Part shown: in pieces, positions 1 through 34,558 of the stretch
Numbering within the stretch: position 1 is the stretch's first letter
Layout: every line of letters starts with the position of its first letter
From: a virus
DNA length: 34,558 nt
Strand: one strand, 5' to 3'
IMG/VR virus record: IMGVR_UViG_3300022187_000107
Location: 1 to 34,558 of that record
Position numbers and translations under genes: made by a program
The notes under the pieces: generated by a model
The model's input: the letters and a program-made list of their open reading frames with translations, nothing else
What the model was told of the DNA's origin: nothing
Databases searched by the model: none

Positions 1-728
1 ACTCCAGGGTCACGGCCACGCAAGGGCAAACCGGGCTGAATGGTGTTTTGATTAATTCGATTAGCTAAAGGATCCCGAGTGACGGTATCGCTATCCGCGT
101 ACCGCATCATCGTGTCCCGAGCACCTAAACCGACTTCTACGGGCCGTATGACTTCATCTGCTTGTTCTAAAATATCAGCAACATTTTCTAAATTTTGTGA
201 ATAATCTACGTCGTACCTGTCCCTATACGACTGAAGAAGGTTATTTAATGCCTCTCCTGCGTCGCTTCTGTAGTTTGCATCAGATAAAAACCTGGATTCG
301 CCCGCATAGCGCAACGTTTCTCGCTGTTGAGGAGTTAACGCACCGCTGTTTATAGCTTGAAGATAAGCAGTGCGGGCGCTATCCACGGTGCCGCCGGGAA
401 GCAGACTATCTAAATCGTTATTTTGCTCGACAAATTCTCGTGCTTTTGTGTTTTCACCGGCAAGTCTGTACGCATTCAGAGTTTCGTTATCCGGGTCAAT
501 GTCGTAACCTTCAAAGGGGATGTAGTTAGGAAAGTCAGCGACGGACGTAAGTTGTCGCGCATCCTCAATGTCTTCATCTGGGTAGAGCTGCTCTAATTCG
601 TTGTCAAGCTCGCCTTCATCTAAAGCATTTTGAAAAAGAATTTCACGAAGGACGTCGCGATCAACGTTATATGTCGAACGAAGCTTATCTGCAAGCTCAG
701 GCAGCCGTTCAAAAGATGAAGAACTCAC
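1..728 (-). CDS. Partial hypothetical phage protein (5' part)
   Basis: The minus strand is open without a stop from a GTG at 728 to the left edge (242 codons plus 2 nt), so the gene is cut by the window and its C-terminus is missing. An in-frame TAG a few codons upstream rules out a longer start. The N-terminus is Ser-rich (SSSSFERLPELADKL), then strongly acidic with many Asp/Glu (EGELDNELEQLYPDEDIED) and no membrane segment. No family recognised. Its leftward direction, opposite to the early genes, and the hydrophilic acidic composition would suit a large virion or internal protein, but that is inference. Confidence 0.8.
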   Translation of the reverse strand, partial: MSSSSFERLPELADKLRSTYNVDRDVLREILFQNALDEGELDNELEQLYPDEDIEDARQLTSVADFPNYIPFEGYDIDPDNETLNAYRLAGENTKAREFVEQNNDLDSLLPGGTVDSARTAYLQAINSGALTPQQRETLRYAGESRFLSDANYRSDAGEALNNLLQSYRDRYDVDYSQNLENVADILEQADEVIRPVEVGLGARDTMMRYADSDTVTRDPLANRINQNTIQPGLPLRGRDPG

Positions 729-745
729 GGCGCCTGGCGCTAATC

Positions 746-773
746 TCTATACATCATACCAAAATTCTGTAAA
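746..773 (-). promoter_or_regulatory. Possible leftward promoter
   Basis: On the minus strand TTTACA (773-768) and TATAGA (751-746) are separated by 16 nt, upstream of the GTG at 728. This is a sigma70-like match with a short leader. It lies in the divergent gap 729-833. I see no comparably good rightward promoter in this gap. Confidence 0.3.
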
Positions 774-833
774 TATACGCCCTGTGCGGCGCACCTTCCG
801 TGCTAGGATCGCACAGCATCACACCAACAGCAC

Positions 834-1178
834 ATGGCAAACGCAATGCTCTGCATCGAAATCTACCAATTCAACGGAACTTGGTGCTTTACCGACACTA
901 AAAGGGAACTTCTACACGAACCTTTCGTCCTAGGCATCCCAGACATCATCAACAGCGCCCTAGAAGAGCAAAAACTGATCGAAGAAGGCAAAAACTACCG
1001 GATTTTGTTCGCTGCTAAGGAGTTTCCTACCTACCACGGGGCGTTGACTCGTCAAAACGAGGAAATGGGCGGCGCATGGTACTCCTGTAACGAACAAAAA
1101 GGCTGGTTGTGTCCTGCGACACTTAAATTCTTCTGTGAGTTCCCTGAAACCATCTATTTCAAACTAGAGAAACTCTAA
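834..1178 (+). CDS. Small conserved protein, DUF6717-like
   Basis: A 114-aa soluble protein. The pattern NGTWCFTD near the N-terminus, EPFVLG, YHGAL, GGAWY and GWLCPATLKFF, ending EIYFKL-like (ETIYFKLEKL), resembles a small uncharacterised family of bacteria and phages that I recall as DUF6717; this is from memory. No catalytic residues are evident. ATG at 834 is used; a second in-frame ATG four codons later is also possible. There is no strong ribosome site. First rightward gene after the divergent gap; function unknown. Confidence 0.75.
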   Translation: MANAMLCIEIYQFNGTWCFTDTKRELLHEPFVLGIPDIINSALEEQKLIEEGKNYRILFAAKEFPTYHGALTRQNEEMGGAWYSCNEQKGWLCPATLKFFCEFPETIYFKLEKL

Positions 1179-1224
1179 AAATCTAGTTTCGTTTAGCATA
1201 TAGGGGTACTCTGCCTCCCCTTCC

Positions 1225-1422
1225 GTGGCTCGGGAGTGGAATACCCCTGTGCGCGAACCGTGGAACGGGGTGATTAAAACAGCACTAGACGCTGTAGATC
1301 GACATAACGCCCACTACTTTCAATCAAAGGACGCAAGACACCTTATAGCCGCCGAGCTTTTGCGCACCTACGTCACGTATTTAAAAGATTTAGTACTGAG
1401 TATCGAAAAAACTTCTACCTGA
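1225..1422 (+). CDS. Small hypothetical protein
   Basis: A 65-aa protein started by GTG (no ATG in frame near the 5' end). It appears largely helical, with basic and acidic residues mixed and a central region AAELLRTYVTYLKDLV. No family recognised. It follows the preceding gene after 46 nt and its stop codon overlaps the first base of the stem of a strong intrinsic terminator, so it ends this short transcription unit. Confidence 0.6.
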   Translation: MAREWNTPVREPWNGVIKTALDAVDRHNAHYFQSKDARHLIAAELLRTYVTYLKDLVLSIEKTST

Positions 1423-1447
1423 TCGCCCACGCGGGCGATTTTTTTTT
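1422..1447 (+). terminator. Intrinsic terminator
   Basis: A perfect 7-bp stem ATCGCCC (1422-1428) / GGGCGAT (1433-1439) with loop ACGC, followed by nine T residues (1439-1447). It is a textbook rho-independent terminator closing the 834-1422 unit and insulating the promoter that follows. Confidence 0.92.
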
Positions 1448-1466
1448 GTGTACCCCTGCCTGTATG

Positions 1467-1495
1467 TTGACACTAAAACTTTTGCCCCCTATTTT
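1467..1495 (+). promoter_or_regulatory. Strong sigma70-type promoter
   Basis: TTGACA at 1467-1472, a 17-nt spacer, and TATTTT at 1490-1495. It lies just after the terminator at 1422-1447 and has no gene to drive for over 1.2 kb, so the transcript (start near 1502) would consist of the structured non-coding region and then the early small genes from 2728. Confidence 0.7.
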
Positions 1496-1499
1496 CCAG

Positions 1500-2640
1500 C
1501 AAGATTTATAAAGGGTTCTCGCCGGGGGCGACGTTATACGCGCATATTTAAAAAAAAGGGGCAGATTGCGTGCAGGTACGCGCGGGTACGGGGCAGGAGT
1601 TTGTATAAACAATCAATCAACGATCACTATGTATTACAAACTCCTACTCTTGTTCTATTCTTTTAGCTAAGCCAGGGGGGTACCCTCTTTAATTAAAGAG
1701 AATTCAAACCGTGAAGCCGCTTGACAGAAGGCGCAACGTGGTGCTAGCGCGTGCGCGTGTGTGCGTTTCAATTAACTAAGGGTCGGACCCTGGCATTGTG
1801 TGCCAATCCGTGAACCGGTCAGAAAGGGTTGACCTATCGCACCAATGCCGGATACCTTTAGGTCACTGGAGAACAGGCCACGGCCCGGACGCCAGAGCAC
1901 CTAGAAAACCGAATCGACTCTCGCGACGGCCGAACTGGCCCCGCGCGTCTGCCGCTGATGGTAGGGAGTACTTCCCCGAAGTGTAGGCAAGGGCAGGCAT
2001 GGTGTGCCGGAACGTGAGCGGCGAGAGTTGTAGTAGGTAACTAGGTGAAAGAACCTTGACAATCAAATAGTTAGCTAAGTCAGTGCGGGTTAGCACGGGT
2101 AGCCGATTGGCTTAGCTAACTGTTCAAATAGCAGGCATCGTCATAAGACGGAACTAAGGGCGCGAGCGATCCCCTGAGCACAATACGGTTGCAACTCAAC
2201 CGGTTAAGTGTGCACGATGCCGAACTTATCAGGCTGTACCTTGTCAGCTGGCACCTTTAACTAGGTGAACAGTTGGCTACTAGAACTGATCAGTAGGTTC
2301 GTTACCTACATCTAGCGACGCAAACGGTTTCGTCACCGTGGCACGCAGTTAGTTACAGCTTTGCACTTGTCACTTTGCAGGCTTGTCCAGAGTAACTGTC
2401 CTTAATGCAGGTACGCTGGACAAAGCCGGATGCAATTCCCACGCGGTCGATTAACCGCCGATGGCGAATTAAGTCCCGCAACTAGGTGAAATTGTGCAAA
2501 CTGTAGCTAACTTAGTGCGTACTTTTTAGTTTCGGGTAACAATCCCGAACTGTATTAGGGCGGAGCCAGTTAATCACTAGCCTTGTCCGGATGTAGTCCT
2601 AAGTTTGATCCGATAGGATCATTTAGGATCATTCTCTAAA
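1500..2640 (+). ncRNA. Candidate large structured non-coding RNA
   Basis: This stretch of about 1.1 kb has no convincing gene: the reading frames are short and unlike proteins. It is rich in stems: 1792-1798/1843-1849; 1915-1924/2021-2030 (10 bp) enclosing hairpins 1928-1940, 1970-1982 and 1996-2008; 2066-2079/2111-2124 (14 bp) enclosing 2083-2096 and 2101-2112; 2134-2141/2214-2221 with 2178-2182/2209-2213 and 2186-2191/2197-2202 nested inside; 2293-2309; 2381-2390/2416-2426; 2443-2458; 2531-2549; and 2597-2628. Such density and nesting suggest a giant ornate RNA of the GOLLD/ROOL kind (large phage- and mobile-element-associated RNAs), but I cannot match it to any consensus. Exact ends are uncertain. 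Alternatives are a replication origin or a long regulatory leader. Strand is assumed from the upstream promoter. Confidence 0.55.
2039..2490 (+). repeat. Three spaced copies of an 11-nt motif
   Basis: AACTAGGTGAA occurs at 2039-2049, 2259-2269 and 2480-2490, that is 220 and 221 nt apart. Copy 2 has its AGGTG in a hairpin (CACCT 2252-2256 / AGGTG 2263-2267) and copy 1 can form AGGT/ACCT with the following bases. The surrounding sequence is not otherwise an obvious tandem repeat, so the motif itself appears to be kept, probably as a recurring RNA module. Confidence 0.7.
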
Positions 2641-2644
2641 TTTC

Positions 2645-2727
2645 GATTCTCTCCTCAAGCCTTACGGTTTGATGAGGGATTCATCCCTCTTTGTTGTCAG
2701 CTGCCAGCTCTATTGCTGGTGAATGTT
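2645..2727 (+). promoter_or_regulatory. Three-hairpin leader element, copy 1
   Basis: It begins GATTCTCTCCT, then hairpin I TCAAGCC (2655-2661) / GGTTTGA (2666-2672), hairpin II GAGGGA (2674-2679) / TCCCTC (2684-2689), and hairpin III CCAGC (2704-2708) / GCTGG (2715-2719), followed by GTGAATGTT and ATG at 2728. The same order of elements recurs at 3841-3945. Hairpin III sits about 8 nt before the ATG, so it can affect ribosome access; hairpin II is followed by a T-rich stretch and may attenuate transcription. Confidence 0.7.
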
Positions 2728-3027
2728 ATGAACATTAAGACCAACAATCAACCACGCCGGCTGCTGTTTGCGTGTGAGTTTTCTGGCGCTGAGCGTGCCA
2801 AACTTCGCAAACAGTTTGATTGGATGAGTGATGAGGAGTTCGACTCCGATTGTTCTTTCTTTCGCTACAAAGGTTATTACTACAACCTCGCTGACTTTAT
2901 GCGGGTTGATTCTTGTCTGGAGTCAGCACTTAGCGGTTGGCATGGTTACAGCTCCGACTCTTATTTCAGCGGTGTGCTGATCAAACTGTGCGGCGAGGAT
3001 GTTATTGTCGGCCGTTACTATTCCTGA
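2728..3027 (+). CDS. Small conserved phage protein
   Basis: A 99-aa protein from ATG 2728 (a GTG at 2719 and a TTG at 2713 are in frame, but lie inside the leader hairpin). Features: RRLLFACEFSGAERAKL, then aromatic YKGYYYNLADFMRV, and a C-terminal WHGYSSDSYFSGVLIKL block ending GRYYS. I recall this pattern from small uncharacterised phage and plasmid proteins but have no function for it. No membrane segment and no catalytic motif. Expression is probably controlled by the three-hairpin leader that it shares with the gene at 3946. Confidence 0.8.
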   Translation: MNIKTNNQPRRLLFACEFSGAERAKLRKQFDWMSDEEFDSDCSFFRYKGYYYNLADFMRVDSCLESALSGWHGYSSDSYFSGVLIKLCGEDVIVGRYYS

Positions 3028-3060
3028 CTGTAACTAACCCAATCCCATTGCTATCTGATT
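3028..3060 (+). promoter_or_regulatory. Pre-start intergenic block, copy 1
   Basis: A 33-nt block beginning CTGTAACTAACCCAATCCCA that ends directly at the ATG at 3061. It is repeated at 3310-3342 with 30 of 33 bases identical. It contains no Shine-Dalgarno sequence. Probably a translation-initiation or mRNA cassette. Confidence 0.6.
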
Positions 3061-3309
3061 ATGTCCGCAACAATCGTTTGTCCTATTGAGCCTCTCACAT
3101 CTGACGTTGTACTAACACCAATAGCCTTTAAGGATGTACCTGTGGGCGCAGAGTTTTGGTGGGGAGGTTATTTGCCGGCCAGGTGCAACTGGGGAATGAA
3201 ACGCTCAAGTAGAACCGCAGAGTGGATGCCAATTTTGGAAGGCAAGCTTAGCGGTTGGAAGTCATGGAGTTACTGGAAGGCTAACGAAACTGTCTACATT
3301 GTCCGCTAA
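3061..3309 (+). CDS. Small hypothetical protein
   Basis: An 82-aa protein rich in Trp (seven), with the central motif VPVGAEFWWGGYLPA and C-terminal WKSWSYWKANETVYIV. The FKDVPVGAEF phrase resembles small phage proteins whose name I cannot give. ATG 3061 directly follows the 33-nt repeated block, which supports this start. No membrane segment; function unknown. Confidence 0.75.
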   Translation: MSATIVCPIEPLTSDVVLTPIAFKDVPVGAEFWWGGYLPARCNWGMKRSSRTAEWMPILEGKLSGWKSWSYWKANETVYIVR

Positions 3310-3342
3310 CTGTAACTAACCCAATCCCATCGCTATCTGGTC
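3310..3342 (+). promoter_or_regulatory. Pre-start intergenic block, copy 2
   Basis: Second copy of the 33-nt block at 3028-3060, again ending exactly at an ATG (3343). Differences are at only three positions (22, 31 and 33). A shorter form, TAACTAACCCAA, occurs before the gene at 6060. Confidence 0.6.
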
Positions 3343-3600
3343 ATGCCCGAACTACGCGAAGCTACCTACACTCTGCCCGCACACTGGGCCAGCATCTTAA
3401 TCAACCACGACTACACCGGCACAAGTGATGAAGAAGAACAGGAGATTGATAACTTTATCGACGGTGAGTTTGGTGATTCATTGTTCTGCACTGTAACTAT
3501 TGCAGATTGGGATGAAGAACCATCCTTTCGTAAGTATCACGATGCGCAACCGTACGGTGTGCTTGCGTGTGACTGCATTAACTACACTTTCCTGTTCTGA
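3343..3600 (+). CDS. Small acidic protein, DUF6926-like, paralogue of 6832-7086
   Basis: An 85-aa acidic protein. It starts with a tYTLPAHWASILINHDYTG block, followed by a Glu/Asp-rich stretch (DEEEQEIDNFI), and ends with FRKYHDAQPYGVLACDC. The same two blocks (PAHW...LI..D and HDA.PYGVL.CD) appear in the gene at 6832-7086, so the two are paralogues. The pattern recalls a small phage family that I remember as DUF6926; that name is from memory. Function unknown. Confidence 0.8.
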   Translation: MPELREATYTLPAHWASILINHDYTGTSDEEEQEIDNFIDGEFGDSLFCTVTIADWDEEPSFRKYHDAQPYGVLACDCINYTFLF

Positions 3601-3602
3601 TC

Positions 3603-3842
3603 ATGTTCCCTTTCGAAGTAACTAAGCTCTGCAAACAGTTCACTGGCCGCGTGTACTTGCAGAAAGAGAGACTCAATCAAGGCGGTTATACCAGCGATGG
3701 TATCTACTTTGGTGTTGGTGATCCGCTCTACTTTGCCCAAGATGAAGAAGGTCTGTGGGCAGACTACTTCCGTGCTTCATGTAGAGATGAAGCTATAGAT
3801 ATCCTGCGTGATCGCTATCCGATTGCCAAGATCAAACGTTGA
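3603..3842 (+). CDS. Small hypothetical protein
   Basis: A 79-aa protein that starts 2 nt after the preceding stop, so it is likely co-translated. It contains VYLQKERLNQGGY, a Gly/Tyr-rich middle and a C-terminal helix SCRDEAIDILRDRYP ending in basic KIKR. No family recognised. Its stop codon overlaps the start of the second three-hairpin leader. Confidence 0.75.
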   Translation: MFPFEVTKLCKQFTGRVYLQKERLNQGGYTSDGIYFGVGDPLYFAQDEEGLWADYFRASCRDEAIDILRDRYPIAKIKR

Positions 3843-3945
3843 TTCTCTCCTGTAGCTATCCCCAGACTGCACTGCAGTTTGGGTTAGTTACATGAGGGAC
3901 TTACCCTCATTGTGTTAGCTGCCAGCCATGTAGCTGGTGAATGTT
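3841..3945 (+). promoter_or_regulatory. Three-hairpin leader element, copy 2
   Basis: Begins GATTCTCTCCT like copy 1 (2645). Hairpin I is CCCAGACTGC (3861-3870) / GCAGTTTGGG (3874-3883), 10 bp, unrelated in sequence to hairpin I of copy 1 but in the same place. Hairpin II is ATGAGGG (3892-3898) / CCCTCAT (3904-3910); hairpin III is CCAGC (3922-3926) / GCTGG (3933-3937) with a 6-nt loop as in copy 1; then GTGAATGTT and ATG at 3946. Keeping the stems while the sequence changes argues for function at the RNA level. Confidence 0.75.
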
Positions 3946-4299
3946 ATGACCCTGAGCCAATCCACGCAGCTCACTGCATCTCACGCAGTTGAGTATTTAA
4001 TCAACGAAGACAACGGACTTCTAACGTTCGAAGAACTGCAGGACATCGCCCGCAAAGGTTGTGCAGCTTGTGCACCTGACGGGCTCGCCTATTATCACGA
4101 GACTTGGGACTTCTTCATCACGTTTGAGGATGATGTAGAGGATTATTTCTACAACAAGTATGGTGATGCTTGGCTAGAACGATTCGCCAAGAACAGCACA
4201 AGCGTGCGCGGCATGGTTAATCATATGGTGTGGACGTTTGTTAATCAAGTTGCCCAGGAAGTAACTGGAATCCGCGAACCTTTGGGCCACTGGTCTTAA
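3946..4299 (+). CDS. Small hypothetical protein
   Basis: A 117-aa protein from ATG 3946 (a GTG at 3937, inside hairpin III, is the alternative). Features: SHAVEYLINEDNG, a Cys pair (GCAACAPDG), an acidic aromatic middle (FEDDVEDYFYNKYGDAW) and a hydrophobic C-terminal helix (MVNHMVWTFVNQVAQ). No recognised family. Preceded by the second copy of the three-hairpin leader, implying the same control as the gene at 2728. Confidence 0.78.
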   Translation: MTLSQSTQLTASHAVEYLINEDNGLLTFEELQDIARKGCAACAPDGLAYYHETWDFFITFEDDVEDYFYNKYGDAWLERFAKNSTSVRGMVNHMVWTFVNQVAQEVTGIREPLGHWS

Positions 4300-4302
4300 G
4301 TA

Positions 4303-4321
4303 ACCCGCTACGCGGGGCCAA
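4303..4321 (+). repeat. Intergenic GC hairpin, copy 1
   Basis: CCCGC (4304-4308) / GCGGG (4312-4316) stem just after a stop codon, followed by GGCCAA, A/C-rich leader and the next ATG. Near-identical copies are at 5251-5270 and 5466-5485. There is no T tract, so it is unlikely to be an intrinsic terminator; an mRNA-processing or stabilising hairpin is more likely. Confidence 0.65.
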
Positions 4322-4343
4322 CTCACACAATCACACCAACAAC

Positions 4344-4616
4344 ATGGCAACCATTCAACATCACTGTGCACCTAACGATCGCAACGGTAACCCTCAGCGT
4401 TGTTACGTTCTACTTGATCTTGACGATGTAGCTGTAGCCGCATGGGATGAGGGCTACCTAGGTTCCCACGCTGTCCCCGGAATATGGCGTGAGGCCGCAT
4501 ACAATGCGCCGCGCATTGAGTGTACAGTTGCAGCTTATCGTCACCTATTGCGTACATTGCCTGGGCCGGACTATGCTTACCAAGTCCCTGGCTATTCTCA
4601 TCTCCGCAACCCTTAA
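4344..4616 (+). CDS. Small conserved phage protein
   Basis: A 90-aa protein with CYVLLDLDDVAVAAWDEGY, LGSHAVPGIW and AYNAPRIECTV, then a C-terminal helix AAYRHLLRTLPGP. I recall similar small phage proteins with an AWDEGYLG...VPG core but no function. Preceded by GC hairpin copy 1 and an A/C-rich leader without a Shine-Dalgarno sequence. Confidence 0.78.
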   Translation: MATIQHHCAPNDRNGNPQRCYVLLDLDDVAVAAWDEGYLGSHAVPGIWREAAYNAPRIECTVAAYRHLLRTLPGPDYAYQVPGYSHLRNP

Positions 4617-4624
4617 CTAAACCA

Positions 4625-4789
4625 ATGTCAGACCGTAAGTACATCGTGCACGTTGAGACTGCAGATCGTGGCGACTTTAAGATTCACACACTGGCATCTA
4701 GTTGTTTAGAAGCTGAATCAATCGCCCGCTATTGCGTACGCCAACAGTTCACCAACGACATCCTCAGTTCCCACGCTTGGCCTAAATAG
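4625..4789 (+). CDS. Small hypothetical protein
   Basis: A 54-aa protein from ATG 4625, 8 nt after the previous stop, following TTAACTAAACCA, a short form of the pre-start block. A longer in-frame extension upstream would run through the previous gene and is not credible. Sequence: YIVHVETADRGDFKIHTL, then ASSCLEAESIARYCVR, giving a beta-beta-alpha look. Function unknown. Confidence 0.6.
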   Translation: MSDRKYIVHVETADRGDFKIHTLASSCLEAESIARYCVRQQFTNDILSSHAWPK

Positions 4790-4834
4790 AGGGGACTATC
4801 ATCACTTTCTCGCGCACACCTTACACAACAGCCA

Positions 4835-5029
4835 ATGTACGACACTCGCACACACTTAAATAGAGACTTCATGCGTCGCATGATTCGTGCCTACGAGCAA
4901 GATCTCATGCAGTTAGTTGCTGAAACTCCAGATCATCCTGGTGGTGATTGGGCAGTCGAACATCTAACTATGCTGGAAGACTTACGCGCCAAGACATTCT
5001 CATCCTTCGAGCAAACCATCACATTCTGA
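4835..5029 (+). CDS. Small hypothetical protein
   Basis: A 64-aa, probably helical protein (RDFMRRMIRAYEQDLMQLV; AVEHLTMLEDLRAKT). No family recognised. It lies 45 nt after the preceding gene and 2 nt before the next ATG, so it is likely translated together with the gene at 5032. Confidence 0.65.
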   Translation: MYDTRTHLNRDFMRRMIRAYEQDLMQLVAETPDHPGGDWAVEHLTMLEDLRAKTFSSFEQTITF

Positions 5030-5031
5030 TC

Positions 5032-5250
5032 ATGGCAAACTTCGATCACATCAGCCACTTACACAAAGACCAACTACTACACGTAGTTAGCTACTACATG
5101 ACGTCAGAGATGCGCAACCATCTGATGCGCGAATGTCCGGCCGCATACAACTCACTGTGTGGCCGTGTGGTTATCACGTCGCAGGTACATGATACGGGCC
5201 GCAAGATCATCGAGCGCCCCACAGATGTAGACCTTAGAGACTTTGACTAA
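5032..5250 (+). CDS. Small hypothetical protein
   Basis: A 72-aa protein from ATG 5032, 2 nt after the previous stop; an upstream in-frame extension would overlap the previous gene and is rejected. Sequence features: HISHLHKDQLLHVVSYYM, then MRNHLMRECPAAYNSL and a C-terminal VVITSQVHDTG strand region. No known family. Followed at once by GC hairpin copy 2. Confidence 0.7.
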   Translation: MANFDHISHLHKDQLLHVVSYYMTSEMRNHLMRECPAAYNSLCGRVVITSQVHDTGRKIIERPTDVDLRDFD

Positions 5251-5270
5251 ACCCGCTAACGCGGGGCCAA
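5251..5270 (+). repeat. Intergenic GC hairpin, copy 2
   Basis: ACCCGCTAACGCGGGGCCAA, with stem CCCGC (5252-5256) / GCGGG (5261-5265) and loop TAAC, directly after the stop of the preceding gene. Identical to copy 3 (5466-5485) and one base longer in the loop than copy 1. Confidence 0.65.
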
Positions 5271-5301
5271 CTCACTGAACACTCACACTAATCTAATCAT
5301 C

Positions 5302-5460
5302 ATGAACAAACCCGTTTGCTCAATTTGCGGGCTCGCTTCTTTACCTGGTTTGAAACCAGGTTCGGGCAAGTGTCAATGGCATTGGACCGCCGGTAATTGG
5401 GGCCGCGCTTGGGCCCTGCAAACAATCGGACCCGAACCTAAGCGAGGGCTAAGTATGTAA
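5302..5460 (+). CDS. Tiny zinc-finger-like protein
   Basis: A 52-aa protein: MNKPVCSICG, a Gly/Lys turn, then KCQWHWTAGNWGRAW and a basic tail. C6, C9 and C24 with H27 could bind one zinc ion. It is placed like the other early genes, between GC hairpin copies 2 and 3, with an A/C-rich leader. Function unknown; the compact Cys/His arrangement suggests a nucleic-acid or protein-binding knuckle. Confidence 0.6.
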   Translation: MNKPVCSICGLASLPGLKPGSGKCQWHWTAGNWGRAWALQTIGPEPKRGLSM

Positions 5461-5465
5461 CGACT

Positions 5466-5485
5466 ACCCGCTAACGCGGGGCCAA
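5466..5485 (+). repeat. Intergenic GC hairpin, copy 3
   Basis: Same 20-nt sequence as copy 2: CCCGC (5467-5471), loop TAAC, GCGGG (5476-5480), then GCCAA and a leader (ATCACACAAT) similar to the one after copy 1. It lies 5 nt after a stop codon. Confidence 0.65.
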
Positions 5486-5507
5486 ATCACACAATTATCC
5501 CATCATC

Positions 5508-5816
5508 ATGACAACACGTTTCGAGCCTAACCTCGTCTTACTTGATTCCCACGGTGTCTACATTCCCCAGCTTTATTGCAGTGATGCTGACGAACACTGG
5601 GCTAAGTGTGTAGGTGTTGATTACGAAGACGTTCAAATATGTCAGGCTGGCCCAGATCACGAATGGTATTGGGAAGCATGGGACAACATCCTAAACAATG
5701 CCAGCATGGTTAGTGACGGTGTTACTTGGCGATTGCACCAGGATGGTGACCTTTGGGAGATTCCTGATGGTTACACATTCGATGACGATTGTGGCATCCC
5801 GATCACTCCTGTTTAA
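5508..5816 (+). CDS. Small acidic conserved phage protein
   Basis: A 102-aa acidic protein. Blocks: LLDSHGVYIPQLYC, ICQAGPDHEWYWEAWDNIL, and LHQDGDLWEIPDGYTFDD. The GPD.E.YW.AWD..L and QDGDLW segments recall a small conserved phage protein without known function. No membrane segment. Preceded by GC hairpin copy 3. Confidence 0.8.
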   Translation: MTTRFEPNLVLLDSHGVYIPQLYCSDADEHWAKCVGVDYEDVQICQAGPDHEWYWEAWDNILNNASMVSDGVTWRLHQDGDLWEIPDGYTFDDDCGIPITPV

Positions 5817-5855
5817 CCCTGTGGTTGTCCACGCCGCCTACACAAACCAACTCCA

Positions 5856-6029
5856 ATGAATCACTTCCCTTACGACATTTACCAGTTGGATTCACACAGC
5901 CTGGCCTACCATTCCCTCGCACAATTCAAACAGATTCTCCTTAAAGAGGAGATGCCAAATGACATCGTTTACTTAATTGAAGACAAGATCATCCCCGCCC
6001 TTGAAGGTATTGTCTCTCAAAATTACTGA
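5856..6029 (+). CDS. Small hypothetical protein
   Basis: A 57-aa protein, MNHFPYDIYQ..., mostly helical with an amphipathic segment (LAQFKQILLKEE) and an acidic middle. ATG 5856 follows an A/C-rich leader like its neighbours. Too short to assign to a family; accepted because of its position in the gene series and a complete reading frame without overlap. Confidence 0.55.
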   Translation: MNHFPYDIYQLDSHSLAYHSLAQFKQILLKEEMPNDIVYLIEDKIIPALEGIVSQNY

Positions 6030-6059
6030 CTCTTAACTAACCCAACTCGCACACACATC

Positions 6060-6407
6060 ATGCGTAAAATTGAATCACAAATGCTGCTCGCAATCCACTC
6101 CAAGAAAGATTGGAAGTGCGCCAATACACAAGTCTCTGTAGACTATTTCGCCCACGCTGATCGACTCATTGATCGCACAACTGTATATCTGCACGGTAGC
6201 CCAATCGCTCAGATCAGCCCCGATACAGTTACGATCTGCGACTATGGTTACCAAACACCTACAACTAAGTCAAGACTAAATGCTATTCTGCGTGAGCTGT
6301 GCGGCGCTGGTATCTACCAGAAGAATCACAAGTGGTTTGGCACAGCAATCGAAGAAGCGGATTGGGAGATCGAAAAGAACTCCCGTCACTGTTTTGTGCG
6401 AGGTTGA
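6060..6407 (+). CDS. Small conserved phage protein
   Basis: A 115-aa protein: IESQMLLAIHSKKDWKCANT, VYLHGSPIAQI, then YGYQTPTTKSRLNAIL and a C-terminal GAGIYQKNHKWF. The order (I..QM..AI......NT.V, VYLHG..IA, T.TTKSRLNA.L, Q....WF) is one I recall from many small phage proteins of unknown function. Preceded by a short form of the pre-start block (TAACTAACCCAA). Confidence 0.8.
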   Translation: MRKIESQMLLAIHSKKDWKCANTQVSVDYFAHADRLIDRTTVYLHGSPIAQISPDTVTICDYGYQTPTTKSRLNAILRELCGAGIYQKNHKWFGTAIEEADWEIEKNSRHCFVRG

Positions 6408-6412
6408 TCAGC

Positions 6413-6586
6413 ATGGCTCACTACATCCAACGACGAGATCACACCAACACCGTGGAAACAATTGATGAATTTGAAACAGCTAAAGAAGCCTACAGAGCGG
6501 CACGTGAATATAACTTGGCGGATCCCACGGCTGTCCATTATGTGGCTAAGAAAGCCTGTAAAGCTTGGCTAGAAAGCGCAGCCTGA
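6413..6586 (+). CDS. Small conserved phage protein
   Basis: A 57-aa protein from ATG 6413, 5 nt after the previous stop. It has ETIDEFETAKEAYRAAREY and ends VAKKACKAWL. The pattern TIDEF.T..EA......EY followed by a Lys/Cys/Trp motif is one I recall from tiny phage proteins. Longer in-frame upstream sequence overlaps the previous gene and is rejected. Function unknown. Confidence 0.65.
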   Translation: MAHYIQRRDHTNTVETIDEFETAKEAYRAAREYNLADPTAVHYVAKKACKAWLESAA

Positions 6587-6669
6587 CTTACTTCGGTGCG
6601 CTTTAATTCACACAGAAACATTGATGATAGTCCTCTGCCCCTCAACCCCTCGACTTACTAACTGACACT

Positions 6670-6777
6670 ATGGCCCTCATCATTGCCGGAAGTTTTTTAT
6701 TTGGTTTGGGAGTCGCCTTGCGTTCTCCCATTTTTATGGTTGCAGGTCTTGCGATCATGTTGTTAAGACCTAAGTAG
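6670..6777 (+). CDS. Tiny membrane peptide
   Basis: A 35-aa peptide made of two hydrophobic runs (ALIIAGSFLFGLGVAL and FMVAGLAIMLL) around a short RSP turn, ending RPK. It could be a hairpin membrane protein. ATG 6670 follows an 83-nt gap with no other feature and the stop is 5 nt before a terminator-like hairpin, which supports a separate transcript end here. Function unknown. Confidence 0.5.
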   Translation: MALIIAGSFLFGLGVALRSPIFMVAGLAIMLLRPK

Positions 6778-6782
6778 GTTGC

Positions 6783-6827
6783 GAAGGCTATTACCGTTCG
6801 GTTAGTCTGAACGGCGTGCCTTCTTTT
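6783..6827 (+). terminator. Two-part stem-loop terminator
   Basis: Outer stem GAAGGC (6783-6788) / GCCTTC (6818-6823) and inner stem CCGTTC (6794-6799) / GAACGG (6809-6814), followed by TTTTGT. It ends 4 nt before the next ATG (6832). Alternatively it is a leader hairpin controlling that gene. Confidence 0.6.
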
Positions 6828-6831
6828 GTCG

Positions 6832-7086
6832 ATGAAATCAAGTGAGCACATTCTTTATCAAGTACCAGCACACTGGGTAACTGCTTTGATAAAAGATGAT
6901 TTTAGTGTGTTTAATGAACAGCCCGATGACCGCCCTGCATTTACTCAATTTGTGTCCAACTTTATCGAAGGAGGAACAATCTTATCTGTAGGGCACTCGC
7001 CCTACTTCAGTAAACATCACGACGCTAGACCTTACGGTGTGTTACCTTGTGACGTAGTAGACGTTAAAGTCGCCTACGATTACTGA
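6832..7086 (+). CDS. Small protein, paralogue of 3343-3600
   Basis: An 84-aa protein from ATG 6832 (a TTG two codons upstream lies in the terminator T tract). It shares with the gene at 3343 the N-terminal YQVPAHWVTALIKDDFS block and the C-terminal FSKHHDARPYGVLPCD block, while the middle differs. This is the second member of the DUF6926-like pair in the window. Function unknown; the two HDA.PYGVL.CD signatures are the best conserved part. Confidence 0.78.
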   Translation: MKSSEHILYQVPAHWVTALIKDDFSVFNEQPDDRPAFTQFVSNFIEGGTILSVGHSPYFSKHHDARPYGVLPCDVVDVKVAYDY

Positions 7087-7098
7087 CTATCGACAAAC

Positions 7099-7455
7099 AT
7101 GAACGAATCTGTCTTTGTAAACCCAAGATTATTGGGCACTTGTCCGAAATGCAATAAGAAGGAGCAAGTGACGATCGAATCAAAGCCGACTAAGGAAAAG
7201 TACACGAGGCGGCGAAAAGAATGCCGAGCTTGTGGTCACAGGGTGACAACGTATGAGGTTGATGAATGTTTCTACACACAAGCTAAAACCATGCTTCGCA
7301 ACGTACAAAATATGTTAAAGCTGTTTAAAGAAACTAAGGAACACCAAGGTTGCAATCAATGTGTGCACAGTGGTCGCGATGGATGCAGCTACGATTTCCC
7401 CGAGTTCAACACGCCGGAGGCGATTGACTGCATTTTTTACGAGACGGCTAGTTAA
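7099..7455 (+). CDS. NrdR-like zinc-ribbon protein without ATP-cone
   Basis: A 118-aa protein. C15-x2-C18 and C42-x2-C45 form a zinc ribbon, and the segment YTRRRKECRACGHRVTTYE closely follows the NrdR ribbon, the part that binds NrdR boxes upstream of ribonucleotide reductase genes. The ATP-cone of NrdR is absent; instead there is a helix and a second Cys set (C85, C88, C96, C111). It is probably a DNA-binding regulator or NrdR mimic. Lies 12 nt after the previous gene. Confidence 0.7.
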   Translation: MNESVFVNPRLLGTCPKCNKKEQVTIESKPTKEKYTRRRKECRACGHRVTTYEVDECFYTQAKTMLRNVQNMLKLFKETKEHQGCNQCVHSGRDGCSYDFPEFNTPEAIDCIFYETAS

Positions 7456-7503
7456 CTAAACAGCACAGATAGCAAAACACGTTAAGTTGAGAGCTTTCAG
7501 AAA

Positions 7504-7605
7504 ATGTTTATTTATAAGCGACTTAAACGAGATGTAAGACAGAATGTAACTAAGACAAACAGATCAACGTGTGCTCTATGCTACCGTATCAAAGGTTTTA
7601 ACTAA
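7504..7605 (+). CDS. Possible tiny basic protein
   Basis: A 33-aa frame from ATG 7504 with many Lys/Arg (YKRLKRDVRQ) and a CALC motif near the C-terminus. It ends 3 nt before the ATG at 7609, a spacing typical of coupled genes here. It is too short for certainty and could be chance. Confidence 0.35.
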   Translation: MFIYKRLKRDVRQNVTKTNRSTCALCYRIKGFN

Positions 7606-7608
7606 GCC

Positions 7609-7779
7609 ATGCAGACTTCCAAAGAACTTCAAAGCTTTGATGTGTTCAGTCGAAAGACAGGAGCATGGAAATTTTTGTGCGCCGTGGAGGCGTACACACG
7701 AGACGAAGCAAAAGAGCAAGCAATGCGGGAGCATCACATCGGAAACTGGAACAATGTCTGCGTTTACCCAACGAAATGA
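7609..7779 (+). CDS. Small hypothetical protein
   Basis: A 56-aa protein, MQTSKELQSFDVF..., with WKFLCAVEAYTRDEAKEQA and WNNVCVYP, a beta-alpha-beta look like other small early proteins in this window. ATG 7609 fits the spacing after the preceding tiny frame. A longer frame covering the same bases in another phase (7571-7807) has unlikely composition and is not used. Function unknown. Confidence 0.55.
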   Translation: MQTSKELQSFDVFSRKTGAWKFLCAVEAYTRDEAKEQAMREHHIGNWNNVCVYPTK

Positions 7780-7871
7780 CGCTCACCTATTTACAGGATC
7801 AGTCTGAAGCGCTATGATTGACGGGCGGCACCGGCCCCTAACGTGGTGCGAACACCCAATCCCTTAATTAA

Positions 7872-8294
7872 ATGACCATCAAACTACCTGCAATTCTCAA
7901 GCTCGCAGACACAGCAGCCGGCGCTTGGAGCGAATGTGACCAAGCACTGGCTTCAGTCAACGAATCATTCGGTGTTCCATTCGAAGCTGCTCGTGACAAC
8001 TTGCTGGCAGATGTGACACAAGCAGACGGCGAAGGTTTCGATCTCGGCTTGTTTAGTGGTGCCGACAGCAAGTTTAAGTTCCCTCAGTACAAGACAAACA
8101 TCGTTGTCCGTATTTCTCGTAAGCCCACGCCGCACAGCAAATTGCAGAAACTGGCAGACAAAGTATCTGACCTTGAACAGCAGTTGAAAGTCGCCAAGCT
8201 CAAGCTAAAGCAACAGGCCGAGCTGTTAGTACAAACAGGCGAATGCGATCAGCTCACAGAGAAAATTTCACTCGCTTTCACCCGTTTGAAATGA
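7872..8294 (+). CDS. Hypothetical protein, first gene of MoxR-vWA operon
   Basis: A 140-aa protein. The N-terminal two thirds are globular (KLADTAAGAWSECDQALA; GEGFDLGLFSGADSKF), and residues about 95-130 are a coiled coil (KLQKLADKVSDLEQQLKVAK). No family recognised. It opens a chain of seven genes with 1-4 nt overlaps, so its stop overlaps the ATG at 8291. The 92 nt upstream contain a small hairpin (GCACC 7828-7832 / GGTGC 7845-7849) but no clear promoter. Confidence 0.75.
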   Translation: MTIKLPAILKLADTAAGAWSECDQALASVNESFGVPFEAARDNLLADVTQADGEGFDLGLFSGADSKFKFPQYKTNIVVRISRKPTPHSKLQKLADKVSDLEQQLKVAKLKLKQQAELLVQTGECDQLTEKISLAFTRLK

Positions 8295-8425
8295 GAGACA
8301 AAGCAGTTAACGCAGGTGCTGTGTTGCTCGCCTCACTTGGCATGGCTTTTACGGCTTTAGGCATCATCGGGTTTGATCCGACTCCTTCTGTTTACAACCA
8401 CCCCTCCATTCAGTGCAAACAATGA
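8291..8425 (+). CDS. Tiny membrane protein in MoxR-vWA operon
   Basis: A 44-aa protein from ATG 8291, which overlaps the previous stop (ATGA), and whose own stop overlaps the next ATG at 8422 (ATGA). One transmembrane segment covers about residues 9-27 (AGAVLLASLGMAFTALGII); the N-terminus is charged and the tail short. Being coupled on both sides is good evidence that it is a real gene. It may anchor the operon's complex to the membrane, which is inference. Confidence 0.65.
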   Translation: MRDKAVNAGAVLLASLGMAFTALGIIGFDPTPSVYNHPSIQCKQ

Positions 8426-9618
8426 ATCACTACTTCCTCGCTTGTTCAATCTCTGCCACAGTTCGTCAAAGCGTACAGATCTCCTTCGACGATCTTAAAC
8501 TTCCAGATCAAACCATTAAAACACTACGAGAAAAGAACACTGTTTCAATTCGGCCGTCTCTGTCAAACGCACTCAAGCACAAACTAGACAGCTTGCGTGC
8601 GATACAGCGTGAGTTGTATGACGAATGCACCATTCACTTCGGTGATGCTCACTTCGTAACTGAAGGTTATTTCTACAAAGCACATGAGTACATTAAAGAC
8701 ATTAAGTACTCTGCAGAGGTAGCTAACGAAGAACTGCGCGAGCTTTGGGATCAAGAGTATGCGGCTTGGCAAGAAACAGCCGAAAACATTCTCCGCCCTT
8801 TGTTTAAAGACGAGGAAGAATACGATCTAGCCTTCCAGGCGTATATGAAAGTATTTCCTACGAAAGCTGCCTACCACGCTCCGGTTCGTGTATCGGTAGT
8901 TGGCCCGCTACCCGTAGTGCTTGAAACAGCAGATGAACCGATCGCCGGCGACATTAAATCGTTGCTCGCTTACGAAAACAACATCAACACAGCCAAGGTT
9001 TTAGAAGCGGCCAAAGCCTCTGCCGCCGACAGAGCGCTCACCTTGAGCGCTGAGCTTTTAGATGATCTTGATGTTCGTACGATAACAAAGATCGGTAAGC
9101 AACAAACTGGTTCTGACAAGAAACGGGGTAGCTGGGAGATCACAGCCAACAAACTAAAGCTCATTAGCGATTCCGTTCCGGGATTTGACCAGCTTTCTGT
9201 GCTTGCAGAGCGATTGCTGGACTGTGGCAAATTGCTTACTTCGCCAGATAAATCAACCTATCGCCAAGCTCAGCAAGAATTTCAAGTTATTCAAACTACC
9301 ATCAGGGAAGAACTTGAAAGCATCTGCAACAGTCGAGACGAATCTAAAGGACTTGAGAAGCTGAAACAATCTCTAGCTCTGTCATCTAAGTACAAAACAT
9401 TATGCGAGCGCATTAAAGGAGCTGAGAACAGTTCGCATCTTAATCTTCTGATGTCCGAAGCAAACGTAGAGATCGATGTTTACGAACAACGAGCTAAGAA
9501 CCTACGTCGACTTATCGAACGCCGAAAAGAACTAATCTCAGCGGCCGACGAAAACCTTGAGGAACTAATTACGGACATCAATCAGCCACAACCTGAATCA
9601 ATTGCTTGTGACTTTTAA
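8422..9618 (+). CDS. MoxR-vWA partner protein, DUF3150-like
   Basis: A 398-aa protein from ATG 8422 (a GTG three codons upstream is possible). Helical throughout: residues about 45-120 hold SLSNALKHKLDSLRAIQREL and a long charged helix, and the C-terminal 150 residues are coiled coil (YEQRAKNLRRLIERRKEL). Position and architecture resemble DUF3150-type proteins, which I recall next to MoxR-type ATPases and CobT/vWA proteins in phage operons; sequence support is weak. It is probably the substrate or adaptor subunit of the complex made by the genes at 9815 and 10999. Confidence 0.7.
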   Translation: MNHYFLACSISATVRQSVQISFDDLKLPDQTIKTLREKNTVSIRPSLSNALKHKLDSLRAIQRELYDECTIHFGDAHFVTEGYFYKAHEYIKDIKYSAEVANEELRELWDQEYAAWQETAENILRPLFKDEEEYDLAFQAYMKVFPTKAAYHAPVRVSVVGPLPVVLETADEPIAGDIKSLLAYENNINTAKVLEAAKASAADRALTLSAELLDDLDVRTITKIGKQQTGSDKKRGSWEITANKLKLISDSVPGFDQLSVLAERLLDCGKLLTSPDKSTYRQAQQEFQVIQTTIREELESICNSRDESKGLEKLKQSLALSSKYKTLCERIKGAENSSHLNLLMSEANVEIDVYEQRAKNLRRLIERRKELISAADENLEELITDINQPQPESIACDF

Positions 9619-9818
9619 TGACGCGCACAATTTACGTAATCAAAACAGAAGAGGGTTATCTTACCGCCGATGGATCTGCTACAGCGGATCCCTTCGAAGC
9701 TATCTCATTTGTAGATCCAGAGGTTGCAGGTAAAAAAGTTCGCCAAGCGGCCCTTCAATCAACTAAGGGCTTAACTATTTGTCCTGTTGAAGTTCAATTC
9801 CCCAAACCAATCAAATGA
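9618..9818 (+). CDS. Small hypothetical protein in MoxR-vWA operon
   Basis: A 66-aa protein whose ATG shares one base with the previous stop (TAATG) and whose stop overlaps the next ATG (9815). Beta-rich: TIYVIKTEEGYLTAD, then FVDPEVAGKKVRQAA and ICPVEVQFPK. No family recognised. The overlap with both neighbours ties its expression to the ATPase. Confidence 0.7.
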   Translation: MTRTIYVIKTEEGYLTADGSATADPFEAISFVDPEVAGKKVRQAALQSTKGLTICPVEVQFPKPIK

Positions 9819-11002
9819 ACAACAAACTGTTTGCCAAGCTTCAAAACTTCCGAGGTGCTCTTAACGCCGCCACGCTGGAAAGAACTGATGTAATTGACGG
9901 TTTGCTTAGTTGTCTGTTGTCTAAGCAGAACGCCTTTCTTCTCGGCGCACCTGGCACAGGTAAATCCGATTTGGTTAGAAACATCTGCAAAGGAGTCAAG
10001 GGAGTAAATTACTTCGGCTACTTGCTGACACCTACTACAGACCCTTCAGAAGTTTTTGGCCCAGTGGCTGTAACTAAACTGCTGAAAGATGAGTATCAAC
10101 GAGACGTCAACGGTTATTTACCTTCGGCGCACGTTGGTTTCCTGGATGAACTTTTTCGGGGTTCCTCCGCAATCTTGAATTCTTTACTTACTTTGCTCAA
10201 CGAAAGGACTTTCAATAACGGCAAAGAGACTATCATCACTCCTCTACAAAGCATCGTCGCCGCGACAAACAGCTGGCCCGAGGAAGAATCACTTCAAGCG
10301 TTCAGTGATCGATTTCTTTTCCGCCCCACGGTGCATACGCTCAAGAAACCGGCCTCGAAGCGAATTCTTGACCAATGGGCGCTCGGCATCGAACAACGTC
10401 CGGAAGTCGGTGAACACATTTCGCTTGAAGAGCTCAGCATTCTTCAAGACGAAGCAGAAAAAGTAAAGATATCTATTGAGTTTTTGGATAAATTTAACAG
10501 CATCTGGGAACTCTTGTCGCAACGAGGTATTGCGATTAGCGATCGTCGCCGCGTTCAGATTCTTAAGTTTCTTAGGGCTTGGGCAGTTGTTCAAGGCGAC
10601 GATACACTTCACCCTGAGCATATGCACAACAGCATTGTGCACATCGTGTATACAAGCTCTGATGATCAGCAAGTTATATGCGAAGTGTTAGAGCAGGAGA
10701 TTCCCACAGCGGCAAAACTTTTTGCCGATGCTAAACGGGCTACTTCCGGTGTTATGGCTGAGTTTCAGGCCACCGTGCACCGCAGCCGTGCAAATAATTT
10801 GGAAGGTTTAAACGAATATGTGACGATGCTGCGCAAGTATCACAAAGACGTCAATACAGTTAAAGGTAAGGTAGATGAGCTCCTAATAAGTGATCGCATT
10901 AAAATGTCCGCGTCTGAGCGTATGAACGGAGTAAAACTCACACAACAGCTCCAGAACAACTTGGATTCCATCGCCCGCGAAATCTCGGAGATCGCACAAT
11001 GA
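9815..11002 (+). CDS. RavA/MoxR-type AAA+ ATPase
   Basis: A 395-aa ATPase of the MoxR branch of AAA+ proteins. Seen: Walker A GAPGTGKS (44-51), Walker B GFLDE (108-112) followed by the MoxR/RavA-like AILNSLLTLLNERTF, sensor 1 AATN (149-152), arginine finger in FSDRF (163-167), and SDRRR (242-246) at the sensor 2 lid, as in RavA. The C-terminal 100 residues form a helical extension. MoxR proteins act with vWA partners as chaperones that remodel or activate target complexes; relatives in cyanophages are often annotated cobS. The vWA partner is the next gene (4-nt overlap). Target unknown. Confidence 0.88.
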   Translation: MNNKLFAKLQNFRGALNAATLERTDVIDGLLSCLLSKQNAFLLGAPGTGKSDLVRNICKGVKGVNYFGYLLTPTTDPSEVFGPVAVTKLLKDEYQRDVNGYLPSAHVGFLDELFRGSSAILNSLLTLLNERTFNNGKETIITPLQSIVAATNSWPEEESLQAFSDRFLFRPTVHTLKKPASKRILDQWALGIEQRPEVGEHISLEELSILQDEAEKVKISIEFLDKFNSIWELLSQRGIAISDRRRVQILKFLRAWAVVQGDDTLHPEHMHNSIVHIVYTSSDDQQVICEVLEQEIPTAAKLFADAKRATSGVMAEFQATVHRSRANNLEGLNEYVTMLRKYHKDVNTVKGKVDELLISDRIKMSASERMNGVKLTQQLQNNLDSIAREISEIAQ

Positions 11003-12546
11003 CACAAACTCGCCGTGAATTTTTACGCATTGTTGAAAATCAGCCGCTGACTCTTTATTGCGGCGCACTGGCTGATTTTCTTTGGGATGATTTTGTGCGA
11101 GATCAACGCCCCAGTGTCAATTTTTTGATCAACAACTATGAAATTACGCAACTAAGTCGATTTGGTAAAGAAATTTTTCAACGTCTTTATGACGAGGATC
11201 AAGTCAAGTGGCTTGTGAGCGAGCAAGACGTTGAAGATTATTTTCGTGCCGTGTGCGACGGGATGCCTACAAAGCTTCCTGAGAACTACCGACCGGAAAA
11301 CGGTGTGTGGTTCGCGATTATGGACGAACTGACTAACGCTGCAGGTTGGCCTTTGCTGCTGCACCGCTGCGTGGGCGATCAGTTTGCTTCGGGAAACAAC
11401 GCAGTGATGCTGCTTAATGAACTTGCGGAAGCCATCGAGCAGGCGATAGCCGAGCAAGCTTTCGATGTGGAACTACTAACCAAAAGCGGACAACAATTGC
11501 AGGAACTACGGGAGAAGTTCCAAAGAGAAACAGCTAAAGGCAACACCAGCAAGGCTACCGAAATCAGACAGCAAGCAAAGGATTTGATCAACAAGATCAA
11601 TGATGCAATTCAGGAGGCTAGAGAACAGGTCGGTGCTGAAGCGAGCAAAATGGTTGACAGCGTCAACAAAGCTAACGACGAGCTACAGGAACAGATGGGA
11701 AATCTGTTCGGAGATACTGCAGGTCAGGGCGCCTCGTCCGGCACTCTGGCAGAAAAGAAAGCTCTGGCGAAACGGCTGAACCGCAACCAAACATTGCGTA
11801 AAATAGCCACGCGGCTCGGAACGCTGAGGCGTATATGGGGCGAGCGGAAGCGTGCTCGTAAGGCGAAAAGCAATTACGAGAACATCACCGGTGCCAAGTT
11901 CGACAACAACGTAACGCAGGCGTTCCCCAGCGAAATTGCTTTAGCGGCCACGCCGCAAGGGCGGGCGTTGTTCGCTTTAAAATATTCTGAACGCACTTTA
12001 CTCACCAAAGATTACACAGCTAGCCGTAAGGATCTGGGAAAGGGTCCGATCGTTATGTACATCGACGTTTCCGGATCAATGACAGGAGCCAGCGAAATCT
12101 GGTCCAAAGCCATTGCATTTGTTATTGCCGAAGAAGCTCTCAAACAACGTCGAAAGGTACAAATCAACCTGTTCGACACATTCATTCAAAACAGTGTGAC
12201 AATCGAACCAGACAAAGCTAGCACTTCGAAGTTGTTGGACTTTGTCGGCGACTGGTTTCTGAAGGGCGGCACAAGCTTCAACAGCGTCATTGACCACGCC
12301 CTAAAAAATACAGAGCTGACAAAGAACAGTGATGTCTTGATGATTACCGACGGGGAGTCGGCAGTTAACGATGCCTTTGTTAAGCGCCTTAACGCATTTA
12401 AAGAATCTACTGGTACTCAATGGACGACGTTCTGCATCGCTAAACATCTTCCCCCTGTAGTCGCAACATTTAGTGACGAGAGCTACACCGTAGACACCTC
12501 TGATGACAATAATGTTGTAGACGCTATTCAAAAAGCAATCCGATGA
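10999..12546 (+). CDS. vWA-domain protein, ViaA/CobT-like
   Basis: A 515-aa protein. Residues 1-150 are helical, 150-290 are charged and coiled-coil-like (EQAIAEQAFDVELLTKSG; ANDELQEQMGNLFG), and 350-515 are a von Willebrand A domain with a complete metal site: DVSGS (356-360), T425 in KGGTSF, and D451 in TDGES. The block YSERTLLTKDY before the vWA domain resembles ViaA. Such proteins pair with MoxR ATPases, carrying substrate through the metal site. The start overlaps the ATPase stop by 4 nt, so equal production is likely. Confidence 0.87.
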   Translation: MTQTRREFLRIVENQPLTLYCGALADFLWDDFVRDQRPSVNFLINNYEITQLSRFGKEIFQRLYDEDQVKWLVSEQDVEDYFRAVCDGMPTKLPENYRPENGVWFAIMDELTNAAGWPLLLHRCVGDQFASGNNAVMLLNELAEAIEQAIAEQAFDVELLTKSGQQLQELREKFQRETAKGNTSKATEIRQQAKDLINKINDAIQEAREQVGAEASKMVDSVNKANDELQEQMGNLFGDTAGQGASSGTLAEKKALAKRLNRNQTLRKIATRLGTLRRIWGERKRARKAKSNYENITGAKFDNNVTQAFPSEIALAATPQGRALFALKYSERTLLTKDYTASRKDLGKGPIVMYIDVSGSMTGASEIWSKAIAFVIAEEALKQRRKVQINLFDTFIQNSVTIEPDKASTSKLLDFVGDWFLKGGTSFNSVIDHALKNTELTKNSDVLMITDGESAVNDAFVKRLNAFKESTGTQWTTFCIAKHLPPVVATFSDESYTVDTSDDNNVVDAIQKAIR

Positions 12547-12785
12547 CCATCGATGCCGGTGAAGTTTTTAACGATTTAATCGCTGAGTACAGCACAGCAC
12601 AAAAACTAAGGGAGCAGGCGGATTTCCCCGCGCCGAACAGTGTGGGGATGTTCTTTATGAACGAGGGCCAGCTGCACGTTTCAGCCTTGGCTGAAGACGG
12701 GTACACGGTAGTGTGGAGACGCATAGGCGAGCCGGACGGACCTTGCGGCGCATGGCCAGACGGTCCTGACACCCTGTGGGTTTAG
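12543..12785 (+). CDS. Small hypothetical protein, last gene of MoxR-vWA operon
   Basis: An 80-aa protein whose ATG overlaps the vWA stop by 4 nt. An N-terminal helix (DAGEVFNDLIAEYSTAQKL) is followed by beta strands (VGMFFMNEGQLHVSALAED; YTVVWRRIG) and a Gly/Pro/Trp tail. No family recognised. It closes the chain of overlapping genes; a promoter follows at 12805. Confidence 0.72.
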   Translation: MTIDAGEVFNDLIAEYSTAQKLREQADFPAPNSVGMFFMNEGQLHVSALAEDGYTVVWRRIGEPDGPCGAWPDGPDTLWV

Positions 12786-12804
12786 GAAGTCTTTAGATGG
12801 CTGC

Positions 12805-12833
12805 TTGCAATGCCATTGAAAAGCCTCTACTAT
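12805..12833 (+). promoter_or_regulatory. Probable promoter
   Basis: TTGCAA (12805-12810), 17-nt spacer, TACTAT (12828-12833), ending 25 nt before the ATG at 12859. The spacing and short leader fit a sigma70-type promoter that separates the next gene from the MoxR-vWA operon. Confidence 0.5.
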
Positions 12834-12858
12834 CTACCTGTCAAAGCCCTTGGCTCTC

Positions 12859-13605
12859 ATGTTCAATTACACGCTCAAAGGAAAGGATCTAACCAAAGAC
12901 GAGGCGGTAGCTCTCGCGGAAGCCACCTCGTCCTCTCCTGTCAAGATCGAACTTGCATCAATTCTGAACCTTCGCAAGGTAGACAGCGCAAAGCTTTTCA
13001 AGCTTTCGGTTGAGAAGAAATCTCCAGAGCTCGCGAACCTAGCATGGAAGATTTCCATCGATGACACTTCGGAAGGCCCCGTGGCTACGGTGAAGCAACT
13101 CGAAGTGAAGGCTCCTCAGCGCCCCGTGGATCATCTGCTGGAGGATCTCCACAGGTCTAACGGACTTTGGGCGGTCGGAACTGCAATGATCCTCAGCTCA
13201 GCCAGCAACGGGTCTTGGTGGACGCTCCGCCAAATCGCAAGCTACTGGGTAAACAACTTAGAAGTATCTCCTAAATCAGTGTTGTTCCAGGGCTTCGAGC
13301 TCATGAACGGCGCGTGGCAGCCTAAGGATTACCGGGCAGGTGTCTCTCGTCGCGAAACTTTCCACGTCTCTCCGGTGTATATCTGCTTGCGCGACGCTCT
13401 GCAATGGCTGATGAAAAACGATCTGGTTGAACGGCGCAGCAACATCTCACGGGGAAGCCGTGATGAAAATCAAACTCCGCAAGTAAACGCCATGTTGCGT
13501 CCTTTCTACAGCGTTCATCTGAATGAACGGGGAAAAGAAATGATCGAGCTCTGGGGCGACGCAGATCAGTTCATTATGAACTCTTTTAAATCTCGCTTGC
13601 GCTAA
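12859..13605 (+). CDS. Hypothetical protein, possible winged-helix
   Basis: A 248-aa protein from ATG 12859 (a TTG three codons upstream is in frame). The N-terminal 100 residues are Lys/Glu-rich. The C-terminal half resembles a winged-helix fold: WWTLRQIASYWVNN, then LRDALQWLMKNDLVERRS (recognition-like helix and wing), and YSVHLNERGKEMIELW at the end, as in PadR/MarR-type regulators. That reading is weak and by pattern only. It has its own promoter and its own terminator, so it is a single-gene unit between the MoxR-vWA operon and polA. Confidence 0.75.
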   Translation: MFNYTLKGKDLTKDEAVALAEATSSSPVKIELASILNLRKVDSAKLFKLSVEKKSPELANLAWKISIDDTSEGPVATVKQLEVKAPQRPVDHLLEDLHRSNGLWAVGTAMILSSASNGSWWTLRQIASYWVNNLEVSPKSVLFQGFELMNGAWQPKDYRAGVSRRETFHVSPVYICLRDALQWLMKNDLVERRSNISRGSRDENQTPQVNAMLRPFYSVHLNERGKEMIELWGDADQFIMNSFKSRLR

Positions 13606-13635
13606 CAGTTCAAGTAAACTTTCGAAACGCCGCTC

Positions 13636-13662
13636 AGCCCTGCGAAAGCGGGGCTTTCTTTT
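13636..13662 (+). terminator. Intrinsic terminator
   Basis: 8-bp stem AGCCCTGC (13636-13643) / GCGGGGCT (13648-13655) with one T-G pair and a GAAA tetraloop, then TTTCTTTT. It runs right up to the polA ATG at 13663, so polymerase mRNA either reads through or starts inside the preceding unit; no separate promoter is visible. Confidence 0.88.
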
Positions 13663-15561
13663 ATGCAAGTTAAATTCATCCAAACAAAAGATCAGTACAA
13701 AAAAGCACTGAGTGAATTAAAAGAGCTAAACAAACTTTGTTTAGATACTGAGACCACGGGGCTTCAAGCTTCGTTGGCTTTGTGTCGGTTGCTGCAACTC
13801 TGTGACGCATCGCCGACTCAAGAGGACAGAACGGTTTATGTCTTTGATCTGTTTAAAGTTCCGGTAGACGAAGAACTCCGACAATATATAGAAACTAGAG
13901 ATCTACTCGTAATACACAACGCGAACTTTGATTTTCAGTTTTTGTTCAGCCTAGGCATTGATTACAAGGGCAAAGTATTCGACACTTATTTAGCTGAACG
14001 AGTTCTGAGGGCAGGGTTCAAGGAGAAGCGGATCTCCCCTCAAGCAAACAAACCTTACTTTGCGGACGTGTCCTGTTCGCTGAAAGCTGTAGTCGAAAGG
14101 CGCCTGGAATTCACCATCGACAAGGAGCAGCAGGTATCTGACTGGGGCGCCCCTGATCTCGATCTCGAACAAATCGAATACGCGGCTAAAGACGTCGATC
14201 TGCTGCCCAAGATCGCAGCACTTCAGATCGACGAACTTAAAGAAGAAGGTTTGATGGGCGTATACAGCATGGAATCAAAAGTTGTACGCCCCGTGGCTTG
14301 GATGTGTTACAGAGGATTCGCTGTAAATGTGGGCAAACTTAAAACGTTAGAGGTCGAGATACGAAAGGAGCTAGAGAGTAAAACCAAAGAGTTTATAGAG
14401 GAACTGGACTCTAGGTTACCTCAAGAAGTAAAGCTGCCGCGTAATGATAGTGGACAAGTTGCTGTAGGGAAGAAGCCCAAGAAAGAATTTAATCCTTCTA
14501 GTACGACACAAGTGTGTAAAGCTTTTACTGCGTGCGGGGTCGAATTACCTGTTGATGACAACACTAAAAAACAAACTCTCAGTCAGATAGCTTTATCTGA
14601 ATTTAATAGCGACGATCCCACGCTGGCTTTGTACAGACAGCGAGTAAAAATCGAAACAAAGTTAGAGCACATAACTAAATTGATAGACAACATAAATCCA
14701 ATTACTAACAGGATTCATAGCTTTTACAACCAGTTCGGTGCCAACAGCGGTCGCTTCACTTGCACCGGGGCCAAGAGAACAACCAAAAAATCTGGGAAAC
14801 AAACGTACGCGGTGAACCTGCAGCAGATCCCCCGATCCAAAAATTTTCGCGAGTGTTTCGTTGCTTCTCCCGGATTCAAACTTGTTATCTGTGATTACTC
14901 GCAGATGGAGCTTCGACTGCTGGCCGAGCTGGCGGATATTCCCGAAATGCAAGAGGCGTACAACCAAGACATAGACTTGCACACGCTCACAGCAAGTCGT
15001 ATGAACGACTGTGATATTTCAGAAGTTACAAAACAACAGAGACAGATGGCGAAGGGGGCAAACTTTGGGATGATATACGGTATTGGCTACGCCAAGTTCA
15101 AAACGTATGCGGCCGCGTCTTTTGGATTGATGCTGACCTTATCCGAAAGCAAGGTCACCCACGCGAAATTCCACGCGTCTTACCCTCGCTTGCGTCAATG
15201 GCACCGGGAAAGAGGGGCCTTGGTTCAAGATGGATGGTGCTATACGAGAACAGCGATGGGCAGACGTCGCTTGCTTAGTTACGACGATGCGAAGATGACC
15301 ATCGCCGCTAACACACTAATCCAGGGGTCCGGAGCTGACATCTTGAAGGTCGCTTTGGGAGCATTAAACCCCGCAGTAGGAGACGATGTTAGATTAGTTG
15401 CCGTAGTACACGACGAAATAGTGCTTGAGGTGAGAGAGAACCTAGCCGATGAATGGCAGCATAAGCTTTCTGAAATAATGGTAGCCGCAGGTGATACAGT
15501 TTTCAGTAAAACTAGACTCGTAGCGGACGCCGGAATCGGGCAAGATTGGAGCGCAAAGTAA
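13663..15561 (+). CDS. polA: DNA polymerase, family A, with 3'-5' exonuclease
   Basis: 632 aa, the replicative phage type: it lacks the 5' nuclease domain of bacterial Pol I. Exonuclease motifs: DTETTGL (D28, E30), NANFD (D90) and YAAKD (Y173, D177). Polymerase motifs: A, DYSQMELR from D411; B, R460-K464-F468 in MAKGANFGMIYG; C, VHDE with H583-D584. All catalytic residues seen are intact, so both polymerase and proofreading should be active. The residue matching E. coli Phe762 is Phe (F468). ATG 13663 directly follows a terminator T tract. Confidence 0.96.
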   Translation: MQVKFIQTKDQYKKALSELKELNKLCLDTETTGLQASLALCRLLQLCDASPTQEDRTVYVFDLFKVPVDEELRQYIETRDLLVIHNANFDFQFLFSLGIDYKGKVFDTYLAERVLRAGFKEKRISPQANKPYFADVSCSLKAVVERRLEFTIDKEQQVSDWGAPDLDLEQIEYAAKDVDLLPKIAALQIDELKEEGLMGVYSMESKVVRPVAWMCYRGFAVNVGKLKTLEVEIRKELESKTKEFIEELDSRLPQEVKLPRNDSGQVAVGKKPKKEFNPSSTTQVCKAFTACGVELPVDDNTKKQTLSQIALSEFNSDDPTLALYRQRVKIETKLEHITKLIDNINPITNRIHSFYNQFGANSGRFTCTGAKRTTKKSGKQTYAVNLQQIPRSKNFRECFVASPGFKLVICDYSQMELRLLAELADIPEMQEAYNQDIDLHTLTASRMNDCDISEVTKQQRQMAKGANFGMIYGIGYAKFKTYAAASFGLMLTLSESKVTHAKFHASYPRLRQWHRERGALVQDGWCYTRTAMGRRRLLSYDDAKMTIAANTLIQGSGADILKVALGALNPAVGDDVRLVAVVHDEIVLEVRENLADEWQHKLSEIMVAAGDTVFSKTRLVADAGIGQDWSAK

Positions 15562-15563
15562 GT

Positions 15564-15584
15564 GCACGCCCAGCATAAGCGTGC
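15564..15584 (+). terminator. Weak stem-loop after polA
   Basis: GCACGC (15564-15569) / GCGTGC (15579-15584) with a 9-nt loop in the 38-nt gap after polA. There is no T tract, so it may be a pausing, processing or leader hairpin for the TTG-started gene at 15600 rather than a terminator. Confidence 0.35.
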
Positions 15585-15599
15585 TAAATTACTAACCTA

Positions 15600-16118
15600 T
15601 TGAAACCGCAAACATACGCTGTGTCCAGACTGCTTGCTGTGCCTAAAGGTAGCGTAAAAGATGTTTTTACGCTAAAAAACGACGGGAAGTACTTTGGTGT
15701 CATAGAAGGGGAGGATAATTTTTTCGTTTGTTTGACTGAATTTGATTCGCCGCTAAAGGCGGCCAACCACGCTCGGTCACTGAAACGTCAGAAAAATATT
15801 GGTAGCGCAGCTAACACCTTAAAAAAGTTAGAAGACCCCAAAATCCGTTCTAAAGTACCAAAGAAAACGCAACTCTTTACCGAAGCCGAAGTGGCTACTC
15901 GGACTCACTTACAGTTCAAGGAAGTCTGGGTCATTACAAACCCGGAAGGGAAATTTGTAGTCGAATCGATTAAAAACAAGACTCTAGTTAAATACAGTAA
16001 CGAACGAAACAAAGCTCAGGTATTTAAGACTTACGAAGACGCTGCATTCACTTTAAATACTTTAGATATGGTGGTTAAGAAGGGTCATCAACTTCGAAGG
16101 TACTTTGAAAGTGTATAG
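15600..16118 (+). CDS. Hypothetical protein
   Basis: 172 aa, started by TTG at 15600; no ATG is in frame until near the C-terminus. Basic. Two halves look alike: TYAVSRLLAVPKGSVKDVF...GKYFGVIEGEDN...SPLKAANHARSL, and EVWVITNPEGKFVVESI...YEDAAFTLNTL, each a strand pair followed by a helix, which suggests an internal duplication. No family recognised. It lies between polA and a promoter at 16105 that overlaps its 3' end. Confidence 0.7.
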   Translation: MKPQTYAVSRLLAVPKGSVKDVFTLKNDGKYFGVIEGEDNFFVCLTEFDSPLKAANHARSLKRQKNIGSAANTLKKLEDPKIRSKVPKKTQLFTEAEVATRTHLQFKEVWVITNPEGKFVVESIKNKTLVKYSNERNKAQVFKTYEDAAFTLNTLDMVVKKGHQLRRYFESV

Positions 16119-16133
16119 TAATTTTGCTATCCT
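16105..16133 (+). promoter_or_regulatory. Probable promoter
   Basis: TTGAAA (16105-16110), 17-nt spacer, TATCCT (16128-16133), overlapping the end of the preceding gene. The ATG it would drive is at 16158, giving a leader of about 18 nt. Confidence 0.55.
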
Positions 16134-16157
16134 GTAACTAAGATTGGGTTCGAATTA

Positions 16158-17168
16158 ATGACCGCTACTCCTACTTACGGATTCCAAATCGGCGGTAAGC
16201 CTCAAGCTCTTGCGAAAATGCAGGGAAAGCAAGCAGGCGGCAAAACTGGCGTTAAACAGGGTGTTCTCGTCAAAAGTTTTCCGAATTTCAAGTACGGGAC
16301 GCCGATTGAAGGATTAGGGGAATTAGAAGAAGTCGATAAGCCAGAAGAAACAGTTTCGGCGACATCAACACCGGCTACTTCTGTAGTCAGTGATGCAGCT
16401 AAAGAAGAAACGACCGCGTCTTTATACAACGACTACATGGCCAGTATGCCCGGCGGTGTTCGGGAACTGGTTACCACCGACTATAAAGGCGTGCGCGGCG
16501 GTCGCTTAGGTGCAGGTAACTACAGCACGGCAAGCATTATTCCAGGCGCTCAGGTATCGACTCCCGCCCCTGCTGCTCCTGCTGCTCCTGCTCAGACCGG
16601 AGGGGGCACGACCTACAACGCGCCTGTAGTAGGCGGCAACTGGGAACAATACTATGGCGATTATTACGCAGGAGATGTTAATTACGGGACCATAGGTTAC
16701 GGTACTGCCGCTCCTGCTGCCGCTCCTGCTGCCGCTCCTGCTGCCGCTCCTGCTGCCGCACAGACCGGCGGCTTGACCCCGGCATGGGCGAAGAAGCCTA
16801 GCCAACAAGCCAAGACGACAAGTAAAGCGAGCAGCGGTAAGGTTGCGTCGACGACTAGTTACGGTTCTTACGTAGCACCTTCGAGTCCTCAGGCTCCTGC
16901 CACGGCACAACGTGCTTCCCAGGTCGTACAGGAAAGAATATCGTCCGGATCCGGTCGAGGAGCTATGGGTGCCGCCGCAGCAGCAGGCGACCCCGGAAAA
17001 ATGGGATCCAATGCCGCTGCCGCTTTGATTTCAGAAGGCGGGCGCAGCTCAGCCCAAGCAGCGTTAAAACAAGCCGAAAAAGGAAATATCGAGCTTAGTA
17101 ACCAAGCTCGTAAAGCTCTGGAAGATGCAGCAAAGAAAAATAAGGATAAGGATAAGAAGAAGAAGTAA
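16158..17168 (+). CDS. Ala/Pro/Gly-rich low-complexity protein
   Basis: 336 aa. N-terminal 100 residues are mixed and acidic in part (GELEEVDKPEETV). The middle carries Ala/Pro repeats, at about 133-147 and then four PAAA units at about 185-201, separated by a Gly/Tyr segment (NWEQYYGDYYAGDVNYG). The C-terminal 100 residues are Ala/Lys/Ser rich and end in a very basic KDKDKKKK tail that could bind DNA or acidic partners. No domain or signal peptide recognised. It has its own promoter and lies at the head of a run with SSB-like and regulator genes. It may be a scaffold or virion-associated protein, but this is unproven. Confidence 0.75.
   Translation: MTATPTYGFQIGGKPQALAKMQGKQAGGKTGVKQGVLVKSFPNFKYGTPIEGLGELEEVDKPEETVSATSTPATSVVSDAAKEETTASLYNDYMASMPGGVRELVTTDYKGVRGGRLGAGNYSTASIIPGAQVSTPAPAAPAAPAQTGGGTTYNAPVVGGNWEQYYGDYYAGDVNYGTIGYGTAAPAAAPAAAPAAAPAAAQTGGLTPAWAKKPSQQAKTTSKASSGKVASTTSYGSYVAPSSPQAPATAQRASQVVQERISSGSGRGAMGAAAAAGDPGKMGSNAAAALISEGGRSSAQAALKQAEKGNIELSNQARKALEDAAKKNKDKDKKKK
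16707..16760 (+). repeat. 12-bp tandem repeat coding for PAAA units
   Basis: The 12-bp unit GCTCCTGCTGCC is repeated about four times inside the gene at 16158, with a shorter related run (GCTCCTGCT) at about 16563-16592. It codes for Ala/Pro repeats and is likely to vary in copy number between isolates by slippage. Confidence 0.8.
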
Positions 17169-17171
17169 CGT

Positions 17172-17732
17172 TTGGAAAATCACAGCATATTATTTCAATT
17201 AAAATCCAAAGAGCTTTCGCTCCCTGTGTGTGCGTCTGATACGGCCCACGCGCAGGGACAAGCTTTGGATATCGGACGTGCTTTGGATTGCGACCGTTAT
17301 GAAATCAAATACGGCGCTGCAACCGAAGGAGCAGTGTCCAAACTTTTTAAAAAATTAGCCTTTAATGAGTTCAGTCAACAACAATGCGAGCTGTGGGAAG
17401 GTTCCTTCACAAACAACACCCCGTGCTTTTACGCTTTTGGAAAGAGATATTACGTACGAACAACCATACTTAAATATCTAGACATACCGCGTGACGGCGT
17501 TATCCCGAAGCCTCGGTGCAAGAATGCACACTGTATAAATCCGTATCACTTTGAGTACTGTGCGGAGAAAAACACCAAGCTTTCGAGCGGTGACATACAA
17601 ATGCTGTTAGCCTTCCATAGCCAAGGCGCATCTGCCAAGCAGATCGCTAAGGCACTCAACGTCAACCGCTCAACGATTTACAGGAAGCTCAAGGATGAAT
17701 GTATTCATTCTGGGACTGCGCGTCACCTCTGA
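17172..17732 (+). CDS. HNH-type zinc-finger protein with C-terminal HTH
   Basis: 186 aa, TTG start at 17172, 3 nt after the previous stop. Residues 116-130 hold CKNAHCINPYHFEYC, the zinc-knuckle form seen in HNH nucleases (C..xHCxNPxHL). Residues about 139-173 form a recombinase-type helix-turn-helix (GASAKQIAKALNVNRSTIYRKL). This is a DNA-binding protein, either a regulator or an HNH nuclease relative. The His-Asn-His nuclease pattern is incomplete, so DNA cutting is uncertain. Its last 38 nt overlap the start of the SSB-like gene. Confidence 0.75.
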   Translation: MENHSILFQLKSKELSLPVCASDTAHAQGQALDIGRALDCDRYEIKYGAATEGAVSKLFKKLAFNEFSQQQCELWEGSFTNNTPCFYAFGKRYYVRTTILKYLDIPRDGVIPKPRCKNAHCINPYHFEYCAEKNTKLSSGDIQMLLAFHSQGASAKQIAKALNVNRSTIYRKLKDECIHSGTARHL

Positions 17733-18339
17733 AGCGCAGACAGACGAAGGAACTACCAACGTGCTTGCCGAGGCGCTGCCCTCAAACGACAAGCGAGTAC
17801 CGACCAAAGTTCAGCTCCTCCAAAAGTCCGACCACTATGTCGGCAAGCTGCTCGGCAAGCTGGAAAAGGACCAGACCGTATTGGCTCTGGGTCCGACTCG
17901 GGCTACTGTCGATGGCGTGCTGCAAATGCAGCCCATGCTGGTAGTGACACAGGACAACTTCAGCGATCTGCTAGCGATGAACTTGTTCATTGCCACGGGG
18001 GGCCTCGGTCCCAAAGCAGACGAAGTTGAACTGACGGACGCAACGGTGACAAACCGTTCGCTTGCGTGGTCTTCTGAGGACAACGAAACGCAATGGTTCA
18101 AACTGACGGCCTGGAACGAACTCAGCAAGCAACTGTCTGACCTAGCACCAGGCACACCTACTATCGCCGTAGGACGAGTCTCGACCTCTGAGAAAGACGA
18201 CAAGAGTTACCTTAACTACAATCTCGACAAAGTTCTGTATCTTCCTAAGTCGACCCGCAAGGCACCTACCAAGGCTGCCGATCCTGAGAAGGGTAAGGTC
18301 GCTGCCGCTGCCCTCGGATCTATTGATTTCTCGCTCTGA
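17695..18339 (+). CDS. Single-stranded DNA-binding-like protein
   Basis: 214 aa. An OB-fold-like core is visible: FIATGGLGPKADEVELTDAT, VTNRSLAWSSEDNETQWFKL, TAWNELSKQLSDL, then TIAVGRVSTSEKDDKSYLNY, the same order as SSB strands (W.KLTAW...A...L..G....V.G....). The N-terminus has a separate 90-residue segment with EGTTNVLAEAL, and the C-terminus is Lys/Ala-rich and ends GSIDFSL rather than the classic acidic SSB tip. It would coat single-stranded DNA at the replication fork. ATG 17695 overlaps the preceding gene by 38 nt. Confidence 0.65.
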   Translation: MNVFILGLRVTSEAQTDEGTTNVLAEALPSNDKRVPTKVQLLQKSDHYVGKLLGKLEKDQTVLALGPTRATVDGVLQMQPMLVVTQDNFSDLLAMNLFIATGGLGPKADEVELTDATVTNRSLAWSSEDNETQWFKLTAWNELSKQLSDLAPGTPTIAVGRVSTSEKDDKSYLNYNLDKVLYLPKSTRKAPTKAADPEKGKVAAAALGSIDFSL

Positions 18340-18359
18340 CTTCCTCCGCTTACTAACCG

Positions 18360-19145
18360 ATGTACATCGCTGGCGAATTTTCCGAATCGGAAATTCTGTG
18401 CAACATCCCTCCGCACACACTCCGCATTGATCTTCAAGCTCGCCGTTGGAAATCTGACGTCGATCCTGATTCCGCAATTATCGACCGCAATGACAATGGA
18501 ATACCCATCGAGTTTGTCCTTTTAGGTTTCAGTCCGTTTTACGGCAACCTAGGGATGCGCCAAGGTGAGGAGTTTTTACGCATTGCTTACATTGGGGTTA
18601 CCCCTAAGCACAGGTTGCTTCCCCCACGCTGCGTAACGACCAGCATCATCAGTGGGAAGTCCTCGCAGAAAAACTTCATCTCTTACTTTCAAAATCTATA
18701 CAACAACAGAATTAACGTCGGCACTGTGGTGACCACCACGAAATTCGAAACTCGTTCTTTCAACGAACGGGATCCGCTGACTGGTGCTGATGGTGCCAAG
18801 ATCAACTACAACGCCCTTGCGTTTGCTGACCGTCCGCCTCAAAACGATGATGAGGAACAGCTGATCAAAGATATCGGCGATTGGCTTAAAAACGGCGGTG
18901 CTGAATCCGCAAGTAATGTGTTGAAGTCGGTTATCCCTGGCGGCGATCTTGTTGAGCTTCCCTTAGGTGGTGACCACACAGCGATCAAGGCCGCTTTCCA
19001 AGCTGCACGGACACAACCAACTACCGAACAGCTTGCGTCGGCGGGAGACCCGAAAGCTTTAGCGGCTGCCTCAGAACCTCCATCAGCCAAAAGGAAAATG
19101 GAGCTTACGGAAGAGCAAGCAAAGAAGCTTGGTTTGGATTTTTGA
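18360..19145 (+). CDS. Hypothetical protein with SSB-like tail
   Basis: 261 aa. N-terminal 150 residues are a beta-rich domain (IEFVLLGFSPFYGNLGMRQG, RIAYIGVTPKHRLLP) with no recognised family; the C-terminal 100 residues are an Ala/Pro-rich linker ending EEQAKKLGLDF, an acidic-hydrophobic end similar in style to tails of SSB and gp2.5 proteins. It begins 20 nt after the SSB-like gene and ends at a strong terminator, so both are probably on one mRNA. A role in replication or recombination is likely by context only. Confidence 0.72.
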   Translation: MYIAGEFSESEILCNIPPHTLRIDLQARRWKSDVDPDSAIIDRNDNGIPIEFVLLGFSPFYGNLGMRQGEEFLRIAYIGVTPKHRLLPPRCVTTSIISGKSSQKNFISYFQNLYNNRINVGTVVTTTKFETRSFNERDPLTGADGAKINYNALAFADRPPQNDDEEQLIKDIGDWLKNGGAESASNVLKSVIPGGDLVELPLGGDHTAIKAAFQAARTQPTTEQLASAGDPKALAAASEPPSAKRKMELTEEQAKKLGLDF

Positions 19146-19172
19146 TTTAAACTAGGTCGAAGCCAAGATCCG

Positions 19173-19196
19173 AGCCTCCTACGCGGGGGCTTTTTT
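19173..19196 (+). terminator. Intrinsic terminator
   Basis: 7-bp stem AGCCTCC (19173-19179) / GGGGGCT (19185-19191) with loop TACGC, followed by six T residues (19191-19196). It ends at the base before the ATG at 19197. Confidence 0.9.
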
Positions 19197-19553
19197 ATGA
19201 AAAAAATTCAAACCTACAGAGTCAAATACAAAAATCTTTGGATCTGTGTAGTGCTTCAAGACTTTGGATTTGCCTCCAACCTGGCTTTACACATATATAA
19301 AAGTAAGAGGGCTCAACAGGATTGGTACAACAATAGAAAAAATCGAAGAGCAAGGCGAGCAGCACAAGCACACAACATGGCGGATACTCAATGTCTTGCA
19401 ATCTGTGCACGTATGATCCGTTTAGTCTTGGAGTACACACCAGGACCTGTGTTCGCTTACCCGCAAGATAAAAATCGAGAACCTCTCCTCCGTTATCTCG
19501 AACGATGGGGTTTCGAAAAAAGTTCAGACAACATCTGGGTCCGAGTTAACTAG
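19197..19553 (+). CDS. Small basic hypothetical protein
   Basis: 118 aa, start ATG 19197 directly after a terminator. Strongly basic in the middle (NRKNRRARRAAQAHN), with strands before (KNLWICVVLQDFGFASNLAL) and helices after (LAICARMIRLVLEY). No family recognised; a nucleic-acid binding role is possible from charge only. Its 3' end overlaps the 3' end of the oppositely oriented nblA-like gene by 30 nt. Confidence 0.7.
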   Translation: MKKIQTYRVKYKNLWICVVLQDFGFASNLALHIYKSKRAQQDWYNNRKNRRARRAAQAHNMADTQCLAICARMIRLVLEYTPGPVFAYPQDKNREPLLRYLERWGFEKSSDNIWVRVN

Positions 19554-19772
19554 TGGAGATTCTCCGTCGTACAACTCAGTTAGAGGAGGTAGTTCCACGC
19601 CGGTCCGTGCGCACCAATTGACCAACCTTGTAAACAAGCCGCCCTTGATCAAATACAAACGATGTATCTCCCCTAAAATTTTTACGAGTTCTTCTTTGGT
19701 TAGCTTGTCTGCATCCCGAATGACTCGCTGGTGCGTAAAGCTTTGTTCTGCAGTGAGCTCGAAGAGACGCAT
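19524..19772 (-). CDS. nblA: NblA-like phycobilisome degradation protein
   Basis: 82 aa from ATG 19772 (a TTG at 19817 is in frame but lies at the predicted transcript start). It aligns by eye without gaps to NblA: FELTAEQSF at residues 4-12 matches the ELSLEQxF signature, followed by two helices, LTKEELVKILGEIHRLYLI and GGLFTRLVNW. NblA binds phycobilisomes and brings them to the Clp protease; phage copies are known in freshwater cyanophages. The C-terminal 28 residues (about 55-82) extend past the usual length of about 60 and are acidic and Pro-rich. The gene stands alone on the minus strand. Confidence 0.78.
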   Translation of the reverse strand: MRLFELTAEQSFTHQRVIRDADKLTKEELVKILGEIHRLYLIKGGLFTRLVNWCARTGVELPPLTELYDGESPLVNSDPDVV

Positions 19773-19823
19773 GAGACTCGATAATCCTGTGTTAAGCCTA
19801 GGATCAATGCACAGCAAACAGGA

Positions 19824-19853
19824 TTAGAATTCATCTTATCCTAACGTAGTCAA
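19824..19853 (-). promoter_or_regulatory. Possible promoter of nblA
   Basis: On the minus strand TTGACT (19853-19848), 18-nt spacer, TTCTAA (19829-19824). The start would be near 19816, giving a 44-nt leader to ATG 19772. It is in the divergent gap shared with the gene at 19860. Confidence 0.35.
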
Positions 19854-19859
19854 ATCACT

Positions 19860-20405
19860 ATGAGCACCGACTTCTACCAAATTCCTCAGGGTATCGTCCA
19901 TCAACTATCATCTCATCTATCGCTCACCGGAAAACTTTTACTACCGTGCGATTCTGGGGGCCAACTGGCTGCTCAATTCAACCAACAACAGTTAGATTGC
20001 GATAGCTACGAAAAAGGAATTCACATCTTTGACCCTCTTTGGTGGACAACAAAGCACAGTGTGTTTGATTGGGTGATCGCAAATACAACAGGACTAAAAC
20101 AAGAAACTCATTACGTTCTAGACTACGGCATAACAATAGCGAATAAAGGCGTAATCATATTGGATCGCTTGAGCTTCTTAGAGCCGGTAGCCAAGAGACG
20201 CAAATTGTTCCAAAATAATAAACTGTCTGACTTGATGATTTTCTCGCCACGGCCGCAGTTCAGCACCGTCAGCAAGTCGCGTGATTCCGTAACGTCAGCA
20301 TGGTTTGTTTTCAGGCAACCGAAGAACTGGATGGATGGCACGAACATCGAGTTTCTTGTAGATTGGCAAACAGTTCCTCCTCTCCCTCCACTTCAAAGTG
20401 CATAA
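19860..20405 (+). CDS. DNA-methyltransferase-fold protein lacking catalytic motif
   Basis: 181 aa. The order of blocks follows phage N6-type DNA methyltransferase-like proteins: a motif I position (LLPCDSGGQLAAQF), an acidic strand, FDPLWW, FDWVIANTTGL where the catalytic DPPY/NPPF motif should be, then GVIILDRLSFLEPVAKRR, LMIFSPRPQFSTV, and DSVTSAWFVFR. The family core is recognisable but the NPPF motif is replaced by NTTG, so methyl transfer is unlikely. It may still bind DNA or the cofactor. No partner methylase or nuclease is adjacent. The stop overlaps the next GTG by 8 nt. Confidence 0.7.
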   Translation: MSTDFYQIPQGIVHQLSSHLSLTGKLLLPCDSGGQLAAQFNQQQLDCDSYEKGIHIFDPLWWTTKHSVFDWVIANTTGLKQETHYVLDYGITIANKGVIILDRLSFLEPVAKRRKLFQNNKLSDLMIFSPRPQFSTVSKSRDSVTSAWFVFRQPKNWMDGTNIEFLVDWQTVPPLPPLQSA

Positions 20406-20724
20406 ATTTGAAAAGCTTCATCGGGAACTACTCGATAAACTGACGGAGACAAACCGTGCTTTGGATCGCATCGCATCACTCCTCGTTTCGACCCAACTAC
20501 TCCAGGAGTGTGTATCGCCAGATGGCGAAGCAAGAGATGCAGAAACATGCGCTGAAATTGTTATTGACTCTTACAATGCAGGCCAATGCCTCCACGAGCA
20601 AATGATTGGTGCGCAAAGAGAATTCAAGTATCAAGTAAGTGAATTTTATATCGGCGGTGATGAGGAAACAGATGAAGATGAAGAGGATGAAGGCCCCTCG
20701 CCCCAGATCGCGTTGAAGTTCTAA
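20398..20724 (+). CDS. Small acidic hypothetical protein
   Basis: 108 aa, GTG start at 20398 overlapping the preceding stop by 8 nt. Helical N-terminal half (HRELLDKLTETNRALDRIAS) and a very acidic C-terminal stretch (GGDEETDEDEEDEGPS). Acidic tails of this kind occur in DNA mimics and SSB-like proteins, but there is no further evidence. No family recognised. Confidence 0.65.
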   Translation: MHKFEKLHRELLDKLTETNRALDRIASLLVSTQLLQECVSPDGEARDAETCAEIVIDSYNAGQCLHEQMIGAQREFKYQVSEFYIGGDEETDEDEEDEGPSPQIALKF

Positions 20725-20758
20725 TTCAGTATTAACCGTATAAAATACGCAAAGATCT

Positions 20759-20778
20759 AAGACGGAAATTTCCGTCTT
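20759..20778 (+). promoter_or_regulatory. 20-bp perfect palindrome before exonuclease gene
   Basis: AAGACGGAAATTTCCGTCTT is fully self-complementary and ends 7 nt before the GTG at 20786. As RNA it folds into GACGGA/TCCGTC with an AATT loop, covering the ribosome site; as DNA it is a good operator for a dimeric regulator. A TATAAA box lies upstream at 20739-20744, so it would sit in the leader of that transcript. Confidence 0.6.
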
Positions 20779-20785
20779 CCTTAAC

Positions 20786-21571
20786 GTGTCAAATAGTACC
20801 AGGCTTACAGTCAACGGTCTACGTCACTATCGCTGCGAAGGTGTTGACGTACCTCTTCCGTCGGTTACTTCGATTTTGTCCGCCACGCAGAGCGCTGAAA
20901 CGCAGCGTAAACTGGCGCATTGGAATGCTTTAAATCCAGGCGTTGCAGACGCTGCAGCAGCGAGAGGAAGTTGGATTCATGAAGCGGTAGAAAACCACAT
21001 TAGGGGAATAACAGTAAACCCCAGAGAAGATCTTAAACCGTACTGGGTAGACGTTCCAGAGAAAGTCGACGAACTAATCGGTAGCGGACGAGTTCTGTGG
21101 AGCGAAAAACCTTACAACCAACCCAGTTGGTCCCGCTACGTCGGGGATGACGGAGTCGGACGCATACACTACTACGATGCTCCTTCAGGCCATGGCTGGG
21201 CTGGTTGCTGTGACATTATCTACAAAGACAGCAACGGCGAGATAATTTTAGGAGACTTTAAAACATCTGTAGGCCCTTACAGCGCTAAGTTTCCATCCAG
21301 CAAAGCTGACATCCCAGAGAACCTCAAGAAAGCCCTGATCAGTGGGGTATTCAAGTTCAAAAAAACTAAACTACAGCTTGCTGCTTACACAATCGCAGCG
21401 GAAAAATGCTTAGGAATTAAGATCTCTAAAACGCAAATAATAGTTTCTACTCCGATACCTGATTACAGCGTTCAGGTATTTAGTTTTGGCGAAAAAGACA
21501 TCGAAAAAGACAAAGAAAACTGGTGGCAAATCGTACGTAAGTATTACGACACTCATAACGTAACAGGATAA
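20786..21571 (+). CDS. PD-(D/E)XK exonuclease, RecB/MGME1-like
   Basis: 261 aa, GTG start at 20786. The pattern PSVTSILSATQ, RGSWIHEAVENHI (H65, E66), GWAGCCDIIYKD (D143), IILGDFKTS (D157, K159) and LQLAAYTIA (Q197) is that of RecB-like PD-(D/E)XK nucleases, near the MGME1-like type common in phages. The conserved D143, D157 and K159 look complete, so it should be active on DNA, for end resection or degradation of host DNA. Next to the primase-helicase. Confidence 0.85.
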   Translation: MSNSTRLTVNGLRHYRCEGVDVPLPSVTSILSATQSAETQRKLAHWNALNPGVADAAAARGSWIHEAVENHIRGITVNPREDLKPYWVDVPEKVDELIGSGRVLWSEKPYNQPSWSRYVGDDGVGRIHYYDAPSGHGWAGCCDIIYKDSNGEIILGDFKTSVGPYSAKFPSSKADIPENLKKALISGVFKFKKTKLQLAAYTIAAEKCLGIKISKTQIIVSTPIPDYSVQVFSFGEKDIEKDKENWWQIVRKYYDTHNVTG

Positions 21572-21674
21572 GTCTCATTTGAGATGATCGAATCTAGAAA
21601 TATTCGGTTGTTACAGAGCAAACCATGCGCGTTGCGCTTTTCTGTGCCAGAATGTCCGGGCCACAAGGGGTCTC

Positions 21675-24440
21675 ATGGAATTTAGTTATTCGTTTAATCA
21701 GAAAGTTTGCGAATACCTAAATCCAAAGACCGGAAAGATATCATCTGGCGGTAACTTTGCCGCCTTTAACGAAAACTGGAAGGCATCTAGCGATTCAACA
21801 AAAGTAATTGCTGACCGCATCGCGGCGGGTGCTGGTCTTTGCGCAGCGCAGCTGATCGATGGAAAACGCAAAAGTGGAGATACAGGATTTATAAAAGCCG
21901 GTTTAGTTATTATCGATATCGACAATCAAGCGGATGGTAAAGACGAGAACGGCGAAAAGATAAAGGACATTCAATTAACAGTAGAACAAGCACTTGAATT
22001 AGATATATGTAAAAAGTATCTGTCTTTCGCTTACTATTCCCCGAGCAACACGCCAGACTGGCCTAGGTTTCGTCTCGCCTTCGGACTCGAACGAGACGTT
22101 GTACAACCGGATTTTTACCAGTGGTTTGTACGGCAAATAGCTGTACAGATTCCGGGTTCGGACAAACGTGCGACACAGACCGTCAATTTGTTTTACGGCG
22201 GTCGTGGTCTGCAAGATTTGATCTGTGCGACTGAAAAATATATCCCAACCAAAGTGATCGATGAGGGGGTTAAGGTCTTTGCCACGCTGCCGCAAGACTC
22301 GGCATTTCGGTACGACGCTCAAGAAGCTCTGGACTGCGTGGTCGCAGCGGACGGCTGTCAGCCCGACCTGTTACTAAGCAAGTCCGTCCAGAACATGCTG
22401 AACGGCGACGAAGTAGAGGACCGGAGCCTAGCCATGGCAACCGGTCTCAAGGAAATCATCGGCTGGGCGAACTGGTGCAATGGCCATGGAGTCACCTTAG
22501 TGGAGGCCCCTCTTGACGTCGCGCACCGTCTGTTCTATGCTATCTACGAGTACGCCCCGGAACTAGACGGAAAATTTAATCGCATCCTCAACTCCATCAC
22601 GGACGCGAACAGCTTGAGACCAGCAGCAGCCATCGTGGCGGAAGATGCCGAAATGGCGTGTTGGAGAAAAATCAAGTACGCCAACCGCTCTGTGTTTGCG
22701 GAACAATGCCCCGACTCGGTCAAAGATCGAATCAAGGCAAACAAAGCACAACCAAAAAACTCTGTGCTTTCCCTCGACGACTTCAATCTGACCAGTGAGC
22801 CGTCGTCCAAATCATCATCAACATCCACAAAATCACCCGACGAAGAGCCCATGGCTACCACGCCGCAGACTCCTGCACAGTTGATCAATTTGCAGAACAA
22901 CGATCGTGCGTTCAGCGAAAACGACATTGCCGAAGTTATCTCAAGCAACTACGGCGATCAGTTTCTGTACGATTCTTCCCTCGACGAGTTTTTTAGTTAC
23001 GACGACGAGGAAGGAATTTGGTTTCTCAGCGATGAACAACATATTAAACGGCGCATCCTGAAAGCGTTAGATACATTCGTACAGACAGGCATTCTGCAGC
23101 GATACAACAGCGGTACCGTAAACAGTATTTTTTTGCTGCTGAAAGCCCGTCTGCTACGGTCAATCAAGGGCGGTCGTAAATCCATCTGGACATCTAATCG
23201 TGGAAAGGTAGCTTTCCGGAATGGTGTTCTTGACGTCGAATCTCTAGATTTTGCTGACGGTTTCCAGCGTGACTTGTATTTCCGAAGTCGCCTTGGTTTT
23301 GACTTCAGCGAAGATACCAACTGCCCTAAGTTCCTCAACTGGCTGACCTGGGCTGTTGGAAAAGATAACGTCGTCATCATTCAGGCGTTTTGCCGAGCTG
23401 TCCTCGTAGGGTACGCAACAGGCGAGCGATTCCTCCACTTGATTGGTGCCGGTGGGTCTGGTAAATCCACGCTGCAGCAGGTGCTGATCGCTCTGGCGGG
23501 CTACACAGGCACACATACATCCGACCTTGAGACAATAGAAACGAACCGGTTTGAGGGGCACAGCCTGATTGGAAAAAGGCTACTGCTGCTGACTGACGAA
23601 GCTTCGTTCAGCCGCCGACTAGATACCCTCAAAAAACTGACGTCTGCCAGCGACACGCTGAGAGCCGAACGTAAGTACGGCAAAGAGGTTATCAACTTCA
23701 AACCCGAGCTTTTGGTTTCCATCGCGTCTAACGAGCACATCAGTAGCTCGGATATCAGTAGCGGTCTAGAGCGTCGGCGACTTACGATTGTGATGAACAA
23801 CGTCATTAATCCTTCAAAACGTAAGAATTTGATCAGTGTGTACCCCGATCACATTGAGGGTGAGTTCGCTCCCGAGCTACCGAACATCGCGGCGTGGGCG
23901 CTGAGCATGGGGCATGACCATATGCGTGAAGTGTTGGCAAACCCGACTAAATTTGCTCCGACACTAAACACAACAAACATCGAGGCCCTTATTTTCAACA
24001 ACCCGATCGTGGCTTGGCTGGCAGAGTGCACCATGTATGCACCGAACTCCTACACGGTACTTGGCGCAGGCGCTTTGAAACCGAACATTGACGAACAGGA
24101 AAAAGGTCTATACGTCAAGAATGCGTTTAACGAAGTTTATGCAAGTTACTGTAACTTTGCCAAATGCAATGGGTTCCGCACGATTGCAAAACCCCGCTTT
24201 GTGGATCGTCTTCGTGAAACCACAAATAATGTGTTGAAAGTGCCTGGAGTGCAGTCTAAATTCATCAACGGCAAAGCTGTTATCCAAGGACTTGCGATCA
24301 AGCCCTACGATCCGACCACGGATCCACGTAACCGGGGTGATAATCGCCTGCCGTCGCCGGTAGACTTTGCTGCAAACCCCAACGTCTGGGATAAGGCGTT
24401 TGCTGAACACGACCCCAAACCATCAAATGCTGATCACTAA
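21675..24440 (+). CDS. Primase / SF3 helicase (D5-like)
   Basis: 921 aa. N-terminal part (about 1-320) has a primase-polymerase style acidic motif VIIDIDNQ (D81, D83) and FRLAFGLERDV. A Ser/Pro-rich linker at about 370-395 separates it from a D5_N-like region and an SF3 helicase with Walker A GAGGSGKS (591-598), Walker B LLLLTDEAS (D641, E642) and a sensor segment VSIASNEH. It should lay down primers and unwind DNA at the fork. ATG 21675 follows a 103-nt gap holding small hairpins, none terminator-like. Confidence 0.88.
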   Translation: MEFSYSFNQKVCEYLNPKTGKISSGGNFAAFNENWKASSDSTKVIADRIAAGAGLCAAQLIDGKRKSGDTGFIKAGLVIIDIDNQADGKDENGEKIKDIQLTVEQALELDICKKYLSFAYYSPSNTPDWPRFRLAFGLERDVVQPDFYQWFVRQIAVQIPGSDKRATQTVNLFYGGRGLQDLICATEKYIPTKVIDEGVKVFATLPQDSAFRYDAQEALDCVVAADGCQPDLLLSKSVQNMLNGDEVEDRSLAMATGLKEIIGWANWCNGHGVTLVEAPLDVAHRLFYAIYEYAPELDGKFNRILNSITDANSLRPAAAIVAEDAEMACWRKIKYANRSVFAEQCPDSVKDRIKANKAQPKNSVLSLDDFNLTSEPSSKSSSTSTKSPDEEPMATTPQTPAQLINLQNNDRAFSENDIAEVISSNYGDQFLYDSSLDEFFSYDDEEGIWFLSDEQHIKRRILKALDTFVQTGILQRYNSGTVNSIFLLLKARLLRSIKGGRKSIWTSNRGKVAFRNGVLDVESLDFADGFQRDLYFRSRLGFDFSEDTNCPKFLNWLTWAVGKDNVVIIQAFCRAVLVGYATGERFLHLIGAGGSGKSTLQQVLIALAGYTGTHTSDLETIETNRFEGHSLIGKRLLLLTDEASFSRRLDTLKKLTSASDTLRAERKYGKEVINFKPELLVSIASNEHISSSDISSGLERRRLTIVMNNVINPSKRKNLISVYPDHIEGEFAPELPNIAAWALSMGHDHMREVLANPTKFAPTLNTTNIEALIFNNPIVAWLAECTMYAPNSYTVLGAGALKPNIDEQEKGLYVKNAFNEVYASYCNFAKCNGFRTIAKPRFVDRLRETTNNVLKVPGVQSKFINGKAVIQGLAIKPYDPTTDPRNRGDNRLPSPVDFAANPNVWDKAFAEHDPKPSNADH

Positions 24441-25044
24441 AACTCTCCTTGTCACGTGCGCCGGCTTCGGTCTGGCAGTTGGCTCGGTCATCGCACAGCC
24501 CGGAACCTTTCCGGTGCTAGGAGCTGCCGCCGGAGGCTCGTTGGTGACTGCGAGTCTGATTAACACTAAGAAAAATAAAGAAAAAGAAGAAGCAGATCGA
24601 GCAACAAAAGTAGCTAAATCACTGAGTTATTGCTACGAAAATTTCAAAGGTTTGGTATCGCCGCAACAGTTGGCTTTCCACGCGGAACTTGAACTGCCGC
24701 AAGCTGAGAAACTTCTGGAAAGTTTGGTGACGGTACAAAATGCAGGCCAACGAATCGAAACTCCTATGGGTACTGTGTACTCATTCGATCATCCCGAACA
24801 AGCACTGACTCAATTGACCTTAAATGCCAAAGCTTGGGCTGATAATCAAACGGACGAAATCATTAGAGAAAACGCTGTGCTAAAACAACAGATTCAGATA
24901 ATGGCAGGTCAGGTACAGACGCTTACAGCTGCCACGCAGGCTCGTCAATTCGTGCCGCGAGCAACTGAAGTCGCCAAAGAACTATTTCAACAAAATAATC
25001 AGCCGCCAGAAAACGCAGACGATCCGTGGAAAAGTATGTTATAG
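24427..25044 (+). CDS. Membrane protein with coiled coil
   Basis: 205 aa from ATG 24427, overlapping the primase-helicase stop by 14 nt. Two hydrophobic segments at about 5-22 (TLLVTCAGFGLAVGSVIA) and about 28-46, rich in Gly, then a Lys/Glu stretch (KKNKEKEEADRATK) and a soluble domain with coiled coil (REN...LKQQIQIMAGQVQ). No family recognised. A longer start upstream would add residues coded within the previous gene and is rejected. It may attach replication to the membrane, which is inference. Confidence 0.72.
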   Translation: MLITKTLLVTCAGFGLAVGSVIAQPGTFPVLGAAAGGSLVTASLINTKKNKEKEEADRATKVAKSLSYCYENFKGLVSPQQLAFHAELELPQAEKLLESLVTVQNAGQRIETPMGTVYSFDHPEQALTQLTLNAKAWADNQTDEIIRENAVLKQQIQIMAGQVQTLTAATQARQFVPRATEVAKELFQQNNQPPENADDPWKSML

Positions 25045-25063
25045 TTAAAGAACGCGCGAAGAG

Positions 25064-25100
25064 AGCCCCGGTCGTCCCCATGAAGGACTACTGGGGCTTT
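25064..25100 (+). terminator. Terminator between convergent genes
   Basis: Stem AGCCCC (25064-25069) / GGGGCT (25093-25098) with inner GTCC (25074-25077) / GGAC (25085-25088) and trailing TTTCTAAT. It ends the rightward replication unit, 10 nt before the stop of the leftward thyX. Confidence 0.7.
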
Positions 25101-25109
25101 CTAATAGGG

Positions 25110-25814
25110 TCAAACTTCTAAATTTTCAATCACCCGCCAACCCTCAACAGCGGGATTTTCAGAAGCCAGCACAGCTTTTACCGTAACAGGAACATAAGCA
25201 GACAATGCGCGGCCGATATCATGGGCGATGTATTTATGTTCTTTCTGCGTACCGTTGGCGCCCCGGAGACCAACATAAAAAATCCAATCCCTTAGTGTGC
25301 CTTGCATGTGCAGCCGCGTGGGCGTGCACATCGGAAGAATATTTCGAGCGCACTCACGAGCCACGCCGGACTCAAGAAGCGTCTGGTACACATCCTCGAT
25401 CTCTGAAAAGACCTCTTTAATGCGGCCTTTCAAGACCTCTTTGACGGTCTCATCCCCAAACTCAAGACTGTTTTGACGGTCTTTAAAATCTTGAGCTCTA
25501 AGCTCGAAGTCCCAACAGTTAGCCCAGGCGTCATCCAGAACTTTATCCGGCGCACAATAACGCTGAGAAAGCTCCTGATAATGGAAAGATCTGTGACGAA
25601 TTATTTGAGCTGAGATTGCGCGACTCGTAACGATCTCAAACGAAGCACAAACTTGCTCAAAAATGCTCCAGTGCCCTTCATTAATACAGAAGGTCAGCAG
25701 CTTTTCGAACTCGGCACGGTCAGGATTCTTGGTGCTGACCCGAGCGTGCCGAGCTACAACAGCCTCAGGATCCTGAGTGATCCAATCAAGCTTCGCGTTG
25801 TGCAAGCGATTCAC
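25110..25814 (-). CDS. thyX: Flavin-dependent thymidylate synthase
   Basis: 234 aa. The ThyX signature RHRSFHYQELSQRY (RHR-x7-S) is intact, and the C-terminal region CTPTRLHMQGTLRDWIFY and R..NGTQKEHKYIA is as in ThyX. It makes dTMP from dUMP using FAD, NADPH and methylene-tetrahydrofolate, feeding phage DNA synthesis. Start is GTG at 25814 and the gene overlaps the upstream small gene by 29 nt. It is the last gene of the leftward operon, away from the other nucleotide and replication genes. Confidence 0.95.
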   Translation of the reverse strand: MNRLHNAKLDWITQDPEAVVARHARVSTKNPDRAEFEKLLTFCINEGHWSIFEQVCASFEIVTSRAISAQIIRHRSFHYQELSQRYCAPDKVLDDAWANCWDFELRAQDFKDRQNSLEFGDETVKEVLKGRIKEVFSEIEDVYQTLLESGVARECARNILPMCTPTRLHMQGTLRDWIFYVGLRGANGTQKEHKYIAHDIGRALSAYVPVTVKAVLASENPAVEGWRVIENLEV

Positions 25815-25971
25815 CGGCAGGCTGCTGAGTCGTAGGTACTATACCGATTGCCGAGGCCACGCGCTCCACAATGCCGGGATTTTCTTTGATGACCTGTCCT
25901 GCCCAACGATCACCGTATTGAGGGATTGCCGAAGGGTCGATTCTGATCAGAGAGCCTGCGAAACGATTCAT
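25786..25971 (-). CDS. Small hypothetical protein
   Basis: 61 aa from ATG 25971, overlapping the stop of the gene before it (ATGA) and the GTG of thyX (29 nt). Sequence MNRFAGSLIRIDP..., with GDRWAGQVIKENPGIVERV; no family recognised. Overlap on both sides and complete frame argue that it is real and co-translated with thyX. Confidence 0.6.
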   Translation of the reverse strand: MNRFAGSLIRIDPSAIPQYGDRWAGQVIKENPGIVERVASAIGIVPTTQQPAGESLAQREA

Positions 25972-26072
25972 GACCTAGGGAAAGTTTGTTGGTAGCGTAA
26001 GCGGGAAGTAACTTCAGACGGAGTCAGCCGAGACATCCGGGCCGCATCGAGCCCAAATCGCTGACCTGCCAT
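25968..26072 (-). CDS. Tiny hypothetical protein
   Basis: 34 aa, MAGQRFGLDAARMSRLTP..., basic and helical. Its stop TGA overlaps the ATG at 25971 (ATGA), the pattern used throughout this genome for coupled genes, and it fills the gap between the genes at 26096 and 25971. Too short for any family call. Confidence 0.5.
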   Translation of the reverse strand: MAGQRFGLDAARMSRLTPSEVTSRLRYQQTFPRS

Positions 26073-26095
26073 CCTAATCGGAAAATTATTCTCGC

Positions 26096-26587
26096 TCACT
26101 TGCCCGAGCCCTTTTTGAGCTTAGCTAAAGCTAACAGGTTGTTGACAGTATTGCTACTTTGATAAGGGTAATCGTCGGAAAAAGAAGGAGTATTTAGCAT
26201 TGTTTGCTTAGGTACAGCCGTGAGTTGCTGCAACATCATGCGGGTCTTTGGATTGTTTTCGTTTAATGAAATCATGTACTCTGCCTGACTCATATCATCA
26301 GGAGAGTTAGGCAGAGGAATGTTACGCTGATTGTAACCTGCAGGACCAGTAAGAGCTGTAGATTTCTTTATATTGCCTTCTCCGTATTCGACAGGTCCTA
26401 CAGGAGGACGACCGTACATACCGCGATCATGCGCGAACTGGGACGACACACGGTTCATGTCGTCTAGTTGTGCCACGCGGCGAACACCTGGCATCGGTGG
26501 TTGGTTCAACATGCCGAACGTCGGCATCGCCAGCCGAGGAGCGGCTTCGGGAGAGTTACCGGCGTCAGAACCAGGAACAATAGGCAT
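26096..26587 (-). CDS. Hypothetical protein, Pro/Met-rich
   Basis: 163 aa. Rich in Pro, Asn, Met and Gln with little predicted fold (APRLAMPTFGMLNQPPMPG; RPPVGPVEYGEGNIKK). Such disordered small proteins are often virion or scaffold parts. No family recognised. It lies 1 nt after the gene at 26589 (reading leftwards), so the two are likely co-translated. Confidence 0.7.
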   Translation of the reverse strand: MPIVPGSDAGNSPEAAPRLAMPTFGMLNQPPMPGVRRVAQLDDMNRVSSQFAHDRGMYGRPPVGPVEYGEGNIKKSTALTGPAGYNQRNIPLPNSPDDMSQAEYMISLNENNPKTRMMLQQLTAVPKQTMLNTPSFSDDYPYQSSNTVNNLLALAKLKKGSGK

Positions 26588-26588
26588 T

Positions 26589-26813
26589 TTATTTGTTATC
26601 GCCCCTGTTGGCGCTTCTGGATCGTACTCCTATGTTAGCCGAAGAATTGTTATGGGGGTTTCTATCTTTGTGATCGACGTCCTTACCATCTCCTTTATGG
26701 ACCCGACCTTGCTGTTCAAGATGACGACGGGCTTTATTTCGCGCCGCTCGCCTCTTCTTTTGTTTCTCAGTACTATGATATTTACTATACTCTTTATCGT
26801 AATCTCTAGCCAT
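26589..26813 (-). CDS. Small basic HNH-like phage protein
   Basis: 74 aa, highly basic (EKQKKRRAARNKARR), with the motif GDGKDVDHKDRNPHNNSSAN followed by VRSRSANR. The DH...N..N pattern resembles small HNH-type phage proteins in structural or packaging operons. It lacks the Cys pairs of typical HNH proteins. Whether it is an active nuclease is unknown; packaging-associated HNH proteins are one option. Confidence 0.65.
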   Translation of the reverse strand: MARDYDKEYSKYHSTEKQKKRRAARNKARRHLEQQGRVHKGDGKDVDHKDRNPHNNSSANIGVRSRSANRGDNK

Positions 26814-26833
26814 CCCGCTAACTAAGATCCTGT

Positions 26834-27082
26834 TTAAATTGTACCAGCTTTAACGCGAGACTTAACTTTCTCAACTACAGCTTCAATAAAAGATTGATCT
26901 GTGTTCAGACACTGTTGAGTAACAACAGCGATATCGTCGCAAAACTGCTGCCACAATCCGGTGTAAAGACCGTTATCCCGGTCGTACAGCCAGTAAAGAA
27001 AATCAAGAAAATCAGCCCTGTTTTGCTCTTCTTTTACGCTCCAGTTTGCAAGGAGCTCGGCGTACTTGTCCGTAATTGCCAC
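26834..27082 (-). CDS. Small hypothetical protein
   Basis: 82 aa, acidic and helical with many aromatic residues (FLDFLYWLYDRDNGLYTGLW) and a C-terminal EAVVEKVKSRVKAG. No family recognised. Part of the leftward operon between the HNH-like gene and the gene at 27109. Confidence 0.68.
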   Translation of the reverse strand: MAITDKYAELLANWSVKEEQNRADFLDFLYWLYDRDNGLYTGLWQQFCDDIAVVTQQCLNTDQSFIEAVVEKVKSRVKAGTI

Positions 27083-27108
27083 GCGGCGCTGGGGTCGGGC
27101 CTTTCAGT

Positions 27109-27549
27109 TTACTCGGTGAGAATGTCTATTCGGATGCCTGTAACTTTTTTGTCAGCAACATCCTGGATCAGATTCGCCTGATTAAACGCCATGGCGATCT
27201 CCATTGTGATGTCTATATAAGTAGAACCGATCAGAGTCTCCCTGTAAGACTGAGCACGCGCCATCTCCCGCGTCTCTAGGTCGCCCAGAATATTGTTCTC
27301 TTCGTCGTCAAAAGAGAACGTACGCGCCATTACACGCGCATCAGCGCATTTAGCAACATTTTCCCAATCTGAGCTGTTCATGTTTAAAGAAGAAAATCCT
27401 GCTACGATTGCGGCTGAAAAAATTGTGCCCCAGCGAGTGTCAGCTCCTGAGGCGTGATCAACCTGAGGACCCAGGCCGATGCCTAAGCCTATCGCATTAC
27501 CGCCGATTGAGCGGTTAAATGAGCTGTTTGAAATAGTTCCGATCACCAA
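27109..27549 (-). CDS. Hypothetical protein, 5' end disturbed by HNH gene
   Basis: Up to 146 aa from GTG 27549; the next in-frame start is ATG 27381 (90 aa). The first 24 codons lie antisense to the start of the HNH-AP2 gene at 27479, whose N-terminus matches that nuclease family well, so the shared part is probably not coding on this strand. The C-terminal 90 residues look real (DDEENNILGDLETREMARAQ; TYIDITMEIAMAFNQANLI). The true 5' end may have been lost or changed when the nuclease gene inserted. Function unknown. Confidence 0.6.
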   Translation of the reverse strand: MVIGTISNSSFNRSIGGNAIGLGIGLGPQVDHASGADTRWGTIFSAAIVAGFSSLNMNSSDWENVAKCADARVMARTFSFDDEENNILGDLETREMARAQSYRETLIGSTYIDITMEIAMAFNQANLIQDVADKKVTGIRIDILTE

Positions 27550-28075
27550 GTCTCAGTTTGGGGTCCAGTCGGGATTGGTGTGGAAGGTGGATCGAACTAA
27601 TAAGACAAGGGCTGGCAGTGTGGCTGGGACGAAGAAGCCGAATTCCAGCAAACAAGGCCGGTTTGATTGGGTGGTGGGGGTTGATAGGAGAATCTACAAG
27701 GCGTCGCGTGTGATCTATTTGATGGCTAATGGTGTTGATCCTGGTGAACTTGAGATTGATCATGAGGACCAGAATTCACTGAATAATAATGTCGGGAATT
27801 TAAGGCTTGGCGACGATTCCTTGCAGCAACATAATCGAGGGACGAGGAAAGACAACACAAGCGGCGCCGTGGGTGTGACTCGGCACAAAAGCGGCAAGTG
27901 GGAGGCTCAGCTTTGGCACAAAGGTGAAAAATTCTACCTCGGCCTCCACACCTGCAAGATCGAAGCTGCTCGCGTGGTTAACGATAAGATCATCGAGCTT
28001 GAGTTAGATAAAATCGGCAAACCTCTAATCGAGCTAGAAAATCTCAAGTGCAATTGCTCAAGCTGCCAAAATTAA
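27479..28075 (+). CDS. HNH homing endonuclease with AP2 domain
   Basis: 198 aa. N-terminus PPIERLNELFEIV is typical of phage HNH proteins. HNH core at about 73-120: ASRVIYLMANG, then ELEIDHEDQNSLNNNVGNL (D94, H95, N102-N103, N107) and QQHNRG (H118). AP2 DNA-binding domain at about 126-172: SGAVGVTRHKSGKWEAQL, FYLGLHTCKIEAARV. Four Cys lie near the end (KCNCSSC). It points opposite to its operon and its end overlaps the lysin gene by 18 nt. Base composition is G/T-richer than its neighbours. A mobile homing gene. Confidence 0.9.
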   Translation: MPKPIALPPIERLNELFEIVPITKSQFGVQSGLVWKVDRTNKTRAGSVAGTKKPNSSKQGRFDWVVGVDRRIYKASRVIYLMANGVDPGELEIDHEDQNSLNNNVGNLRLGDDSLQQHNRGTRKDNTSGAVGVTRHKSGKWEAQLWHKGEKFYLGLHTCKIEAARVVNDKIIELELDKIGKPLIELENLKCNCSSCQN

Positions 28076-29290
28076 CCACCCTGAATTGCCGCCCTCCACA
28101 AGCCACCGAGGTCCTAGATTCTTCTTCGAATACAGCTTGTACTTACCATCCGTAGACACATAGGTCCCACCTACTAAATCCAACTCCCCGAACGGATCAT
28201 GCACCCATAGCTTGCTCCTGTCTGCTGTAATGCCGACCACGCATATCCAGTGACCGCCACCGCTGGGCGACGACACAGGTCCTTTGTGCAAAATACCGAC
28301 CGGAACAGGGATACTCTTCTTTAACTGAGCTTCGATTGTGTCCCAGCCGGCATTCTGTACAAATTTCGCATCCAGCCCAAAGTGCTTCAAGGCACCGATT
28401 TGCGCTGAAGCTTCTGTGGTGTCCCCATACTTATAAACCTCAGAAATATATTCATCATCCCCCTCAATAGCATCCGGATCAAGTGTTGCCAACAGCATCG
28501 CGCAGCTACTAGAGAAGCATGTGCGATACGGATCTTTCTGATTATCTCTTTGGCTGAAGTAAGGAACGACAAGCTTGATCTCGCCGTCAGGTTTCGGCGG
28601 ACCTTCCTGCGGCTCTGTGTCGTTAATAATTTTCCAGTGATTTGGGAATATCCACCATTCTTTGTCCGGCTGGGCTTCCAGAACAACCTGCTGATGCCGC
28701 TCGCCGGAATGGATGCGAATCTCCGTCCAAGCCCACGCTGAGCCCTTGGGTACGAACAGCTTTTCTTCGGCAGCAAGCTCTGAGCTCTGCACCGGGCGGC
28801 GCTTTAGCCAAGTGTCGTGCTCAGCCAGGATGGAGGACGCCAATTTCGGATGCTTGATTTCGGTCAAGAATAGCGCCTGTTCGGCTTTGCGTCGCCTCGT
28901 CAACCCTTCGACAGTTTTGCCGTTTACCTTGTTCCACCGTAGGAACTCAGAGGATACAATATCTCTTTCCGTACCGTCGTTCAGCAGACGCAGTAAAGTG
29001 CTTTGTTTAAACGCACCGAGTCCCACATTAAAACTGAATGAGACAAGCGCGTCAAACTCGTTCTGATTGATCGCGACTTTGACTAAATTTGAGACGCCGT
29101 TTTCGAAGTGCTCTAGTTCTTTAGCTAAGCGCCGTTCGGCCTCAGCCTGTGTGATCTTCATGCCCACGTGGACATCGGGACCTGTCGATCCGTAGCCAAC
29201 GGTCGGAATACCTCCAATATCGGGGTAACCGACTAAAACGCAGCCTTCGAAATGTTTAACTAGATCGATGCCTTTCTGGGAAATTTTCAC
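28058..29290 (-). CDS. Two-domain endolysin: GH24 muramidase plus C39-like cysteine peptidase
   Basis: 410 aa. Residues 1-145 are a T4-type lysozyme: HFEGC (E15), GYPDIGG (D24), PTVGYG (T30), matching the E-D-T triad, and FSFNVGLGAFKQSTLL. Residues about 155-225 are a beta-rich SH3-like segment (KGSAWAWTEIRIHSGERHQQ). Residues 236-410 resemble a C39 cysteine peptidase: YRTCFSSSCAML (C258), GGGHWICVVG (H347) and VHDPFGE (D365). It would cut both glycan and peptide bonds of the cell wall. There is no signal peptide, so it needs a holin. Start overlaps the previous gene by 4 nt. Confidence 0.85.
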   Translation of the reverse strand: MKISQKGIDLVKHFEGCVLVGYPDIGGIPTVGYGSTGPDVHVGMKITQAEAERRLAKELEHFENGVSNLVKVAINQNEFDALVSFSFNVGLGAFKQSTLLRLLNDGTERDIVSSEFLRWNKVNGKTVEGLTRRRKAEQALFLTEIKHPKLASSILAEHDTWLKRRPVQSSELAAEEKLFVPKGSAWAWTEIRIHSGERHQQVVLEAQPDKEWWIFPNHWKIINDTEPQEGPPKPDGEIKLVVPYFSQRDNQKDPYRTCFSSSCAMLLATLDPDAIEGDDEYISEVYKYGDTTEASAQIGALKHFGLDAKFVQNAGWDTIEAQLKKSIPVPVGILHKGPVSSPSGGGHWICVVGITADRSKLWVHDPFGELDLVGGTYVSTDGKYKLYSKKNLGPRWLVEGGNSGWLILAA

Positions 29291-29730
29291 TCTTCGATAA
29301 CATCTACGTCGATGCGGTACTCGGCAGAGCTGCGACCGCCCGTCTGGATATACATGTAGTAAATACCAGATGACGCGATGCGCTGGGAAGTCACAGAATT
29401 ATCACGACGACTGTACTTGGAAGGCTCTGCTTCCATCACTTCGATACCGGCCGAATCAAGAACGATAACGCTGCGGAGACTATTTTGTTCACGGATGTTG
29501 ACGTGCATAACGCCAGTTGCCGTGGCTTGGAACCGGTAGTAATCGCTAATGCCGTACTTACCATCGGCGGTGTCGTATTTGGCGGTCGCGGCGTCAACAA
29601 TAACTCCGCTGGCCACGGGGCTAACTACGCGGCGTTGCTGAAAATTAGTCGAACCGCTACGCTGACCGGCGTCCGAAACCCCGGAAGCCAGAACGGAATT
29701 TAGTTCTAAATCACGGGCAAGTTCGGACAT
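29287..29730 (-). CDS. PPC-like beta-sandwich protein
   Basis: 147 aa, first gene of the leftward operon. Residues about 60-147 follow the pre-peptidase C-terminal (PPC) domain pattern: YYRFQATATGVMHVNI, SVIVLDSAGIEVMEAE, then GIYYMYIQTGG and EYRIDVDV. PPC domains bind glycans or proteins at surfaces. N-terminal 55 residues are Ser/Arg/Gln-rich. It may be a virion or lysis accessory protein. The stop overlaps the lysin ATG by 4 nt. Confidence 0.7.
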   Translation of the reverse strand: MSELARDLELNSVLASGVSDAGQRSGSTNFQQRRVVSPVASGVIVDAATAKYDTADGKYGISDYYRFQATATGVMHVNIREQNSLRSVIVLDSAGIEVMEAEPSKYSRRDNSVTSQRIASSGIYYMYIQTGGRSSAEYRIDVDVIEE

Positions 29731-29751
29731 GCGTAACCACCGTTTAGCTTA

Positions 29752-29760
29752 ATTATACCA
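29752..29760 (-). promoter_or_regulatory. Extended -10 promoter of leftward operon
   Basis: On the minus strand TGGTATAAT (29760-29752), a perfect TATAAT with an extended TGn, about 22 nt upstream of ATG 29730. There is no good -35 box, as is usual for extended -10 promoters. It would drive the lysin-to-thyX operon. Confidence 0.55.
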
Positions 29761-29792
29761 AGATAGGCTAATCTTAGGTTTTGGAATTAAAA

Positions 29793-30101
29793 ATGGATGA
29801 GTACAATATCTGGAACGCAGTAATACACGAGTTAATTATAAACGCGTTAGATATTTGGCCGCGTCTAAAACGTAACCCTTGGATTGGTAAAATACTTGAA
29901 TGGACTAGACCGGATTGGGTACTTTGGAAAGTAGAACAAACAATGCTGGATGTCAGTAAACAAGCGGAAAAACTTGCAGAGGAATGGGAAAAAGAAGATC
30001 CGGCTAAGTACGAATACATAGAGCACGAACCTGACGGTTCTAAAGCACAGGATCTATTAGGAGGGACAATAGAAATTAAGTCGACTTGGCGTAAAGATTG
30101 A
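29793..30101 (+). CDS. Small hypothetical protein
   Basis: 102 aa from ATG 29793 (a TTG four codons upstream is possible). Helical and Trp-rich (KRNPWIGKILEWTRPDWVLW), then VEQTMLDVSKQAEKLAEEW and an acidic tail. No family recognised. It is the first gene on the plus strand after the divergent gap and is followed by the holin-like gene, which suggests a part in lysis or virion assembly. Confidence 0.7.
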   Translation: MDEYNIWNAVIHELIINALDIWPRLKRNPWIGKILEWTRPDWVLWKVEQTMLDVSKQAEKLAEEWEKEDPAKYEYIEHEPDGSKAQDLLGGTIEIKSTWRKD

Positions 30102-30133
30102 GTTTAAAATGTAAGTAACCGCCTTCGATTTAA

Positions 30134-30322
30134 ATGGCCGCCCTTTTAACCTTCATTACTGTTCATTGGGTTGATATTGTTGCTGTCGGCGCTGCTGCCC
30201 ACGCGCTTGCCCTTGTTATCGTCAATCTTACTCCCAGCGAAACGGATAATAAGGTGTACAACAAAGTGTACAAATTTATCGAGGTTCTTGCCGGTATCGT
30301 TACTAAAATCGCTAAAAAGTGA
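30134..30322 (+). CDS. Holin-like membrane protein
   Basis: 62 aa with one hydrophobic segment (about 13-31: DIVAVGAAAHALALVIVNL) and a short basic C-terminus (VTKIAKK). Small size, membrane segment, charged tail and position near the endolysin fit a phage holin, which would form lesions that let the lysin reach the wall. Convergent with the membrane coiled-coil gene at 30325. Confidence 0.6.
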   Translation: MAALLTFITVHWVDIVAVGAAAHALALVIVNLTPSETDNKVYNKVYKFIEVLAGIVTKIAKK

Positions 30323-30324
30323 AG

Positions 30325-30612
30325 TTATCCGGGTCGGCTGGATTCCTCAAGTCCGCTGACCTTTTGAACTAAACCTTCACGAAAAGTGCGCAGCTCTGAC
30401 ATAACCAGAGCATCCAACTTATTTTCGAAACGGCACAGCGCTTTGTCTACTCGGTCAAACGCTGTGTCTAAATCTCCTTTGGTTGCATAATCTTCGGCAA
30501 GCCGGACTTCAAGCTTGTCGACTCGATCATTCGTGTCCGAAATTCTCTTCCAAGTAAGCCCGACTCCGCTCACCACTGAGGAAGCGATCAGGGCGAGCAG
30601 CCACTCAGGCAT
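30325..30612 (-). CDS. Membrane-anchored coiled-coil protein
   Basis: 95 aa. N-terminal membrane segment at about 4-21 (WLLALIASSVVSGVGLTW) and then a heptad-like soluble part (NDRVDKLEVRLAEDYATKGD). Topology fits phage spanin-like or holin-accessory proteins. It meets the holin-like gene tail to tail with a 2-nt gap. No exact family. Confidence 0.65.
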   Translation of the reverse strand: MPEWLLALIASSVVSGVGLTWKRISDTNDRVDKLEVRLAEDYATKGDLDTAFDRVDKALCRFENKLDALVMSELRTFREGLVQKVSGLEESSRPG

Positions 30613-30648
30613 CGGTACTTCATATCACCAATTCTATTTTATACAAAT

Positions 30649-31041
30649 CTACGCAGCGTCTTCGAGCGCTGGTAAGAGTAGCGGTTCCTTACATAGCGTT
30701 TCGTATTCTTTAGCCGATGTAGATTCGTTGTGATTTTTATTAACCCACTCCAAAATTTTTAATTCTTTATCTTGTGTCCAGAATGTCTGAGATCTGTACC
30801 ACATATCCCAGCGCTCATTACTTTTAGAAAGATTACAGTCACCGCATGAAGGTATAAGATTAGCACGTACTGTCATACCTCCTTTAGATTTAGGCACAAC
30901 ATGATCTAAAGTTCTGGGGTCCGACTTTTCGCAATAAGCGCACTTTTGGTCCCACGCCGAAAAGATATCCTTTCTGAACCTCTTGCGTGCTGTTGATCTG
31001 GATAAACACTGTAACTCGAATAGTAAATCAAGTTCCGTCAC
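30649..31041 (-). CDS. HNH endonuclease
   Basis: 130 aa, GTG start at 31041. Canonical HNH core with zinc: CAYCEKSDPRTLDHVVPKSK (C34, C37, D46, H47), then NLIPSCGDCNLSK (N61, C66, C69, N70). The core is complete, so it should be an active nuclease. No AP2 or intron features. It lies between the membrane protein and the tail-fibre gene and could be a free-standing homing gene. Confidence 0.87.
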   Translation of the reverse strand: MTELDLLFELQCLSRSTARKRFRKDIFSAWDQKCAYCEKSDPRTLDHVVPKSKGGMTVRANLIPSCGDCNLSKSNERWDMWYRSQTFWTQDKELKILEWVNKNHNESTSAKEYETLCKEPLLLPALEDAA

Positions 31042-31093
31042 AAAGTCTGTGAGGACTATTTTTATTTTACTTCAATTTAAGACCGGTCGCGTT

Positions 31094-31130
31094 AACAGAT
31101 ACTTAAAACGCCTGCGATTATTTTCGACGC
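31094..31130 (+). pseudogene. Rearranged fragment of tail-fibre 5' region
   Basis: 31094-31110 is identical to 33504-33520 (AACAGATACTTAAAACG), upstream of the tail fibre at 33558, and 31111-31130 matches 33621-33640 (CCTGCGATTATTTT...GC), inside its coding sequence, at 18 of 20 bases. The 100 bases between the two parts are missing here. This is a deleted copy of the start of a second fibre gene. No reading frame of note remains. Confidence 0.7.
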
Positions 31131-31162
31131 TGGGGACGCAGATTGTGGCTTATTTTCCCCTG

Positions 31163-31191
31163 TTTAGAAAAATATCCCCTGTATTTATTTT
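31163..31191 (+). promoter_or_regulatory. Possible promoter of tail-fibre gene
   Basis: TTTAGA (31163-31168), 17-nt spacer, TATTTT (31186-31191), 33 nt before ATG 31224. The -10 hexamer equals that of the promoter at 1467. The region is A/T-rich. Confidence 0.4.
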
Positions 31192-31223
31192 AGACTAATT
31201 ATCAAGCGTCTTCAGTTAACTCC

Positions 31224-33278
31224 ATGGCAGGAAAACGAAATCTCGATACCGCTCGCCAGTGGGGTCGTGAATTTATCAAAACAAATGAACTCCAGGAGTT
31301 TGATTCAGCTCCAGAAAACGCGATTTTCGCTGTAATCGATCCCAATTACATCGCAGCGGATGCTCAACCACGACAGATGACGTTGAGCGGAATCATGAGT
31401 TCCGCTGTAGCGCTGAATCTTGTCGGTGCGCCTGCAGCCAGTGGTGAATCGGTTTCGATCGCAGCCGGTTCAGGAATTTACATCACCGAAAGCGGTTCCT
31501 ACCAAGTAATTAACGCTGTTCCAGCCAGTGGTGAATCGGTTTCGATCGCAGCCGGTTCAGGAATTTACATTACCGAAAGTGGTTCCTACCAAGTAATTAA
31601 CGCTGATGCAGTTAGCGGACTGGAATACGCAGGTACTATAAATTTCTCAAACACCGCTGGCGCTCTCTATAAATTCAAAGGCGACGGCACAAATGACGGC
31701 GCAATCGTCCTTAACTGCTCACAGAACAGTCACGGCGTCACTCTCTCGTCTCCGCCTCATGCGGCTGGTGCAACCTACACACTGACTCTCCCCTACGCGG
31801 CAGGAACTGAAGGTCAGGTTTTGGCCACGAGTGGCACCGGTCAGCTTTATTTCACAAACCAAACCGGCGGAGGCGGCGGCACGGGTAGTGGCGAATTCGT
31901 TGAGTTCAAGGCCCCCATTTTCACCACGCTTAATGATCCTACTCCGGTCAACCAAGGTGAAACTTGGTCAACGACGGGTACGGAGCTTGATGAGGCATAT
32001 CCTGGGATTGCTTTTTACGCCTACGATTACACCGGAACGGGCGCTTACACGGATGTAAGCAGCACCGGGAATATCGCCGGGCAGGAAGATGTCCCAGGAA
32101 CCTATACGATTAAACTCCGCGCAGGTTGGCCTTTCGGTCAATCGGAAGAGCAAACGCTCACAATCCAGGTGAATCCGTTCGTCCTTTCTCGGGACACGAT
32201 GTTCGGGGATGTCTCAAACTACCAATCTTACGTCGGTAATTTCGTAAACGCCTACCGAGCAGTTGGACTTACAGGAGCTGTTGTCAACAGTGGTGGGAAT
32301 TATTACTTAGATCGGAGTGGCGCCTACGATTCACAAGCTCTGGAGTGTTACTTCTTCTACGATGCCTTCGATGACATCTTATGGGCCTTCCGGATTAGCA
32401 GCGGAGGGACGATTGAAGGGACTTTTTGGTGGGCGAACATCTCGGACATCACTGACGGCACCGTCTTGCCTTCAGCTGGCACGAGTTTAGGAAACAGCGG
32501 AACGCAAGCTGCTGCGATTGCCTCCCGAGTGCAGGGCAAGCGCGTTCCTTTTGGTGGTGCATATATAACCGGGATGGGGGGCACCAAAGCACTCCAGATC
32601 ATCCCCACGGATAATTCGGTCGATAACGTCTTCACTCGTACGAATGCCTGGAGTTACTCTGTGCTCCTCCAAGATGATTGGATGTCAGGCGCCGTGTTCA
32701 ACCAGATGCTCGCACCTACTGGTGTAGACTTCACTGTGATGACGATTGGCGGTTACGCAATCGGCACGTCTCCGTTTGAATACATCGCATACGGGGATCA
32801 CGATTCGGGTCCGTTTGATACATCTTCAAACAACGTTTCATGGAATATAGCCACCGAAAATTATGTGATCGCCGCATCCGGCCAGCTTGTAACCGTAACC
32901 TTTGACGGGACCAACACCACGCGCTTTTGGAAAGAATCGAAAGTAATCTTTCAGAGCACGAGCCCTTATATCTACTACTCCAACAACACCCTCACTAATC
33001 CCACTCTTCGGTTTGGTGATTACACCGGCTCTAACGTAACCACAGCTCCTCAGACTTACGGTGAGCTTGGGGGTTGGAACTGCCGCTTCAGCGACCTGAT
33101 GATCGCCGCAGGCACGGAGTTCTCAGAGGCTCAAATCTCCGGCTTGGTGCTGAATAAAAACGACTTCACAGCAGCGCCCGTCTACAGCAGTGTGGGTATG
33201 CACATCCTTGCCAGCGGAACCGGCATCGGTGCGATCAAAGGAGCTGCCTCTATTGAGCGAGTCAACGTGGGCTTCTAA
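31224..33278 (+). CDS. Tail fibre / receptor-binding protein
   Basis: 684 aa. N-terminal 70 residues (AGKRNLDTARQWGREFIKTN) are a probable particle-attachment part. A 29-aa unit (GESVSIAAGSGIYITESGSY and the following residues) is present twice at about 71-130, then a Gly-rich neck (GGGGGTGSG), an Ig-like domain at about 235-310 (DVPGTYTIKLRAGWP..SEEQTLTIQV), and a large C-terminal lectin-like beta domain with TFDGTNTTRFWKESK and RFGDYTG, similar to LamG/concanavalin folds. It probably binds host surface sugars. Convergent with a small coiled-coil gene at its 3' end (4-nt overlap). Confidence 0.82.
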   Translation: MAGKRNLDTARQWGREFIKTNELQEFDSAPENAIFAVIDPNYIAADAQPRQMTLSGIMSSAVALNLVGAPAASGESVSIAAGSGIYITESGSYQVINAVPASGESVSIAAGSGIYITESGSYQVINADAVSGLEYAGTINFSNTAGALYKFKGDGTNDGAIVLNCSQNSHGVTLSSPPHAAGATYTLTLPYAAGTEGQVLATSGTGQLYFTNQTGGGGGTGSGEFVEFKAPIFTTLNDPTPVNQGETWSTTGTELDEAYPGIAFYAYDYTGTGAYTDVSSTGNIAGQEDVPGTYTIKLRAGWPFGQSEEQTLTIQVNPFVLSRDTMFGDVSNYQSYVGNFVNAYRAVGLTGAVVNSGGNYYLDRSGAYDSQALECYFFYDAFDDILWAFRISSGGTIEGTFWWANISDITDGTVLPSAGTSLGNSGTQAAAIASRVQGKRVPFGGAYITGMGGTKALQIIPTDNSVDNVFTRTNAWSYSVLLQDDWMSGAVFNQMLAPTGVDFTVMTIGGYAIGTSPFEYIAYGDHDSGPFDTSSNNVSWNIATENYVIAASGQLVTVTFDGTNTTRFWKESKVIFQSTSPYIYYSNNTLTNPTLRFGDYTGSNVTTAPQTYGELGGWNCRFSDLMIAAGTEFSEAQISGLVLNKNDFTAAPVYSSVGMHILASGTGIGAIKGAASIERVNVGF
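31437..31610 (+). repeat. 87-bp tandem duplication in tail fibre
   Basis: Two adjacent copies of an 87-bp unit (31437-31523 and 31524-31610) with few base differences; those I noted are silent. It codes for a 29-aa beta-repeat. The near identity means a recent duplication. Confidence 0.85.
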
Positions 33279-33466
33279 TTTCTTGAGTCCTCTTCGGCCT
33301 GTTTTACGGCATCTTTAGCAGCACGAAGGTCACTTTCTGCAGTTCGGAGATTACTCTCCGCGCTCAGAATAGTGGCCTTCAGCATATTTAAATTAACGCT
33401 GAGGTTAGCCACGCGGGCTGAGGCTTCGCTAAATTTCTCGATTGCGTTTTCCAAAGAAGTTGGCAT
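33275..33466 (-). CDS. Small coiled-coil protein
   Basis: 63 aa from ATG 33466 (a TTG at 33505 would add 13 residues). Long heptad-like helix from about residue 5 to 60 (ASARVANLSVNLNMLKATIL; SNLRTAESDLRAAKDAV). It lies between two tail-fibre genes on the other strand and ends within the last 4 nt of the first. It could be a fibre assembly chaperone, but there is only position to support this. Confidence 0.6.
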   Translation of the reverse strand: MPTSLENAIEKFSEASARVANLSVNLNMLKATILSAESNLRTAESDLRAAKDAVKQAEEDSRN

Positions 33467-33503
33467 TTGAAGAGCTTTTTCTAGACTCAGCTTACTCGAA
33501 AAC

Positions 33504-33520
33504 AACAGATACTTAAAACG
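33504..33520 (+). repeat. 17-nt repeat upstream of tail-fibre gene
   Basis: AACAGATACTTAAAACG, identical at 31094-31110, lies 37 nt before the GTG at 33558. It may be a shared late promoter element or simply the end of a duplicated segment. Confidence 0.6.
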
Positions 33521-33557
33521 CTTAAAATTTAGTCGTACCTAACGGGGAGAATGAACC

Positions 33558-34558
33558 GTGGCTGAAGTCAATTTCGTAATTAAAAAAGGGCTCACTGTTC
33601 CTAAGGGCAGTGCTTCCACGCCTGCGATTATTTTTGATGCCTCCGACCCGAATACCGGTATTTATTCACCTGCGGCAGACGAACTAGCCATCTCGACTAA
33701 TGGCACTGGCAGGTTGTTTGTTGATGCGAGTGGAAATGTTGGTGTTGGTACCGCGAGTCCAAGTAGTCTATTGGATCTTGAAAACGACGGACCGCTTGGT
33801 ATTAGGCTTAAAAGGATAGGTGCGAATCCATCTTCCTGCAGCATAAACAACGCAGGAAATCTTCTCGTCTTAAGTCACAATGTAAGTGGGATCCAGTTCG
33901 ACACAGGATCAACACCTACCGAACGCGCCCGCATCGACGGCTCCGGCAGGCTGTTAGTTGGCACTTCTACTGCGCTTACAACAAGGCTAATTACTACGAC
34001 TCTTACGCCTAGTTTCCAAGTCAAAGAAGGCGGTGGTGGATCTGCTTTATTCTTCTGCGGTATAAATGGTGCAACTCCCGCGACTGTTTTTGCCGCAAAG
34101 TCACGCGGAACATCATACGGAACTATTGTCCAAAACAATGATGGATTGCTGCGTATTTCTGCTGCAGGTGACGACGGCGTTCAAGCAACAGAAGCGGCTC
34201 GTATTGAGGCTTTTGTAGACGGCACCCCCGGCGCTAACGACATGCCGGGCAGGTTGGTCTTTTCTACCACCGCCGACGGAGCAAGCAGCCCGACGGAGCG
34301 GATGAGGATTGATTCATCTGGTCGTATCGGAGTGGGAGATGGCGTAACATCTACTGGAGTATCATTTCGATTAGCACTTCCAGCTACAGGAAATGTTTAT
34401 ACTACACAGATGTACGCTAGTGGTCAAATAAAAAGTGATGTAACTAATTCGCATACTGTCTTCAGGAGCCTAAGTCAAACCCAAGCCGCAAGTTTTACCT
34501 TAGGGAGTGTCAGGCACTTTTCCGCAGGGCAGGGAACTTTTGGTGCTGGGTCAACCGT
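33558..34558 (+). CDS. Partial tail-fibre protein
   Basis: Open from GTG 33558 to the right edge (333 codons plus 2 nt); the C-terminus is outside. GGGGAGA 8 nt upstream is one of the few clear ribosome sites in the window and fixes this start; the ATG at 33551 meets a stop after three codons. Beta-repeats typical of marine and freshwater phage fibres: GNVGVGTASPSSLLDLE, ERARIDGSGRLLVGTST, ERMRIDSSGRIGVGDG. Such proteins often end in a chaperone peptidase (S74) domain, which would lie beyond the window. Confidence 0.85.
   Translation, partial: MAEVNFVIKKGLTVPKGSASTPAIIFDASDPNTGIYSPAADELAISTNGTGRLFVDASGNVGVGTASPSSLLDLENDGPLGIRLKRIGANPSSCSINNAGNLLVLSHNVSGIQFDTGSTPTERARIDGSGRLLVGTSTALTTRLITTTLTPSFQVKEGGGGSALFFCGINGATPATVFAAKSRGTSYGTIVQNNDGLLRISAAGDDGVQATEAARIEAFVDGTPGANDMPGRLVFSTTADGASSPTERMRIDSSGRIGVGDGVTSTGVSFRLALPATGNVYTTQMYASGQIKSDVTNSHTVFRSLSQTQAASFTLGSVRHFSAGQGTFGAGST

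Follow-up and report, generated by a model that had tools for sequence, protein, structure and literature searches.

A large structured RNA with an exchangeable cassette in relatives of cyanophage S-EIV1

A gene-free region in a virus record related to Synechococcus phage S-EIV1 holds a non-coding RNA structure, encoded by the + strand, that is conserved and covaries, and we are nearly certain that it is a real structured RNA. An earlier note had read about 1.1 kb of this DNA as a candidate giant structured phage RNA; that reading is supported, since homologues covary in the stems it listed and contain no conserved reading frame. Going beyond it, we find that the RNA is modular, that its cassette is swapped among relatives and that some of its modules are common to unrelated T7-like cyanophages.

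The window, that is, the whole stretch of DNA analysed, comprises 34,558 bases and is a linear virus record from IMG/VR. Its proteins resemble those of S-EIV1-type cyanophages, and the primase is nearest to that of S-EIV1. It also encodes a family A DNA polymerase and a MoxR/VWA pair (9815-12546), in which a MoxR-type AAA protein (PF20030) is followed by a VWA/CoxE-like protein, here in a phage genome. When 25 kb of it were compared with phage records by megablast, there were zero matches. The described lack of genes over ~1.1 kb was confirmed: only short ORFs (62-77 aa) occur in 1448-2096, and no ORF of at least 60 aa occurs in 2097-2712. The remark that genes otherwise touch or overlap was somewhat overstated, as gaps of ~250 bases lie at 5250-5508 and 5816-6060. 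The parts of the presumed RNA and its surroundings are as follows (window coordinates):

1421..1446, + strand: intrinsic terminator of the upstream transcription unit, an 8-bp stem (1421-1440), then a T-run; adjoins the RNA
1457..1525, + strand: block with promoter-like sequences and the presumed 5' end; conserved in homologues
1526..1764, + strand: 5' variable part of the presumed RNA, with an 11-bp hairpin (1595-1605/1635-1645), read from the sequence
1791..1903, + strand: 5' hairpins, a GGCATTG/CAATGCC stem, then TAGGT (1859-1863)-hairpin-ACCTA (1899-1903)
1899..2059, + strand: domain X, multi-helix, with a near-invariant core GATGGTAGGGAGNACNTCCCCGAA and including helix 1915-1924/2021-2030 (alignments A3 and A6, covariation)
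Between domain X and the cassette: connector GAACCTTGACAATCAAATA
2066..2124, + strand: first half of the exchangeable cassette, a 14-bp helix (2066-2079/2111-2124) that encloses hairpins (compensatory changes in relatives)
2132..2222, + strand: core module, with closing helix P1, P2, and P3/P4 with a GCAACYC loop (31 sequences; 42 contigs)
2235..2335, + strand: peripheral arm
2322..2640, + strand: 3' domain (alignment A2, covariation; model R2), with outer helix 2350-2358/2501-2509, hairpin 2383-2390/2416-2423, helix 2436-2446/2454-2468 and GATC hairpin 2607-2611/2616-2620
2674..2697, + strand: terminator-like hairpin (2674-2689) GAGGGATTCATCCCTC-TTTGTTG, possible 3' end
2728..3027, + strand: first downstream gene, 99 aa

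The terminator noted just upstream of the region is there (1421-1440 plus T-run), and the 1421-1446 hairpin with T8 is also found in the relatives L049, L051, L052, L055, L056 and L065. What had been called a strong promoter is better termed promoter-like: TTGACA-17-TATTTT at 1467-1495 and TATNNT at 1462-1467 lie in a block of conserved sequence, but there is one match vs 1.6 expected by chance. At the other end, the terminator-like hairpin at 2674 is weak; it is present in most close relatives and absent from L081, L084, L087, L095 and L096. A leader block (GATTCTCTCC, a GAGGGA-type hairpin and a TGCCAGC hairpin) is repeated at 2644-2733 and 3841-3950. The copies are ~83% identical over their 3' part and precede two cluster genes, one of them at 3937; the block may be a terminator, an attenuator or a processing signal.

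A conserved, covarying, non-coding RNA on the + strand

Homologues came from several searches whose contig sets overlap one another. Blastn (word 11) against phage records gave two short matches, one between 2138-2201 and an unannotated gap in S-CBP1 and DSL-LC07 (Synechococcus phages, T7-like podoviruses), the other between 1814-1863 and an intergenic piece of Syn5. A core pattern built from the S-CBP1/DSL-LC07 match returned 42 viral contigs, and a relaxed version returned the identical 42. The 3' hairpin pattern returned 21 contigs, the domain X pattern 21 viral contigs, and a pattern from the Syn5-like 5' hairpin matched Syn5 alone. The protein of the first downstream gene led to 17 relatives' loci; in blastn, the majority matched the RNA region with ~60-96% identity. 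Overall, homologues of the RNA occur in ~20 other uncultured phages related to S-EIV1. S-EIV1 itself lacks the core and the 3' domain and has just ~0.5 kb of gene-free DNA between divergent operons. On its - strand (L085 43440-43800), a repeated element, TGATCCGTCAAAGCGGGT, stands in the early intergenic gaps and is followed by a hairpin whose loop around TGCAAAC recalls the core's hairpin with the GCAACYC loop. Exact core and domain X patterns gave zero matches in 84,980 bacterial and archaeal genomes, so that at such sensitivity there is no sign of host origin.

No reading frame is conserved across the region, as all three + frames of 13/13 homologous regions contain 10-47 stops each. The heavy structure described earlier was borne out by folding: 1765-2640 folds at -344.9 vs -283.1 (sd 7.0) kcal/mol for 20 shuffles (z -8.85), and 1502-2460 gives z -4.56. 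Of the proposed extent, 1500-2640, the part from ~1765 to 2640 is well supported, and 1500-1764 is looser and less conserved; in distant homologues 1526-1764 is recast or missing. At helix positions, G-U accounts for 111 cells vs 14 for A-C, and this large excess shows that the RNA is the + strand.

All three blocks common to the homologues covary, namely domain X (1899-2059), the core (2132-2222) and the 3' domain (2322-2640). For the core, in 31 sequences from two unrelated phage groups, 99.3% of the cells at 24 pairs were paired and both sides changed at 16/24 pairs; the covariation score was 0.531 vs a shuffled mean of 0.120 (0/500 reached the observed value), and slid partners gave no more than 0.073, on an alignment fitted to its own model and with shuffles that ignore phylogeny. 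The 3' domain (14 sequences) was 94.9% paired with both-side changes at 16/45 pairs (0.285 vs 0.134 shuffled, 0/500), the 5' domain (12 distinct sequences) was 94.4% paired with both-side changes at 9/39 pairs (0.171 vs 0.102 shuffled, 0/500), and domain X (16 sequences) showed both-side changes in 9 of its 43 pairs; these structures, like that of the core, were derived by RNAalifold on the very alignments used for the pair counts, and their shuffles ignore phylogeny too. P1 of the core varies freely yet stays paired, including UA to CG at two near-invariant positions. A CGTC/GACG hairpin inside the core was rejected, being broken in L054 and L073; P1 uses the same CGT, and compensating changes preserve it (UA to CG in L067 and L054). 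RNAalifold on the gapped T7-like leaders upstream of the core found no structure.

The two long helices that had been singled out earlier also covary, in a comparison in which the L073 row is out of register. In ten sequences, 9-10 of the 10 pairs of helix 1915-1924/2021-2030 persist although the helix is rewritten (as CGACTCTCGC/GCGAGAGTTG, CGATTCCCGC/GCGGGAGTTG and ACAGATCCGC/GCGGATCTGT). Helix 2066-2079/2111-2124 keeps 8-14 pairs, with both sides changed in L049, L067, L070, L062 and L061. In 7 records, the window among them, model R2 found a single full 3' domain apiece, always on the RNA strand; its other matches were weak antisense ones of the same helices and an extra hairpin copy in G012.

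Exchange and sharing of modules

The scaffold of 5' hairpins, domain X and 3' domain is constant across relatives. In the interval from the connector to the 3' arm, other sequence replaces the core in L051/L052/L059, L055/L063, L056, L065 and L070; the core was looked for in L051, L055, L056, L063, L065 and L070 and not found, with different sequence at its site. The cassette site carries structured modules that differ between relatives. Where present, the core is single-copy (9/9 records carrying it). The peripheral arm of L009/L016 has an insertion of ~190 nt near 2275 with long complementary arms.

Modules also occur outside this group. The core is found in the leaders of unrelated T7-like cyanopodoviruses (S-CBP1, DSL-LC07 and many metagenomic contigs); it is the final large element of that leader, which has a TAGGT-...-ACCTnGACAA element as well. 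The 5' hairpins at 1791-1903 have a counterpart at Syn5 1534-1590 and in T7-like leaders. In some T7-like phages the 3' hairpin stands upstream of the core, the opposite of the window order (L020 3486-3516, L024 5590-5628, L037 843-881, L041 3345-3383), and in four contigs (L068, L076, L077, L080) it occurs without the remaining RNA. The shared core, the reversed order and the solitary 3' hairpins together make the RNA appear to be assembled from modules moving between phages.

Some loci are of interest on their own. In L055, an HNH endonuclease gene (4358-4723, - strand; PF01844, E 1.2e-6) replaces the 3' hairpin within the 3' domain, and the outer helix GTTAGTTACAG/CTGTAGCTAAC is kept around it; this is possibly a homing gene inside a non-coding RNA gene. 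In Syn5 (L003), a 345-bp gap between gp4 and gp5 (1400-1745) opens with a terminator-like hairpin and has the 5' hairpin module of the window RNA, then unlike sequence; the element is probably a smaller relative of the window RNA. At hairpin 1803-1850, the window is closer to Syn5 than to the relative L009, which elsewhere is 90% identical; this likeness suggests that recombination may have acted at the level of modules.

Genomic position and proposed role

In the S-EIV1-like loci (the window and 15 others), the RNA heads a small-gene cluster at a constant position, ending 64-102 nt before the first gene. The first gene itself belongs, by sequence, to at least four different families across these loci. 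A first gene that changes family at constant spacing speaks against the RNA being the regulator of a single gene. The first predicted ORF of T7-like phages begins 73 to ~600 nt after the core, and a conserved TTTGACA.AAATTT block, where found, lies 464-847 nt upstream of that ORF. In both phage groups the RNA or its core stands upstream of small early-type genes, with early transcription and the start sites putative.

On balance, we lean towards a modular large + strand non-coding RNA of ~0.9-1.2 kb that is the first transcript of the early cluster and acts mostly in trans as an RNA or RNP. Host RNA polymerase would transcribe it early, at the onset of infection. The constant scaffold (5' hairpins, domain X and 3' domain) would present an exchangeable cassette, here the core module, and the folded RNA, or an RNP formed with it, would work mostly in trans. 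Each cassette may serve to bind some component of the host, such as the ribosome, RNA polymerase, or the RNA-decay or defence machinery. Turnover of the cassette in a conserved scaffold would be expected if its partner is host-specific or evolving. The change of first gene, the size of the RNA and the cassette turnover make such a trans-acting RNA more likely than a single-gene regulator.

The main rival, possible though distinctly doubtful in our judgement, is a structured leader that acts in cis on the early operon, in which the nascent RNA would modify host RNA polymerase (as HK022 put does), control processing or stability, or gate translation of the early genes. In the T7-like phages the core does lie between the promoter-like TTTGACA.AAATTT block and the first early ORF, and sequence inspection revealed no obvious terminator between the core and that gene, so that the core there resembles an mRNA leader. 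Together with a precedent, HK022 putRNA, which as RNA alone brings about antitermination where an early operon begins (PMC9378689), this keeps a cis leader alive. The constant spacing of the S-EIV1-like RNA ahead of its gene cluster fits such a leader too. The weakness of the 2674 hairpin, its absence from five relatives and the related block before the gene at 3937 count against the trans reading. However, an RNA of ~0.9-1.2 kb made up of several independent domains greatly exceeds the known need of such elements, most close relatives have a terminator-like hairpin after the RNA, and the first genes vary between phages. Moreover, cassette exchange would be unexplained if the target were the well-conserved RNA polymerase.

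Known RNA classes and meaning

Rfam at gathering cut-offs gave no match in the region and only tRNAs in the relatives' loci; with E up to 10, 1400-2760 gave only chance-level miRNA and viral motifs. The GOLLD model (RF02032) had no match with E up to 10 in the window and six records, where no control genome passed the cut-off either. The ROOL model (RF03087) had no match in the same number of records, seven, and as control genomes were silent, the E<=10 Rfam scan, which matched neither GOLLD nor ROOL, is the better test for ROOL. The earlier note had allowed for a new class or a divergent member of these two; without a match to either model, a new class suits better and the divergent member does not fit.

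A divergent GOLLD, ROOL or other known large ornate RNA is accordingly very improbable, even though length, phage origin, multi-branch architecture and a less conserved 5' part would all suit it. Like GOLLD (RF02032), the window RNA is phage-borne, matches the >800 nt of many members, has an ornate multi-branch fold and is conserved in its 3' part and less so in its 5' part (PMC12286853); GOLLD forms a 14-mer RNA nanocage, and GOLLD and ROOL often lie near tRNA islands (PMC12286853). By contrast, the window RNA heads a small early-type gene cluster, swaps a modular cassette and shares modules with T7-like cyanophages. No tRNA gene was found in the window, and tRNAs near the RNA were seen in 2/8 relatives' loci scanned (L095, L067), kilobases away, a point in favour of a known class. 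Like the window RNA, ROOL (RF03087) is a large phage/prophage RNA of complex fold whose function is not known (PMC12286853); the window RNA has so far been seen only in cyanophages and at a different locus.

The put RNA of HK022 is a small cis element. It acts as RNA alone where an early phage operon begins (PMC9378689), a place that the window RNA may share; the window RNA differs in being many times larger and in belonging to phages of another host group. The manA, wcaG and PhotoRC-II motifs are also structured RNAs of cyanophages (PMC2864571); they are mostly marine and may be leaders that regulate genes of metabolism, polysaccharides or photosynthesis, and their Rfam models had no match in the window. 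No description of this RNA was found in the searched literature. The RNA is non-coding, longer than ~500 nt, multi-branched and covarying, as large ornate phage RNAs are; this kind is known. Judged by Rfam 15 and the literature searched, the family and its modular build across phages are new.

Two further readings fare no better than a known class. A DNA-level element with palindromes, such as a genome end, packaging or origin region, would suit the position of the T7-like core between late and early genes, where by gene order such genomes end, but we consider it scarcely credible: palindromic DNA would not show frequent G-U and rare A-C at helix positions, the helices are long-range and multi-branched, unlike simple palindromes, and the S-EIV1-like locus is not a known genome end. 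Decayed or undetected coding sequence, suggested by the few 62-77 aa ORFs that overlap the region, is practically negligible given the stops in all + frames of all homologues and the compensatory base changes.

The known RNA classes above 500 nt are few in phages and bacteria; among them, GOLLD, ROOL and OLE form RNA-only assemblies whose roles are poorly understood (PMC12286853). The modular RNA described here adds a new, well-covarying family from phages of cyanobacteria. It also comes with a built-in experiment, a constant scaffold with a swappable cassette and the same cassette in the cultured phages S-CBP1 (host Synechococcus CB0101) and DSL-LC07, and this design opens its function to laboratory test. 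More speculatively, and with the odds in our view against it, the family might be a new class of giant phage RNAs in which a scaffold bears interchangeable effector domains. Unrelated cyanophage families would trade these domains, which would be rewritten as hosts change, and the RNAs would serve to take over or disarm the cyanobacterial cell early on. If true, this would be an RNA counterpart of modular protein effectors.
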